From Pseudomonadota bacterium (lineage in GTDB: Bacteria; Pseudomonadota; Alphaproteobacteria; Micropepsales; Micropepsaceae), in the NCBI GenBank assembly GCA_018241025.1, contig JAFEEQ010000004.1, forward strand, positions 186,001 to 250,000: 64,000 nt of DNA, read 5' to 3'. A program made the position numbers and the translations under genes. Below the pieces are notes generated by a model. That model saw only the letters and a list, made by a program, of their open reading frames with translations. It had not been told where the DNA came from and searched no databases. This document shows, piece by piece, positions 1-64,000 of this stretch (positions are counted from its first letter, which is position 1; each line of letters starts with the position of its first letter).

Positions 1-693
1 TCATCACGTTCTGCACCGCCTTGTTGCCGCCGAACACGACAATCGGCGCATCGGGGGGAAGTCCGAATTTCTGCCGTGCCGCCGCCTGATCGCCGGGTGT
101 GAAGCACGTGGTGTCGATCGGGTTGGCGATGATCGAGACCGGCATTCTCGCGAACAACGAACCTTCCGCGCGCGCGCTCTCTGCCATCCAGGTGCTTGGC
201 GCGACGATCGAGAATTCGTGCCCGTTCCAGGCGGCCCGTTTGCGCCCTAACAGCCTACTGGAGAGGTCCGCGTCGCGGCTGCTCCCGAGCACCGGGCAGC
301 GCCCGCAATTGTTCCGATAGTGCGTGCAGCCTTCGGTGTAATGGCATCCGCCGGTGAACGGCCACATGTCGTGCAGTGTCCACACCACCGGTGTGCGCAG
401 AGCGCCGATGCCTTCCGGTGAGAAGTAGCCGTAATTGACCCAGTGCAGATGCACGATGTCCGCGCCTGCGGCGTCGATCGCGGCCGCGTGATCTGAGGTT
501 CGCAGCGCGGGCGAGAAATTGAGCTTGCGGAAAAGCTTGGCGCCCTTGGAATAGGCAAGCACGGGCAGCCGGTCGAGAGCCTTGTACCATAGTCCACGTT
601 GACGCCCGCATCGCGCAGCGCCTGGGCGATGCGCTGCATTGCGCGCGCCGCCCCGCCGTCGGAGCGCGTGACATTGGCCATCAGGACTTTCAC
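1..693 (-). pseudogene. Glycosyltransferase (WcaC-like GT4), frameshifted and truncated by window edge
   Basis: The gene starts with an ATG at 693 and its first 36 residues (MKVLMANVTRSDGGAARAMQ...) look like the N-terminus of a GT4 glycosyltransferase acting on surface polysaccharide. Near 586-592 the frame breaks: the family-like sequence (HLHWVNYGYFSPEGI, WTLHDMWPFTGGCHYTEGC, then ...PIVVFGGNKAVQN at the edge) continues in another frame, open to base 1. Restoring one base, so that GACTATGG reads GAC TAT TGG, rejoins the two. Its start overlaps the stop of the upstream glycosyltransferase by 4 bases, so they form one operon. I cannot tell a real inactivating mutation from a sequencing indel. 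The C-terminal half lies outside the window. Confidence 0.65.
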
Positions 694-1892
694 GGCGCAG
701 CCTTCTTCCCGCGCTCGCCATGGCGCGCAATGAGGTCGAGAAGCGTCGCGGCGCGCTGACGGTAAGTATGCGTTGCCAGCGTGCGTTGCTGGCCCGCCGC
801 CGCCATCTCGGCGCGTGCATCGCGGCTCGCAAGCAGACGCTCGATCGCGCGCAGGCAGGATTCGATATCGGAATAGGTCGCGACCTCGCGATCGGTATCG
901 AACAGCGTCGACAAATTGCTCTTGGCATCGGTCAGAAGGCTGGCGCCGCTGCCCGTCGCTTCGAACAGGCGCATGTTTCCCGCATAGTTGCGGGCGGCAT
1001 CGATGTGCGAATTCAGTGTCAATTGAGAGCGCTGCAGGACGCGATACATCTCGCGCCCCCAGACTTCGCCGCGTTGATGTTTGAGGATCGGCGAAGACGG
1101 CGATAAGACCGACGTACCGGTGAGATAAAACTCGACCGGAAACCGTTCGCAGATCGCTTCGAGCATCGCGATGCGGTCGTTGTATTGCGCTTCGATGCCG
1201 CCGACGAAGGTCAGCCCGATATCGCGCTCCGGTGCGGGGCCAAGGCGCTCCAGCACCGAAGGTTCAAATGCGAGATGCACGACTTCGGCCGGCACGCCCG
1301 CCGTGCGAAAGGCATCGACGACATAGGGCAGCATGCTGACCCCGAGATCATAGACGCCGAGATCGATGCCTTCCGGCGGCGCCACGCCATGCTGCGCGAC
1401 GATCACGCGACCCGGCCGCCGAAGCGTGCGGATCATATCGTGATCGACCAGTGCGATGGTCTGGTTGATGATCACATCCGGCGCGAAATCCTCGATCTGC
1501 GCCAGCAGGACGTCACGCGCAGCCGCAGCAAGTCCCTGCTTCAGCCCCAGCCGCCGCGCCACCGGCGCCAGCCAGGCGCGATAGGGCTGTAGGGCGCGGC
1601 GCAGCCTCGCTGTGCGATCCTCGTGCCGCCCCGAATCCGGGGCGGGCGGCTCAATGCGCATGCCATGTTCGCTCGCCCAGGCCGCCTGCATGTAAGGATT
1701 GTTGACGTAGAACTCGCAAGCCTCGTGGCCAAGCGCGCGAAAGTTCCGCGAGTAGAAGTCCGCCATGCCGACAAGGCTGTCGGCGCGCGCCTGCATCTGC
1801 GTCGCATAGGGCGCGCGCGCGAGCGAAGGGTCGCTCCCGTAGAATTCCTTGTGAAACCGGACGGCATCGTTGTTGAGAACGGCGATGCGCAT
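690..1892 (-). CDS. CgeB-like glycosyltransferase
   Basis: The product of about 400 residues resembles CgeB/YkvP-type glycosyltransferases. It has an N-terminal half with no strong signature, then a family-1-like C-terminal domain (LTFVGGIEAQYNDRIAMLEA, LNSHIDAARNYAGNMRLFEA, GSGASLLTDAKSNL) that is the usual sugar-nucleotide binding region. The start is set at the ATG of MRIAVLNNDAVRF; an in-frame start 13 codons upstream gives a non-family leader. It overlaps the next glycosyltransferase by 4 bases, suggesting co-translation. The role is probably transfer of a sugar during polysaccharide or glycan synthesis; acceptor and donor cannot be read from the sequence. Confidence 0.8.
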   Translation of the reverse strand: MRIAVLNNDAVRFHKEFYGSDPSLARAPYATQMQARADSLVGMADFYSRNFRALGHEACEFYVNNPYMQAAWASEHGMRIEPPAPDSGRHEDRTARLRRALQPYRAWLAPVARRLGLKQGLAAAARDVLLAQIEDFAPDVIINQTIALVDHDMIRTLRRPGRVIVAQHGVAPPEGIDLGVYDLGVSMLPYVVDAFRTAGVPAEVVHLAFEPSVLERLGPAPERDIGLTFVGGIEAQYNDRIAMLEAICERFPVEFYLTGTSVLSPSSPILKHQRGEVWGREMYRVLQRSQLTLNSHIDAARNYAGNMRLFEATGSGASLLTDAKSNLSTLFDTDREVATYSDIESCLRAIERLLASRDARAEMAAAGQQRTLATHTYRQRAATLLDLIARHGERGKKAAP

Positions 1893-2026
1893 GTCAGGCC
1901 GTTGCCGTACGCGCGGCGGCTCGAAACCCAATCAACGCCATCGATGCGTCCGCCCCATTCCAGTCGGCCTGTGGAGCCGAGCAAAAATACATCGCGCCCA
2001 TGGGCAATGTTTCGATGTTTCCAATA

Positions 2027-2749
2027 CTACCCCAACAACTCTGTCAACGACCTGACGATCCGGTGGGGGCGGGCATGATGGCCGGGCGGGAGGCCGTCAC
2101 CATTGGGATCGAACCAGATCGTGGTCAGGCCCAGCCGTCCCGGCGCCACGACTTCCCATTCGAGGTTGTCGCCGACGATCCAGGTCTCTGCGGGCTGGGC
2201 ATCCAAAACCGAGAGCGCATGGCGATAGGCCCGCTCCTCGGGTTTGCCGAAGCCGTGTTCGCCCTCGATCTGAATATGATCGAAATGACGGGCGAGATCG
2301 AACCGTACGATCTTGGCGCGCTGATGCGTCGAGGCGCCATTGGTGATGAGCGCGAGCCGGACGCCTGCCTTCCGCACCGCCTCGAGTGTGGCGAGCGTAT
2401 CCGGAAACAGGCGAAGATTCTCGTTTCTGTAAGCGCTGAACCGGTCCGCCAGCCTCACTTGAAGGGCCTCGTCAGGCGCCGGCAGCCCCTCCAGTTTCAT
2501 CCGACGAAAGGCCTCCAGCACGATGGCGCGCCGGGCGGCCTCGATCTTCTGCCGCCAAATGCGATGCCGCTCCGGGTCCTCCCAGAAGGCGCGGGCGGCG
2601 CGGGTGATCCCTGCGACGACGGTGCTCTCAGGACCCAGCGCGCCATCAAACTCGGCGACCACGGCCTGCCAGGCGCGCTCCGGCCGCCCGTAGGCCGCGA
2701 TCAGCGTATCGTCGAGGTCGAACAGCACGGCCTTTGGAAAACGAGACAT
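2027..2749 (-). CDS. HAD-superfamily (subfamily IA) hydrolase
   Basis: The 240-residue protein has all HAD motifs: motif I LFDLDDTLI (nucleophile and acid-base aspartates), motif II LITNGAS, a lysine region ending in GKPEERAYRHAL, and motif III/IV WIVGDNLEWEV. The cap is the helical type inserted after motif I, as in subfamily IA phosphatases such as phosphoglycolate phosphatase and YjjG-like nucleotidases. The substrate is not determinable. It is divergent from regA, and lies 134 bases upstream of the glycosyltransferase on the same strand, so co-transcription is possible but not shown. Confidence 0.85.
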   Translation of the reverse strand: MSRFPKAVLFDLDDTLIAAYGRPERAWQAVVAEFDGALGPESTVVAGITRAARAFWEDPERHRIWRQKIEAARRAIVLEAFRRMKLEGLPAPDEALQVRLADRFSAYRNENLRLFPDTLATLEAVRKAGVRLALITNGASTHQRAKIVRFDLARHFDHIQIEGEHGFGKPEERAYRHALSVLDAQPAETWIVGDNLEWEVVAPGRLGLTTIWFDPNGDGLPPGHHARPHRIVRSLTELLG

Positions 2750-2805
2750 GGTAAAGACTTAGCACCGGGGAACCGTCCGGGTTGAGGTCAAGGGGGGCGC
2801 GGTAT

Positions 2806-3381
2806 ATGAACGCGCCGGACTTTGACACTTTCGAGACCCATTCGATGAACGCTGGCGAAGACAAAACCCTGCTTCTGGTCGAGGACGACCGGCCCCTGCG
2901 CGAGCGGCTCGCCCGCGCCATGGAGGCCCGAGGGTTTGCGGTCACCATCGCCGAAAGCGTCGCGGAGGGAAAATCCAAGGCCAAGGATGCGCCGCCGGCC
3001 TACGCGGTGGTCGACCTCAAGCTGGACGACGGCAACGGTCTCGACGTGGTCGAGACGCTGCATGTCGTCCGTCCCGACAGCCGCGTGGTGGTGCTGACCG
3101 GCTTCGGCAATATCGCGACGGCGGTGGCCGCGGTGAAATACGGCGCCATCGACTATCTGCCCAAGCCCGCCGATGCGGACGACATCCTGGCTGCGCTTCT
3201 GGCCCAGCCGGGCTCAAAGCCCAAGCCGCCGGAAAATCCGATGTCGGCCGACCGCGTGCGCTGGGAGCATATCCAGCGCGTCTACGAGCTCTGCGGCCAC
3301 AACGTGTCGGAGACGGCGCGCCGCCTCAACATGCATCGCCGCACGCTGCAGCGCATCCTCGCCAAGCGCAGCCCGCGATAG
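2806..3381 (+). CDS. regA: RegA/PrrA/ActR-type redox response regulator
   Basis: The protein has a receiver domain (LLLVEDDRP acidic pocket, phospho-acceptor D70 in YAVVDLKLDDGNG, switch T in VVLTGFG, K in YLPKPAD) joined by a proline-rich linker to a Fis-type helix-turn-helix, NVSETARRLNMHRRTLQRIL, which is nearly invariant in RegA/PrrA/ActR. These regulators control photosynthesis, respiration, carbon and nitrogen fixation in response to redox state through the RegB/PrrB kinase; no kinase lies nearby. The ATG at 2806 follows a strong AAGGGGGG Shine-Dalgarno; a second ATG at 2845 would also keep the receiver intact. Confidence 0.93.
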   Translation: MNAPDFDTFETHSMNAGEDKTLLLVEDDRPLRERLARAMEARGFAVTIAESVAEGKSKAKDAPPAYAVVDLKLDDGNGLDVVETLHVVRPDSRVVVLTGFGNIATAVAAVKYGAIDYLPKPADADDILAALLAQPGSKPKPPENPMSADRVRWEHIQRVYELCGHNVSETARRLNMHRRTLQRILAKRSPR

Positions 3382-3422
3382 GGTCGACCGCCCGGGTTAG
3401 TACGTCTGGGCTGCCGCCAGTC

Positions 3423-3794
3423 TCAACCCGTCTTGCGCTTGCGCGGTCGCGGCGCACCACCCCGCGCGTCAATCAGCTTCTTCGGCGCGATCGCCCGCCA
3501 GCGCCGTTCGAGGAGCTTGCGCAGCATTGCCTCGTTCAGCCGCGACAGGCGCACCAGCACGCTCGGGTAGTTCTTGTAGTGGTCGGTGATGAAATAGGTC
3601 TTCGGATCCATCTCCAGCAGGGCATCGCGCTCGTCGATCGAATCGACGATCCATACGATACTGTCGTCCTCAGGGCGCAGACGCGTGAAGAATTTCTTCT
3701 CGATCTTGAAGGCGGGCTGGCCATAGGACGACGCCTCGAGCGCGCCGGGAAACGACAGCGCGATCTTCTTCAGCTGCGCCGGCGTGATCGCCAT
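3423..3794 (-). CDS. MmcQ/YjbR family DNA-binding protein
   Basis: The 123-residue product starts MAITPAQLKKIALSFPGALE and carries the MmcQ/YjbR (DUF419) fold signature: an LSFPGALE segment, FARLRPED-like strand (FFTRLRPEDDSIVW), the DAL...DPKTYFITDHYKNYPSVLVRL core and a basic C-terminal tail RPRKRKTG. Members are small double-wing DNA-binding-like proteins of unclear function. Its ATG (3792-3794) overlaps the mmcB stop codon (ATGA), so the two are translationally coupled and presumably share the LexA-box promoter upstream of mmcB. Confidence 0.88.
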   Translation of the reverse strand: MAITPAQLKKIALSFPGALEASSYGQPAFKIEKKFFTRLRPEDDSIVWIVDSIDERDALLEMDPKTYFITDHYKNYPSVLVRLSRLNEAMLRKLLERRWRAIAPKKLIDARGGAPRPRKRKTG

Positions 3795-4261
3795 CACTCC
3801 GTCTCCGCCGTGAGCTTCGCCAGATCTCCATTGCGCGCCAGCATGAGTGCCAGGCGCTCCGCCGCGACCTTGGCGAAGCTCAAGGTGACGGCCTTGCGCC
3901 GGCTTGGATGGATTTTCCACGCCGGCGACGGGCGCACGATTGCGCCGCCGTAGCGGTCGGCGACGATCAGCCCCGTTCCGTCGGGCACATGATGATCTGG
4001 AAAGTCCGGCGGGATCGCGAAATAGAAGTGCTCGCAGAACTCCAGATAGTCCGGCCATTTGGTATCGCCGCGCAAATCGGCGAGCGCGACCTTGATCTCG
4101 ACGCCCAGCATGGTCCCGTCGGGGCCCAGCGCCGCCACATCCAGCCGCCGGCCGTTCGCCAGGGTGAATTCCAGGATGGGCGAAAAGCCCTGCTGCATCA
4201 GGAGCCGGCTGACGCCGCGCGCGACATCGGCAGCGGTCTGGTTCGAAGTGACGAACGCCAT
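3794..4261 (-). CDS. mmcB: MmcB family DNA repair protein
   Basis: The 155-residue protein matches the alphaproteobacterial MmcB family (mitomycin C resistance, first described in Caulobacter): it has a nuclease-like fold core with RRLDVAALGPDGTMLGVEIKVALADLRGD (acidic D and ExK of a PD-(D/E)xK-like site) followed by WPDYLEFCEHFYFAIP and a GLIVADRYGGAIV strand. Family knowledge places it in repair of interstrand crosslinks and in the SOS regulon. A LexA-type box lies directly upstream, which agrees. It is first in a two-gene operon with the YjbR-like gene. Confidence 0.9.
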   Translation of the reverse strand: MAFVTSNQTAADVARGVSRLLMQQGFSPILEFTLANGRRLDVAALGPDGTMLGVEIKVALADLRGDTKWPDYLEFCEHFYFAIPPDFPDHHVPDGTGLIVADRYGGAIVRPSPAWKIHPSRRKAVTLSFAKVAAERLALMLARNGDLAKLTAETE

Positions 4262-4271
4262 ATGCCGGATG

Positions 4272-4286
4272 GAACATTATGCGAAC
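4272..4286 (-). promoter_or_regulatory. LexA (SOS) box of the mmcB operon
   Basis: On the + strand the bases read GAACATTATGCGAAC, i.e. GTTC-N7-GTTC on the mmcB strand, the alphaproteobacterial LexA operator (direct repeat, unlike the E. coli palindrome). It ends 11 bases before the mmcB ATG, where bound LexA would block initiation. This is an exact match to the consensus spacing and is in the right place; binding itself is inferred. Confidence 0.85.
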
Positions 4287-4308
4287 AAATGAGTCAACGG
4301 CGACAGTC

Positions 4309-5634
4309 TCAAATGCCTTTTGTGGGACGCTGCGACGGGCTCAACACCGCGCGCCGCACTATCTCGCGGGCCGCGACAGCGTCGTCATAGCCGGGCTGCG
4401 CGCGGATCGCGGCATCGAAATCGGCTGCGGCGTCCGAATAATTGCCATCGAGATATTTCGCGAAGCCGCGGCGGAAGAAATATTCAGCGTTGTCCGGATG
4501 GGCGAGGATTAGGGTGTCGTACTGCGCCACCGCCTCGGCATAACGCCCTATGCCGGCCAGTGTGGCGGCGCGGCGCGCTTGTGCGTCTTCCTTTCCGGCG
4601 TAGGTGGTCTCGAACTGGATGATGGCGCGATGGTGCAGCGACGGCACGGCAACGCCATTTTGCACCTCCGGTGTGCTGCGCCAGTGCAGGCTGACGCACA
4701 GCAAGGCGGCGCGGTCGAGCCGGTCCGACCCGCTCGAATGTTCGATCCCGGTATTGGCAATCGTCCCGTCGGCCAGAACGTCGTAACGCACGAGACTGTC
4801 GCCGGTCTCAATCAGGTCGTTGGACAGTCGCGGATAGTAGGCCGCGCAACTATGCGTATGTCCGACCGCGCGTGCGGGATGGTTCAGAGGATCCTGCTCT
4901 GGGGTTGGTGCGGGCTGTTGAAGGGCCTCAATTTCCGCCACCAGGTCGTCGACGCTATTTTTGGGTGAGAGGCGTCCTGCCTCGCGAAAATCTTTCAGTG
5001 CCGCATCAAATTCATCGAGCGCATAATGCACACGCCCGCGAAAGTAGTACGAGTCCGCAACGCCGGGATCGAGCGCAATCGCCTTGTCGTAGTCGGCGAC
5101 GGCCTGTTGGAGGCGGCCGCTTTCCAGGTTGGAGAATCCGCGTTCAGCATAGGCCGCGCTGTTGGTTGTCGACGCCGATATCACCACGTCGAGATCCTTC
5201 CGAGCGTCATCAAACCGGCCAAGCTGGTTTCGCACCACGCCACGCAGCAGATAGGCACTCGTGCCGGTCAGCCCTTGATCGATCGCAGTATCGACCTCGG
5301 GCTCAGCGCGCTTGAAGTAATGAAGTTCCATGAGGGACAGAGCTATGTCGAAATGGGCATATTCGCTTTCTCCCAGAAGCGCGACGCTCTGCTGCATATC
5401 GGAAAGCGCCCGAACGAACGCGCCGGTTTCGAAGTAGGCCGTGCTGCGAAGTTCATAGTCATGTCCGCGCGCGAGGTCGCTCGTCTCTGCGGCGATCAGC
5501 GCGGTGCAGGCCGCGATCTGCGCCGCGGGCGTAGCGGTATCCGAGCCACAAATTTTTGCATCGGTGTCGGCGGCATGCGCCGGCACAAGCGCAAGCGCGA
5601 AGACGGACGCCAAGCCGAACCGTTTCGCGATCAT
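4309..5634 (-). CDS. Secreted TPR protein with internal TonB-C-like domain
   Basis: The 441-residue protein begins with a signal peptide (MIAKRFGLASVFALALVPAHA). Residues about 60-240 form TPR repeats (RGFSNLESGRLQQAVADYDK, YYFRGRVHYALDEFDAALKDF). Residues about 265-350 look like a TonB/TolA C-terminal domain: YPRLSND...GDSLVRYDVLADGTI, SSGSDRLDRAALLCVSLHWR, NGVAVPSLHHRAIIQF. Two more TPRs follow (ATLAGIGRYAEAVAQYD, YLDGNYSDAAADFDAAI). The N-terminus is a cleavable-looking signal rather than a TonB anchor, so it is likely a periplasmic adaptor, not a canonical energy transducer. It is a single gene with no obvious operon partner. Confidence 0.75.
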   Translation of the reverse strand: MIAKRFGLASVFALALVPAHAADTDAKICGSDTATPAAQIAACTALIAAETSDLARGHDYELRSTAYFETGAFVRALSDMQQSVALLGESEYAHFDIALSLMELHYFKRAEPEVDTAIDQGLTGTSAYLLRGVVRNQLGRFDDARKDLDVVISASTTNSAAYAERGFSNLESGRLQQAVADYDKAIALDPGVADSYYFRGRVHYALDEFDAALKDFREAGRLSPKNSVDDLVAEIEALQQPAPTPEQDPLNHPARAVGHTHSCAAYYPRLSNDLIETGDSLVRYDVLADGTIANTGIEHSSGSDRLDRAALLCVSLHWRSTPEVQNGVAVPSLHHRAIIQFETTYAGKEDAQARRAATLAGIGRYAEAVAQYDTLILAHPDNAEYFFRRGFAKYLDGNYSDAAADFDAAIRAQPGYDDAVAAREIVRRAVLSPSQRPTKGI

Positions 5635-5698
5635 CCCCCGACTTTCCCATGCCCACCCGGCGCAATCCTAGCGCGCGATCGACGCGGCGCTCAACGGG

Positions 5699-6379
5699 TC
5701 AGAGCAGCCGCTCGTAAAACCCGCCATAGCTGCGTGTCGGATCGACGAGATGGATTTCGAGAATCCAGTGCCGTGCGCGGCCCAATGTATCGGCCAGCGA
5801 CATGGGGTCGTCATTGCCGGACGCGATGTAGTTGCGTGACTTGTCGCCTGGCGGTTTCGCCATCGCATACTCGCCAAGGATGATGTGTCCTGCGCTCGGG
5901 CCGCCGAACAGCCAGCCTGCGCCTTCCGCCGAGGCCACCGCCTGCGCGTAAAGCTCCGCGCCCGTCATGTCCGGCGAGGCGTGATAGACGGTCTGAACTT
6001 CGTCGAACAAGCGCGGCAGATCGGCGACGAGGCGCTGCTTTTCCGGATCGGGGCCCAGCGCATAGGAGCGGCCGATATCGGCTTGCCATTCGCCGAACAC
6101 AGGACCGAAATCGAGATAGACCGTGTCGTCGGCGCCGATCACGCGGTCCGGCGTATCGTCGGCATAGATCTTCACAGTGTTGAGACCGGTGCGCACGATG
6201 CGCTTGTGCCAGTGGCGCAGCACGCCGAATTTGTCGCGGGCGAGCGCGAAGATATCTTCGGTGACCTCGCTTTCCCGCCGCCCGGCACGGACGAACCCGG
6301 CCGCTTCCACGGCATCGAACAGGGCCATGCCCCTGGCTTCCGCGGCTTCAAGGCCGGCCCGGCGTGCGTCTGAAGTCAT
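5699..6379 (-). CDS. M24 family metallopeptidase (Xaa-Pro aminopeptidase-like)
   Basis: The protein of about 226 residues has the pita-bread metallopeptidase ligands in order: D in VYLDFGPV, D in WQADIGRSY, H in AGHIILGEY, E in WILEIHLVD and the final E in GGFYERLL. It is a stand-alone catalytic domain, shorter than full PepP/PepQ because the N-terminal creatinase-like domain is missing. The start is set at the ATG of MTSDARRAGLEAAEARG; upstream in-frame sequence would run into the divergent acetyltransferase promoter. Function is removal or hydrolysis of a peptide or related amide with two metal ions; substrate unknown. Confidence 0.85.
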   Translation of the reverse strand: MTSDARRAGLEAAEARGMALFDAVEAAGFVRAGRRESEVTEDIFALARDKFGVLRHWHKRIVRTGLNTVKIYADDTPDRVIGADDTVYLDFGPVFGEWQADIGRSYALGPDPEKQRLVADLPRLFDEVQTVYHASPDMTGAELYAQAVASAEGAGWLFGGPSAGHIILGEYAMAKPPGDKSRNYIASGNDDPMSLADTLGRARHWILEIHLVDPTRSYGGFYERLL

Positions 6380-6425
6380 GACGCCGGGCTTACGACAGAT
6401 GTGTTGGATTGAATAGGGTAGAGCC

Positions 6426-6893
6426 ATGCATATTCGCCCTTTCACCGCCGCGGACGCGCCGGCATTGGCAAATCTGTTCCGCCGGTCCGTGCTCGAAATC
6501 GGCAGTCGCGACTATACGCCGGAGCAGGTGGCGGCCTGGGCCGGTCCGCAAAGCAATGCGGAATCGCTCGCCGCCCGGCTTGGCGATGGCCGCCTGGCGC
6601 TGGTCGCGACAGATGACGCGGGTCACGTGCAAGCTTTCGGGGATCTCGAAGCCGACGGCCATATCGACTTTCTCTATGCATCCCCGGAAGCGGCAGGCAC
6701 GGGTATCGCCGCAGCCGTCTACGAAGCGCTGGAGCGCGCCGCGCGGGAGAAAGGCCTATCGAGGCTCTATACCGAAGCCAGCGAGGCTGCCCGGCGTTTC
6801 TTCCTGAAACGGGGCTTCGCCGTGCTCTCCCGTCGCGCGTTCGAGGTCCGCGGCGTGCCGATCCACAACTACGCGATGGAGAAGATTCTCTGA
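6426..6893 (+). CDS. GNAT family N-acetyltransferase
   Basis: The 155-residue protein starts MHIRPFTAADAPALANLFRR, typical of GNAT enzymes. Acetyl-CoA binding region is EAAGTGIAAAVYEALERAAR (motif A, with GTGIA replacing the usual Q/RxxGxG/A), followed by LYTEASEAARRFFLKRGFAV. The acceptor is not predictable. It is divergent from the M24 peptidase, 46 bases apart, so the two may share a regulatory region. Confidence 0.85.
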   Translation: MHIRPFTAADAPALANLFRRSVLEIGSRDYTPEQVAAWAGPQSNAESLAARLGDGRLALVATDDAGHVQAFGDLEADGHIDFLYASPEAAGTGIAAAVYEALERAAREKGLSRLYTEASEAARRFFLKRGFAVLSRRAFEVRGVPIHNYAMEKIL

Positions 6894-6952
6894 CGAAGCA
6901 AAACAGGCGACTCGTTTGAGCCACCCGTTTGCACGCTTCCAATCCGTTTTGG

Positions 6953-8068
6953 CTACTCCGCGGCGAGGAGCTTTTCGCTCTTGCCCTTGCCGGCGAAGTT
7001 GATGGTCTGAAGGTATTTGATGCCTTCCTCGGCGATATCGTCGCCGACCATGCGGTCGCCTTCGCTCTTCAGCTCGTCCATGTCGACATACATGCCGTAG
7101 AACGCCTTGGTGCGCTCGGTGATGATGCCGGCGTTGAGCAGCGTCTTGATGAGGACGCGGAAGATGTTGGCAGACTGCTTCATGCCTTCGCGGCGGTCTT
7201 CGTCGGTGAAGGCTTCCATGATCGCGGCGCGCGCGTCCTGCCAGTCGATGCCGACGCTGTCATAAACGACCTGCATCTGCTCGGCGTTGACGAGGTTGAA
7301 CAGCAGGGTCTGGAAGCACTGCGCCGCCCAGTCCTCGACGAGGTTCTTTTCCTCTTCGCTGAGCTTGGGAATCGTGCGGTCGGCCCAGATCTTTCCGAAC
7401 TTGTGATGGAACGCCTCGTCGGTCATCACGAGCTGGCAGAGCTTCACCAGAAGCGGATCCTGCGCGTTCTGATAGAGCGTCGCGAAGGCGCCCATGGCGA
7501 GGCCTTCGACCAGCATCTGCATGCCGACGATCTTCTTGTAGACCTCCGGCGCGCCGACCATCTCGGTCAGCAGCGTCTGCAGCGTCGCGCCGCAGGGAAG
7601 GGGCGTGCCCCAGCGCTGCTTGATGTAAGCGGCGAAGGCGGTGACGTGGCGGGCTTCTTCGCGCGTCTGGTTGGCGGCGTATTCCTGCGCACCCGGATCG
7701 CGCAGGATGTGGCAGAGCGAAGCCGAGAGGGCGAGCGCGCCCTGTTCGCCATGCAGGATCGCCGAGAGCTGCCAGCGGGTGGATTCGTTCGCGAACTTGA
7801 TCTTCTGCTCGGGCGTCATCGTGTCGCCGATGCGGGTGTGGAAGATCGGGAAGAAGTTCGCCGGCAGGATCGTCTGCTTGGTGATGTCGAAGTCGTCGGC
7901 GAAGTCGATGTACTTCTTGTCGAGCGGATCCCAGAAGTGATCGTGGGTCGCGCTGATGATCTTGTCGAACGCCGTCGAGCGCACGCCATAGCGCGCCGGG
8001 TTCAGCATCGCCGGAAAATCGTCGGGGGCGACCGCATCATAGGCTTCGTCTTTGGTGATCTGGACCAT
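6953..8068 (-). CDS. Diiron ferritin-like protein (R2/N-oxygenase-like)
   Basis: The 371-residue helical protein carries two carboxylate-histidine pairs expected for a diiron centre: E in ILHGEQGALAL, ExxH in NQTREEARHVTAF, E in MLVEGLAMGAF and ExxxH in MTDEAFHHKFGK. This arrangement is shared by ribonucleotide reductase R2-like oxidases, AurF-type N-oxygenases and other ferritin-like oxygenases; it lacks the C-terminal tail of a class I R2 and has no nrdA neighbour, so a specialised oxidase or oxygenase is more likely. It stands alone with a long palindrome-rich upstream region that suggests dedicated regulation. Confidence 0.75.
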   Translation of the reverse strand: MVQITKDEAYDAVAPDDFPAMLNPARYGVRSTAFDKIISATHDHFWDPLDKKYIDFADDFDITKQTILPANFFPIFHTRIGDTMTPEQKIKFANESTRWQLSAILHGEQGALALSASLCHILRDPGAQEYAANQTREEARHVTAFAAYIKQRWGTPLPCGATLQTLLTEMVGAPEVYKKIVGMQMLVEGLAMGAFATLYQNAQDPLLVKLCQLVMTDEAFHHKFGKIWADRTIPKLSEEEKNLVEDWAAQCFQTLLFNLVNAEQMQVVYDSVGIDWQDARAAIMEAFTDEDRREGMKQSANIFRVLIKTLLNAGIITERTKAFYGMYVDMDELKSEGDRMVGDDIAEEGIKYLQTINFAGKGKSEKLLAAE

Positions 8069-8101
8069 GTCCGGGGCTCCCGCTGCTTCAGGTTCTAGAT
8101 G

Positions 8102-8176
8102 GTGACGAGGGCGTCACTGTGAAGGGGGAGGCGTAAAAAGTCAATGAAGTTGACGCATGCGTCAGAATATTGACGC
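8102..8176 (-). promoter_or_regulatory. Operator array upstream of the diiron protein gene
   Basis: Two inverted repeats of the form TGACG-N4-CGTCA occur at 8103-8116 (flanked by a further G/C pair) and 8151-8164; the second, TGACGCATGCGTCA, is a perfect 14-base palindrome. A half-site TGACGC starts at 8171, exactly 20 bases (two helical turns) from the one at 8151. They lie 35-108 bases upstream of the gene start at 8068. The layout is that of a dimeric repressor or activator, TetR/LiuR/MerR-like in style; the cognate regulator is not in the window. Confidence 0.6.
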
Positions 8177-8184
8177 TGTAATAC

Positions 8185-8213
8185 CGGCGGCCGGAACCGG
8201 GTTCCGGCCGCCG
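8185..8213 (-). terminator. Strong GC hairpin after the alpha/beta hydrolase gene
   Basis: CGGCGGCCGGAAC (8185-8197) and GTTCCGGCCGCCG (8201-8213) form a perfect 13-pair stem with a three-base loop, 8 bases downstream of the hydrolase stop. No T-run follows on the minus strand (GGTATTACAG), so it may be a weak or Rho-assisted terminator, or a 3' stabilising hairpin. Confidence 0.55.
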
Positions 8214-8220
8214 TGTTGCG

Positions 8221-9186
8221 TCAGCTCTTGATGAATGCCAGCAGGTCCGGGTTCAGCACGTCGGCGTGAACCGTCAGCATGCCGTGCGGATAGCCGTCAT
8301 AGCTCTTGAGCGTTCCGTGCTTCAGCAGCTTCACCGACAGGGGGGCGGAGTCCGCATAGGGTACGATCTGGTCGTCGGTGCCGTGCATCACCAGCACCGG
8401 AACGTCGATTGCCTTCAGGTCCTCGGTGAAATCGGTCTCGGAAAACGCCTTGATGCAGTCGTAGTGCGCCTTGGCGCCACCCATCATGCCCTGGCGCCAC
8501 CAGTTCTCGATCACGCCTTGGCTCACTTTCGCACCGGGCCGGTTGAAGCCGTAGAACGGACCGGACGGCACATCGAGGAAGAACTGCGCGCGGTTCGCTG
8601 CCAGTGCCGCGCGGAGGCCGTCGAACGCCTCGATCGGCGTGCCGCCCGGGTTCTTCTCCGATTTGACCATGATCGGCGGCACCGCGCCGGCGATCACCGC
8701 CTTGGCCACACGGCCCGGCTTGGCGCGGGCGACGTAGTGTACGACCTCGCCGCCACCGGTCGAATGACCGATATGCACCGCGCCCTTGAGGTTGAGCGCA
8801 TCGGTCAGCTCGATCATATCGGCGGCATAGTGGTCCATGTCGTTGCCCTCCCAGGTCTGGGTCGAGCGGCCATGGCCACGCCGATCATGCGCAATCACAC
8901 GATAGCCCTGCGCGAGGAAGTAGAGCATCTGCGCGTCCCAATCGTCGGCGCTCAGCGGCCAGCCGTGATGGAAGACGATGGGCTGGGCCGTCTTCGGTCC
9001 CCAATCCTTATAAAAAATCGTGACGCCGTCCTTGGTCGTGATCGTATCCATGCTCGAGATCCTCTTGGTTGGATGATTGGCGGCGGCGGCTTCGGTCATT
9101 GTCATCGGCGCAACGCCCGCGACAGCCAGACCGACGCCGGCAGCAAGTACGCTGCGCCGCGATGGGGCACGCCAGTCCTGGGACAC
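8221..9186 (-). CDS. Tat-exported alpha/beta hydrolase (non-haem chloroperoxidase-like)
   Basis: The N-terminus ([20 protein letters not shown]) has a twin-arginine motif and hydrophobic stretch, with likely cleavage near residues 35-40. The mature part is a classic perhydrolase fold: oxyanion [11 protein letters not shown], nucleophile elbow [13 protein letters not shown], acid D in [11 protein letters not shown] and H in YDGYPHGML. Close relatives are cofactor-free bromo/chloroperoxidases and arylesterases, normally cytoplasmic; a second in-frame Met at [14 protein letters not shown] would give the usual cytoplasmic form. I favour the long form because the Tat leader is complete. Confidence 0.85.
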
Positions 9187-9306
9187 AACCGTTCCCCTCC
9201 CATGGGTCTATCGGCAGTGGGCAGCAGCATAGCCGAGCGGCAGCGGCCTGCCATCAGACCTTCGTCCGATGTCTGCGGCACCTGCCGATGGAGAGAGGCG
9301 GAAGGT

Positions 9307-9906
9307 TCAGGCTTTTTCGCTGAGCGAGCCCTTGGTCGACGCGACGCCGCCTTCCAGCCGCTCATCCGGCGCCACCGCCTGGCGCAGCGCGCGCGCAAGG
9401 CCCTTGAAGCAGGTCTCGACGATGTGATGGCTGTTCTCGCCGTAGAGGTTCTCGACATGCAGGCAGATGCCGGCGTTCTGGGCGAAGGCCTGGAACCACT
9501 CTTTGAACAGTTCGGTGTCCATCTCGCCCAGCTTGGGCTTCGGAATGTTCACCTTCCAGATCAGATAGGGCCGGTTGGAGACGTCGATGGCGACGCGGGT
9601 CAGCGTCTCGTCCATCGGGATCGTCGCGGCGCCGAAGCGCGTGATGCCGGCAAAGTCGCCGAGCGCCTTCTTCACCGCCTGACCGATGACGATGCCGGTG
9701 TCCTCGGTGGTGTGGTGATAGTCGACATGCAGATCGCCCTCCGCCCGCACCTTCAGGTCGATCATCGAATGACGCGCGAAACTGTCGAGCATGTGGTCGA
9801 GGAAGCCGATACCGGTCTCGATATCCCCCTCGCCCGAGCCGTCGAGGTCGAGGGACACCGTGATGTCGGTCTCGCGGGTCTTCCGTTCGACAATGGCGGT
9901 ACGCAT
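9307..9906 (-). CDS. hisB: Imidazoleglycerol-phosphate dehydratase
   Basis: HisB dehydrates imidazole glycerol phosphate to imidazole acetol phosphate, step six of histidine synthesis. The 199-residue protein has the duplicated metal-binding signature: [25 protein letters not shown], then the second half-site [18 protein letters not shown]. It is the monofunctional type, without the N-terminal phosphatase domain of E. coli HisB. No hisH, hisA or hisF follows, although in many relatives these sit between hisB and hslV; here an acid phosphatase gene separates hisB from hslVU. Confidence 0.96.
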
Positions 9907-9978
9907 GGCAGTCTCCGTTCGCCCCCTCTTAACCCAAAGCGCGGGAGAAGTCGTTAACCAGGCCGCCTCCCGCCGCCA

Positions 9979-10800
9979 TCACCTCTCGGGATTGCGTTGC
10001 CAGTTGCCGTACATCGGATTGGGGATCAGGAACAGATGGTCACCGATGCCGGCACCCGCATCCATCTGATTCATCGCCCGCTCGATCCGCCCGGTCTTGT
10101 CGAGCACGGCAAGATCGGTCACCTGGTCGCCGATCCACATCACGGTGCGCGGCTTGCCGCCGAACTTTTTCGCAAGGATGTCCTTCACCGCGCGCCAGCG
10201 CTCGGTCTTGTCGGAATGGTCGCCGCTCATGCCGACCTCGTAGTCAAACCAGATTCCGGCCTTCTTCAGATTGTCCTGGGTGATCGCGTCCTGATCGGCA
10301 GCGCGGTTGGTCACGATGGCGACATAGCCACCCAGGCGATGCACCGCGTTGGTGAAGGCCGCGGCGCCGGGTACGTCGCCGGCGAGTTCGGCGGTGACCC
10401 AGCTCCGCCACATCGCGTCTTCGAACAGGCTGCCGCAAGCCTGCCGTTCGCGCTCGAACAACGAATTGTCGATCACGGTCTCGTCGGCATCGAGGATCAC
10501 GACCCAGCCGCCACGCCTGAAGCGCCTGGCCATGCGCTCGGCCGCGGCAAGCGCCCCGTCGTAGGCGCTCACGGCGATGCGGCAATATTCCAGCGAATCG
10601 CGCTGCCAATGGGTCGCGGTCTGAATCTTTTCCTTCGGCACCGGGCATTGCCAGGGATGCGCATCCCCGGACGCGACGGGCGGAACGATCACGGTCCTTG
10701 TCAGCCGGGCCTGGCAGTCATAGGTGATGGGGGCAGACAGCGCCGGCCCGATGCCGAGCGCGACGGCCAATAGGCCAAATGCTACAACGAGATATCGCAA
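9979..10800 (-). CDS. HAD class IIIB acid phosphatase, secreted
   Basis: The 273-residue protein begins with a signal peptide (MRYLVVAFGLLAVALGIGPALSA) and belongs to the acid phosphatase/e(P4)-like HAD-IIIB group: motif I VILDADETVIDNS, motif II AIVTNRAADQD, lysine K in SDKTERWRAV and motif IV MWIGDQVTD. Members dephosphorylate nucleoside monophosphates in the periplasm or at the outer membrane; no lipobox cysteine is visible, so it is probably soluble. Divergent from hslV with only about 60 bases between the starts, and 72 bases upstream of hisB on the same strand. Confidence 0.82.
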   Translation of the reverse strand: MRYLVVAFGLLAVALGIGPALSAPITYDCQARLTRTVIVPPVASGDAHPWQCPVPKEKIQTATHWQRDSLEYCRIAVSAYDGALAAAERMARRFRRGGWVVILDADETVIDNSLFERERQACGSLFEDAMWRSWVTAELAGDVPGAAAFTNAVHRLGGYVAIVTNRAADQDAITQDNLKKAGIWFDYEVGMSGDHSDKTERWRAVKDILAKKFGGKPRTVMWIGDQVTDLAVLDKTGRIERAMNQMDAGAGIGDHLFLIPNPMYGNWQRNPER

Positions 10801-10861
10801 TTTTTCCCCCCGAACGCGGTCGGCGCAGCATAGGTGACGTTTTTATGACGGCGAAGCAGAA

Positions 10862-11386
10862 ATGACGACGATCTTGTCAGTACGCAAAGGCGGCAAGGTC
10901 GTCGTCGCCGGCGACGGCCAGGTCACCGCGGGCAATACGGTGATGAAGTCCAACGCCCGCAAGGTGCGCCGCATCGGCAAGGGCGATGTGATCGTCGGCT
11001 TCGCCGGTGCGACCGCCGACGCCTTTGCGCTCTCCGAACGCCTCGAAGCCAAGATCGAACAGCATCCCGGCAATCTCGCCCGTGCCTGTGTCGAGCTCGC
11101 GAAGGACTGGCGCACGGATCGCTATCTGCGCCAGCTCGAGGCGATGATGGCGGTCGCCGACGCCAAGACCTCGCTCATCCTGTCCGGAACCGGCGATGTG
11201 GTCGAACCGACGGACGGACTGATCGGAATCGGCTCCGGCGGAGCCTTCGCGCTCGCTGCCGCGCGGGCGCTGTTCGATCTCGATCTGTCCGCCGAAGAGA
11301 TCGCCCGCCGCGCGATGAAGATCGCCGCCGACATCTGCATCTACACCAACGAAAACCTCGTCATCGAAAGTCTCGACAGCGTATGA
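10862..11386 (+). CDS. hslV: ATP-dependent protease HslVU peptidase subunit
   Basis: HslV (ClpQ) is the proteasome-like threonine peptidase of the HslVU complex. The 174-residue protein begins [20 protein letters not shown]; removal of Met exposes the catalytic N-terminal Thr. [26 protein letters not shown] and [19 protein letters not shown] are family hallmarks. This is the shortest form: many alphaproteobacterial HslV have several extra N-terminal residues, but an upstream ATG at 10844 reads into a stop. Its stop overlaps the hslU start by 4 bases. Confidence 0.97.
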
Positions 11387-12699
11387 GTTCGTCCTTCACC
11401 CCCCGTGAGATCGTTTCCGAACTGGACCGGCACATCGTCGGTCAGCATGAAGCCAAGCGTGCCGTTGCCATCGCGCTGCGCAACCGCTGGCGCCGTCAGC
11501 AGCTCGATCCGGCGCTGCGCGAAGAGGTCCTTCCGAAGAATATCCTGATGATCGGCCCGACCGGCGTCGGCAAGACCGAGATCTCGCGGCGCCTCGCACG
11601 GCTCGCCGAAGCGCCGTTCATCAAGGTCGAAGCGACCAAGTTCACCGAAGTCGGCTATGTCGGCCGCGACGTCGAACAGATCGTGCGCGACCTCATCGAG
11701 GTCGGAATCGCCCAGGTCCGCGCCGCGCGCCGCCGCGACGTCGAAGCCCAGGCCGAAGCTCGCGCCGAAGACCGCATGCTCGATGCGCTGGTCGGCAACT
11801 CGTCGGGCGCGACCCGCGAGACGTTCCGCAAGCAGCTGCGCCAGGGCGAACTCGACCAGAAGGAAGTCGAGCTTGAAATGAAGGATGCCGGCGGCAATCC
11901 GCTCGGCAACATCTTCGACATCCCGGGCATGGGCAACGGGCAGGTCTCGATGGTCAACATCTCGGACATGCTCGGGAAGGCGCTCGGCGGCAAAGGCAAG
12001 AAGCGGCGCATGACGGTCGCCGAGGCGCATGCACCGCTGGTCGCCGAGGAAGCCGACAAGCTGCTCGACGAAGATGCGATCCTGCGCGAGGCGATCCACA
12101 CCGTCGAAAATCACGGCATCGTCTTCCTCGACGAGATCGACAAGATCTGCGCCCGCAGCGAAATGCGCGGCGGCGGCGATGTCTCGCGGGAAGGCGTGCA
12201 ACGCGATCTTCTGCCGCTGATCGAAGGCACGACGGTCGCGACCAAGCATGGCCAGGTGAAGACCGATCACATCCTCTTCATCGCGTCCGGAGCGTTCCAC
12301 ATTGCCAAGCCGTCCGATCTTCTGCCGGAGCTTCAGGGCCGCCTACCGATCCGCGTCGAGCTCAAGGCGCTGACCCGCGACGATTTCCAGCGCATCCTGA
12401 CCGAACCGGAAGCAAGCCTGATCCGTCAGTATGTCGCGCTGATGCAGACCGAGGGCGTGACGCTCGACTTCACGCCGGACGGTATCGGCGCCATCGCCGA
12501 CGTCGCCGCGCAGGTGAATGCCAGCGTCGAGAATATCGGCGCGCGCCGGCTGCAGACCGTGATGGAGCGCGTGCTCGACGATGCCAGTTACTCGGCCAGC
12601 GAACGCGGCGGCGAGAAGATCGTGATCGACGCCGCCTATGTCCATGCCCGGGTCGACGACCTCGCCAAGGACCAGGACCTGTCGCGGTTCATCCTCTGA
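11383..12699 (+). CDS. hslU: ATP-dependent protease HslVU ATPase subunit
   Basis: HslU (ClpY) is the AAA+ unfoldase that feeds substrates to HslV. The 438-residue protein has Walker [11 protein letters not shown], the GYVGRD pore loop ([11 protein letters not shown]), an intermediate domain of about residues 110-230, Walker [12 protein letters not shown] and a sensor region ending DLSRFIL, the C-terminal tail that inserts into HslV to activate it. ATGA overlap with hslV supports equimolar translation. Confidence 0.98.
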
Positions 12700-12725
12700 C
12701 GGCGGTGGCGCAATGTCGCCGCCGT
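12699..12725 (+). terminator. Hairpin after hslU
   Basis: Starting at the last base of the hslU stop codon, two 12-base arms with three G-U pairs (outer 7 pairs ACGGCGG/CCGCCGT) enclose a CAA loop. No T-run follows, so it is either a weak terminator or a 3'-end stabiliser of the hslVU message. Confidence 0.45.
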
Positions 12726-12845
12726 AATCTCCAGCCCGTGGTTTGGTGCACGCGCCTGCGGGGCCGCGCCGGCGTGATCGAGGCTCCAATTCGAGCGTCG
12801 CGCAATTGACCGGAAAACGTGGAAAATAGGGGCGGCTACCCGCGC

Positions 12846-12895
12846 GCTGTTGACCCCAAGGGGAATCCTTGCAAGAAGTCCCCGCCCGCGACAGC
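12846..12895 (+). promoter_or_regulatory. Structured leader of metK (candidate cis-regulatory RNA)
   Basis: Between hslU and metK the bases GCTGTTG (12846-12852) can pair with CGACAGC (12889-12895), enclosing GGGGA (12860-12864) paired with TCCCC (12879-12883), whose loop contains CCTTGCAAG. The structure ends 18 bases before the metK ATG, with the Shine-Dalgarno AAAGGAA directly after it. Position before metK suggests SAM-responsive control, but I could not match SAM-II, SAM-V or SAM/SAH consensus features; treat as unassigned. Confidence 0.4.
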
Positions 12896-12913
12896 ATATA
12901 AAGGAATTCGCAT

Positions 12914-14104
12914 ATGTCCCGTTCGAACTACCTCTTTACCAGCGAAAGCGTGTCCGAGGGCCACCCCGACAAGGTGTCCGACCGCATTTCCGACGAGGTG
13001 GTCGATCTGTTCTTCCGTGAAGGCCCCAAGAGCGGCCTGTCGGAGTGGGATATCCGCGCCGCCTGCGAAACCCTCTGCACCACCAACCGCGTCGTGATCG
13101 CCGGCGAGACCCGTGGCCCGAAGCATATCGGCCCTGCCGAAGTCGAAGAGGTCGCGCGCCAGGCAATCAAGGCGATCGGCTACGAGCAGGAAGGCTTCCA
13201 CTGGAAGAACGCCCAGGTCGAAGTGTTGCTGCATGCGCAGTCGGCGCACATCGCCCAGGGCGTCGACGCTTCGGGCAACAAGGATGAGGGCGCGGGCGAC
13301 CAGGGCATCATGTTCGGCTATGCCTGCCGCGAGACCCCGGCGCTGATGCCGGCGCCGCTGTTCTACAGCCACAAGATCCTGAAGCTACTCGCAGATGCAC
13401 GCCATGCCGGCAAGGAGCCCGCGCTCCAGCCCGACGCCAAGAGCCAGGTCACTCTGCGCTACGAGAACGGCAAGCCGGTCGAAGTGACCCAGATCGTGCT
13501 CTCGACCCAGCACACCAGCGAGGATCAGACTTCCGCCCATATCCGCGAAATCGTCGAGCCCTATATCCGCAAGGCGCTGCCCGCCGAATGGATCAGCGCC
13601 AAGACGGTCTGGCACATCAACCCGACCGGCGCCTTCGTCATCGGCGGTCCCGATGGCGATTGCGGCCTCACCGGGCGCAAGATCATCGTCGACACCTACG
13701 GCGGCGCGGCCCCGCATGGCGGCGGCGCTTTTTCGGGCAAGGACCCGACCAAGGTCGACCGCTCGGCTGCCTATGCCGCGCGCTATCTCGCCAAGAACGT
13801 CGTGGCCTCGGGTGTTGCCGATCGCTGCACGATTCAGATCGCCTACGCCATCGGCGTCGCCGAGCCGCTGTCGGTCTATGTCGACACCCACGGAACCGGC
13901 AAAGTCGACGAAGCAAAGCTCGAAACGATCCTCCCGGAACTGATGAGCCTCAAGCCCCGCGGCATCCGCACGCATCTGGGCCTCAACAAGCCGATCTATG
14001 CCCGCACCTCGGCCTACGGCCATTTCGGCCGCGAACCCGATGCCGATGGTGGCTTCTCCTGGGAAAAGACCGACCTCGCCGGCGCGATCAAGGCCGCGGT
14101 CTAG
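12914..14104 (+). CDS. metK: S-adenosylmethionine synthetase
   Basis: MetK makes SAM from methionine and ATP, releasing phosphate and pyrophosphate. The 396-residue protein has [18 protein letters not shown] at the N-terminus (ATP-binding His and Mg Asp), [13 protein letters not shown] (methionine/active-site loop), the P-loop-like [22 protein letters not shown] and the C-terminal HFGREP. Full-length for the family. It is preceded by a structured leader and followed by a palindrome and trmB on the same strand; SAM is the cofactor of TrmB, a plausible but unproven functional link. Confidence 0.98.
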
Positions 14105-14124
14105 GTTCCGTTCGATTGCGCTAA

Positions 14125-14152
14125 GCTGTCATCCCCGGCCGGGGATGGCAGC
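14125..14152. repeat. Palindromic intergenic repeat, copy 1
   Basis: GCTGTCATCCCCGG and CCGGGGATGGCAGC form a 14-pair inverted repeat with one T-G pair between metK and trmB. The GTCATC...GATGRC ends also occur in the intergenic repeat at 40679-40716, so this is probably a REP-like chromosomal repeat. A TTTT at 14157-14160 follows, so it could also attenuate transcription between metK and trmB. Confidence 0.55.
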
Positions 14153-14163
14153 GAAGTTTTGAA

Positions 14164-14904
14164 ATGAACGACACCCCCCAGCGTCAGCGCCGTCAGATTT
14201 ATGGGCGCCGTAAGGGTCCGAAGCTCTCGGCCCATCAGGATGAATTGCGTCAGACGTTACTGCCGGCGCTCTTGCTCAAGCTCGAACAGGGTGCCGATCC
14301 TCGCACCTATTTTTCAGCTCCACATCGTGGAGAGGTCGATGCACGGAGCGCATCGGGTGGGGATGTCAGCGATGTCTGGCTCGAAGTCGGCTATGGCGGT
14401 GGCGAGCATCTGCTCTGGCAGGCGCAGCACCATCCCAATATCGGCCTGATCGGCGCCGAGCCTTACATCTCCGGCACCGCCAAACTCCTCAGCAAGCTCG
14501 ACCGGCAGCCGGTCTCGAATATCCGTCTGTATGAAGACGACGCACGCGACATCATCGCGGCGCTGCCCGACGCCAGCATCGGCCGCTTCTTCCTGCTTTT
14601 CCCCGACCCCTGGCCGAAGACACGCCACCACAAGCGCCGCTTTCTCCAGATGGACCTGCTCGACCAGCTCGCCCGCGTGCTGAAGCCGGGCGCGGAACTG
14701 CGCTTCGCCAGCGACGATGCCGGCTATCTCGCCTATGCGCTCGAGCGGCTGATGGCGCACCCCGCCTTTGCCTGGACAGCGCAAGGTCCCTCGGACTGGA
14801 AAACCCGCCCCGAAGGCTGGCCGCCGACGCGCTACGAAGCCAAGGAGCTGCACGGCCCGCCGGCATTCCTCCGCTTCTTGCGGACTGATAGAATGGCTGC
14901 ATGA
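14164..14904 (+). CDS. trmB: tRNA (guanine(46)-N7)-methyltransferase
   Basis: TrmB methylates N7 of G46 in the variable loop of tRNAs using SAM. The 246-residue protein has the SAM site WLEVGYGGGEHLLWQA (G-rich motif), IGAEPYISGTAKLL, the DDARDII acidic segment and the hallmark FLLFPDPWPKTRHHKRRFL. The N-terminal RQIYGRRKGPKLSAHQDELR is typical of alphaproteobacteria. Its stop overlaps the start of a small membrane protein gene by 4 bases. Confidence 0.96.
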   Translation: MNDTPQRQRRQIYGRRKGPKLSAHQDELRQTLLPALLLKLEQGADPRTYFSAPHRGEVDARSASGGDVSDVWLEVGYGGGEHLLWQAQHHPNIGLIGAEPYISGTAKLLSKLDRQPVSNIRLYEDDARDIIAALPDASIGRFFLLFPDPWPKTRHHKRRFLQMDLLDQLARVLKPGAELRFASDDAGYLAYALERLMAHPAFAWTAQGPSDWKTRPEGWPPTRYEAKELHGPPAFLRFLRTDRMAA

Positions 14905-15182
14905 CGGACGATGACGACGACAAGCGGCTGCCGCTTCACGCCTATGCCGACCTGTTTCCCATTCTCCTGGCGGCGCTTCTGACGGCTGCGGCCATCGGCA
15001 TGTACTTCGTCCAGTTCAGCGTCGGCTCTGGCGAGCCTGAAGCGCCGCCCTCTCCGCCGCCGGCCGCCAACCATGGCGAGGTCTCCATCGGCATCGGCGA
15101 AGGCAGCACGATCCATCCGGTCCATCCGGTTGAGGCGCCTGGCGATGACCCGTCGCCGGATGGTGCCAAGGCCCACCCTTGA
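14901..15182 (+). CDS. Small acidic single-pass membrane protein, unknown
   Basis: The 93-residue product begins MTDDDDDKRLPLHAYADL, has one transmembrane helix (PILLAALLTAAAIGMYFVQF, about residues 20-39) and a Pro/Glu/His-rich low-complexity tail likely on the far side of the membrane. It overlaps trmB by an ATGA junction, which supports that it is real and translated with trmB. I recognise no domain. Confidence 0.6.
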   Translation: MTDDDDDKRLPLHAYADLFPILLAALLTAAAIGMYFVQFSVGSGEPEAPPSPPPAANHGEVSIGIGEGSTIHPVHPVEAPGDDPSPDGAKAHP

Positions 15183-15220
15183 ATTCGTGCAGCACGAAGC
15201 GTAGATAGCGCCCATCCCAG

Positions 15221-15262
15221 ACAACAGAGCGTACTGTTGTGTGGCGGTCCGAAAGGATCGCC
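15221..15262 (+). promoter_or_regulatory. Hairpins in the leader of the rimP-nusA-infB operon
   Basis: ACAACAG (15221-15227) pairs with CTGTTGT (15234-15240) across a 6-base loop, and GGCGGTCC (15243-15250) pairs with GGATCGCC (15255-15262) across a GAAA tetraloop, with one G-U pair. The second ends 25 bases before the AGGAG Shine-Dalgarno of rimP. nusA operons are commonly controlled by structured leaders; whether these hairpins attenuate is inferred only from position. Confidence 0.4.
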
Positions 15263-15301
15263 GCGCCGGGAAGTCGTTGGTTTTATTAGGAGAATGTCTC
15301 C

Positions 15302-15817
15302 ATTCTGTCGCAGATTGCCCATCTCGAGCCGATCATCGAAGGCGCCGTCGAGGCTGCCGGGTTCCGGCTCGTGCGCCTGCGCCTGATGGGCGGGCAGACC
15401 AAGACTCTTCAGATCATGGCCGAGCGGCCGGACGGCACGATGAATGTCGAGGATTGCGCCCGGCTCAGCCACGCGCTGCTCGATTTCATCGAGCGCGAAG
15501 ATCCGCTCGAGGGCGACTACGAACTCGAAGTCTCCTCGCCCGGCATCGACCGGCCGCTGACCCGTCTCGCCGATTTCGCCCGCTGGGCCGGCCACGAAGC
15601 CAAGCTTGAGCTGCACGCCGCCATCGATGGCCGCAAACGCTTTCGCGGCAAGCTGCTCGGCCTCGAAAGCCAGGATGTCACGATCGAGGCGCAGGGTCAG
15701 CGCTATGCCATTCCGTTCAAGCAGATCGCGGAGGCCAAGCTGGTGCTGACCGACGCGCTCATCGCCGAAGACCTGAAGGCGCGCAAACGCGCCGAGAACG
15801 ACACACCAACGAATTGA
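15302..15817 (+). CDS. rimP: Ribosome maturation factor RimP (apparent non-ATG start)
   Basis: RimP assists late assembly of the 30S subunit. The reading frame gives SQIAHLEPIIEGAVEAAGFRLVRLRLMGG, AERPDGTMNVEDCARLSHALLDF, YELEVSSPGIDRPLTR and an Sm-like C-terminal half, full-length for the family. No ATG, GTG or TTG exists in frame between the stop at 15287-15289 and this N-terminus; GTG at 15371 would delete the first conserved helix. AGGAG at 15288-15292 is 9 bases before ATT (15302) and 12 before CTG (15305), so an AUU start is the best reading. An ATG at 15294 is out of frame and only 1 base from the Shine-Dalgarno. A one-base assembly error is the alternative. Confidence 0.8.
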   Translation: MLSQIAHLEPIIEGAVEAAGFRLVRLRLMGGQTKTLQIMAERPDGTMNVEDCARLSHALLDFIEREDPLEGDYELEVSSPGIDRPLTRLADFARWAGHEAKLELHAAIDGRKRFRGKLLGLESQDVTIEAQGQRYAIPFKQIAEAKLVLTDALIAEDLKARKRAENDTPTN

Positions 15818-15851
15818 CGCGCCGTCCGGCGCATAAGGAGAGAAGACCATC

Positions 15852-17453
15852 ATGGCCGTTGCCGCTAACAGAACCGAGCTGCTGCAGATCGCGGACGCCG
15901 TCGCGCGCGACAAGTCGATCGAGAAGGACGTCGTCATCCAGGCGATGGCCGAAGCGATGCAGCGCGCCGCCAAGGCGCATTACGGCAGCGAAAACGACAT
16001 CCGTGTCGAGATCGATCCGAAGACGGGCGAGACCCATGTCTCGCGTTATCTCAACGTCGTCGAGCTCGTCGACAACGACAAGACCGAGATCAGCCTCGCC
16101 GACGCCCGCGCGCGCAACCCCGCCGCCCAGGTCGGCGACATCATCGCCGAGACCCTGCCGCCGGTCGATTTCAACCGCATCAACGCGCAGAACGCCAAGC
16201 AGGTCATCGTCCAGAAGGTGCGCGACGCCGAGCGCGAGCGCCAGTTCGACGAATACAAGGACCGCATCGGCGAAATCGTGCACGGCATCGTCAAGCGTTC
16301 GGAGTTCGGCTCCGTCGTCGTCGATCTCGGCCGCGCCGAAGGCGTCGTGCGCCGCGACGAGATGATCCCGCGCGAGAACTTCCGCCCCGGCGACCGCATC
16401 CGCGCCTATATCTACGACGTGCGCCGCGAGACCCGCGGGCCGCAGATTTTCCTGTCGCGCAGCCATCCGCAGTTCATGGTCCGCCTCTTCGCCCAGGAAG
16501 TGCCGGAAATCTATGACGGCATCATCGAGATCCGTGCCGTGGCGCGCGATCCCGGCAGCCGCGCCAAGATCGCGGTGATCTCGAAGGATTCGAGCATCGA
16601 TCCGGTCGGCGCCTGCGTCGGCATGCGCGGCGTGCGCGTCCAGGCCGTGGTGCAGGAGCTCCAGGGCGAGCGCATCGACATCATCCCGTGGAACGGCGAA
16701 GCGGCGACGTTCATCGTCAACGCGCTCGCGCCCGCCGAAGTCACCAAGGTCGTGCTCGACGAAGACACCAACCGCGTCGAAGTCGTCGTGCCCGACGAGC
16801 AGCTGTCGCTCGCCATCGGCCGCCGCGGCCAGAACGTCCGCCTCGCTTCGCAGCTCACCGGCTGGCAGATCGACATCCTGACCGAAGCCGAGGAATCCGA
16901 GCGCCGCCAGAAGGAATTCGCCGAACGCACCAAGCTCTACATGGAAGCGCTCGATGTCGACGAGACCGTTGCCCAGCTGCTCGCGTCGGAAGGCTTCGCC
17001 ACCATCGAGGACGTGGCTTATGTCCCGCTGAACGAGCTCTCTTCGGTCGAAGGCTTCGACGAGGAGACCGCGACGGAGCTTCAGCAGCGCGCGCTCGAAT
17101 TCATCGAGGCGAAGAACAAGGAAATGGACGACAAGCGTCGCGAACTCGGCGTTGCCGACGAGGTCCTCGAAGTCGAAGGCGTCACGCCGGCGATGGCCGT
17201 CGCGCTCGGCGAGAACGACATCAAGTCGCTCGAAGATCTGGCGGGCTGCGCCACAGACGATCTGCTCGGCTATTACGAGGTCAACAAGGAGAAGGAGCGC
17301 GTCCGGGTGCCGGGTGCGCTCGACGGCTTCAACCTCACTGCCGACGATGCCAATGCGATCATCATGCGTGCGCGCGTGACCGCGGGCTGGATCGAGGCTC
17401 CGGTCGAGGAAGAAGACGCACCGTCCGAAGCGGAGGAGGGCGAGACCGCTTGA
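15852..17453 (+). CDS. nusA: Transcription termination/antitermination factor NusA
   Basis: NusA binds RNA polymerase and nascent RNA to modulate pausing, termination and antitermination. The 533-residue protein has the polymerase-binding N-terminal domain (1-125), S1 domain ([20 protein letters not shown], about 135-200), KH1 and KH2 ([39 protein letters not shown]) and two C-terminal helix-hairpin-helix acidic repeats, the form typical of proteobacteria. It lies 34 bases after rimP, and its stop overlaps the ylxR start. Confidence 0.97.
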
Positions 17454-18094
17454 ACCTGCCCCTCCGCGCAAACGACGAAGAGGACGATGCAATGCGCGAA
17501 CGCCGTTGCATCGTCCGCGGCGAGGTCATGCCCGACAGCGGGCTGATCCGTTTCGTCGTCGCGCCGGATGGCACGCTCACGCCCGATCTCGCCGCCACCT
17601 TGCCGGGACGCGGCATCTGGCTCGGTGCCGATGCGGCCTCGCTCGCGACCGCGGTGAAGAAGAACCTGTTCGCGCGCGCTGCGAAGGCGCCGGTCACGGT
17701 TCCCGCAGACCTCGCGGCGCGGATCGAGATGTTGCTGGTGTCGCGGATGCAGGCCGATCTCGGGCTGGCGCGGCGCTCAGGTCAACTGCTGCTCGGCTTC
17801 GACACCGTGTTGAAGGCGATCCAGTCGGACAATCCGCCACAGGTGCTGGTGGAAGCGTCGGACGGCGCCGCCGACGGCAAGCGCAAACTGTTCGGTGCCG
17901 CGCATGCGCGCGGACTGAAAATCGAAGTGATCGAATGCCTTACGACGAGCGAAATCAGCTTGGCGGTGGGGCGTGAGAATGTGATACATGCAGCCCTCAA
18001 ATCCGGGCGGCTCCAGGAACGTCTGAGCACCGACGCCATCAGGCTGTCGGGCTTCAGGTCCGTTCCTGCGGTTTCCCACGAAAGCGACGAATGA
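17450..18094 (+). CDS. YlxR/YlxQ-type RNA-binding protein
   Basis: The protein joins an N-terminal YlxR (DUF448) domain ([43 protein letters not shown]) to a ribosomal L7Ae-like domain ([13 protein letters not shown]), a fusion usual in alphaproteobacteria between nusA and infB. YlxR binds RNA or RNase P in Firmicutes; here the job is unknown. I place the start at TTG 17450, which overlaps the nusA stop and has GGAGGAGGG 9 bases upstream; the ATG at 17492 is the alternative. The stop overlaps infB by 4 bases. Confidence 0.85.
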
Positions 18095-20640
18095 GCGAAG
18101 ACACCACAAAGAAACCCGGCGGACGCGCGCCTCTGACGCTGAAGAAGGTCGAGACCTCGACCGTCAAGCAGAGCTTCAGCCATGGCCGCACCAAGGCCGT
18201 GGTGGTGGAAAAGAAGCGCACGCTTGGCCCGGCACCGGCCGCCAAGGCGCCGGCCCCGTCCCAGGCGCCGAAGCCCGCTGCACCGGCCCCGTCCGCGCCC
18301 GCAGCGCAACCCGCGCAGCCGCGCGGCGTCGTCCTGCGTCAACTGACGGAAGAAGAGAAGGCGCGCCGCGATGCAGCCCTCGCCGACGCCAAGGTGCACG
18401 AATCCGAAGCCCGCAAGCGCGCCGAGGAAGAGGCCCGCCTGCGCGCCGCCGAAGAAGAGAAGCTGCGCCATGAGCGCGAAGCCGCTGCGAAGCGTAAGGC
18501 CGAGGAAGACGCGCGCAAGGCCGCCGAGGAAGTGGCGCGCCGTCACGCCGAAGAAGAGCTTGCGCGCCGGGACAAGAAGGAGGCCGTGACTGCGGCGCCT
18601 GCCGCCGCGACGACGGCCGCTGCGACAGCTGCTGCGGCACGCAATCGCCGCGTCGTTCAGGAGGAAGAGGAAGAAGCTCCTGCCAAAAAGGGCATTCCCG
18701 GCAAGGTTGCCGCGAAGCCGGCCGCTGCGCCCAAAAAGGTGGGCGACGACAATCGCCGCCGCGGCAAGCTCACCGTCACCCGTGCACTCTCCGATGACGA
18801 CGAGCGCGTGCGCTCGGTTGCGGCTTTCCGCCGTCATCTCCAGCGCGCCAAGGGCGGCCCTGCGCAGCCCGCCGGCCCGGTCGGTCCGCGCGAAGTCACC
18901 ATCCCGGAAACGATCACGGTCGCGGAACTCGCGAACCGCATGGCCCGTCGCTCGGTCGACATCATCAAGGTGCTGATGAAGAACGGCCATATGGCGACGG
19001 TCAACGATACGATCGATGCCGATACCGCAGAGCTGGTCGCGGCCGAATACGGCCACACCGTGAAGCGCGTCGCCGAATCCGACGTCCTCGAGGGACTGAA
19101 GGGCGCCGAGGACGACGAAGGCCATCTCGTGCCGCGTCCGCCGGTCGTGACCGTCATGGGCCATGTCGATCACGGCAAGACCTCGCTGCTCGATGCGCTG
19201 CGCAAGACCGATGTGGTCTCCGGCGAAGCCGGCGGCATCACCCAGCACATCGGCGCCTACCAGGTGCAGACCAAGGGCGGCAATCGCATCACCTTCCTCG
19301 ACACGCCGGGCCACGCCGCCTTCACCGCGATGCGCGGCCGCGGCGCCAAGGTCACCGACATCGTCATTCTTGTGGTGGCGGCGGATGACGGCGTGATGCC
19401 GCAAACGGTCGAAGCCATCGCCCACGCCAAGGCGGCGCAGGTTCCGCTCATCGTCGCGGTCAACAAGATCGACAAGGCTGCGGCCGATCCGATGCGGGTC
19501 AAGACCGAGCTGCTGCAGCATGAAATCCAGGTCGAAGATCTGGGCGGCGAGACGCTCGCCATCGAAGTGTCGGCGACCAAGGGAACGAATCTCGACAAGC
19601 TCGAGGAAGCGATCCTGCTTCAGGCCGAAGTGCTCGATCTCAAGGCCAATCCCGATCGCACCGCCGAAGGTGCGGTGATCGAGGCCAAGCTCGACCGCGG
19701 CCGCGGCCCGGTCGCGACCGTGCTCGTCCAGCGCGGCACGCTGAAGGTCGGCGACATCGTGGTTGCCGGCTCCGAATGGGGCCGCGTGCGCCTGCTGCAG
19801 AACGATCGCGGCGAAACGGTGCAGAGCGCGGGTCCCGCGATGCCAATCGAAGTGCTCGGCCTTTCCGGTGCGCCCGATGCCGGCGATGAAATGGTCGTCG
19901 TCGAGAACGAAGCCCGCGCCCGCGAGGTCACGGAATATCGCGACCGCAAGCGGCGCGAAGCCCGCCAGGCCTCGACCTCGCGCCAGACCCTCGACCAGCT
20001 GCTCAAGACCCGCGATGCCGGCGAGAAGAAGCTGCTCCCGCTGGTGCTGAAATCCGACGTGCAGGGTTCGAGCGAGGCGATCCAGGGCGCGCTGAACAAG
20101 CTCGGGACCGACGAAGTCGCGGTGCAGATCCTGCAGTCCGGCGTCGGCGGCATCACCGAGAGCGACATCATCCTCGCCCACGCATCCGGCGCCGCGGTGA
20201 TCGGCTTCAACGTCCGCGCCGACAAGCTCGCCCGCGAACGGGCAAAGCGCGATGGCGTCGAAATCCGCTACTACAACATCATCTACAACGTCGTGGATGA
20301 CGTGAAGGCGGTGCTCTCGGGCATGCTCGCGCCGGAAGTGCGCGAGAAATTCCTCGGCAATGCCGAGATCCTCGAGGTGTTCGATATCTCGAAGGTCGGC
20401 AAGGTCGCAGGCTGCCGCGTCACCGACGGCGTCGTCCGCCGCGGCGCCAAGGTGCGCCTGATCCGCGACAACGTCGTGATCCACGAAGGCGAGCTCTCCA
20501 CCCTGAAGCGCTTCAAGGATGAAGTGCGCGAGGTCCAGACCGGTCAGGAATGCGGCATGGCCTTCGCGAACTATCAGGACATGAAGAAGGGCGACGTCAT
20601 CGAGTGCTTCGAGGTCGAGACCATCCAGCGCGCGCTTTAA
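18091..20640 (+). CDS. infB: Translation initiation factor IF-2
   Basis: IF-2 is the GTPase that places fMet-tRNA on the 30S subunit and promotes subunit joining. The 849-residue protein has a long low-complexity Lys/Glu/Ala-rich N-terminus (about 1-250), an IF2_N domain near 270-320 and the G domain ([32 protein letters not shown]) at about 355-520, followed by domains II-IV. ATGA overlap with ylxR indicates coupled translation. On the opposite strand an unbroken 900-codon frame is a shadow of the GC-rich codon pattern. Confidence 0.98.
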
Positions 20641-20666
20641 GCGCGGCTGGCGGTCCGGTCTGAGAC

Positions 20667-22310
20667 ATGGTGGAAATCCAAAAAGGCCCCCCGGACCCAG
20701 TTCGCTCGGCGCGCTTTCAAGTGCTGGCGCGCGAATTCGACACCGCGATGAAGGCGCAGGACATTCCGCGCGCCGTCGGCTGGGCGAAGCGCGCGATGGA
20801 AGAGGGTTTCGCGCATCCGATGTTCTTCAACATCGTCGCCTATCTCGACATCCGCGAGGGCCGGGTGAAGGAGGCGATTGCGCTCCTGAACAACGGCCTC
20901 ACCATGGCGCCGGAAGAGCCGAACCTGCTGAACCAGCTCGGCGTCGCCTACAACCATCTTGGCCAGTACGACGATGCGATCGCCGCATTCGGCCGCGCCG
21001 TCGCCGCCGCGCCGAAATTCGGTCCGCCGCACTACAATCGCGGCGTCGCCTATGAAGGCAAGGGCGATGTCGATCGCGCCCGCAAGGACTATGTTCGTGC
21101 CGTCGAACTCCAGCCGGATTATCCCGACGCGCTGTCGCGTCTCGCCTATACCGATGCGATGCGCGGGCGCTACGCCGCGGCGCTCGACTACGCCCATCGC
21201 ACGCTGAAGCTCAATCCGCGCAACCAGCTCGGCACCATCGCGGCCGCGACCGGCGAAGTTGCGCTCGGCAAATTCGACGAGGCCATTGCGCGCATCACCA
21301 CCTTCCTCGGCGATCCGCTGCTCGGCCCGGTGAACAACGCCATCCTGCTCGGCCTTCTGGGCGACGCCTTCGATGGCGCGGGCAAGCCGGCTCCGGCCTT
21401 CGATGCCTATACAGAATCGAATGCGCTGCTGCGCAAACTCTATGCGCCGAATTTCGGCATGGGCGCGGTGACCGGTGCCGAGATGCTGCGCGATTATTTC
21501 GCCGCCGCGCCGGCCGAAGCCTGGGCTGCCGATACAAAGGCACCGGCGGATGGCCATGTCCGCGCGCATGTCTTTCTCGTCGGCTTCCCGCGCTCGGGCA
21601 CGACGCTGCTGGAGCAGACGCTGGCCGGCCATACCGATGTCGTCACCAGCGAAGAGCGCGGCCTTCTCGGCGACGCCGTCGAGTCTTTCGCCGCGGACCG
21701 CGCCGCGCTCGACACGCTGGCGGCCTTCGGAACCGGCGATCTCCAGAAATATCGCGATGCCTATTGGGCGCGCGCCGCCGGGCTCGATCCCAAGGGCAAG
21801 GTCTTCGTCGACAAGCTGCCACTCAATGTGCTGCTGCTGCCTTTGGTCGCCAAGCTCTTCCCGCACGCGAAGATCCTCTTCGCCCTGCGCGATCCGCGCG
21901 ACGTGGTGTTCTCCTGCTTCCGCCGCCGCTTCCAGATGTCGAACCAGATGTACGAGCTGCTTACCCTTACGGGTGCCGCGCGCTACTACGATGCGGTGAT
22001 GGGCGCCGCCGCGGTCTACCGCGACAAGCTCGATCTCGATTGGCGCGATGTCCGGCACGAGGATTTCGTCGCCGATTATGAGAACCAGGCAAAGGCCGTC
22101 GTCGAACATCTCGGCCTTGCCTGGCAGCCCGGCATCGTCGATGTCGCGAAGCGCTTGCAGGATCGCGCGGTCGACACGCCGTCCAGCGCCCAGATTACCC
22201 AGGGCGTGCGCGATGAAGGCGTCGGCGCCTGGCGGGCCTATGAACCGAAGCTCGCGAGCGTGCTTCCCGTGCTTGCGCCCTGGGTCGCGCGTTTCGGATA
22301 TCCGGCATGA
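20667..22310 (+). CDS. TPR-sulfotransferase fusion protein
   Basis: The 547-residue protein has TPR repeats at about 35-250 (LLNQLGVAYNHLGQYDDAIA, HYNRGVAYEGKGDVDRARKD) followed by a sulfotransferase domain. The PAPS 5'-phosphosulfate loop is VGFPRSGTTLLEQ at about 306, the 3'-phosphate-binding region is ALRDPRDVVFSCFRRRF. This architecture resembles bacterial TPR sulfotransferases and distantly tyrosylprotein sulfotransferase. It lies between infB and rbfA, with a 4-base overlap into rbfA, so it is co-expressed with translation factors. The acceptor is unknown; a protein or nascent-chain substrate would fit but is speculation. Confidence 0.88.
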   Translation: MVEIQKGPPDPVRSARFQVLAREFDTAMKAQDIPRAVGWAKRAMEEGFAHPMFFNIVAYLDIREGRVKEAIALLNNGLTMAPEEPNLLNQLGVAYNHLGQYDDAIAAFGRAVAAAPKFGPPHYNRGVAYEGKGDVDRARKDYVRAVELQPDYPDALSRLAYTDAMRGRYAAALDYAHRTLKLNPRNQLGTIAAATGEVALGKFDEAIARITTFLGDPLLGPVNNAILLGLLGDAFDGAGKPAPAFDAYTESNALLRKLYAPNFGMGAVTGAEMLRDYFAAAPAEAWAADTKAPADGHVRAHVFLVGFPRSGTTLLEQTLAGHTDVVTSEERGLLGDAVESFAADRAALDTLAAFGTGDLQKYRDAYWARAAGLDPKGKVFVDKLPLNVLLLPLVAKLFPHAKILFALRDPRDVVFSCFRRRFQMSNQMYELLTLTGAARYYDAVMGAAAVYRDKLDLDWRDVRHEDFVADYENQAKAVVEHLGLAWQPGIVDVAKRLQDRAVDTPSSAQITQGVRDEGVGAWRAYEPKLASVLPVLAPWVARFGYPA

Positions 22311-22711
22311 GCCGCCAGAAGCACACCGGTCCCACCCAGCGCCAGCTCCGCGTCGGCGAGATGCTGCGCCATGCGCTGGCCGATATCCTGCGCCGTGGCG
22401 ATATCCGCGATCCCGACCTTGTCGGCGTCTCGGTCACCATCACGCAGGTGAAGCCCTCGCCCGACATGCGCCATGCGACGGTGTTCTGCGAACCGCTCGG
22501 CGGCAAGAACGCTGCGGTCGTGATCGCCGCGCTCAATCGCAACAAAGCCTATCTGCGCGGCGAGATGGGCCACCTGATCGCGCTCAAATTCACCCCCGAC
22601 CTGCGCTTCATCGAAGATGAATCCTTTGCGGAAGCGCAGAAGATCGAGACCATCCTCAAATCGGATCGCGTGCAGCGCGACCTCTCCGCGCCCGAAGCGG
22701 ACGAGGAGTAG
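22307..22711 (+). CDS. rbfA: 30S ribosome-binding factor A
   Basis: RbfA binds immature 30S subunits and is needed for 16S rRNA processing and cold growth. The 134-residue protein shows the KH-like core: QRQLRVGEMLRHALADILRR, VSVTITQVKPSPDMRHATVF, GHLIALKFTPDLRFIEDESF. Overlaps the sulfotransferase stop (ATGA) and is 3 bases before truB. Confidence 0.96.
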   Translation: MSRQKHTGPTQRQLRVGEMLRHALADILRRGDIRDPDLVGVSVTITQVKPSPDMRHATVFCEPLGGKNAAVVIAALNRNKAYLRGEMGHLIALKFTPDLRFIEDESFAEAQKIETILKSDRVQRDLSAPEADEE

Positions 22712-22714
22712 AAG

Positions 22715-23659
22715 GTGGCCCGCCGCAAGAAAGGCCAGCCCGTCCATGGCTGGGTGATCGTCGACAAGCCGAAGGGCATGACCTCGACCCAGGTCGTCGG
22801 TGCCGTGCGGCGGATCTACGACGCCCAGAAAGCCGGCCATGCCGGAACCCTCGATCCGCTGGCGACCGGCATCCTCGCCGTGGCGCTCGGCGAGGCGACG
22901 AAGACCGTCCCCTTCGCCATGGACGCCGACAAGACCTACCGCTTCACCGCCCATTGGGGCGAGGCCCGCGATACGGACGACACTGAGGGAAAGGTGATCG
23001 CCACCTCCGAGATCCGCCCCACGCGGGAGCAGATCGAGGCCGCGCTCCCGGCCTTCACCGGAACCCTGCTCCAGACCCCGCCGGCCTATTCGGCGATCAA
23101 GGTCCAGGGCGAGCGGGCCTACGACCTTGCCCGGGAGGGCGAGACGGTCGTGCTCGAACCCCGCACCGTCGAGGTCTATGAAGCCCGGCTTCTCGGCATC
23201 CCGGACCCGGACCATGCCGAGATCGAAATCCTTTGTGGCAAAGGGACTTACGTCCGTTCCTGGGTCCGGGATATCGCCAAAGCGCTGGGCACGGTCGGGC
23301 ATGTTTCGAGCCTCCGCCGGACCCGGATCGGCGGCTTCACGGAAGATTTGGCCGTCCCCCTAGCAATCGAAGGGGGTTCTATGCATATTCCCGCCGCTTT
23401 TGAGCACCTGAGGCCCATTGCGACCGCGCTGGACGGCATCCCGGCGCTGGCCGTCACGGGCACCGATGCGGTCCGCCTGCGAAGCGGCAATCCGATCCTG
23501 ATCCGCGCGAACCAGTTCGCAAGGATCGCGGAGAGCTGTCCGGAGGAAGACGATCTTCAGGGGCTCACGGTTTTTCTTCAGACAGCTGAGGGCGAGCCGG
23601 TGGCACTGGCCGAAATCGCGCAAGGCGAGCTTCGGCCATTCCGAGTCTTCAACCTTTAA
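22715..23659 (+). CDS. truB: tRNA pseudouridine(55) synthase
   Basis: TruB converts U55 in the T-loop of tRNAs to pseudouridine. The start is GTG at 22715. The 314-residue protein has WVIVDKPKGMTSTQVV, the catalytic Asp in KAGHAGTLDPLATGIL, the PPAYSAIKVQGERAYDLAR loop and a PUA-like C-terminal region. Full-length. It follows rbfA by 3 bases and is followed by rpsO. Confidence 0.96.
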   Translation: MARRKKGQPVHGWVIVDKPKGMTSTQVVGAVRRIYDAQKAGHAGTLDPLATGILAVALGEATKTVPFAMDADKTYRFTAHWGEARDTDDTEGKVIATSEIRPTREQIEAALPAFTGTLLQTPPAYSAIKVQGERAYDLAREGETVVLEPRTVEVYEARLLGIPDPDHAEIEILCGKGTYVRSWVRDIAKALGTVGHVSSLRRTRIGGFTEDLAVPLAIEGGSMHIPAAFEHLRPIATALDGIPALAVTGTDAVRLRSGNPILIRANQFARIAESCPEEDDLQGLTVFLQTAEGEPVALAEIAQGELRPFRVFNL

Positions 23660-23677
23660 CAGGACCCGACGCCGAAC

Positions 23678-23944
23678 ATGATCACTGCAGAACGTAAGAA
23701 AGAGCTCGTTGCCGAGTACGCCATCAAGGAAGGCGACACCGGTTCGCCGGAAGTCCAGATCGCGGTGCTCAGCGAGCGCATCAACAACCTGACCGAGCAC
23801 TTCCAGACGCACAAGAAGGACAACCACTCGCGCCGCGGCCTCATCAAGATGGTGAGCACGCGCCGCAGCCTTCTCGACTACGTCAAGAAGACCGACGTCG
23901 CGCGCTACAATTCGCTCATCGAGCGTCTGGGCCTGCGCCGCTGA
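23678..23944 (+). CDS. rpsO: 30S ribosomal protein S15
   Basis: S15 is an early 16S-binding protein that organises the central domain. The 88-residue sequence ([60 protein letters not shown]) matches the family along its length. It is 18 bases after truB. A long hairpin between it and pnp probably directs RNA processing. Confidence 0.98.
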
Positions 23945-23973
23945 ACGGCTCGGTTTCATCGCCAGTACAGTTT

Positions 23974-24006
23974 CGCGTGAGTCCGCGATGGTCGCGGGCT
24001 CGCGTG
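23974..24006 (+). promoter_or_regulatory. 15-pair hairpin between rpsO and pnp (likely RNase III site)
   Basis: CGCGTGAGTCCGCGA (23974-23988) and TCGCGGGCTCGCGTG (23992-24006) form an uninterrupted 15-pair stem with three G-U pairs and a three-base loop. In E. coli the pnp leader forms a similar RNase III-cleaved hairpin that controls pnp autoregulation; the position and length agree, but no T-run makes it a terminator. Cleavage is inferred. Confidence 0.6.
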
Positions 24007-24122
24007 TTCGCACGTCTCAACGGCATGGGCTGGAGAGGCGTTTCCGCACGCTAGGCCATGGGGCCGCCGTGCAATGCCGCCACGCGATCCGGCGTCGGCA
24101 TACGTAAGAAAGCAGACGAAAG

Positions 24123-26261
24123 ATGTTTACCGTACACAAGGAAGCCTTCGAATGGGGCGGCAGAACGCTGACGCTCGAAACCGGCAAGGTCGCGCGTCAG
24201 GCTGACGGCGCGGTCATTGCCACCTATGGCGAGACCGTCGTGCTGGCCACCGTGGTCAGCGAGCACAGCCCGCGCGAGGGCCGCGACTTCTTCCCGCTCA
24301 CCGTCAACTACCAGGAACGCTACTACGCCGCCGGCAAGATCCCGGGCGGCTACTTCAAGCGCGAGCGCGCGCCGACCGAGCGCGAGACGCTGATCTCCCG
24401 CCTCACCGACCGGCCGATCCGCCCGCTCTTCGCCGAAGGCTACAAGAACGAGACTCTGGTCGCCGTTCAGGTCCTGTCGCATGACATGGAGAACGATCCG
24501 GACATCATCGGCATGGTCGCGGCCTCCGCGGCGCTGACGATCTCGGGCGTTCCCTTCATGGGCCCGCTCGGCGCCGCTCGCGTCGGTTATTTCGACGGCG
24601 AATATCGCCTCAATCCGGCGATCGACGATTATCCGAACTCCAAGCTCGACCTCGTTGTCGCCGGCACCCGCGACGCGGTGATGATGGTGGAATCCGAAGC
24701 CCAGGAACTGTCGGAAGCCGTCATGCTCGGCGCCGTGATGTTCGGCCACCAGCAGATGCAGACCGTCATCGACGGCATCATCCGCCTCGCCGAAAAGGCC
24801 GCCAAGGATCCGCGCCCGCTGCCGGAAGACAAGCACGCCACTCTGCGCGACGCGCTCAAGAAGGAAGCCGGCCCGGAACTCGCACCTGCATTCCAGATCC
24901 GCGCCAAGCATGAGCGCCGCGACGCCATCTCGGCGATCCGCAAGAAGTTCGCCGAGAAGTATGTCGGCGAAGGTGACGGCAAGGTTGCCGGCAACACCTA
25001 CTCCGACCTGATGCACGACGTCGAAGCCCATGTCATGCGCAACGCGGTGCTCGACACCAAGACGCGCATCGACGGCCGCGACCTCGTCACCGTGCGTCCG
25101 ATCGTGGCGGAAGTCGGCGTCCTGCCGCGCACCCATGGTTCGGCCCTCTTCACCCGCGGCGAGACGCAGGCCCTCGTGGTCACGACGCTCGGCACGGCGG
25201 AAGACGAGCAGTTCATGGATCAGCTCGAAGGCACCGTGAAGCAGAACTTCATGCTCCACTACAACATGCCGCCCTACGCCGTCGGCGAGACCGGCCGCAT
25301 GGGCGCACCGGGCCGCCGCGAAGTCGGTCACGGCAAGCTGGCATGGCGCGCGCTCCATCCGATGCTGCCGACCAAGGAACAGTTCCCCTACACCCTGCGC
25401 GTGGTGTCGGAGATCACCGAGTCCAACGGCTCCTCGTCGATGGCCTCGGTCTGCGGTGCTTCGCTGTCGCTGATGGATGCGGGCGTCCCGATCAAGAAGC
25501 CGACCGCCGGCATCGCCATGGGCCTCATCCTCGAAGGCCAGCGCTACGCGGTCCTGTCGGACATCCTGGGTGACGAAGATCACCTCGGCGACATGGACTT
25601 CAAGGTCGCCGGTACCGAAGACGGCATCACCGCGCTCCAGATGGACATCAAGATCGCGGGCATCTCCGAAGAGATAATGCGCGTTGCGCTGGATCAGGCG
25701 AAGAACGGCCGCATCCACATCCTCGGCGAGATGAACAAGGCGCTGACCGGCGCCCGCGCCGAGCTCGGCGAACACGCGCCGCGCATCGAGCAGATCAAGA
25801 TCCCGACCGACAAGATCCGCGAAGTGATCGGCTCGGGCGGCAAGGTGATCCGCGAGATCGTCGAGAAGACCGGCGCCAAGATCAACATCGAGGACGACGG
25901 CACGGTGAAGATCGCGTCCGCCGACGGCGATTCGATCAAGGCCGCGCTCAAGTGGATCAAGGGCATCGTGGCCGAGCCCGAGGTCGGCGAGATCTATGAC
26001 GGCAAGATCGTCAAGGTCATGGACTTCGGCGCCTTCGTGAACTTCTTCGGACCGAAGGACGGTCTCGTCCACGTCTCCGAGCTTGCGGCGCAGCGCGTCA
26101 ACAAGCCGTCCGACGTGGTCAAGGAAGGTCAGGCGGTGAAGGTCAAGCTGCTCGGCTTCGACGATCGCGGTAAGGTCCGCCTCTCGATGAAGCAGGTCGA
26201 CCAGACCACCGGCGAAGACCTCTCCAAGAAGGCCAAGGGCGACGCGCCCGCGGCCGAGTAA
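24123..26261 (+). CDS. pnp: Polyribonucleotide nucleotidyltransferase
   Basis: PNPase degrades RNA 3' to 5' by phosphorolysis and is part of degradosomes. The 712-residue protein has two RNase PH domains ([20 protein letters not shown]; the second with [15 protein letters not shown] and the D in [19 protein letters not shown]), a helical linker, then KH ([19 protein letters not shown]) and S1 ([18 protein letters not shown]) domains. Full-length. It is the last gene of the cluster; an intrinsic terminator follows. Confidence 0.98.
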
Positions 26262-26284
26262 GGTCTCACCTTATCCATCGATAA

Positions 26285-26314
26285 GCCGTCCGCGAGCGAT
26301 TGCGGGCGGCTTTT
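26285..26314 (+). terminator. Intrinsic terminator of pnp
   Basis: GCCGTCCGC (26285-26293) pairs with GCGGGCGGC (26302-26310), 9 pairs with one G-U, loop of 8, followed directly by TTTT (26311-26314). It lies 24 bases after the pnp stop and ends the rimP-to-pnp cluster. Confidence 0.85.
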
Positions 26315-26361
26315 CACTTTGCGGCACTCTTGATCGCGGTGACACGGAACCCATTTGTGAG

Positions 26362-27081
26362 ATGTCCATCGGAGCCGCCATGCACCTCGCCGCCGGCCAG
26401 AACTATCTCGACCTGATCCCTTTCCTGCTCGCCGTGCTCGTGATGCCGGTCCTGTCGGTTTATGGTGGCAGCAAGATCGGCACCGAAACGCCACTCATGC
26501 GCCGTTATGGCTTCACGCTTCTGCGCGGTGTCACGGTGACGATCCTTCTACTGTTGTTCTGGCAGGCGCTCGGGCGGCCGCTGGCGACGCTCGGTCTCGA
26601 TTGGCCGGTGAGCATGATCGGGCTTGCGATGCTGGCGCTGGTCGGAGTCGTCGCGATTGTATTCGCGATCCAACTGCTGCGTCTGCCGCGCACCATAAAG
26701 CCCGAACAACTCGAACGCCTGCGCACGCAAATCCGGGAAATTCGCATCCTGCCGCGCACGACGCCGGAATTGCTCGTCTTTCTTCTCGTCGCGATCATGG
26801 CCGGCATCTGGGAAGAGCTGCTGTTTCGCGGCTTTCTGATCTGGTTTCTGACGCCCTATGCGACGGTCTGGGGCGCCGTGATCCTCTCCACCATCGGCTT
26901 TGCGATCGGCCATCTCTATCAGGGCTGGAAGGGCATTCCGCGATCCGGTGGAATCGGCCTGCTGCTCGCAATCGGCTATGTGCTGAGCGGAAGCCTGTGG
27001 TGGGTCATGGCGCTGCACGCGCTGGTCGATCTCTTCGGCGGGATCGCGGCGTGGCGCGCGGTGCGGCTCAAACCCGTGTGA
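26362..27081 (+). CDS. CPBP family intramembrane metalloprotease
   Basis: The 239-residue membrane protein has about six to eight hydrophobic helices and the CAAX-prenyl-protease/bacteriocin-processing (CPBP, Abi) motifs: EExxxR in WEELLFRGFLIW, FxxxH in GFAIGHLYQG and HxxxD in MALHALVDLFGG. All catalytic residues are present. Homologues cleave within the membrane or act in immunity; the substrate is unknown. A start at the ATG six codons later (26380) is also possible. Neighbours give no hint. Confidence 0.85.
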   Translation: MSIGAAMHLAAGQNYLDLIPFLLAVLVMPVLSVYGGSKIGTETPLMRRYGFTLLRGVTVTILLLLFWQALGRPLATLGLDWPVSMIGLAMLALVGVVAIVFAIQLLRLPRTIKPEQLERLRTQIREIRILPRTTPELLVFLLVAIMAGIWEELLFRGFLIWFLTPYATVWGAVILSTIGFAIGHLYQGWKGIPRSGGIGLLLAIGYVLSGSLWWVMALHALVDLFGGIAAWRAVRLKPV

Positions 27082-27259
27082 GTCGTGCCTGAAGGGGCGG
27101 CAGGTTGCTTCGCACGTGTGCAGGCAACATTGCCGAACGCTGCACAAAAGCGACAGATGGAAACCAATGCGTCGGATTGATGGTTAACTGTGCTTCACGT
27201 TTCTTGTGCGCCGCAACGCCTCTCAGTAGCGTGATCTGGGTAGGGGTGGAGCATCGGTC

Positions 27260-27571
27260 ATGCTGGTTCTGTTGCGGTTGATCAGTCTGGTTCTCGTCGT
27301 ATCGGCAATCATGCTTCTGGGCGCCGATATCGTCACCTCGCTCGAAAACGGCGGCAAGGTGATGGTGCGCTCGCTCGATCAGGTCGCCATGCTGTTCAGC
27401 CCGGCCGGCATCACGGCCTTCCACGCCTGGTGTGCCGCCCACCTTCCCGGCTTCCTCTCGCACGGCATCGTGTCGCTGATGGGATTGTGGGGCTGGGCCG
27501 TTACCGGCGTGCCCGGGATCATCCTCGCCTTCCTGTTCGGCCGCCGCACGGCTGACGTATCCGAGCACTGA
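27260..27571 (+). CDS. Small two-helix membrane protein, unknown
   Basis: The 103-residue protein has an N-terminal hydrophobic helix (MLVLLRLISLVLVVSAIMLL) and a second near the C-terminus (GLWGWAVTGVPGIILAFLF). ATG at 27260 follows GGGGTGGA. It ends 4 bases before the convergent adenosyltransferase gene. The hydrophobic pattern and codon usage look coding, but I recognise no family. Confidence 0.65.
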   Translation: MLVLLRLISLVLVVSAIMLLGADIVTSLENGGKVMVRSLDQVAMLFSPAGITAFHAWCAAHLPGFLSHGIVSLMGLWGWAVTGVPGIILAFLFGRRTADVSEH

Positions 27572-27574
27572 CGC

Positions 27575-28138
27575 TCAGCGATTGGCGCCCGGCACCCAGA
27601 GCACGTCCTTCTTCCCGCCGTCATTGGCCAGCCTTGCCGCGACGAACAGGTGATCCGACAGCCGGTTGATGTAGCGGATCGCCGCCGGACCGACCGTCTC
27701 CACGTGCGCCAGTTCCACCATCAGCCGTTCGGCGCGCCGCGCGACCGTGCGCGAGACATGTAGATACGCCGCGGCAGGCATCCCGCCGGGCAGCACGAAG
27801 GAATCGAGCGGCTTCAGCGCCGCATTCATCAGGTCGATCTCGCGCTCCAGCCGGTCCACTTGCGCATCGACGATGCGCAAGCGCCCTTCGCCGCGCCGCC
27901 CGTCCTCCGGCGTCGCGAGATCGGCGCCGAGATCGAACAGGTCGTTCTGGATCCGCCCCAGCATGGCATCGAGTTCGTGTTGCGCATGCAGCCGGGCGAC
28001 GCCGATGACGGCATTGGTCTCGTCCACCGTGCCATAGGCGGCGACGCGCAGATCGCTCTTGGGCCGCCGCGTACCGTCGCCAAGCGCGGTTTCGCCCTTG
28101 TCGCCCGTCTTCGTATAGATGCGATTCAGCGTGACCAT
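27575..28138 (-). CDS. Cob(I)yrinic acid a,c-diamide adenosyltransferase (PduO-type)
   Basis: This enzyme transfers the adenosyl group of ATP to cob(I)alamin to make adenosylcobalamin. The 187-residue protein has the PduO/MMAB signature: N-terminal ATP loop RIYTKTGDKGETAL, LRVAAYGTVDETNAVIGVAR, VLPGGMPAAAYLHVSRTVARRAER and NRLSDHLFVAARLAN. No other cobalamin genes are nearby. Divergent from the zf-CHCC gene. Confidence 0.95.
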   Translation of the reverse strand: MVTLNRIYTKTGDKGETALGDGTRRPKSDLRVAAYGTVDETNAVIGVARLHAQHELDAMLGRIQNDLFDLGADLATPEDGRRGEGRLRIVDAQVDRLEREIDLMNAALKPLDSFVLPGGMPAAAYLHVSRTVARRAERLMVELAHVETVGPAAIRYINRLSDHLFVAARLANDGGKKDVLWVPGANR

Positions 28139-28265
28139 GGCTTAGGTTAGCGCGTGTCAGCAGTCTCCGGAAAGAGTGCCCCTGTCCACCGAAGCCGCGC
28201 GAAGGTGGGTTGCGGGGCCACGGCCACGGACTATTATCCGCCCGCCCCAGCCAGAACCGGACGCC

Positions 28266-28442
28266 ATGCCCATCGAAGCCCCCGAAGTGATCGAAGTCGA
28301 AGATACCCGCGTCTCCTGCCAGGGGATCGGCGGGGCGCTCGGCCACCCCAAGGTCTATCTCGAGATGGGCGACGCCGATTTCGTCGAATGCCCCTATTGC
28401 GACCGCCGCTTCGTGCTGAAGCCGGGGGCACACCGCCATTGA
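28266..28442 (+). CDS. zf-CHCC zinc-finger protein
   Basis: The 58-residue protein (MPIEAPEVIEVEDTRVSCQG) has the CHCC zinc-finger seen in mitochondrial NDUFS6 and small bacterial homologues: C in VSCQG, H in ALGHPKVYLEMG, and CPYC in VECPYCDRRFVL. Family members bind zinc and may assist assembly of complex I in alphaproteobacteria. Start at 28266; an upstream in-frame ATG gives a non-family leader. Its TGA overlaps the TTG start of polA. Confidence 0.85.
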   Translation: MPIEAPEVIEVEDTRVSCQGIGGALGHPKVYLEMGDADFVECPYCDRRFVLKPGAHRH

Positions 28443-31330
28443 GCAAGTCCGGGCTGAAGAAAGGCGATCACCTCTACCTGATCGACGGCTCGGGTTACCT
28501 GTTCCGCGCCTATCACGCCCTGCCGCCGCTCAGCCGCAAGTCTGACGGCCTGCCGGTCGGCGCCGTCAGCGGCTACTGCAACATGATGTGGAAGCTGCTC
28601 GAGGACATGAGAGGTCCGGAGCAGCCGACGCATCTCGCGGTCGTCTTCGATGCCGGCGCGATCACCTTCCGCAACAAGATCTACGACGCCTACAAGGCCA
28701 ATCGTCCGCCGCCGCCCGAAGACCTGATCCCGCAATTTCCCTTGGTGCGCGACGCCACCCGCGCCTTCGGCGTCGCCTGCGTCGAGCAGCCGGGCTTCGA
28801 GGCCGACGACCTGATCGCAACCTATGCCCGCCTCGCCCGCGAGGCCGGCGCCCGCTGCACCATCGTCTCCTCCGACAAGGACCTGATGCAGCTCGTGGTC
28901 GACGGCCAGGTCGAGCTGTTCGACACGATGAAGAACAAGCGCATCGGCTCGGCCGAGGTGATCGAGAAATTCGGCGTCCCGCCCTCCAAGGTGATCGAGG
29001 TCCAGTCGCTCGCCGGCGACAGCGTCGACAACGTCCCGGGCGTACGCGGCATCGGCATCAAAACGGCTGCGGAGCTCATCAACCAGTATGGCGACCTCGA
29101 AACGCTTCTGAAGAAAGCGAACGAGATCAAGCAGCCCAAGCGCCGCGAAACCCTGATCGAGAATGCCGAGAACGCGCGCGTCTCGAAGAAGCTCGTCACG
29201 CTCGACGACAACGCCAAACTCCCCGAGCAACCGGACAGCTTCGCGGTGGCGGAGCCCGAACCCAAGACGCTGATCGCCTTCCTGAAGGGGATGGAGTTCA
29301 ACACCATCACCAAGCGCGTCGCGGCGCATTTCGGCATCGAAGATATCGATGGCATCGCTGCGGCCGTCGAACCTTCCGCATCTGCCGCCAACCGCGTCGT
29401 CAAGACGGTCGAAAAAGATACCCCGAAGCCCGCCGCCTCCCAGATCGGCGCGGTGATGGATCGTGGCGCCATCGTCAAGGCGATCGATCTCGACGCTTAC
29501 AAAACGGTCACGACGGCCAGGGACCTCGACGCCTGGATCGCCCGGGCCCGCGATGTCGGCCATGTCTGCGTCGATACCGAAACCACCGGCCTCGACGCGA
29601 TGGTTGCCGGTCTCTGCGGCGTGTCGCTCGCGGTCGCGCCGGGTGAGGCGTGTTACATCCCCTGCGGCCACCGCAAGGGCGACGTGCTCGATCTCGGCGG
29701 CACCTCCGACATCGTGCAGATGACGGAGAAGGATGTTCTCGCCAAACTCAAGCCGCTGCTCGAAGACCCCGGCGTGCTCAAGATCGCGCAGAACCTGAAA
29801 TACGATTTCACCATCTTCGCCCAGCGCGGCATCCGCGTCGCGCCCTATGACGACACGATGTTGATCTCCTACGTCCTCGATGGCGGCCTTCACGGCCACG
29901 GCATGGACGAGCTGTCGGAACTGCATCTCAGCCACACGCCGATTTCGTTCAGCGACGTCGCCGGCAAGGGCAAGGACAAGGTCACCTTCGACTGCGTGCC
30001 GATCAAGGAGGCGACGCGCTATTCCGCCGAAGATGCCGACGTCACACTCCGCCTCTATCTCCTGCTCAAGGCTCGCCTGCCGGCGGACGGCAAGACCACG
30101 GTCTACGAAACACTGGAACGTCCGCTCGTCACCGTGCTCGCCGACATGGAGATGACCGGCATCACCATCGATCCCGATCTTCTGCGCCGCCTCTCCAACG
30201 ATTTCGCCAAGGACCAGGCGAAGATGGAGAAGGAGATTCACAAGCTCGCCGGCCAGGAATTCAACATCGGCTCACCCAAGCAGCTCGGCGACATCCTGTT
30301 CGGCAAGTTCAAGCTCGAAGGCGGCCGCAAGACCAAGACCGGCGCCTGGTCGACCGATGCCGATATTCTGGAAGACGTCGCGGCGCAGGGCCATCCTATC
30401 GCCAAGCTGGTTCTCGACTGGCGCGGCCTCGCCAAGCTGCGCGGCACCTACACCGACGCACTGCCGACCTATGTGAACGCGAAAACCGGCCGGGTGCATA
30501 CCTCCTACGCTATGGGCGCGACCTCCACCGGCCGCCTCGCCTCGACCGACCCGAACCTCCAGAACATCCCGGTCCGCACCGAGGAAGGCCGCCGCATCCG
30601 CCAGGCCTTCATCGCGCCCAAGGGCTCGAAGCTGATCAGCGCCGACTATTCGCAGATCGAACTGCGCCTGCTCGCCCACATCGCCGACATCCCGCAGCTG
30701 AAGAAAGCCTTCGCCGACGAACTCGACATCCATGCCATGACCGCATCGGAGATGTTCGGCGTGCCGATCAAGGGCATGCCGGCCGAGACCCGGCGCCGCG
30801 CCAAGGCGATCAATTTCGGCATCATCTACGGCATCTCGGCCTTCGGCCTCGCCAACCAGCTCGGCATCGGCCGCGGCGAAGCCGACGACTACATCAAGAA
30901 ATACTTCCAGCGCTTCCCCGGCATCCGCGACTATATGGAGGCAACCAAAGCCTCCGCGCGCGAGCACGGCTATGTCGAGACACTGTTCGGCCGCCGCGTC
31001 CACATCCGCGAGATCCGCTCGACCATTCCGGCGCATCGCGGCGGGGCCGAGCGCGCCGCGATCAACGCCCCGATTCAGGGCACCGCCGCCGACATCATCC
31101 GCCGTGCCATGGTCCGCATGCCCGACGCGCTCAAGGCGAAGAAGCTGAAGGCAAAGATGCTCCTGCAGGTGCACGACGAACTGATTTTCGAAGCCGTGGA
31201 CTCCGAAGTCGAAAAGACCCAGGCGATCGCGAAATCGGTGATGGAAAAGGCGTCGCTCCCCGCCGTCGCGCTCAGCGTCCCCCTCACCGTCGACGCCCGC
31301 GCCGCCCAGAACTGGGACGCCGCGCATTGA
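28439..31330 (+). CDS. polA: DNA polymerase I
   Basis: PolA fills gaps and removes RNA primers. The 963-residue protein starts at TTG 28439 (MSKSGLKKGDHLYLIDGSGY), overlapping the zf-CHCC stop; longer in-frame extension upstream is not family-like. Domains: 5'-3' exonuclease about 1-300 (VVFDAGAITFRNKIY, ADDLIATYA), 3'-5' exonuclease about 350-545 with intact DTETTGLD, NLKYD and YSAEDAD, so proofreading is retained; polymerase about 580-963 with DYSQIELR, RRAKAINFGIIYG and VHDELIFEA. Its stop overlaps lspA. Confidence 0.97.
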   Translation: MSKSGLKKGDHLYLIDGSGYLFRAYHALPPLSRKSDGLPVGAVSGYCNMMWKLLEDMRGPEQPTHLAVVFDAGAITFRNKIYDAYKANRPPPPEDLIPQFPLVRDATRAFGVACVEQPGFEADDLIATYARLAREAGARCTIVSSDKDLMQLVVDGQVELFDTMKNKRIGSAEVIEKFGVPPSKVIEVQSLAGDSVDNVPGVRGIGIKTAAELINQYGDLETLLKKANEIKQPKRRETLIENAENARVSKKLVTLDDNAKLPEQPDSFAVAEPEPKTLIAFLKGMEFNTITKRVAAHFGIEDIDGIAAAVEPSASAANRVVKTVEKDTPKPAASQIGAVMDRGAIVKAIDLDAYKTVTTARDLDAWIARARDVGHVCVDTETTGLDAMVAGLCGVSLAVAPGEACYIPCGHRKGDVLDLGGTSDIVQMTEKDVLAKLKPLLEDPGVLKIAQNLKYDFTIFAQRGIRVAPYDDTMLISYVLDGGLHGHGMDELSELHLSHTPISFSDVAGKGKDKVTFDCVPIKEATRYSAEDADVTLRLYLLLKARLPADGKTTVYETLERPLVTVLADMEMTGITIDPDLLRRLSNDFAKDQAKMEKEIHKLAGQEFNIGSPKQLGDILFGKFKLEGGRKTKTGAWSTDADILEDVAAQGHPIAKLVLDWRGLAKLRGTYTDALPTYVNAKTGRVHTSYAMGATSTGRLASTDPNLQNIPVRTEEGRRIRQAFIAPKGSKLISADYSQIELRLLAHIADIPQLKKAFADELDIHAMTASEMFGVPIKGMPAETRRRAKAINFGIIYGISAFGLANQLGIGRGEADDYIKKYFQRFPGIRDYMEATKASAREHGYVETLFGRRVHIREIRSTIPAHRGGAERAAINAPIQGTAADIIRRAMVRMPDALKAKKLKAKMLLQVHDELIFEAVDSEVEKTQAIAKSVMEKASLPAVALSVPLTVDARAAQNWDAAH

Positions 31331-31806
31331 TCACCCGCCCGCGCATTTATGCCGCCGCGGCCATCGTCGTCGCGTTCGTTCTCGACATCGCGATCAAGCG
31401 ACTCCTGCTGGCGCATGACTGGGACGGGCTGACGCTGATCCCCGGCCTGCTCGACACGCATTACGCATGGAACCGCGGTGTCTCGTTCAGCCTGTTCTGG
31501 CAGAGCGAAAGCATGGGCAGCGCGGTTCTCGCCCTGGCGCTCAGCGCCATCATTGTCGTCATCGCGGTCTGGGCCTTCCGCTCGACCAAGCCGATCCTCT
31601 CCCTCGGCCTTGGCCTCATCGTCGGCGGCGCGCTCGGCAATATCGTCGATCGCTACATCCACGGCGCGGTGTTCGACTTTCTGGTCGTGCGCCTCGGCAG
31701 CTTTCCGCTCTTCGTCTGCAACGGCGCCGATGTGTTCATCACGCTGGGGGCCATCGCCATCGCCTGGGACACGCTGTTCGAGCCCGAAACGCGTCAGTCC
31801 TCGTAG
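31327..31806 (+). CDS. lspA: Lipoprotein signal peptidase
   Basis: LspA cleaves signal peptides of prolipoproteins in the inner membrane. The 159-residue protein has four transmembrane helices and the catalytic aspartates in GNIVDRYIHGAVFDFLV and CNGADVFITLGA. It starts at TTG 31327, sharing TTGA with the polA stop, and ends 13 bases inside the convergent ASCH gene. Confidence 0.93.
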   Translation: MITRPRIYAAAAIVVAFVLDIAIKRLLLAHDWDGLTLIPGLLDTHYAWNRGVSFSLFWQSESMGSAVLALALSAIIVVIAVWAFRSTKPILSLGLGLIVGGALGNIVDRYIHGAVFDFLVVRLGSFPLFVCNGADVFITLGAIAIAWDTLFEPETRQSS

Positions 31807-32069
31807 ACGAACTCCACGAGATACACCTTCTCGCCCTTGCCATGCTTGGCGGTCTTCAACAGATCGACCACCCCGGCAAAGCCGGAGCGCCGCGCCAGCG
31901 AAGGCGTGATGTCGGACAGCGCGATTTCCCGGATCGCGGTCACGCGGATATGTCCCGGGCCAAGCGGATAAGTCCCGCCCAGCTTCACATGCGGCCGCTG
32001 CCAGATGCGCACGCTGCACGTGATCTCGCCCCGCATCACCGGCTCGCGCAGGCGCTTGGTGAACATCAT
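31794..32069 (-). CDS. ASCH-domain-like small protein
   Basis: The 91-residue protein (MMFTKRLREPVMRGEITCSV, WQRPHVKLGGTYPLGPGHIR, VTAIREIALSDITPSLARRSGFA) has the pattern of an ASCH domain, a PUA-like beta-barrel found in RNA-binding or RNA-nucleoside-hydrolysing proteins. Its 3' end overlaps the end of lspA by 13 bases on the other strand. It is the last gene of a possible minus-strand operon with the 577-residue protein and the ThiF-like gene. Confidence 0.7.
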   Translation of the reverse strand: MMFTKRLREPVMRGEITCSVRIWQRPHVKLGGTYPLGPGHIRVTAIREIALSDITPSLARRSGFAGVVDLLKTAKHGKGEKVYLVEFVYED

Positions 32070-32124
32070 GGGAGACGGCCCGGCCGATCCATGCGGTCAG
32101 GCTGCCATGCGCGGATGCGCGCCG

Positions 32125-33858
32125 CTAGGCGGCGATGTTCCGCAGCCCGGTTTCGGCAGTAATTCCGGCCTTGCCAAGCGTCTGCACCAGCTCGGCCATG
32201 ACCGCATCCGCGCTCGGTTTGGCGCCGCTCTGGGCCGATTGCGCGATATAGCCGGTCAGGAATCCCGGCCGGCCAAGATAGCCGAGGACGAGCTCGCGCG
32301 CCCTCGCCGACAGCTTGCCCTCGGTCAGGACGCCGCCGGTGCACAGCCGCAGGATGGTCGTCGCCTTCTCGACCGCGCTGCCGGGTTTTGCTTCGACGGC
32401 CTCGAAGATCTTCGCACGCTGCTCCAGATCGTTGGCCAGCTTGTCGAGCAGATCGCTCATCTCGGCGCGCTGGTTCTCCTGGAATCCGGAGCGGCGGACG
32501 CGCGTCTGGAGCTGTGCGAGACGCTGCAGCTTCGCCATGACCGGCGTCTTGCTGGCAAGGAAATGCGTTTCGAAGCTGGCCGCGGTCAGCACCGGCGTCA
32601 CGAAGCCCGCGAGTTGACGCTTGTTCTCCGTGCCGATGATGTTTTCCTCGATGAACAGCAGCCGTTCGAGCTTGTCGTCCGGCGTCGTCGCCGCAGCCAG
32701 GCAGCCGCCCAGCGTCTCATGCGAGATGAGCCGTTTGGAGCGCAGTGTGAATGCGGTGATCAGGTCCTCGTGGCTCAGATACTTTCCGATGCCCAGCACC
32801 ACGCGGTTGGCGATCTGGCGCAGTGTCTTGAACTCGTCGTCGAGCGATTGCGGGCACAGCCGCTTGCTGCTCTTGAACTCCGCAAGGATGCGGTTGGCGA
32901 TCGCGGTGCGGGCCTCGGGCAGCGTATCCGCCGCGAAATGCTGGGTCAGCGCGGCGAGACCGGCGCGCTCGCCGCCGCCCGGCGGCTCCTGACCGAGAAA
33001 CAGCTGCACGAGGCTCATCAGCGCCTCACCGAGATTTTCCTTGGGCCCGATAAGCTCGTGCAATGCCGCCGACCCGGCCAGCACTTCGGCAATCAGCGAA
33101 TCGATGGCGCGGAGCAGAAGCTGGCGGCCCGGCCCTTCGGCCGGCGCTTCGGCGCAGAGGCCGAGCAGGCTATAGACCTTTTCGTCCCAGTTCTTGGCGT
33201 CCTTCAGATGCCGCGCGATCGCGCCGTTCAGCAGATATTGGCCGTCGCCCTGATCCGCGAGCGACGTCGCGAGCTTTCCGAAGCCGCCGGCCTTGGTGTT
33301 GGGGAACACCTTGTTGCGTTCGTCGCGATAGACCCGGTTGAACGCCTTGGTGGTCAGCTCGTTCAGGTTCTTGACGATCTGCTGCACCGGTGCCGAAGTC
33401 GAAGATGCCTGCGCGACCGCGATCTTCTGGATGCAATGCTGCACCAGCGTGCCGGTCGCCTCAAGCTTCTCCAGCATGTCGGCGCGATGGATCAGTTCGG
33501 TGATGGTGATGCGCATCCGCGCCAGGAAATCCGCCAGCAGCCGCGTCATCGTCGCGCGTGCGTGATAGGAGTAGAGATCGTCCGGCTTGAAGCAGGGCAG
33601 GGCATGCGGCATGTCTTCCTGCGCCGGCTGCGTCTTCACCTGGTTGTGACCGTCTTCGAAGATTTTGAGCGAGAGAAAATCGCCGGTGTCCTCGTTATAG
33701 GTTTCCTTGACGACCTTGACGCCGGTCGCCTTCTCTTCGGCCATCAGGCTCTGGGCAAACTCGATCGCGGCCTCGCGGTCGCCGCGGATGTCGAGCATCT
33801 TCCAGGCGCCCTTGGCGCCGACGCGTGAGAAGACCTCATAATGGATGCTGAGTGCCAT
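32125..33858 (-). CDS. Large helical protein of unknown function
   Basis: The protein is 577 residues from the ATG of MALSIHYEVFSRVGAKGAW. I do not recognise it. It starts with a short alpha/beta segment (about 1-60) then is almost entirely helical and charged, with no signal peptide, membrane span or catalytic motif. Segments such as YSYHARATMTRLLADFLARM and ISHETLGGCLAAATTPDDKL suggest repeated helical bundles. It is probably a cytoplasmic scaffold or regulator. Gaps of 64 and 55 bases separate it from ThiF-like and ASCH genes on the same strand, so co-transcription is possible. Confidence 0.7.
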   Translation of the reverse strand: MALSIHYEVFSRVGAKGAWKMLDIRGDREAAIEFAQSLMAEEKATGVKVVKETYNEDTGDFLSLKIFEDGHNQVKTQPAQEDMPHALPCFKPDDLYSYHARATMTRLLADFLARMRITITELIHRADMLEKLEATGTLVQHCIQKIAVAQASSTSAPVQQIVKNLNELTTKAFNRVYRDERNKVFPNTKAGGFGKLATSLADQGDGQYLLNGAIARHLKDAKNWDEKVYSLLGLCAEAPAEGPGRQLLLRAIDSLIAEVLAGSAALHELIGPKENLGEALMSLVQLFLGQEPPGGGERAGLAALTQHFAADTLPEARTAIANRILAEFKSSKRLCPQSLDDEFKTLRQIANRVVLGIGKYLSHEDLITAFTLRSKRLISHETLGGCLAAATTPDDKLERLLFIEENIIGTENKRQLAGFVTPVLTAASFETHFLASKTPVMAKLQRLAQLQTRVRRSGFQENQRAEMSDLLDKLANDLEQRAKIFEAVEAKPGSAVEKATTILRLCTGGVLTEGKLSARARELVLGYLGRPGFLTGYIAQSAQSGAKPSADAVMAELVQTLGKAGITAETGLRNIAA

Positions 33859-33922
33859 ACGTAGCTCCACGGCCGTAATTTGCCGTAGGGAGCATCTTGC
33901 CGTGCCCAGACTTAAGTGGCGG

Positions 33923-34714
33923 TTAAGCAGCGGTTGCCGTCAGCGCGCGGATTGTCGGCGTCGCGCCGCACAGCGCGCAGGCCGGATCGGCTTTGAACGA
34001 TACGGTGCGGAAGCGCGTGCTTAAGGCTTCGTAAATCAGCAACTTGCCTGCCATGCTTTCGCCCGCACCGGTGATCTCCTTGATCACCTCCAGCGCCTGC
34101 AACGTGCCCATGACGCCGGCGGCCGCGCCCAGCACGCCGGTCTCCGAGCACGAAGGCGCCGTGCCGGGCGGCGGCGGCTCCGGGAACAGGCAGCGGTAGC
34201 AGGGGCAGCCGGCGATATGCGGCTTGAAGGTCGAGAGCTGGCCGTCGAACTCCGTGACCGCGGCGCTTACCAGCGTCTTCTTTGCGAAGAAGCACGCATC
34301 GTTGATCAGGAAGCGGGTGGCGAAGTTGTCCGAGCCGTCGGCGACGATGTCGTAGCCGGCGATCAGGTCGAGGACGTTACCGGCATCGATCCGGACATCG
34401 TGGCGAACGACCTCGACATGCGGATTGAGCGCGTGCGCCGCCGCGGCCGCCGATTCCGTCTTGGGCCGGCCGACATCCTCGGTCCGGTGCGCAATCTGCC
34501 GCTGCAGGTTGGACAGGCTGACGGTGTCGAAATCGGCGATCCCCAGCGTCCCCACGCCGGCGGCGGCAAGGTAGAGAATCAACGGACTGCCCAGCCCGCC
34601 GGCCCCGACCGCCAGCACCCGGGCGCGCTTCAGCCGGGCCTGGCCGGCGCCGCCAACTTCGCGCAGCACGATGTGCCTGGCATAGCGGTCTACTTCGTCG
34701 TCGCTGAGACTCAT
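33923..34714 (-). CDS. ThiF/MoeB/HesA family E1-like adenylyltransferase
   Basis: The protein of 263 residues starts MSLSDDEVDRYARHIVLREV. It has the nucleotide loop VLAVGAGGLGSPLI, D in IADFDTVSLSNLQRQ, the active-site cysteine loop APSCSETGVLG and structural zinc cysteines CPCYRC and CALC. Such enzymes adenylate the C-terminal GG of sulfur carriers (MoaD, ThiS). No rhodanese domain is present and no MoaD/ThiS partner is near, so pathway is open. Alternative start 11 codons upstream is less family-like. Confidence 0.9.
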   Translation of the reverse strand: MSLSDDEVDRYARHIVLREVGGAGQARLKRARVLAVGAGGLGSPLILYLAAAGVGTLGIADFDTVSLSNLQRQIAHRTEDVGRPKTESAAAAAHALNPHVEVVRHDVRIDAGNVLDLIAGYDIVADGSDNFATRFLINDACFFAKKTLVSAAVTEFDGQLSTFKPHIAGCPCYRCLFPEPPPPGTAPSCSETGVLGAAAGVMGTLQALEVIKEITGAGESMAGKLLIYEALSTRFRTVSFKADPACALCGATPTIRALTATAA

Positions 34715-34943
34715 GGCTGGGTCATAACCTGTTATGACGGCGGCCAAAACCGGCCCCGCGACGGTTAGACACTGTCACATTGCCACCGGTGTCATTTTAA
34801 GCCATTGAACAAAGTAATATATTTTGAGCGGATTGGTCCTATCCCTGCGTTGCTGCGGGGGGTGCCACCCACTATTTTCGCGGCGATACGGAGCGCGCCG
34901 TCACGAAGCGCGGCCCGTGGGTTTTGGCATCTCGAGGTACATC

Positions 34944-36548
34944 ATGTCGACAAACGGGGCCCACGGCCTTGAGCAACAGGGCTTTCGCAATCTGAAGGGC
35001 GTGCGCTGGAATCTGACGCCGTCCGAGCTTTATGAAATCGCGATCGCCCGCGGCGAGGGCAAGCTGGCCAAGGATGGGCCGCTCGTCGTGCTCACCGGCG
35101 AGCACACCGGCCGCTCCGCTTCCGACAAGTTCGTCGTGCGCGACGAGAACACCGACTCGCAGGTCTGGTGGGACAACAACAAGGCGATGACGCCGGCGCA
35201 TTTCGACGTGCTCTATGCCGACATGATGAAGCACGCGGAAGGCCGCGAGCTTTTCGCCAAGGATCTCTTCGGCGGCGCCGATCTCAGCCACCGCCTCCCG
35301 GTCCGCATCGTCACCGAATACGCCTGGCACTCGCTCTTCGTGCACCAGCTCCTGATCCGCCCCACGGCCGATCAGCTCAAGGGCTTCAATCCCGAATTCG
35401 CGATCATCGATCTTCCCAGCTTCGAAGCCGACCCGGCCAGACATGGCTGCGCGTCCAAGACGGTCATTGCGGTCAATTTCTCCAAGAAGCTGATCCTGAT
35501 CGGCGGAACGTCCTATGCCGGCGAGATGAAGAAGTCGGTGTTCACGATCATGAACTACCTCCTTCCGGCAAAGCGCATCATGTCGATGCACTGCTCGGCC
35601 AATGTCGGCAAGGACGGCAAGTCCGCAATCTTCTTCGGCCTTTCCGGCACCGGCAAGACGACGCTCAGCGCCGACGCCTCGCGCACCCTCGTCGGCGACG
35701 ACGAGCACGGCTGGTCCGAACACGGCGTCTTCAACATCGAAGGCGGCTGCTACGCCAAGGTGATCAAGCTCAGCCGCGAAGCCGAGCCCGAGATCTTCTC
35801 GACCACCGAACGTTTCGGCACCGTGCTCGAGAACGTCGTGATGGACGACGCGACGCGAAGCCTCGATCTCGACAGCGCGAAGTACGCGGAAAACACCCGC
35901 GCCGCCTATCCGATCGACTTCATCCCGAACGCGTCGGAAACCGGCCGCGCCGGTCATCCCAAGAACGTCATCATGCTGACGGCCGATGCCTTCGGCGTGC
36001 TGCCGCCGATCGCCAAGCTCACGCCATCGCAGGCGATGTATCACTTCCTCTCCGGCTTCACCGCCAAGGTCGCCGGTACCGAGAAGGGTCTCGGCAAGGA
36101 GCCGCAGCCCACCTTCTCCACCTGCTTCGGCGCACCGTTCATGCCGCGCCATCCGTCGGAATACGGCAACCTCCTCCGCGACCTCATCGGCCTGCATCAG
36201 GCCGATTGCTGGCTGGTCAACACCGGCTGGACCGGCGGCGCCTTCGGCGAAGGAAGCCGCATGCCGATCAAGGCGACCCGCGCGCTGCTCAACGCCGCGC
36301 TCGACGGTTCGCTGGCCAATGCCGAGATGCGCATCGATCCGCATTTCCGCTTCCGCGTGCCGGTCTCGGTGCCGGGCGTGGATACAAAGATCCTCAACCC
36401 GCGCGACACCTGGGCCGACAAATCGGCCTATGACGCGCAGGCGCGCAAGCTGGTCGCCATGTTCCGCGACAACTTCAAGAAGTTCGAAGCCCATGTCGGC
36501 AAGGACGTTCTCGAAGCCGCGCCGGTGCTGGCGGAAGCGGCGGAATAG
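34944..36548 (+). CDS. pckA: Phosphoenolpyruvate carboxykinase (ATP)
   Basis: PckA converts oxaloacetate and ATP to PEP, CO2 and ADP, the first committed step of gluconeogenesis. The 534-residue protein has the [16 protein letters not shown] region, kinase-1a P-loop [13 protein letters not shown], kinase-2 [11 protein letters not shown], the metal/substrate HCSANVG and the [15 protein letters not shown] segment. Start at ATG 34944 ([16 protein letters not shown]), giving the standard length. The roughly 230-base divergent region with the ThiF-like gene holds its promoter, which I could not delimit. Confidence 0.97.
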
Positions 36549-36598
36549 CATCTCTCGCCTGGCAGCGATGAAGGACCGCGGCATACCCCGCGAGCCTT

Positions 36599-36628
36599 TT
36601 GATCGGGCATGCGCGTCTTCGCTATACT
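36599..36628 (+). promoter_or_regulatory. Sigma-70-type promoter of the AraC gene
   Basis: TTGATC (36599-36604) and TATACT (36623-36628) are separated by 18 bases, a near-consensus housekeeping promoter; it lies 33 bases before the regulator start. Confidence 0.5.
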
Positions 36629-36661
36629 TACGCTCTATACGAGCGTCGGGAGGTGCTCTGC

Positions 36662-37495
36662 ATGACAGCGCTGCAAACCGGTGAGGCAGCGGCCGGGCGG
36701 CGCGTCGACTTGCACGGGGAAATTCTGTTCCGCCGGCGATTGGAGGGCTTCGTCGTGACGGAAGGATCCTATCCGTCCCTTCTGGAAATCGCCCGGCACG
36801 ACCATGAACATGCCAGCATCTGCATCGTGCTGTCCGGCGGCTATGAGGAGCGCTTCGAGGCCCGCACCCGTGAGGCGGTACCGGGAACCGTGATCCTTCA
36901 TCCTGAGGGAGAGCATCACTCCGAAGTCCACGGTCCTGCGCACGTCCGGCTGCTGACGATCGAAGTCGAACCCGGAGTGCCCGACGCGCTTCGTCCGGTG
37001 GCCGGGCTTTTCACATCCGGATGGCACAGGAAGGACACACGATCATTCGGCTTGGCAGCGAGACTGCGCCGCGAAATCGAGTATCGCGACCCCCATTCCT
37101 CCCTTGTGGCGGAAACTCTCATTGCAGACATGATCGATACCCTCGGTCGAACACGCGCGGCGGAAGCCCATGGCGCGCGTTGGTTGAAAGACGTTCGAGA
37201 TCGCCTCGAAGCGGAAGGGTTGCGGCCGCCCCGCCTTCGTGAACTTGGCGAATTGGCAGGGGTTCATCCCGTCTACCTGGCGCGGGCATTTCGCCGGACT
37301 TATGGATGCAGCATCGGGGATTATGTGCGGACGGTGCAGGTTGGTCATGCCATTCTCCTGCTCGGCAATCGTGAACAGCCCCTTTCCCAAGTCGCCTATG
37401 AGGCCGGCTTTTCCGATCAAAGCCATATGACGCGCCTCGTTCGCGCGCAGACCGGCTTCACGCCGGCACATTGGCGCCGACACCTGGCCAATTGA
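36662..37495 (+). CDS. AraC family transcriptional regulator
   Basis: The protein of 277 residues starts MTALQTGEAAAGRRVDLHGE. The N-terminal half is a cupin-like sensor (HDHEHASICIVLSGGYEERF, VILHPEGEHHSEVHG). The C-terminal half has two helix-turn-helices of the AraC/XylS type: LRELGELAGVHPVYLARAFR and PLSQVAYEAGFSDQSHMTRL followed by TGFTPAHWRR. The ligand is unknown. The double-retropepsin gene follows 61 bases downstream on the same strand and could be its target or partner. Confidence 0.9.
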   Translation: MTALQTGEAAAGRRVDLHGEILFRRRLEGFVVTEGSYPSLLEIARHDHEHASICIVLSGGYEERFEARTREAVPGTVILHPEGEHHSEVHGPAHVRLLTIEVEPGVPDALRPVAGLFTSGWHRKDTRSFGLAARLRREIEYRDPHSSLVAETLIADMIDTLGRTRAAEAHGARWLKDVRDRLEAEGLRPPRLRELGELAGVHPVYLARAFRRTYGCSIGDYVRTVQVGHAILLLGNREQPLSQVAYEAGFSDQSHMTRLVRAQTGFTPAHWRRHLAN

Positions 37496-37556
37496 ACCGG
37501 AACCTGAGGTTTCGCTCGTTCAAGACAGGCGGCGGCAGTATCCGCAGACTTCGAGG

Positions 37557-39434
37557 ATGAAACACCGTTTCCACCATTCGCTCCGGCGGAAGCTGGGGCT
37601 GTCGCTCCTGTTGGGCTGCTGCGCTTGGCCGGCTTTTGCCGGCCCAATTTCGCAGAATCCGGCCGAAATCCTGGCGCAGATGAAGGCTGCATCTGGCGGC
37701 AGCCGATGGAACGAAATCCGCAGCTTGCACACGGTCACCGCCGTGCGGAATGGCGGCGAGGACGAGCGCCGCGAGCAATGGGAAGACGTCCGGACGGGAC
37801 GCTATATGCTGCGCGTCTCGGGGCCGCATTCCGTCAGGCAGACCGGCTTCGACGGCGTCACGCCCTGGATTCAGGGGCGCAGCGGCATTGCCTATACCTT
37901 CGGGGACACCGATGCACTGCTTGCCGCGGCAGACGAGGCATTCCAGATCTCCCGTGCGTGGTGGTTTCCGGAACGCGTTCCCGCGACCATCGCGGCTGTC
38001 GGCTCGAAGCGCATAGGCGACAGCGTGTATGACATCCTCAGCATCACGCCGGCCGGCGGACGACCCTTTCAAGCCTGGATAGATCATCGAACCCATCTCC
38101 TGGCGCGCACCGTGGAGCAGCAGGCGGAAGCCGAGCTGGTGACCACCTTTTCCGATTATCGCATGGTCGATGGCGTGAACCTGCCCTTCAATATCGGCCA
38201 TGGCGACGGCGGCGACCAAAGCCCGGAGATCGTCGAGCACGTGCAATCCGTCGACATCAACCTGCAGATTTCCGATCGTCTCTACGCCGTTCCGCCGCGG
38301 CCGACATCCGATGTCGAATTCCCGGCTGGCAGCGACCGCGTCGAAATCCCGTTCCGGATCGCGTCGAACAACCGAATCCTCGTTCCGGTGACAGTCGATG
38401 GCCTCCGTCTGGAGGCATGGTTCGACAGCGGTGGCAGCCTGTTCCTGCAGCCGGACACGATCGCTAAGCTGAATGCAAAAACCCATGGGCGGTATCGGTT
38501 CAGCGGCGGCGGCGAAGGCACGGTCGTCACCGGTATCGGAAGTATCGGTGCGATCGCGCTCGGCGGCGCGAAAGTCCGGGGGTTAAGCTTTCACGGCTTT
38601 CCGTTCTATCCGCCGGATCCGGACGAAGGGCTCATCGGCCTCGAAATCCTCCAGCGTTTCGTGGTGCACATCGATTTCGACCGCAATGTCATGACGCTGA
38701 CGAGGCCACAAGCGTTCAGATATGACGGCAAGGGCGTCGTGGTTCCGTTTCATTTGCAGGACAACCAGCCTGAGGTGATCGGATCTATCGATGGCATCGC
38801 CGGACGCTTTGCCATCGATACCGGAGACACGGGCTCTCTGCTGCTGATCGCGCCATTCGCCCGGCGATACGGCCTCAAGCAACGGTACTTGGCCGATATT
38901 CCCTACGACGGGAGATCGGTCGGCGTCACGAAAGGCGTGTGGGCACGCAAGCGGGTCCATAGCGTTGCTTTTAACGGCCCGGACGGACGACCCGTTGCCG
39001 AAGTCCGCGATCCGGTGACGCGCATTTCGCTTCAGCATTCGGGCTTCGATGCCGATCGCTATGTCGCGGCCAATGTCGGGCTCGGCATACTCCGCAAGTT
39101 CAATCTGACGTTCGACTATATGCGCCGTCGCATCATTCTCGAACCCAACCGGTCTTACGGGCAGCGCGACATCTATAACAGGACGGGTTTCCGCCTGTCG
39201 CGAAGCGGCAACGGATGGAAGATCACGACGCTCTTTGCGCCAAGTCCTGCGGCCGAAGCAGGCCTGCAAGAAGAAGATGTTATCGAGACGATCGACGGCA
39301 AATCTCCGCGCGATCTCGAAGAAGCGCAACTCTCGGATTTGCTGAAGGGGCCGGTCGGTACGCGGTTGCGCCTCGTGGTGGATCGCGCAGGCAAACGGCG
39401 GCGCTGCGTCATAACCCTAAGGGATGTCTTCTGA
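37557..39434 (+). CDS. Secreted double retropepsin-like aspartyl protease with PDZ domain
   Basis: The 625-residue protein has a signal peptide (KLGLSLLLGCCAWPAFA). Residues about 30-250 are an outer-membrane-lipoprotein-like beta region. Two retropepsin-like half-domains follow, with active-site motifs AWFDSGGS (D290, DSG) and FAIDTGDTG (D421, DTG). A C-terminal PDZ domain (about 545-625) has FAPSPAAEAGLQEEDVIETI and GPVGTRLRLVVDRAGKRR. Two aspartyl half-sites on one chain could form a pseudo-dimeric protease. Its end overlaps the convergent methyltransferase gene by 18 bases. Confidence 0.85.
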   Translation: MKHRFHHSLRRKLGLSLLLGCCAWPAFAGPISQNPAEILAQMKAASGGSRWNEIRSLHTVTAVRNGGEDERREQWEDVRTGRYMLRVSGPHSVRQTGFDGVTPWIQGRSGIAYTFGDTDALLAAADEAFQISRAWWFPERVPATIAAVGSKRIGDSVYDILSITPAGGRPFQAWIDHRTHLLARTVEQQAEAELVTTFSDYRMVDGVNLPFNIGHGDGGDQSPEIVEHVQSVDINLQISDRLYAVPPRPTSDVEFPAGSDRVEIPFRIASNNRILVPVTVDGLRLEAWFDSGGSLFLQPDTIAKLNAKTHGRYRFSGGGEGTVVTGIGSIGAIALGGAKVRGLSFHGFPFYPPDPDEGLIGLEILQRFVVHIDFDRNVMTLTRPQAFRYDGKGVVVPFHLQDNQPEVIGSIDGIAGRFAIDTGDTGSLLLIAPFARRYGLKQRYLADIPYDGRSVGVTKGVWARKRVHSVAFNGPDGRPVAEVRDPVTRISLQHSGFDADRYVAANVGLGILRKFNLTFDYMRRRIILEPNRSYGQRDIYNRTGFRLSRSGNGWKITTLFAPSPAAEAGLQEEDVIETIDGKSPRDLEEAQLSDLLKGPVGTRLRLVVDRAGKRRRCVITLRDVF

Positions 39435-40073
39435 CCGGTCCGCCGGCATCATCCCGGGTTCGCGCCTGCGATAGACCCAGACATAGCCCGGCGGAAGATT
39501 GCGCCAGATGCGGCGCGCCCGCGTGACGGACAGGGTCGGCGAAGCCGGCACCGCCGGCCGGCCGCGATAGGAAATCTGGATGAACGGCGCACCCGGCTTC
39601 AGGCGGGCCAACGCCGCATCGATGATCGCGCGGCGCTTGTGCATCGGCAGATTGATCAGCGGCAGCCCGGAAACCACGGCACTGAAGCGCTCGCGCGACC
39701 CGCCGACCAGCGATGCCATCTGCGATGCATCACCTTCGATCAGCTTCAGCCTCGGAAATCTTTTCGTCAGCGCGGCGATGAAGGGCCGATTGCATTCGAT
39801 GGCAACGATGCGGCCCTCGGGAACGCCGTGCTCGATGATGGCATCTGTCACCGCGCCGGTCCCGGGTCCGAGTTCCAGCACAGGTCCGTCATTGCCGGGT
39901 ATCAGCTCCGCCATGGCGCGCGCCATATGCTTGCTCGATGGCATGAGGGCCGAGACATCGAGCGGCCTCGCGATCAGGCCGCGCAGGAACGCAGCTTTCT
40001 CATTGGGCGGGCGTGCTCCGATGCGATCGGCACGCGGCGGCAAGGCGGTGGCTTCCGATAAAAGGCGCATCAT
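39417..40073 (-). CDS. PmtA-like phospholipid N-methyltransferase, copy 1
   Basis: The 218-residue class I SAM methyltransferase (AAFLRGLIARPLDVSALMPS, motif I GPVLELGPGTGAVTDAI, SGLPLINLPMHKRRAI, FIQISYRGRPAVP) matches the bacterial PmtA/DUF-type family that methylates phosphatidylethanolamine or a related lipid. A second, related gene lies directly upstream. Its C-terminal end includes a WVYRRREPG motif shared with copy 2 (VWVYR). The lipid substrate is inferred from family. Confidence 0.82.
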   Translation of the reverse strand: MMRLLSEATALPPRADRIGARPPNEKAAFLRGLIARPLDVSALMPSSKHMARAMAELIPGNDGPVLELGPGTGAVTDAIIEHGVPEGRIVAIECNRPFIAALTKRFPRLKLIEGDASQMASLVGGSRERFSAVVSGLPLINLPMHKRRAIIDAALARLKPGAPFIQISYRGRPAVPASPTLSVTRARRIWRNLPPGYVWVYRRREPGMMPADRSEDIP

Positions 40074-40115
40074 TTGCCAATGCGCGGGCCGGCGAAGGGT
40101 TCCGGCGAAATTCGT

Positions 40116-40670
40116 CTAGCGATAGACCCACACCCGCGCGGGCGGAAGATTGAGCGCGACAAAGGCCGCGCGCGTGACGCTGGCACCCTGCGGCGGCGGA
40201 ACCGGCGATCCGAGGCGATAGGAGAACTGGATGAACGGCGCGCCGGGCTCCAGCCGCGTAAAGATGTCGGCGATCAGTTTTTGGCGCAGCGCCATCGGAA
40301 AATTGACCAGCGGCATGCTCGACAGCACGGCGGAGAATTTCAGACCGGCGCGCGGGCCGAGCGTCTTCTGAAGATCGAAGGCGTCGCCGTTGATGACGTG
40401 TACGCCGGGATAGCGTTCCGCAACCATCGCAGCGAAGGGTTCGCTGTATTCGACCGCTGTCACGCGGTCGGCCGCGATGCCGCGGTCCAGGATGGCTCCG
40501 GTGACGACACCGGTGCCCGGTCCAAGCTCGAGGATCGGCCCGGCTGCACCGGCCGGAATCTGCGCCGCCATGGCGCGACTCAAGCCGGGACCGGACGGTG
40601 CGATGGCGCCGGTGGTGCGCGGCTGAAGGATCAAACGGGTGAGGAAACGTAAGTTATCGAGCATGAACAA
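40116..40670 (-). CDS. PmtA-like phospholipid N-methyltransferase, copy 2
   Basis: The 184-residue paralogue of the next gene shows the same order of motifs: LTRLILQPRTTGAIAPSG, GPILELGPGTGVVTGAI, VTAVEYSEPFAAMVAER, SSMPLVNFPMALRQKL, FIQFSYRLGSPVP and VWVYR. It starts at 40670 (or ATG 40664). The tandem paralogues are 42 bases apart and probably co-transcribed, and may carry out successive methylations or act on different lipids. It is preceded by a REP-like repeat downstream of dnaJ. Confidence 0.82.
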   Translation of the reverse strand: MFMLDNLRFLTRLILQPRTTGAIAPSGPGLSRAMAAQIPAGAAGPILELGPGTGVVTGAILDRGIAADRVTAVEYSEPFAAMVAERYPGVHVINGDAFDLQKTLGPRAGLKFSAVLSSMPLVNFPMALRQKLIADIFTRLEPGAPFIQFSYRLGSPVPPPQGASVTRAAFVALNLPPARVWVYR

Positions 40671-40678
40671 ACTCAGTT

Positions 40679-40716
40679 GTCATCTCCTTCGCCTCGCTTC
40701 GCTCGGCCGGGATGAC
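40679..40716. repeat. Palindromic intergenic repeat, copy 2
   Basis: GTCATC (40679-40684) and GATGAC (40711-40716) bracket a GC-rich core containing CTCGCTTCGCTCGG, a form common in REP-like repeats of proteobacteria. It sits between dnaJ and the methyltransferase gene. It shares its ends with the repeat at 14125-14152. It could also act as a 3' end structure for dnaJ. Confidence 0.55.
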
Positions 40717-40729
40717 GAGGAAAGTTGCG

Positions 40730-41851
40730 TCAGGCTTCGCCGCCGAAGATCTTCTTCGCCTTGGCCAGCCAGCTTTCGCTCTCGGGATGGCAGCCTTCTT
40801 CGCTCAGCTTGTCGAATTCCTTGAGCAGCTCTTTCTGCTTCTTCGACAGCTTCACCGGCGTCTCGACCACGACCTCGACATGCAGGTCGCCGCGCATGCC
40901 GCCGCCGCGCAGCACCGGCATGCCCTTGCCGCGCAGGCGGAACTGGCGTCCGGACTGCGCGCCTTCCGGGATCTTCACCTGGGCACGGCTGCCGTCCAGC
41001 GTCGGCACGTCGATCGATCCGCCGAGCGCCGCTGTGACGAAGCTCACCGGTGCGCGGCAATAGAGGTCATGCCCCTCGCGCTGGAACATCTCGTGCGCCT
41101 TGATCGAGATGAAGATGTAGAGATCGCCGGCCGGTCCGCCATTCATCCCGGCCTGGCCCTCGCCGGAGAGCCGGATGCGCGTGCCTTCCTCGACGCCGGC
41201 CGGAATGTCGACGCTGAGCGTGCGTTCCTTCTGGACGTGACCCTGGCCTTTGCAGCCTTTGCACGGGTTCTTGATGATGCGCCCGGTGCCACGGCAGCCG
41301 GGGCAGGTGCGCTCGACGGTGAAGAAGCCCTGCTGGGCGCGAACCTTGCCGATCCCCGAACAGGTCGGGCACTGCTCGGCCTTGTGACCCGGCTCGGCGC
41401 CGGAGCCGCCGCAGGCCTCGCAGGCCACCGCGCTCGGCACTTTCAACTCGGCATTGCGCCCCTTGAACGATTCCTCGAGCGTGATCTCGAGATTGTAGCG
41501 CAGGTCGCCGCCGCGGTTCTGCCGCCGCCGCCCGCGCCCACCCATGAACTCGCCGAACAGGTCGTCGAACACGTCGGTGAAGGACGAGGCGAAGTCGAAG
41601 CCGCTCGGCCCCCGACCGCCCATGCCGTTCTCGAAGGCGGCATGGCCGAAGCGGTCGTAAGCGGCGCGCTTCTGGTCGTCCTTCAGGACGTCATAGGCTT
41701 CGTTGATTTCCTTGAATTTGACCTCGGCGGTCTGGTCGCCGGGATTGCGGTCGGGATGGAATTCCATCGCCAGCTTGCGATAGCTCGTCTTCAGCTCGGC
41801 GACGCCGGCGCCCTTCTGGCAGCCCAGAACTTCGTAATAACAACGCTTCAT
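40730..41851 (-). CDS. dnaJ: Molecular chaperone DnaJ
   Basis: DnaJ delivers substrates to DnaK and stimulates its ATPase. The 373-residue protein has the J domain with HPD ([11 protein letters not shown]), a Gly/Phe region ([16 protein letters not shown]), four zinc-finger repeats ([32 protein letters not shown]) and the C-terminal client-binding domain. It lies downstream of dnaK, 103 bases away, with a stable hairpin in between. Confidence 0.97.
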
Positions 41852-41881
41852 CCGACCAGCCCGCTACTCTCAAAAGCCGAA

Positions 41882-41927
41882 CGCCGGATGCCTGAAATCG
41901 GGAAGTCCCACTTCAGACGATCCGGCG
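41882..41927 (-). promoter_or_regulatory. Hairpin between dnaK and dnaJ
   Basis: CGCCGGAT (41882-41889) pairs with ATCCGGCG (41920-41927). Within it CTGAA pairs with TTCAG and GGGA with TCCC. The nested stem sits in the 103-base gap between dnaK and dnaJ on the minus strand; a T-rich run is absent. It could attenuate read-through into dnaJ or be an RNA processing point. Confidence 0.5.
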
Positions 41928-41954
41928 CTCGTGTTCAGTCTCCTGACCTAAACG

Positions 41955-43868
<1,914 letters not shown>

Positions 43869-44224
43869 GTTCAGTTCCTCTTCTGGCGGACGAGTTCCTG
43901 GCCTTCAACGAAGCGCCCTCCGGGCCGTCCCCGAATGATGAAATCCCGCCAAAAGCCTACGGAAATGGCCCTTGACGAGTCAGGGGCTATATAGGGAGGG
44001 GGTGGCGGAACGGCAAGGGTTGTGACGCCCGCCGGGCCAGATTCCCCAATGCCCACAATCACCAAGAGGCTTATTGTTTCAAGGAGTTCCGGGTTCCCGC
44101 CGGGTTGGGCGACTGGGCCGCCATCCTCCGTATTTCTGCGGACCCCGCAAGGCGCACAGTTCTTAATCCTGACAGTCCTAGCCTCTGATCGTCCGGCGCT
44201 GGTGCCGGCCCCAGGGCGAAGATC
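43869..44224. other. Divergent dnaK/histidine kinase intergenic region
   Basis: The 356-base gap holds the candidate dnaK heat-shock promoter (43987-44017) and the leader of dnaK on one side. On the plus strand toward the kinase I see no clear promoter. No open frame longer than about 100 codons with a plausible start and no tRNA-like fold was recognised. Confidence 0.6.
43987..44017 (-). promoter_or_regulatory. Candidate sigma-32 (RpoH) promoter of dnaK
   Basis: On the minus strand CTTGCC (44017-44012) and CTATATAG (43994-43987) are 17 bases apart, fitting the alphaproteobacterial heat-shock promoter pattern CTTG...CYTATxT. It predicts a start near 43980 and a leader of about 110 bases. Only the motif was seen; use by RpoH is inferred. 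Confidence 0.5.
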
Positions 44225-45688
44225 ATGCTCCAGGTCGTCGAGGTTCTGGCTCGGGTCGGAATTGCCGCCGCCGTCTTGTCGGAAGATCGCCGGATTGTCC
44301 GCGCCAATACCGTTCTGCTGTCGCTCCTGAAAATGGATCCCGCAGAGGGCGATGGTGTCGATATCGGCAACATCCTGCGCGGCAAGGCGACCCGGACGGC
44401 GATTGTGGGGATGTCGGCAATTTACCGCTTCGGCGACGGCGCGTCGTGGTTCCGGCTCGACCTGAAGTCGGATGACCGCGGACGCATCGGCATCCTCACC
44501 GACCTCGGCAGGGAATATGAGCCCCAGGAAGAGGCCCTCCACTACAACTGGATGCGCGACCAGCTCCTGATCGACGGCAAGGTCGGCCCTTGGCGCTATG
44601 ATCCCGACGCCGCGCTCTACTATTTCTCGAACGAACTGAATCTCGGTCATCCGGGTGCCGGCGCTCCGGTCCCGGTGCCGCTGCTCGAACTGCTCCAGCA
44701 TCCCGACGACAAGGCAGGCGACGCCGAAATCCGCGAACGCATCACCCGCGAGGGCGGCACCGCGAATGCCGAAATGCGCTATCTCGGCGCCGACGGAAGC
44801 TGGACGCATCTCAATGTCCACTATCGCGCCGGCCACAAGCTGGCGAGCGGGCGCTACGAGATGCTCGGCATCAGCCAGGACATCACAGCCGTGGCCCACG
44901 CCCGCGACGAAGCCAATCGACTCTCGGAGCAGCTCAAGGTCGCTCTGAGCGAAGCCGACTATGCCTGTCGCACCAAAACCCAATTTCTCGCCAATATGAG
45001 TCACGAGCTGCGGACGCCGCTCAATGCAATCATCGGATTTTCCGAGGTGATTGCAGGTCAGATCTTCGGTCCGGTCCAGGACAAATATGCCGACTACGCC
45101 CGCGAAATCCATCGCAGCGGCCTGCACCTCCTGTCGATCGTCAACGACGTCCTCGACCTCGCCAAGCTCGAAGCCGGCAAGCTCGAACTGCACGAGTCCC
45201 AGGTCGACGTGGCCGAAGCCGCTGCCGAATGCCTGAGCATGATGCGCGGCCGCATCGAAGCCGGTGTGCTCGAGGTGACGAAAGACCTATCGCCGGAAGC
45301 CGGCTTGCTGAGAGCCGATGCGCGGGTCGTCAAACAGATACTGATCAACTTCCTGTCCAATGCGATCAAGTTCACGCCGGTGGGCGGCTGCATTCACGTT
45401 TCTTCCTGTCTCGATTCAGGTGGCGGCATCCAGCTGTCGGTCCGCGACAGCGGGATCGGCATGTCGCCCGGCGAGATTGAAGTCGCGCTCGCGCCCTTCG
45501 GACAGATCGACTCGGCGCTGGCGCGCAAGCATCAGGGTACGGGTCTCGGCTTGCCGATCTGCAAATCGCTGATGGAGCTACATGGCGGCACGATCTCGAT
45601 CAGCAGCGCTCCGGGTGCCGGAACGACGATGACGGCGCATTTCCCCGGCGAGCGCACCGTTTCCGGCAGCGCGGCGATCTCAGTTTAG
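44225..45688 (+). CDS. PAS-domain histidine kinase, soluble
   Basis: The 487-residue protein has an N-terminal PAS-like domain (VGIAAAVLSEDRRIVRANTV), a second PAS region ending with ISQDITAVAHARDEA, a coiled coil, the HisKA domain with NMSHELRTPLNAIIGF (phosphoacceptor H260) and an HATPase domain with N box NFLSNAIKFTPVGG, G1 VRDSGIGMSP and G2 HQGTGLGLPICKSL. No transmembrane helices, so it senses a cytoplasmic signal. No response regulator is adjacent (orphan kinase). It ends 9 bases inside the convergent tspO. Confidence 0.9.
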   Translation: MLQVVEVLARVGIAAAVLSEDRRIVRANTVLLSLLKMDPAEGDGVDIGNILRGKATRTAIVGMSAIYRFGDGASWFRLDLKSDDRGRIGILTDLGREYEPQEEALHYNWMRDQLLIDGKVGPWRYDPDAALYYFSNELNLGHPGAGAPVPVPLLELLQHPDDKAGDAEIRERITREGGTANAEMRYLGADGSWTHLNVHYRAGHKLASGRYEMLGISQDITAVAHARDEANRLSEQLKVALSEADYACRTKTQFLANMSHELRTPLNAIIGFSEVIAGQIFGPVQDKYADYAREIHRSGLHLLSIVNDVLDLAKLEAGKLELHESQVDVAEAAAECLSMMRGRIEAGVLEVTKDLSPEAGLLRADARVVKQILINFLSNAIKFTPVGGCIHVSSCLDSGGGIQLSVRDSGIGMSPGEIEVALAPFGQIDSALARKHQGTGLGLPICKSLMELHGGTISISSAPGAGTTMTAHFPGERTVSGSAAISV

Positions 45689-46171
45689 CATACAGATCGC
45701 GGCGTTGAGCAGAGTCGCAAAGCCGGCCCACGCGATGTAGGGCACGAACAGCCAGCCTGCGATCGCATCGATTCTCGCGAAGCGGATCGCGGTCCAGACG
45801 ATGAGCGTGTCCAGCGCGACGAGTTCGATCAGCGCCGCTCCGGTCGCATGGGCTGCGAAAAAAATGAAACTCCATGCGAGATTGAGTCCGAGCTGGAGCG
45901 CGAACAGCGTCATGGCGCGGCTGCGAAGGCCCGTCCGGCGCCACACCCGCCACGCCGCAACCGCCATCAGGATGTAGAGCGCGGTCCACACCGGCCCGAA
46001 CACCCAGTTCGGCGGATTGAACGGCGGCTTGTGCAGCCCGGCATACCAGCCCGGAATTTCCGGCAAGGTCGCCACCGACCCCAGCCCGCCGACGGCGAGA
46101 GTCGCGGCAAGGAACACCGCGAGCACAGCATATTGCCGCGTAGTTGGCCGCTCGAGCGCGGAAACCGACAT
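45680..46171 (-). CDS. tspO: TspO/MBR family protein
   Basis: The 163-residue protein has five transmembrane helices and the tryptophan-rich TspO signature (PGWYAGLHKPPFNPPNWVFG, PVWTALYILMAVAAWRVWRR, LNLAWSFIFFAAH). TspO binds porphyrins and in alphaproteobacteria modulates tetrapyrrole or stress responses at the outer membrane. It lies in convergent overlap with the histidine kinase gene. Confidence 0.95.
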   Translation of the reverse strand: MSVSALERPTTRQYAVLAVFLAATLAVGGLGSVATLPEIPGWYAGLHKPPFNPPNWVFGPVWTALYILMAVAAWRVWRRTGLRSRAMTLFALQLGLNLAWSFIFFAAHATGAALIELVALDTLIVWTAIRFARIDAIAGWLFVPYIAWAGFATLLNAAICMLN

Positions 46172-46221
46172 GAAACCTCCGGTCCAGGACGGAGGTTAAA
46201 CGCACGCCGTGGCCACTCGGA

Positions 46222-47619
46222 TCAACGCGCCGCGTGATCGGCGATCACATCCGCCATGCACGCCGTCAGCTTCTTGGCCATCGGGATGTGCAGGAATTCG
46301 TTCGGACCATGGGCGTTCGACTTCGGGCCGAGCACGCCGGTGATGACGAACTGCGTGCCGGGGAATTTCTCGCCCAGCATGCCCATGAACGGGATCGATC
46401 CGCCTTCGCCGATGAACGCCACCGGCTTTTCGAAATGCGTCTGGCTTGCCTTGTCGAGCGCCGCCATCAGCCAGGGTGCCAGGCTCGGCGCGTTCCAGCC
46501 GCCCTGTCCCTCCTCCGCCTCGAACGTGACCTCAGCGCCATAGGGCGGCTCCGCTTCGAGCGCGCCCTTGATCGCCGCCGTCGCCTTGGTCGCATCGCAG
46601 GTCGGCGGCAAGCGGATGGAGAGTTTCAGCGTCGAATAGGGCAGCAGCACATTGCCGGCATTCTCCGGCTCCGGATAACCGTCGAGCCCGGTTACCGCGA
46701 GCTGTGGCCGCCAGGTGCGGTTGAGGATGACCTCGCTCAGATTGCTCACCATCGGCTTGGTCTGCCCGGCGAAGGGCAGCTTGGTATAGACCGCGTCGCC
46801 CAGGATATCGGCCGCGGCGCGCGCCTGTTCCTGGCGCTCCGGCGGCACCTGCACGAAGAGCTCGTCGAGCTTCATCTGCCCTGTGGCTTCGTCTTCGATG
46901 CGCGAGATCAGCGAACGGGCAATACGGAAGGAAGACGGCACCACGCCGCTGGCATCGCCCGAATGCACGCCTTCGGTCAGGACGCGGACGGTCAGATTGC
47001 CCATCGCGATGCCGCGCAGCGACGTCGTGAGCCAGAGCTGCTCGTAATTGCCGCAGCCGGAATCGAGACAGATCACCAAATCCGGCGTGCCGATGCGCGG
47101 TGCCAGATGGTCGATATAGGCCGGAAGGTCGTAGGAGCCGCTCTCCTCGCAGGCCTCGATGCAGACGACGCAGCGCGCATGCGGCCGGCCTTCCTCGCGC
47201 AGCTTCAGGATCGCTGCCAGCGAGGCGAACATCGCATAGCCGTCGTCGGCGCCGCCGCGGCCATAGAGCTTGTCGTCCTTGCGTACCGGTACCCACGGCC
47301 CGGTGCCTTCGTCCCAGCCCTTCATCTCGGGCTGCTTGTCGAGATGGCCGTAGAGCAGCACGGTTCCTTTCGCCGCTCCCGGGATCTCCATGAAGATCAG
47401 CGGTGTGCGGCCCTTCAGGCGCACGACTTCAAGAGTCGCACCTTCGATACCGGCGAGCTTCTTCTTCGCCCAGGCCTCGAACATCGCCACCGCCTTGTCC
47501 ATATGGCCGCTGGCTTCCCAGTCGTGATCGAAATGCGGCGACTTGTTCGGAATGCGAATGTAGTCGGTGAGGGTCGGGAGAATCTCGTCTTCCCAGATGC
47601 GTTCGATGAAATCGGTCAT
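46222..47619 (-). CDS. M20 family metallopeptidase (dipeptidase-like)
   Basis: The protein of 465 residues starts at ATG 47619 (MTDFIERIWEDEILPTLTDY). Metal and catalytic residues are present: H and D in LLYGHLDKQPEMKG, the bridging D in RGGADDGYAMF, EE in IEACEESGSYD, D in VICLDSGCG and the C-terminal H in KSNAHGPNEF. A dimerisation lid is inserted in the middle. It hydrolyses peptides or related amides with two zinc ions; substrate unknown. Confidence 0.93.
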   Translation of the reverse strand: MTDFIERIWEDEILPTLTDYIRIPNKSPHFDHDWEASGHMDKAVAMFEAWAKKKLAGIEGATLEVVRLKGRTPLIFMEIPGAAKGTVLLYGHLDKQPEMKGWDEGTGPWVPVRKDDKLYGRGGADDGYAMFASLAAILKLREEGRPHARCVVCIEACEESGSYDLPAYIDHLAPRIGTPDLVICLDSGCGNYEQLWLTTSLRGIAMGNLTVRVLTEGVHSGDASGVVPSSFRIARSLISRIEDEATGQMKLDELFVQVPPERQEQARAAADILGDAVYTKLPFAGQTKPMVSNLSEVILNRTWRPQLAVTGLDGYPEPENAGNVLLPYSTLKLSIRLPPTCDATKATAAIKGALEAEPPYGAEVTFEAEEGQGGWNAPSLAPWLMAALDKASQTHFEKPVAFIGEGGSIPFMGMLGEKFPGTQFVITGVLGPKSNAHGPNEFLHIPMAKKLTACMADVIADHAAR

Positions 47620-47699
47620 GGCAGCCTGCGGGCGGAGTGGGGCGCCGCACCATGCAGGATTTTCTCCGGCCCTTGAAGGGCCGGGCCGTTTCGCATGTT

Positions 47700-48755
47700 T
47701 CAAACTTCGAATTGCCTGCGCAACGGCGTTACGCCGCGCGGCTGCTCGACAAAGCGATGGATCGCCCAAGCGAGCCCCAGACACGCCGCAATCATCAGGC
47801 TCGCCCGTAGCGGACTGGGCGCATCCTCCAGTCCGAACAACGGGGTGCTGCGTGCCGTGAACACTACGGCCAGGTGCGAAGCGTAGAGCGGATAGGAGAT
47901 CGCCCCCAGCCAGAGAAGTGGCCCCGGCACCGATTGCGGCGCTCGCATGGTGACGACGAGGAGTAGTGGGCAGGCGATCGTAACCACCAACAGGTCGAAT
48001 GTCGGCGTCGCGGCATAGGTCGGGACCTCTGCGATCGCCAGCCAGATCAGAAGTGGCAAAAGCGGCGTGACCTGCGGAACACGTGCGAACCCGTCCGCTT
48101 TCCACCGGCGATACAGAGCCACACCCATGACGAATGACGGTATCGCGCGTAACGGCGTCAGCAGCACCGTCGAAGCTGTCGCGCCGAAACACCAGCCGGA
48201 TGGGTTGAGATAAGCGATCGCGGCGCATCCCGCCCAGCCGCCTGCGGCCACGATCAGAAGCGTCCGTGTGCTCCAGCGCACCATGAACCTTGCATAAAGC
48301 AGGTTCGCGACGAGCTCGCCCATCAACGACCACGCCACGGCGTTGACCGGATAGGCGCTGCCGCCGAAGGCCGGCATTGTGATCTGCGGCACCAGCACAA
48401 GCGCCATCAGCGACAGGCCTGCGATCTGCACGGCGTTGTAGAACATGCCCGGCGGCTGGTAGTGCGCCACCAGAATCATCATCCCGATCCCGGCCAGCGT
48501 GCCCGTCCAGTAGACCGGCCCGAGCCGGCGGAGACGTGCGCGTGCGAAATCGCCAGCGCTGAGGCTGCTGGTCAATCGTCCTTCATAGCTGTGCGCGATG
48601 ACGATACCGCTCAACATGAAGAACATGTCGACGGCAAGATACCCGTGACAGAAGATCTCGTCCGTTACGAACAGTCCGCTGCAATGGAACAGCACGACGC
48701 TGAGCGCGCACACGCCCCGCATCGCGTCGAGATTGGCGAAACGCTGCCCCGTCAT
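47700..48755 (-). CDS. Acyltransferase family 3 membrane protein (OafA/YrhL-like)
   Basis: The 351-residue protein has about ten hydrophobic helices and the acyltransferase-3 signature: LDAMRGVCALSVVLFHCSG (catalytic H), and FFMLSGIVIAHSY. These proteins O-acylate surface sugars, such as O-antigen or exopolysaccharide. It is upstream of the M20 gene on the same strand (80 bases apart), but no functional link is apparent. Confidence 0.88.
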   Translation of the reverse strand: MTGQRFANLDAMRGVCALSVVLFHCSGLFVTDEIFCHGYLAVDMFFMLSGIVIAHSYEGRLTSSLSAGDFARARLRRLGPVYWTGTLAGIGMMILVAHYQPPGMFYNAVQIAGLSLMALVLVPQITMPAFGGSAYPVNAVAWSLMGELVANLLYARFMVRWSTRTLLIVAAGGWAGCAAIAYLNPSGWCFGATASTVLLTPLRAIPSFVMGVALYRRWKADGFARVPQVTPLLPLLIWLAIAEVPTYAATPTFDLLVVTIACPLLLVVTMRAPQSVPGPLLWLGAISYPLYASHLAVVFTARSTPLFGLEDAPSPLRASLMIAACLGLAWAIHRFVEQPRGVTPLRRQFEV

Positions 48756-48848
48756 CCGCCGATCCTGCGGCCGGCAGGGTTACCAATCCGTCTCCGCCCC
48801 AATCCGGACACAGCCTCCGGCGATAAGGTCCCGGTCCGGGGTGGGGCG

Positions 48849-49691
48849 ATGACGACCGAGATTCTCCTGCTGAAATTCTGCGCCTTGAGCCTCGTTCTGC
48901 TCTGGCTGCTGGCGCTCATCCGCGGCTCCCGCGAATGCACCGGGATGTTCCGCCGCTGGCACCGGGGCGAAGGATTCCGGCCCGATCTCTGGCTGCTCCT
49001 GCCGTTCCTGCTGGCCCTCGTACTCGCCGCGACCTGGATCGGCGGCATCTTCTGGCTACCCAAGGGCCTGACCAGCACCTTCAACCTCGCCGACGCCTTC
49101 GGCGATTCCGATGTGTTCTTCCTCGATGTCTTCGTGCTGGTGCGCGACTCGGCGACCTGGATCTGGGGCCCGGCGCTGATCCTCCTCATCGCCATTCCGA
49201 TCGCGCATGCCTTCCGCAACCGCGACTTCTATTGGCACCTTTATGTGATGGGCGTGCTCGGCCTTCTCGCCATGCCCATCGGCCTGATCGCGCTCGGCAC
49301 CTTCGTCGAACGCGAGACCACGGTGTTCGAGCGCGGCGATCCGAACTTCCGCGCCGATCCGGCTTCGGCCTTCGGAAATTTCGGCCGCTACGGCCTGAAG
49401 GACGAGACGCCGAACTGCACCTGGATGATGATGGGTGCGCTGCACCTCAAGACCTTCGGCCATGACGGCTATTCGCCGGAGCGCGACCGCGCGGTGCAGC
49501 TCACACAGCTCTGGCTGAACAACACCTACAACGTCGCGACGCTCGACGTGCCATCCGCCTTCGGCTGCGAGGTTTCGCAGATCGAGCCCAATCCGAATTA
49601 CCTGCCGACGGCCGTGACGCTCGGCTTCTACCGCGCCTTCGTCGCGCTCGTCCTGCTCGGCATGATCGCGCGGCCGTTTGTGCGCGTTTAA
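48849..49691 (+). CDS. Membrane protein of unknown function
   Basis: The 280-residue protein has an ATG at 48849 ([20 protein letters not shown]) and about five hydrophobic helices, then a soluble loop rich in Asp/Asn/Tyr ([40 protein letters not shown]) and a last helix ([20 protein letters not shown]). I recognise no family. It ends 4 bases inside the convergent maeB. Confidence 0.7.
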
Positions 49692-51940
49692 AGCGCCGCC
49701 ACCACAGCCGCGTTGAAGATCTCGCTCATCTTGGCGCCGAGCGGGGCGATCTGGACCGACTTCTCGATCCCGACCAGAAGCGGCCCCATCATGCTCACGC
49801 CGCCGATCTGCGCCAGCAGGCGGGTCGAAATCGCCGCCGAATGGATCGCCGGCATCACCAGCACATTCGCCGTATCGGTCAGGCGGCAGAACGGATAGAG
49901 CAGCATCTTCTCGCGGTCGAGGGCGACGTCGGCGGCGATCTCGCCGTCATATTCGAAATCGACATTGCGTCCGTCGAGGATATGCACCGCCTCGACGATG
50001 CGCTCGGACCGCTCCGAACGCGGCGAGCCGAAGGTCGATGACGCCAGCATCGCCACCCGCGGCGTGAAGCCGAAGCGCCGCGCCACGCCAGCGGTCTGCA
50101 CCGCGATGTCCGCGAGCTCCTCGCTCGTCGGCATCTCGTGCACAGAGGTGTCGCCGACGAAGACGGTGCGGCCGCGCGAGAAGATCACCATCACGCCGAT
50201 CGGCCGCTCACCCTTGGGCGGATCGAGCACCAGCCGCACATCGTTCAGCGCCGCGGCATAGCTTCGCGTCACGCCGGTCACCATCGCATCGGCATCGCCG
50301 CGCGCCAGCATCGAGGCGGCGTAGACATTGCGGTCGTTGGTCACGAGGCGCAGCGAGTCGCGATAAAGCGAACCCTGGCGCTGCAGCCGCTTGTAAAGAT
50401 AGTCGACATAAGGCGTCGCTTCCTGCGCCGAATGCGGCACGCGGATCTCGAGCGACTGCTCCTCCATGCCGGCGCGGCGGATGCCCGCCTTGATGATCTC
50501 TTCGCGCCCGACAAGGATCGCCTTGCCGAGGCCGGAATTCTGGAACGCCGCCGCGGCGCGGATCACCGATTCTTCTTCACCCTCGGCAAAGACCACCCGC
50601 TTCGGATTGGCGCGCACGCTGGCGGTGATGCGCTGGAACAGCGCCGCCGAAGGATCGAGCCGCGCCGAAAGCTGGAAGGAATAGGCGTCGAGATCGGCGA
50701 TCTCGCGCCGCGCCACGCCCGATTTCATCGCCGCTTCGGCGACCGCACGCGACACGCGCGAGATCAACCGCGGATCGAACGGCACCGGGATGATGTACTC
50801 CGGTCCGTATTCCGGCCGTGCGCCGCGATAGGCCGCCGCGACCTCGTCCGGCACGTCCTCGCGCGCCAGTTCGGCGAGCGCCTGCGCCGCCGCGATCTTC
50901 ATATCCTCGTTGATCGTCTTCGCCCGCACGTCGAGCGCGCCGCGGAAGATATAGGGGAAGCCGAGAACGTTGTTGACCTGATTGGGATAGTCGCTGCGCC
51001 CGGTGGCGACGATGGCGTCGGACCGCACCGCCTTGACCTCTTCCGGCGTGATCTCGGGATCGGGATTGGCCATGGCGAAGATGATCGGCGCCTTGCGCAT
51101 CGATTTCACCATCTCCGGCGTCACCGCGCCTTTGGCCGAAAGGCCGAGGAACACGTCGGAATCCTTCATCGCGTCTTCCAGCGTGCGCGCATCGGTCTCC
51201 ACCGCATGGGCGCTCTTCCACTGGTTCATGCCGTTGGTGCGGCCGCGATAGATCACGCCCTTGGTGTCGCACAGGATGGCGTTGGCATTGGGCAGGCCCA
51301 TCGCCTTCAGCAGTTCGAGGCAGGCGATGCCCGCCGCACCGGCACCGTTCACCACCACCTTGATGTCGCCGATCTTGCGCCCGGTCAGGTGCAGCGCGTT
51401 GATGATGCCGGCGGCGGAGATGATCGCGGTGCCGTGCTGGTCGTCATGGAACACCGGAATGTCCATCAGCTCGCGCAACCGCTCCTCGATCACGAAGCAA
51501 TCGGGCGCCTTGATGTCTTCCAGATTGATGCCGCCGAAGGTCGGGCCGAGATAGCGCACGGCGCCGATGAATGCATCGACATCGGTGGTGTCGACTTCGA
51601 GGTCGATGGAATCCACGTCGGCGAAACGCTTGAACAGCACCGCCTTGCCTTCCATCACCGGCTTGGAGGCGAGAGCGCCTAGATCGCCGAGGCCGAGGAT
51701 TGCGGTGCCGTTCGAGATCACCGCGACGAGGTTGCCCTTTGCCGTGTAGTCGTAGGCGAGATCGGGGTTCTCCGCGATCGCCTCCACCGGCACCGCGACG
51801 CCGGGCGAATAGGCGAGCGACAGATCGCGCTGCGTCGCCATCGGCTTGGTCGGCGTGATCTCGAGCTTGCCGGGCTTGGCGCCGGCATGAAAGGCGAGGG
51901 CTTCCTCGCGGGTGAAAGACGGCCGTCTGATGCTGGACAT
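49688..51940 (-). CDS. maeB: NADP-dependent malic enzyme with phosphotransacetylase-like domain
   Basis: This enzyme oxidatively decarboxylates malate to pyruvate with NADP. The 750-residue protein starts [20 protein letters not shown]; the N-terminal 430 residues carry malic enzyme motifs ([14 protein letters not shown]-like [48 protein letters not shown]) and the C-terminal 320 residues form a phosphotransacetylase-like domain ([35 protein letters not shown]) that is regulatory in relatives. Paired with pckA in the same window, it links malate, pyruvate and PEP. Confidence 0.96.
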
Positions 51941-52040
51941 ATCGAACCTGTGAACCAATCCACAGAATATCCTCTTTTGCCGTGACGCTTTTCAATGCCC
52001 GCGGGGCTGTGTGCGATGCGGCATGTTAAGGTCTGCCCCG

Positions 52041-54713
52041 ATGAACGAGCAGACCTCCGACCCCGCCGGCGTCACGCCGATGATGGCGCAATACCTCGCC
52101 ACCAAGGCCGCGCATGCCGAATATCTGCTGTTCTACCGGATGGGCGATTTCTACGAACTTTTCTTCGAAGACGCGGTACGGGCCTCCGAAGCGCTCGATA
52201 TCGCGCTCACCAAGCGCGGCAAGCACCAGGGTGAAGACATCCCGATGTGCGGCGTCCCGGTTCACGCTGCGGAAAGCTATCTGGAGAAGCTCATCCGCAA
52301 GGGCTTTCGTGTCGCGGTCTGCGAGCAGATGGAAGACCCGGCAGAGGCCAAAAAGCGCGGTGGCAAATCGGTGGTGCGGCGCGATGTCGTACGCCTCGTC
52401 ACCCCCGGGACCCTGACCGAGGATTCGCTGCTCGAAGCCCGCGCGGCCAACGTCCTCGCCGCGTTCGGCCGCGCCGGCGGCGCCTTCGCGATTGCAGCAG
52501 CGGACATTTCGACCGGCGCTTTCTGGGTCGCGGCCGTCGAGGCGAGCGAGATCGGGATCGAGCTGGCCCGCATCGCCCCGCGCGAGCTTCTGACGCCCGA
52601 CGCCCTTCTCGGCGACGCGGCGCTGGCGCCGCTCTTGAAGGCGCTCGGCCCCGCGCTCTCGCCGCTGCCTTCGATCAAGTTCGATTCATCGACCGGCGAG
52701 CGCGCGCTCAAGGGCCACTATAAGGTCCAGAGCCTCGATGGTTTCGGCAGCTTCGGCCGCGCCGAGCTTTCGGCGGCCGGCGCGCTGATCGCCTATCTCG
52801 AACTCACGCAGAAGGGAAATCTTCCCGCGCTGCAGCCGCTCGCGCGCATCGCGCCGCGGGCCTTCATGGGCATCGACGCAGCGACGCGGCGCAACCTCGA
52901 ACTCACCGAGACGCTGTCGGGCGAGCGCCGCGGTAGCCTGCTCGCCACCATCGACCGCACCGTCACCGCTGCCGGCGCGCGCGAACTCGCCGCGCGCCTT
53001 GCCGCCCCGCTCACCGATGTCGCCGCTATCGCATCGCGCCACGACGCCGTCGAATTCTTCCACGGCGATTCCGAATTGCGCCGCGTACTGCGCGAGGATC
53101 TGCGCCGCGCACCCGATATCGCCCGTGCGCTCGCCCGCATCTCGGTCGGCCGCGGCGGCCCGCGCGATCTCGCCAATCTGCGGGACGGCGTACGCGCGGC
53201 ACGTGCCTTGCGCAGTGCGCTGAAACTCGACGATCCGCTGAAGCCCTCGCCCGGCGAAGCGCGCGCCGCGGCCATGGACATGATCGAAGGCATCGCCGGC
53301 ATCTCGCGCCTGACCGATCAGCTCGATCTGCTTCTGGTCGCCGAGCCGCCCTATCTCGCCCGCGACGGCGGCTTCATCCTGGCGGGCGTGCATGCCCCGC
53401 TCGACGAGGTGCGCAAGCTGCGCGACGAGTCGCGCCGCGTTATCGCCTCTCTGGAAGCGAAATACCGCACCGACTCCGGCGTGCCGCAGCTCCGCATCAA
53501 GCACAACGGCGTGCTCGGCTATTTCATCGAAGTCACGCCGCAGCATGCCGACAAGCTCCAGGAAGGCGCCAACCGCACGCTCTTCCGCCATCGCCAGACC
53601 ATCGGCAGCGCGGTGCGCTTCACCACCGACGAGCTTGCGACTCTCGCCACCCGCATCTCACAGGCCGCCGATCAGGCGCTGGCGATCGAAAAGGAATTGT
53701 TCGACCGCATGAGCGGTCTCGCCGTCGAATGCGCCGCCGCGCTCAATCGCATTGCCTCCGCGCTTGCCGTCATCGACGCTGCGGTGTCGTTGGCCGAGCT
53801 TGCCGTGGCGACGCGGCAGGTGCGGCCGAAGCTCGACAGCTCGCGCGCCTTCCACATCGTCCGTGGCCGCCATCCCGTGGTCGAAGCGGCGCTCGCGGGC
53901 GATCACGCCCATCCCTTCGTCCCCAACGATTGCGACCTGTCGGATCCCGGTAGGCTCTGGCTCGTCACCGGTCCGAACATGGCCGGTAAATCGACCTTCC
54001 TGCGCCAGAACGCGCTGATCGCGATCCTCGCCCAGGCCGGCGCCTTCGTGCCCGCCGACAGCGCCCATATCGGCATCGTCGACCGGCTCTTCTCCCGCGT
54101 CGGCGCCGGCGACGATCTCGCCGCCGGCCGCTCGACCTTCATGGTCGAAATGGTCGAGACCGCGGCGATCCTCAATCAGGCGACGGAGAAGAGTCTCGTC
54201 ATCCTCGACGAGATCGGCCGCGGCACCGCCACCTTCGACGGCCTCGCGATCGCCTGGGCGACGGCAGAGCATCTGCACGAGAAGAACCAGAGCCGCGCGC
54301 TTTTCGCCACGCATTATCACGAGATGACGGCGCTGGCCGATCGGCTGAACTCGCTCGCCTGCGTGACCATGCGGGTGCGCGAATGGAACGACACCATCGT
54401 CTTCCTGCACGAAGTTGCGCCCGGCGCCGCCGACCGTTCCTACGGCATCCACGTCGCCAAGCTCGCCGGCCTGCCGCCCGCCGTCATCGGCCGCGCCGAA
54501 GAAGTGCTGAAAGCGCTGGAAGACGGCCGCGAGGGCCACAAACCGCTCGCCCGCATCGACGATCTGCCGCTGTTCGCGACGAATGCGCCCGCGCCTGCCG
54601 CGCCGGCAAAACCCAGCGGCGTCGAAGAAGAACTTCGCAAGATCGAACCCGATACGCTCACCCCGCGCGAAGCGCTCGACATGCTTTACAAGCTGAAAGG
54701 CATGGCGCCGTGA
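52041..54713 (+). CDS. mutS: DNA mismatch repair protein MutS
   Basis: MutS recognises mismatches and recruits MutL. The 890-residue protein has the mismatch-binding [15 protein letters not shown] (Phe-X-Glu), connector and lever domains, then ATPase Walker [17 protein letters not shown], Walker [20 protein letters not shown] and the H-loop [10 protein letters not shown]. Start at ATG 52041, the usual family N-terminus. Divergent from maeB. The stop overlaps the next gene by GTGA. Confidence 0.97.
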
Positions 54714-55225
54714 TCGAGACCGCGCGTCTGATCCTCAGCCCATGGCGGGAGGAGGATCGCGACGATCTCGCCGCGATGGTTGCCGATCCTCAAACGATGG
54801 TCGATTACCCCGCGCCACAGGATCGCCGAGAAAGCGACGTTCGCTTCGAACGCTATAGCCGCACCTTCGAGCGCGTCGGTTATACCCGCTGGTGCTTGCG
54901 CCTGCGCGTCACGGGCGAGTTCGTCGGCTACTGCGGAATTCAGCCGCTTGAAGCCGAACATCCCATCGGCGAAGGCCCGGAGATCGGCTGGCGCCTGCGC
55001 CGCGTGCATTGGGGCAAAGGGCTTGCGTCCGAAGCCGCGCGGGCCTCGCTGGCCGACGGCTTCGGCCGCTGCGGGATGACGCACGTGTTCAGCTACACCA
55101 CGACCCAGAACCTCCGCTCCCAGGCCGTCATGCAGCGCATCGGCCTCGACCGCGTTGCCACCCGCGACTTCGATCATCCAAACGGCGACCGCTACGTCGT
55201 CTGGATGGCGCGGCGCCCTCTCTAA
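54710..55225 (+). CDS. GNAT family acetyltransferase (RimJ/RimL-like)
   Basis: The 171-residue protein starts at GTG 54710 ([20 protein letters not shown]), overlapping the mutS stop. It has RimJ/RimL-type features ([50 protein letters not shown]). Likely N-terminal or small-molecule acetylation; target unknown. Probably co-transcribed with mutS. Confidence 0.88.
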
Positions 55226-55247
55226 GGATTGCAAAATCATGGCAGTA

Positions 55248-55268
55248 ATGGTATATATAATATACCAT
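55248..55268 (+). promoter_or_regulatory. Operator/promoter of brnTA
   Basis: ATGGTATAT (55248-55256) and ATATACCAT (55260-55268) form a perfect 9-base inverted repeat around three bases, 18 bases before the brnT start. It encloses TATAAT (55256-55261), a consensus -10 box, so a BrnA or BrnT-BrnA complex bound there would directly block polymerase. The AT-rich palindrome is obvious in GC-rich surroundings. Confidence 0.7.
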
Positions 55269-55286
55269 AATTGGTGATTTTGGCCG

Positions 55287-55547
55287 GTGGAGTTCGAATT
55301 CGATCCCGCAAAAAGCCTGTCCAACAAGGACAAGCACGGTATCGACTTCGAGGAAGCGAAGGCGCTTTGGAGAGACGACAATCTGTTCGAACTCGATGGT
55401 GCGTTTGAAGGTGAAGCGCGCCGTCTTGTGATCGGATGGATTGGCGAAACGCACTGGACGGCCATCGTTACGTGCCGCGACGACTGGATACGTCTCATAT
55501 CCGTGCGTCGCGCCCGCGATCTGGAGATGGCGTGTTATGAAGGCTAG
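55287..55547 (+). CDS. brnT: BrnT family type II toxin
   Basis: BrnT is a ribonuclease toxin with a RelE-like fold. The 86-residue protein starts at GTG 55287 (MEFEFDPAKSLSNKDKHGID) and shows FDPAKSLSNKDKHGI, RRLVIGWIGETHWTAIVTCR and ISVRRARDLE, all family hallmarks. It precedes and overlaps brnA by 11 bases, as in the classic brnTA operon. Confidence 0.92.
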   Translation: MEFEFDPAKSLSNKDKHGIDFEEAKALWRDDNLFELDGAFEGEARRLVIGWIGETHWTAIVTCRDDWIRLISVRRARDLEMACYEG

Positions 55548-55767
55548 CGAGTTCGACAAGATCTTCGACGAAGGCAAGGAAGATGTTCTTCAGCACTTCG
55601 ATCTGTCGAAGGCCCGCCGCCCGAACCTCGAAGCCAAACGGGTGAATGTCGATTTCCCCGACTGGATGGTGCGCTCGCTCGACCGCGAAGCGCGCCGCGT
55701 CGGCGTCACGCGTCAGGCGCTGATCAAGCTCTGGCTGGCGGAACGTCTTGAAAAGAAGGCGCTCTGA
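55537..55767 (+). CDS. brnA: BrnA family antitoxin
   Basis: The 76-residue antitoxin (MKASEFDKIFDEGKEDVLQH) has a disordered N-terminal part that binds the toxin and a C-terminal ribbon-helix-helix (VNVDFPDWMVRSLDREARRV, GVTRQALIKLWLAERLE) that binds the operator. The start overlaps brnT by 11 bases; its stop is immediately adjacent to the convergent map gene. Confidence 0.92.
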   Translation: MKASEFDKIFDEGKEDVLQHFDLSKARRPNLEAKRVNVDFPDWMVRSLDREARRVGVTRQALIKLWLAERLEKKAL

Positions 55768-56514
55768 TCACCCCATCGTCACCACCACCGGCCCGCGCTT
55801 GGTCGCGACCAGCGTGTGTTCGTATTGCACCGTCGCGTGTCCGCCATCGGCATAGAGCGTCCAGTCGTCGTCGCCATCCACCGCCATATGCGATCCCGTC
55901 GACAGGAACGGCTCGATAGTGAAGACGAGCCCCTCATGAATGCGGCGCCGGTCCCCGGGCTCATACCAGGTCGGGATGTGTCCCGGCTCTTCGTGCAGCG
56001 CACCGCCCACGCCATGGCTCGCGAGATTGCGGATCAGCGTGTAGCGATTCCGGTCGGCGAAGTCCTGAACCGCGCGGCCGATCTCGTTGAGCTTGCCGCC
56101 GGTCTTCACCGCGCGGATTCCGCTCCACATCGCCCGCTTGCCGTCGCGGCACAGCTTTTCGATCTTCGGTGCAACCGGCGGAATGACGAAGCTGCCGCCG
56201 GTATCGGCGTAATAACCGTCGATGTCCGCCGAGACGTCGATGTTCACGAGGTCTCCGGCTTTCAGCACCTGCGCATCGGGAATGCCATGCGCGATCGCCG
56301 GCGACACCGAAATGCAGGTCGCGCCCGGAAACCTGTAGGTCGATTCCGGCGCCGGCCGCGCGCCCTCCTGCTCCAGCAGCGCACGCCCCAGCGCATCCAG
56401 CTCGCGCGTCGTCATGCCGGGTTCCAGCGCGGCTGCCATCGCCTGCATCGTCCGGGCGACCGCGCGGCCCGCGGCCTTGAGCTTTTCCAGCTGTTCTTCG
56501 CGTTCGATGGTCAT
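55768..56514 (-). CDS. map: Methionine aminopeptidase
   Basis: MAP removes the N-terminal Met from nascent proteins. The 248-residue protein starts MTIEREEQLEKLKAAGRAVA. Metal ligands: D in VNIDVSADIDG and D in YYADTGGSFVI, H in SHGVGGALHEEP, E in GLVFTIEPFL and the last E in TVQYEHTLVAT. Type I. It is the only map gene in the window, so probably essential; its 3' end abuts brnA. Confidence 0.96.
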   Translation of the reverse strand: MTIEREEQLEKLKAAGRAVARTMQAMAAALEPGMTTRELDALGRALLEQEGARPAPESTYRFPGATCISVSPAIAHGIPDAQVLKAGDLVNIDVSADIDGYYADTGGSFVIPPVAPKIEKLCRDGKRAMWSGIRAVKTGGKLNEIGRAVQDFADRNRYTLIRNLASHGVGGALHEEPGHIPTWYEPGDRRRIHEGLVFTIEPFLSTGSHMAVDGDDDWTLYADGGHATVQYEHTLVATKRGPVVVTMG

Positions 56515-56564
56515 ATGTGGGCACCCTTGCCGCTGCGCCCGCCATGGTGTCAGCATCGGCCCCG

Positions 56565-57038
56565 ATGAGCGAGACTTCTTTGGACCGCCCGCGCAAATTC
56601 CTCGTCGTCGTCGACAAGACGCCGGAGTGCAAGGTCGCCGTGCGCTTCGCCGCGCGCCGCGCCCAGCATACCGGTGGCCGCGTCACGCTTCTCTGCGTCG
56701 CCACGCCGGCCGATTTCCAGCAATGGCGCGGCGTCGAGGAGATCATGAAGGACGAGGCGCGGCAGGATGCGGAAGCGCAGGCCTACGCCGCCGCCAAGAC
56801 CGTGAACGAACTCGCCGGAATCATTCCGGAGCTGGTCATCACCGATGGCCGCGCGGCCGACGCGCTGCTCGATCTGGTCAAGTCGGACAAGGACATCTCG
56901 ATCCTCGTCCTCGCCTCGGGCACGGCGAAGGAAGGCCCCGGTCCGCTGGTGACCCTGTTCACCGGCGGCGTGCAGGCGATCCCGGTCACCATCGTCCCCG
57001 GCAATTTCAGCGACGAGAAGATCGACAGCCTGGCTTGA
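56565..57038 (+). CDS. Universal stress protein family
   Basis: The protein of 157 residues starts MSETSLDRPRKFLVVVDKTP. It has the UspA Rossmann-like order (FLVVVDKTPECKVAVRFAAR, RVTLLCVATP, ILVLASGTAKEGPGPL) but the G2XG9XG(S/T) ATP motif is degenerate, so nucleotide binding is uncertain. It is divergent from map, and a hairpin terminator separates it from the convergent VOC gene. Confidence 0.85.
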   Translation: MSETSLDRPRKFLVVVDKTPECKVAVRFAARRAQHTGGRVTLLCVATPADFQQWRGVEEIMKDEARQDAEAQAYAAAKTVNELAGIIPELVITDGRAADALLDLVKSDKDISILVLASGTAKEGPGPLVTLFTGGVQAIPVTIVPGNFSDEKIDSLA

Positions 57039-57121
57039 AATCGCCGGCCGCATCGCCACATCGGTATTAGGCATCCGGTCCGCCGGTCGGGGCCTCCTCT
57101 CATCGAGAAGTCGAAAACAAT

Positions 57122-57147
57122 TATGTTGCGCAAAGCGCCGCAACATA
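57122..57147. terminator. Bidirectional hairpin between usp and VOC genes
   Basis: TATGTTGCG (57122-57130) pairs perfectly with CGCAACATA (57139-57147), loop 8 bases, between convergent usp and VOC genes. No T-run, but the location suits termination of both. Confidence 0.5.
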
Positions 57148-57181
57148 TTGACCGCGCTATGTTTTTCCGCCTCTCACCCGC

Positions 57182-57562
57182 TCAGCCCTTCGGTGCGCCG
57201 ATCTGCCAGCGATGGCCGAACGGATCGTAGAACATCGCAAAGCGGTCGCCCCAGAACATGTCCTGCGGCTCCTGGATCATGGTCGCGCCCATGCCCTTCG
57301 CCTTGGTGACCAGCGCGTCGACCTCCACCGCCTTGCCAAGTCCGACGAACACCGATGCCAGCGCCGGCGCGCCGCCGTTGTTCTGGAAGTCGTCGCTGAG
57401 ATAGAGCGCACCGCCCGCGAATTGCAGCTCGCAATGCATCAGGCGCTTGCCGTCTTCCGCCGGCATCCGAACGCCTTCGGACGCCTCGAACAGTTTGCGA
57501 TAGAAATCCGCCGCCTCCGCGCCGCGCCCGCCGGTTATCGTCAGATAGGGAACCACGCTCAT
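57182..57562 (-). CDS. VOC (PhnB/glyoxalase-like) family protein
   Basis: The protein of 126 residues starts MSVVPYLTITGGRGAEAADF and has the PhnB-type VOC pattern (DFYRKLFEA, HCELQFAGGALYLSDDF, MFWGDRFAMFYDPFGHRWQI). These proteins bind metals or small molecules; some act as epimerases or resistance proteins. Function unknown. Confidence 0.85.
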   Translation of the reverse strand: MSVVPYLTITGGRGAEAADFYRKLFEASEGVRMPAEDGKRLMHCELQFAGGALYLSDDFQNNGGAPALASVFVGLGKAVEVDALVTKAKGMGATMIQEPQDMFWGDRFAMFYDPFGHRWQIGAPKG

Positions 57563-57678
57563 ATCGTTCTCCCGTTTTTGGCACGGCAGCTTCGCGCCGC
57601 AATGCGCGGCGCTCAAGCCCTTGCGCGACGGACGCGCAGGGCCAATATGCGGCTGCTGACGGAACCGGGAACCTGTCG

Positions 57679-58662
57679 ATGTGGGATTTCAGCTTCGGCC
57701 GCGCATTGTCGATGGTGCTGCAGACGCTGCCGTTCATCGTGCTGCGCCTGATCGTCTATGTCGGCATCGCGCTCACCTATGTCGTGAGTGTCGGCATCGG
57801 CGGCACGCTCGGCTGGGGCTTCGGCCATCTCGGCAGCAGTGTTGACGCGCCCGCATCCGGTGCGCTCTGGGGCAGCCTGATCGGCTTCGGCCTGGTCAGC
57901 GGCGTGCTCTATTTCGCCCGCGAATATGTGCTCTATCTGGTCAAGGCTGCCCATATCGCGGTGCTGGTCGAAGTCTATGACGGCAAGCAGGTTCCCGCCG
58001 GCCAGAGCCAGATCGGCTTCGGTGCGACCTATGTAAAGAGCCATTTCGCGCAGTCTTCCGTGCTCTTCGGCGTCGATCAGTTGATCAAGGGCGTGCTGCG
58101 CGCGCTGTTCGGCACGATCAATTTCCTCACCGCCTTCCTGCCGATCCCGGCGGTGCAGCAGCTCATCCGCATCGCCGAAGGCTTCGTGCGCATGTCGCTG
58201 ACCTATGTCGACGAGATCATTCTCGCCCATCTCATCCGGACGCAGACGAAGAACCCCTGGGGCACGGCGCGCGACGGGCTGGTGCTGTTCGCCCAAAACT
58301 ACATGCACTTCCTCAAGAACGCGGTATGGCTTTCCGTGATCATGTGGTTCCTCACCCTGCTGCTCTTCCTCGTGCTGCTCGCGCCGGCCTTCGGGCTGGT
58401 TGCGCTTCTGCCGTCGAATTCGGCGCTCTGGGCGCTCGGCTTCTCGGTGGTGATCGCGGTCGCGCTCAAGAAGGCGATCATGGAGCCGATCGCCATCGCC
58501 GCGCTGATGCAGGTCTACTTCAAGGAGATCGAAGGCCAGACGCCCAATCCGGAATGGGTCGCCAAGCTCGACGGCGTGTCGAAGAAATTCCGTCAGCTCG
58601 GCGAAAAGGCCGCCGGCTGGGTTCCCGGTCCCGCCGTCACACCACCAGGAAAACCCGCATGA
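57679..58662 (+). CDS. Polytopic membrane protein of unknown function
   Basis: The 327-residue protein has about six hydrophobic helices (LPFIVLRLIVYVGIALTYVV, LWGSLIGFGLVSGVLYFARE, VIMWFLTLLLFLVLLAPAFG, WALGFSVVIAVALKKAIMEP) with a soluble C-terminal tail. ATG at 57679. I recognise no family. Its stop overlaps the start of a twin-transmembrane protein gene by ATGA, so the two are a translationally coupled pair. Confidence 0.75.
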   Translation: MWDFSFGRALSMVLQTLPFIVLRLIVYVGIALTYVVSVGIGGTLGWGFGHLGSSVDAPASGALWGSLIGFGLVSGVLYFAREYVLYLVKAAHIAVLVEVYDGKQVPAGQSQIGFGATYVKSHFAQSSVLFGVDQLIKGVLRALFGTINFLTAFLPIPAVQQLIRIAEGFVRMSLTYVDEIILAHLIRTQTKNPWGTARDGLVLFAQNYMHFLKNAVWLSVIMWFLTLLLFLVLLAPAFGLVALLPSNSALWALGFSVVIAVALKKAIMEPIAIAALMQVYFKEIEGQTPNPEWVAKLDGVSKKFRQLGEKAAGWVPGPAVTPPGKPA

Positions 58663-58850
58663 TCGGCAACATCATCGTCGGAATCGCGGTCGCAGTCGTC
58701 GCTGGCATCCTGATTGCCGGTCTCTACACCCTGTTTCGCGGCGGCGATGTCGCCGCGACGTGGTCCAACCGGCTGATGCGCTTGCGCATCCTCGCGCAGT
58801 TCATCGCGATCGTTATCATCATGGTGCTGCTGTACTTCTTCCGGCATTAG
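58659..58850 (+). CDS. Twin transmembrane protein (HIG1-like)
   Basis: The 63-residue protein (MIGNIIVGIAVAVVAGILIA) has two hydrophobic helices separated by a short loop, GGDVAATWSNRLMRLRILAQ, the twin-transmembrane/HIG1-like pattern known in alphaproteobacteria. HIG1 relatives associate with respiratory complexes in mitochondria. Coupled by ATGA to the upstream membrane protein; 72 bases before leuC. Confidence 0.82.
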   Translation: MIGNIIVGIAVAVVAGILIAGLYTLFRGGDVAATWSNRLMRLRILAQFIAIVIIMVLLYFFRH

Positions 58851-58922
58851 ACCTGCGGCAGGTCTGCGCTTGCCTGAGGTTGCGCGGACTGATAGTGCAG
58901 CGCAACAAAATAACGGTCCGCC

Positions 58923-60323
58923 ATGGCTAAAACGCTCTACGACAAAATCTGGGACGCGCATCTGGTGAACGAGACACCGGGCGAATCCGCGATGCTCTAT
59001 ATCGACCGCCACCTCGTGCATGAGGTGACGAGTCCGCAGGCCTTCGAAGGCCTGCGCACCGCCGGCCGCAAGGCGCGCCGCCCCGATCTCACCCTCGCCG
59101 TGGCCGACCACAACGTCCCGACCAAGGACCGCGCCCTCGGCATCACCGATCCGGAATCGCGCGAGCAGATCGCGACGCTCGAAAAGAATGCGAAGGATTT
59201 CGGCATCGAATATCTCGCGATGGACGATATCCGCCAGGGCATCGTGCATATCGTCGGGCCCGAGCAGGGCTGGACGCTGCCCGGCACCACCATCGTCTGC
59301 GGCGACAGCCACACCTCGACCCATGGCGCCTTCGGCTCGCTCGCCTTCGGCATCGGCACCAGCGAGGTCGAGCACGTCCTCGCCACGCAGACGCTGCTCA
59401 CCCAGCATTCGAAGAACATGCGCGTCAGCGTCAACGGCACGCTGCCCGTCGGTGTCACCGCGAAGGACATCGCGCTCGCGATCATCGCAAAGATCGGCAC
59501 CGCCGGCGGCACCGGCTATGTCATCGAATATGCCGGCGACGCGGTTCGCGCGCTCTCGATGGAGGGCCGCATGACCCTCTGCAACATGACGATCGAAGCC
59601 GGCGCCCGCGCCGGCCTGATCGCGGCCGACGAAACGACCTTCGCCTATATCGCCGGCAAGCCGCGCGCGCCCAAGGGTGCCGCCTTCGAGCATGCAGTGA
59701 TGTACTGGAAGACGCTGCACTCCGATCCGGATGCCAAATTCGATACTGAGATCGTTCTGAACGCCGCCGATATCGTGCCGATGGTCACCTGGGGCACCTC
59801 GCCCGAGCAGGCGCTGCCCGTCACCGGCCAGGTCCCCGATCCGGCTGCCATCGCCGATGAAGCGCATCGCGCATCCATTGTCCGCGCACTCGATTACATG
59901 GGGCTCCAGCCCGGCGTCGCGCTCGAAGATGTGAAGATCGACCGCGTCTTCATCGGCTCCTGTACCAATGGCCGCATCGAAGATCTCCGCGCCGCGGCGA
60001 TCATCGCCAAGGGCAAGAAAGTCGCGTCGCATGTGAATGCGATGGTCGTGCCGGGCTCCGGTTTGGTGAAAGCACAGGCAGAAGAAGAAGGCCTCGACGA
60101 AATCTTCGTCGAGGCCGGTTTCGAGTGGCGCGAGCCGGGCTGCTCGATGTGCCTCGCGATGAACGCCGACAAGCTCGTGCCAGGTGAGCGCTGTGCCTCG
60201 ACCTCGAACCGCAACTTCGAGGGCCGCCAGGGCCGCGGCGGCCGCACCCATCTGATGAGCCCCGCCATGGCCGTCGCCGCCGCCATTGCCGGCCATCTGG
60301 CAGATGTCCGGAAATATCAATGA
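58923..60323 (+). CDS. leuC: 3-isopropylmalate dehydratase large subunit
   Basis: LeuC isomerises 2- to 3-isopropylmalate with LeuD in leucine synthesis. The 466-residue protein has [29 protein letters not shown], the Fe-S cluster cysteines in [13 protein letters not shown] and [11 protein letters not shown], and [15 protein letters not shown]. leuD, its usual downstream partner, is not in the window; vapBC follow instead. Confidence 0.97.
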
Positions 60324-60331
60324 CTTGCCGT

Positions 60332-60371
60332 TTCTACCATCGATGGTAGAATTCTACCCTGCGAGGTAGAA
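60332..60371 (+). promoter_or_regulatory. Tandem palindromic operators of vapBC
   Basis: Two contiguous copies of TTCTACC-N6-GGTAGAA occupy 60332-60351 and 60352-60371. The first is a perfect 20-base palindrome. The second ends exactly at the vapB ATG, and the GAGG within its right arm (60363-60366) is the only Shine-Dalgarno. Binding of VapB or VapBC would block both transcription and the start region. Confidence 0.85.
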
Positions 60372-60671
60372 ATGGGCCTGAACATCAAGAATGCGGCCGT
60401 CGAGGCTGCGATCCGCGAGCTCGCCGAGCGGACAGGCGAAAGCCTGACCGACGCCATTGCGAACGCCGTGCGGGAAAAGCTCGCACGGGTCGAGGACGAA
60501 GCGGTTCGCAACAAGCCGGCACAAACGGTCGAGGAATTGCTTGCGCGCATCAAGCCGATCCAGGATGAGATCGCCGAAGCACGGCGCAAAGCTGGCGATA
60601 CGCGCAGCGCCGAACAGGTCATGAAAGATTTCGACGACGAATTCTACGATGAGAATGGCCTTCCAAAGTGA
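60372..60671 (+). CDS. vapB: VapB-type (PSK/Rv0623-like) antitoxin
   Basis: The 99-residue protein (MGLNIKNAAVEAAIRELAER) is of the Rv0623/PSK class of VapB: a ribbon-helix-helix-like N-terminus followed by TGESLTDAIANAVREKLARV and an acidic C-terminal tail that binds VapC. It directly follows its tandem operators and overlaps vapC by 4 bases (GTGA). Confidence 0.9.
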   Translation: MGLNIKNAAVEAAIRELAERTGESLTDAIANAVREKLARVEDEAVRNKPAQTVEELLARIKPIQDEIAEARRKAGDTRSAEQVMKDFDDEFYDENGLPK

Positions 60672-61054
60672 TCGTCGTCGACACCTCCGCTGTCATCACG
60701 ACGCTTTTGCAAGAACCCGGTCACGAGGACATCTTCCGGCGCTTGCTCGCGTCGTCAGAACGCGCGATGCCTGCAACGGTTATCGTTGAAGCGACCATGG
60801 TTCTGTCGCGTTTCCATCGCGATCCAAAAGCCATCCTGGAGAATTATCGAACATCGACGTCGATCGACGTGATTCCGGTCGATGCGGCCATCGCGGCAGC
60901 GGCGCAGGATGCATTCTTGAAGTTCGGCAAGGGCAGGCATCCTGCCCGACTGAATCTCTGCGATTGTTTCTCCTACGCTTCGGCGAGGACGCTTGGCTGC
61001 CCTTTGCTTTTTATCGGAAACGATTTCGCGCAGACCGACATCGCAGCCGCGTAG
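60668..61054 (+). CDS. vapC: VapC-type PIN-domain ribonuclease toxin
   Basis: The 128-residue protein starts at GTG 60668 (MIVVDTSAVITTLLQEPGHE). PIN-domain acidic residues are D in VVDTSA, E in IVEATMVL, D in NLCDCFSYASA and D in FIGNDFAQTDI, so catalysis looks intact. VapC toxins usually cleave initiator tRNA or rRNA. Confidence 0.9.
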   Translation: MIVVDTSAVITTLLQEPGHEDIFRRLLASSERAMPATVIVEATMVLSRFHRDPKAILENYRTSTSIDVIPVDAAIAAAAQDAFLKFGKGRHPARLNLCDCFSYASARTLGCPLLFIGNDFAQTDIAAA

Positions 61055-61128
61055 CACTTCGATTGCCGCCCGATTGCCCGCGCCGGTTGCGCGTGCCAAG
61101 GTTCCATCGGGCAAATCGGGGGCAAACG

Positions 61129-61428
61129 ATGGCCATGGTCTACTGTCGCGGCTGCGGCAAGGAAATCCACGAATCCGCGCCGACCTGTCCATCCTGTGGT
61201 GCGGTTCAGGCTGGCACCTATCCCGGCAAGAACAAGGTCGTCGCCGGTGTCCTCGCGCTTCTGCTTGGCGGTCTCGGCATCCATCGCTTCTATCTCGGAC
61301 AGTGGTGGGGGATTTTCTATCTGCTGTTCTGCTGGACCTTCATCCCGTCCTTCGTCGCCTTCATCGAAGGCATCGTCTTCCTGGTCAGCGACGACGCGAC
61401 CTGGAACGCGAAATACGGCCGGCGCTGA
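61129..61428 (+). CDS. TM2-domain protein with zinc ribbon
   Basis: The 99-residue protein starts at ATG 61129 (MAMVYCRGCGKEIHESAPTC). The N-terminus is a zinc ribbon (CRGC...CPSC), followed by two transmembrane helices of a TM2 domain (VVAGVLALLLGGLGIHRFYL, the GIHRFYLG motif; FYLLFCWTFIPSFVAFIEGI). Function unknown; related proteins are common and uncharacterised. Confidence 0.85.
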   Translation: MAMVYCRGCGKEIHESAPTCPSCGAVQAGTYPGKNKVVAGVLALLLGGLGIHRFYLGQWWGIFYLLFCWTFIPSFVAFIEGIVFLVSDDATWNAKYGRR

Positions 61429-61433
61429 CCGAC

Positions 61434-61838
61434 GTGCGCGGCAAGCCTGTCGCCAAAACCGTCGATGCCTATATCGAAGCGGCCCCTGAAGACTTGCGCC
61501 CGACGCTGGCGCAATTGCGCGCGATCATCCGCAAGGCCGCGCCGAAAGCCGAAGAGGGCATCAGCTACGGCATGCCCTATTACAAGCATCAGGGCGCGCT
61601 TGCGGGCTTCGCATTGTTCAAGAAGCATATCGGCTTCTTTCCGGGTGCCATCGTCGCCGACTTCAGGGGCGAACTCGCCGCCTACAAAACCGCGAAGGGC
61701 ACGGTACAGCTTCCGCTCGACAAGCCATTGCCGGTCACGCTGATCCGCAAAATGCTCAAGGCAGGGCTGAAGCGAAACGCCGTCAAGGCCGCGGCGAAGA
61801 CGGCTAGAAAAAGCTCACCGGATCGACGTCGACGGTGA
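61434..61838 (+). CDS. DUF1801 family protein
   Basis: The protein of 134 residues starts at GTG 61434 (MRGKPVAKTVDAYIEAAPED). It has the DUF1801 order (LAQLRAIIRKAAPKAEEGIS, YGMPYYKHQGALAGFALFKK, GTVQLPLDKPLPVTLIRKML) with a basic tail. Members include small proteins of unknown or iron-chaperone-like function. The last 35 bases overlap the 3' end of priA on the opposite strand. Confidence 0.8.
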   Translation: MRGKPVAKTVDAYIEAAPEDLRPTLAQLRAIIRKAAPKAEEGISYGMPYYKHQGALAGFALFKKHIGFFPGAIVADFRGELAAYKTAKGTVQLPLDKPLPVTLIRKMLKAGLKRNAVKAAAKTARKSSPDRRRR

Positions 61839-63975
61839 CGCGCACCTTGTTCGACAGCTTTACCGCGCCCAGCCACGCCCGCAGATAGCCCTGCACATCG
61901 ACAGTCTTCTCCGCCTGCACCAGCAACCGTTCGCGGGTCTGTCCGCGCAACAGGTGATAGAAGGCGGGCGTCGGTCCCCACACCGTCACGCCGCGCGCAG
62001 CTGGCGCCGCTTTCGCCAGCACGCGTCCCGCCTCGGCCACCGCTTCGCCGTCATGGCTCGACAGGATGATCGCCGCCAGCCGCCCGAAAGGCGGCGCATG
62101 CGCCCGTTCGCGATAGAGCTTCTCCTGCTCGTAGAACGCATCGCGGTCGCCGGACGCGAGCGCCTGCATGACGAGATCGGCCGGATTACGCGTCTGGATC
62201 AGCACCAGCCCCGGCTTCTCCGCCCGTCCCGCTCGGCCCGAAACCTGGTGCAGCAACTGAAACGTCCGCTCCCGCGCGCGTAAGTCCCCATCCGATCCAC
62301 CGAGATCGGCATCGATCACACCCACCAGCGTCAGTTGCGGAAAGTGATGCCCCTTCGCGACGATCTGCGTGCCGATCAGTACGTCGATCTCGCGCTTGGC
62401 CATCGCCCGGATCGCCGCTTGCGTCTCCGCCGGGCCATGCAGCGTGTCCGACGAAGCGATCGCAACGCGCATCTCTGGGAACAACGCCTTGAACTCTTCC
62501 GCCACGCGCTCCACGCCGGGACCGCAGGCAATCAGGCTGCCTTCCGCGCCGCATTCGGGGCATTTCGGCGGCGTCGCCGTTTCATAGCCGCAGTGATGGC
62601 ACGCCAGTCGCCGGCGATAGCGATGCTCCACCAGCCAGGACGAGCAATCGCGGCAGGTCATCTTGTGCCCGCAGCTCTCGCACAGCGTCAGCGGGGCATA
62701 GCCGCGGCGGTTGAGGAACAGCATCGCCTGCTCGCCGGATGCGACAGCGTTCGCGACCGCATTGCGCAGTGGCAGCGACAGCCAGGTTCCGCTCTCCGCC
62801 TTCTCATGGCGCAGATCGATCAGCCGCACCTCCGGCAGCACCGCCGCGCCGTGGCGCCGTGGCAGCTTCAGATGGGCATAGCGCCCGCTCGTGGCGTTGA
62901 CATAGCTCTCGAGCGACGGCGTCGCGCTCGCCAGCACCACGGCGCAGCCTTCGCTGCGCGCCCGCACCACCGCCATGTCGCGCGCGTGATAGATCGCGCC
63001 ATCTTCCTGCTTGTAGGCCTGTTCGTGTTCTTCATCGACGACAATGAGGCCGAGATCGCGGAACGGCAGGAACAGCGCCGAACGCGCGCCGACCACCACC
63101 TTCGCCTCGCCCTTCATCACCGCGCGATAGGTTCGCGTGCGCTCCTTCTGCGACAGATCGCTGTGCCACTCGGCCGGCCGGCAGCCGAAGCGTACGGCAA
63201 AACGGTCGAGGAACTGCACCGTCAGCGCGATCTCGGGCAGCAGGATCAGCGCCTGCCGCCCCTGCCGCAGCGCCTCCGCCACCGCCTCGAAATAGACCTC
63301 CGTCTTGCCCGAACCGGTCACGCCGTCGAGCAGGCTCGCGGCAAAGACATGCGCGCGCACGTCATGACACAGCGCATCGGCCGCCGCGCGCTGCGCATCG
63401 TTGAGCGTCGCGCAGGGCAGTCCGGGATCGGGCGCCGGAAATGCGTCGAACTCCGGCAACTGTGTTTCGACCAGCGAACCCGCCTCGATCAATCCGCGTA
63501 CCACCGCCGTCGTGACATTCGCTTCCTGCGCCAGTGCCGGAACCGCGCGCGCCAGCCCATCCGTGGCCACCGCCAGCACGCGCTCGCGTGCCGGCGTCAG
63601 CTTCTTCGGCCGCGCCTCGCCAAGGACAAAAGCTGTGCGCATCGCTTCGGGCGCGAAGGCCTTGCCGCCGCGCAGCGCCATCGCCAGCACCATGCCGGGC
63701 GGCGTCAGCGTGTAATTCGCTACCCAGTCGATGAAATCGCAGAGTTTTTCGGGCAGCGCCGGAAACCCTTCCAGCGGCAGGGCTTCTTTCAGACGGTTGT
63801 CACCGACACTTCCCTCGGCTTCGCCCCACACGGCGCCCAGCGTCGTGCGCGGCCCGAGCGGCGCCTGCACCAGAAGCCCGCGCTGCACGGCGGTTCCCTT
63901 CGGCAGCTTGTAGTCATAGGCCCCGGCCAGCGGCAGCGGCAGCAGCACACCGGCGCGCGGCGCGGGCGCCAGCAA
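61804..63975 (-). CDS. priA: Primosomal protein N' (replication restart helicase)
   Basis: PriA reloads the replicative helicase at stalled forks. The 723-residue protein has an N-terminal 3'-binding domain, Walker A GVTGSGKTEVYFEA, DEEH box VDEEHEQAYK, the zinc-binding cysteine clusters CESCGHKMTCRDC and CHHCGYETATPPKCPECG, and helicase motifs to ...SFF. The start is TTG at 63975 (MLAPAPRAGVLLPLPLAGAY). The frame is open to the window edge, so a slightly longer form cannot be excluded. Confidence 0.95.
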   Translation of the reverse strand: MLAPAPRAGVLLPLPLAGAYDYKLPKGTAVQRGLLVQAPLGPRTTLGAVWGEAEGSVGDNRLKEALPLEGFPALPEKLCDFIDWVANYTLTPPGMVLAMALRGGKAFAPEAMRTAFVLGEARPKKLTPARERVLAVATDGLARAVPALAQEANVTTAVVRGLIEAGSLVETQLPEFDAFPAPDPGLPCATLNDAQRAAADALCHDVRAHVFAASLLDGVTGSGKTEVYFEAVAEALRQGRQALILLPEIALTVQFLDRFAVRFGCRPAEWHSDLSQKERTRTYRAVMKGEAKVVVGARSALFLPFRDLGLIVVDEEHEQAYKQEDGAIYHARDMAVVRARSEGCAVVLASATPSLESYVNATSGRYAHLKLPRRHGAAVLPEVRLIDLRHEKAESGTWLSLPLRNAVANAVASGEQAMLFLNRRGYAPLTLCESCGHKMTCRDCSSWLVEHRYRRRLACHHCGYETATPPKCPECGAEGSLIACGPGVERVAEEFKALFPEMRVAIASSDTLHGPAETQAAIRAMAKREIDVLIGTQIVAKGHHFPQLTLVGVIDADLGGSDGDLRARERTFQLLHQVSGRAGRAEKPGLVLIQTRNPADLVMQALASGDRDAFYEQEKLYRERAHAPPFGRLAAIILSSHDGEAVAEAGRVLAKAAPAARGVTVWGPTPAFYHLLRGQTRERLLVQAEKTVDVQGYLRAWLGAVKLSNKVRVTVDVDPVSFF

Positions 63976-64000
63976 CGCGGGATCGACGGGTCTAAACGCC

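Follow-up and report, generated by a model that had tools for sequence, protein, structure and literature searches.

What is the function of a 577-residue protein encoded between a gene for an E1-like enzyme of the ThiF/MoeB family and an ASCH-like gene? The gene in question (the target) lies in the window, the whole stretch of 64,000 nucleotides that was analysed, where the preliminary description had placed it in a possible E1-linked modification system. Our results point elsewhere. We favour the reading that the target protein, a stand-alone form with an N-terminal domain (ND) and a helical domain (HD), is a signalling regulator whose ancestry ties it to the locus of pckA and chvI-chvG, and put the probability of this at about 0.5. 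The genes concerned are:

32125-33858, minus strand: target gene, ND-HD protein in its stand-alone form, 577 amino acids (open reading frame, conservation)
33923-34747, minus strand: ThiF/MoeB-family gene (Pfam, NCBIfam), upstream of the target and adjacent to it in the window's genus only
31794-32069, minus strand: ASCH-like gene
34824-36548, plus strand: pckA (PEP carboxykinase), divergent from ThiF; locus marker, recognised from its sequence and matched at related loci
28154-31330, plus strand: polA, convergent with the target; locus marker, recognised and matched likewise

The target is a real, conserved gene. Its minus-strand reading frame opens with ATG and has the coordinates originally given for it, and the stated gaps are also correct, with 64 bases separating it from the ThiF gene and 55 from the ASCH-like gene; an alternative GTG start is possible 12 bases upstream of the ATG, and the relatives within the genus share a short Met-Ala...His start motif. 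Matches were found in 62 of 100 related genomes searched, made up of 52 of 60 from the same genus (the window's own included; mostly full length, with a broken or diverged copy only in a few) and 10 of 40 others. Rhizomicrobium electricum DSM 21034 (L110), one of the Micropepsaceae, is among the close relatives that were identified by name. The dN of about 0.16 against a dS of about 0.6, obtained with three relatives of 77-78% identity, places the gene under purifying selection. The protein is dispensable, since eight of the 60 same-genus genomes, two of them 58% and 82% complete, have no match to it. Gene copies in pieces or interrupted by stops in the same-genus genomes G018, G020 and G044 suggest ongoing loss.

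Two domains and an invariant cysteine

No family in Pfam, NCBIfam, PHROGs or PADLOC scores above cut-off against the protein, nor does any among the PDB sequences when a 25-member profile is used, which bears out the original statement that it has no recognisable motif. Judged by alignment, the protein is a member of an undescribed and unnamed two-domain family, in which ND, a beta-beta-alpha-beta-beta domain, is followed by HD, an all-helical domain (residues 88-577), and it matches the HD profile with the characteristic cysteine at the start of the domain. A literature search returned no description of the ND-HD family, a nameless sequence family being hardly findable by words. As far as our searches reach, the family is found only in Alphaproteobacteria: 97 of 289 genomes of the class contain a match, part of them through ND only, and so do all 82 genomes searched of the Azospirillum-type order; among 397 genomes drawn from the phylum there are 23 with a match, all labelled as the same class, in a draw whose number of genomes from outside the class is not shown. 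The parts of the protein are encoded as follows:

33643-33858, minus strand: ND, residues 1-72 (model, alignment), with E8, W19, A31 and A35 nearly invariant
32734-33597, minus strand: first part of HD, about residues 88-375 (positions 1 to about 288 of the HD model), kept in half-length relatives
32128-32733, minus strand: second part of HD, about residues 376-577, missing or replaced in early-ending relatives and in those with an FHA or cNMP-binding domain
33592-33594, minus strand: codon of Cys89; Cys in 93 of the 93 sequences with a letter there, of 96 non-redundant HDs
33496-33498, minus strand: codon of E121; Glu in 94 of 96
33178-33180, minus strand: codon of K227; Lys in 89 of 96, Arg in 5
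33100-33102, minus strand: codon of D253; Asp in 90 of 96, Glu in 6
32740-32742, minus strand: codon of R373; Arg in 88 of 95

An AlphaFold2 model of the whole protein, built from 25 sequences (mean pLDDT 87), predicts strands at residues 3-12 and 20-25, a helix at 28-40 and strands at 46-55 and 60-70 in the ND part (residues 1-70), falls below a pLDDT of 50 at residues 72-85 and contains helices only over residues 92-577; when folded alone from 49 sequences, ND reaches a mean pLDDT of 91.5. The earlier impressions of a mostly helical protein with a separate N-terminal alpha/beta domain are thus both confirmed, the latter also by proteins in which ND stands alone or precedes a cyclase domain or pentapeptide repeats. 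Foldseek finds no known structure for ND at E <= 0.001. PsaD of photosystem I (8wey_D) shares the beta-beta-alpha-beta-beta arrangement (VIA-align Z 6.6 over 61 residues, rmsd 3.3), yet even this best VIA-align Z is under 8, at 12% identity and a Foldseek E of 0.03. The Rubisco small subunit reaches a Z of 5.2, and the likeness of the modelled ND to PsaD may be one of common arrangement only. For HD, too, no known fold was assigned, as Foldseek returns nothing at E <= 0.001 and the best VIA-align Z, 7.1 over 89 residues, is at a level common among helical bundles.

Conservation in the family is highest at Cys89, at the start of HD. In addition to its invariance in the set of HDs that is non-redundant at 60% identity, it is Cys in 252 of 254 rows, the remaining two being one protein fetched twice in which the Cys stands two residues upstream. 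Of the ND residues, E8 and A31 are kept in 56, W19 in 55 and A35 in 54 of 58 non-redundant NDs. Five nearly invariant polar residues on different helices of so divergent a domain could conceivably form an active site, and HD would then be an enzyme or a metal or cofactor protein built around C89, E121, K227, D253 and R373, which the kinase, FHA and cNMP-binding domains of the relatives would regulate. We consider this unlikely, given that HD has no match to an enzyme family or fold.

Relatives with signalling domains

In 112 non-redundant HD proteins from outside the genus, for which start codons were set mechanically, ND is combined with a full HD in 52, with a half HD in 15, with HD and an FHA domain in 2 and with HD and a cNMP-binding domain in 1; a full HD without ND is found in 16, an HD of intermediate length in 17 (8 with ND) and an HD joined to a kinase in 9 (3 with ND). 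A Pkinase domain (Pfam) lies C-terminal to HD in all 11 long members scanned (E 2.9e-32 in L143, 5e-28 to 1e-32 in the ten others), with a zinc-ribbon-like cysteine pattern upstream of it. The glycine-rich loop, the VAIK-type lysine and the HRD and DFG motifs of these kinases are intact and, as motifs, look active. By phmmer the kinase of the HD fusions is common to 14 proteins; the HD-kinase recurs in Azospirillum-type genomes, and seven records of it with full query coverage and 65-67% identity are from chromids of named Azospirillum species. An FHA domain follows HD in L182 (Azospirillum lipoferum 4B) and L144, and a cNMP-binding domain is fused to HD in L168. ND in turn occurs apart from HD: six of ten such proteins scanned carry a class III cyclase domain (Guanylate_cyc) and one carries pentapeptide repeats, while three have no convincing Pfam domain, and ND is also found in proteins of about 130-250 amino acids. 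The idea that the middle parts of the ND-cyclases are diverged HDs was dropped, because the HD profile gives no match there.

This modularity extends to the surroundings of some genes. The ND protein with pentapeptide repeats is L147; in a clustering of 302 neighbouring reading frames from 86 loci, picked by a codon-bias rule and with possible calling errors, pentapeptide-repeat genes adjoin half- or intermediate-length ND-HD genes at eight loci, some of them closely related (L025, L170, L172, L173, L199, L201, L206 and L207). Small ND-only genes near class III cyclase genes (L158, L218) parallel the ND-cyclase fusions seen elsewhere. In Azospirillum thermophilum (L183) the ND-HD gene is three genes away from a Ser/Thr kinase gene. 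A stretch of about 100 amino acids after HD is shared by L174-L176, L203, L212 and L213 and matches no Pfam family in the two proteins scanned (L174, L176). Finally, in L033 (the same region as L110), L091 and L098 the ND-HD gene is followed immediately by another HD gene, one that lacks ND.

Like Hanks-type modular Ser/Thr kinases and FHA adaptors, the relatives thus carry a common domain, HD, fused to an HRD/DFG kinase or to an FHA domain. The target, however, has no kinase domain (Pfam) and no FHA domain, and its own genome, an assembly of 34 contigs, gives no Pkinase or FHA match at E <= 0.001. A Ser/Thr kinase partner in that genome was therefore rejected, and the link to kinases is not directly applicable to the target. 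The same genome contains two class III cyclase matches, neither with an ND in the stretches examined, and eight cNMP-binding matches.

If the target protein is a signalling regulator, presumably a cytosolic one, ND probably serves as an input domain, for docking or for ligand binding, and HD probably as a helical scaffold or switch. In the fused relatives HD would pass its state directly to the attached Ser/Thr kinase, FHA or cNMP-binding domain, and in the stand-alone form this state would be passed on by binding of a partner protein. What is new here is an undescribed domain family within a familiar kind of system; as an unnamed family that is connected to kinases, cyclases and FHA and cNMP-binding domains, it amounts to a gap in the annotation of signalling in a well-studied bacterial class.

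The pckA, chvI-chvG and polA neighbourhood

In the window pckA lies two genes from the target. Among 52 loci of close relatives, 42 of the 46 that could be tested have a polA convergent with the target, 29 of 45 have pckA nearby, and 3 of 50 contain another HD gene. Outside the genus we read 7.5-20 kb around each of 20 loci from ten families, which were picked among the better-scoring matches and include six from family f60, the family of the sampled genome that supplied the chvI and chvG query sequences. chvI-chvG are found at 10 of these loci, polA at 7 and pckA at 2, with at least one of them at 12. Where present, chvI is divergent from the HD gene, either at a distance of 130-240 bases or on the far side of pckA; pckA itself, at its two loci, lies 123 bases upstream of the HD gene on the same strand, and polA is convergent with it in 7 of 7. 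The HD gene adjoins pckA or chvI in families f4, f60, f84 and f113, and f116 has polA only.

In the tree the window protein belongs to a clade of 17 of 54 rows from seven families (support 99/96). Linkage to pckA, chvI-chvG or polA is seen at 12 of 13 non-genus loci in families of this clade, the exception being f107, versus 0 of 7 in other families (f41, f75, f142 and f160). The fusions to kinase, FHA and cNMP-binding domains are not in the clade; they are paralogues that lie on other branches of this tree, which is midpoint-rooted and weakly supported at its deep forks.

The region itself is known from other work. In Brucella, according to the available text of PMC9491525, pckA lies upstream of and opposite to the operon of bvrR, the counterpart of chvI, phosphorylated BvrR binds the intergenic region, and the synteny of the pckA-bvrR region in alphaproteobacteria is described; for Agrobacterium, the available part of PMC3687685 cites control of the adjacent pckA by ChvG-ChvI. 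Members of the target's clade lie at this ChvI-ChvG (BvrR-BvrS, ExoS-ChvI) and pckA locus either in divergent orientation to chvI or a short way downstream of pckA, but the accessible portions of both papers name no component that resembles ND-HD. The genome of the window also differs in that its closest chvI-like regulator (71% identity) is elsewhere, on contig C3, whereas the window is on C29.

The position of the HD gene in or next to the pckA-chvI intergenic region in four families suggests that it may share control with these genes. Since the target belongs to this conserved neighbourhood, its most likely role would be in regulating central carbon use together with the envelope and acid stress that the locus controls. 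The occurrence of its relatives in signalling proteins, combined with the frequent position of the gene beside an envelope- and acid-stress sensor, makes a role as signalling regulator probable, rather than one as partner of ThiF. Should the link to the locus prove functional, it would supply a part so far missing from the ChvGI/pckA circuit, a circuit of importance to symbionts and pathogens alike. A more far-reaching version, which we offer tentatively and regard as doubtful, would make ND-HD a new and widespread alphaproteobacterial signalling module with HD as a Cys89-dependent switch (redox, metal or acylation) wired to kinase, FHA, cNMP and two-component outputs; the ancestral copy would have a place in the pckA-ChvGI circuit that has gone unrecognised, perhaps with ChvI controlling it directly from a shared divergent promoter.

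But how much does gene order tell in this case? polA, which is no signalling gene, is conserved next to HD to the same degree; hence the arrangement may be passively inherited, and a kept order of genes does not of itself imply function. The target might then be a passenger, inherited vertically, co-expressed with moeB, unconnected to pckA and ChvGI and of no more than minor accessory use. In keeping with this, it has been lost without loss of its neighbours: of six same-genus genomes without the target, two (G003, G022) have their ThiF and polA matches about 40 and 90 bases apart, three about 1-1.2 kb apart and one 200 kb apart on the same contig. We nevertheless think a mere passenger improbable, in view of the purifying selection on the target and of a place in the genome that is kept across at least six families besides that of the window. 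Still less probable is an accessory protein of DNA replication or repair kept beside polA. The convergent polA genes of the close-relative loci and of 7 of the 20 loci outside the genus would fit such a function, but convergent genes are rarely coupled functionally, and the fusions are to signalling domains, with none to DNA-processing domains in the 20 plus 10 proteins scanned.

The ThiF and ASCH-like neighbours

Returning to the favoured reading of a signalling regulator, what is the part of the two immediate neighbours? ThiF lies upstream of the target on the same strand in 51 of the 51 testable among the 52 close-relative loci, and the ASCH-like gene, a weak label at 13.3 bits versus a Pfam cut-off of 21.2, adjoins it in only 5 of 50, so that conservation of the three-gene order holds for ThiF and fails for ASCH. 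The ThiF protein scores 312.5 bits versus the cut-off of 266 for the NCBIfam MoeB subfamily. Its gene is retained in all six same-genus genomes that were searched of the eight without the target, and it is found neither near the 20 loci outside the genus (E <= 1e-12, within the 7.5-20 kb read) nor at 89 further loci (E <= 1e-15). Because ThiF is kept without the target and is absent at loci outside the genus, we conclude from these comparisons that it is independent of the target and joined the locus only in the window's genus; genes for E1-like enzymes of the MoeB/ThiF type adjoin the target there, but have no link to the ND-HD family beyond it. That the ThiF enzyme activates or modifies the target, or that a small carrier docks on it, as the E1-linked system first envisaged would have it, is thus highly improbable, for although the short gaps within the genus and an invariant cysteine able to form a thioester would suit it, ThiF scores as a MoeB and is kept without the target, and Cys89 is equally invariant at the loci elsewhere that lack ThiF.

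A defence island was likewise rejected, the target having no PADLOC match and ThiF giving only partial E1 matches. In one genome of the same genus (G058, locus L031) the only family member is a diverged HD protein, encoded between the PEP carboxykinase gene and polA, and ThiF is on another contig.
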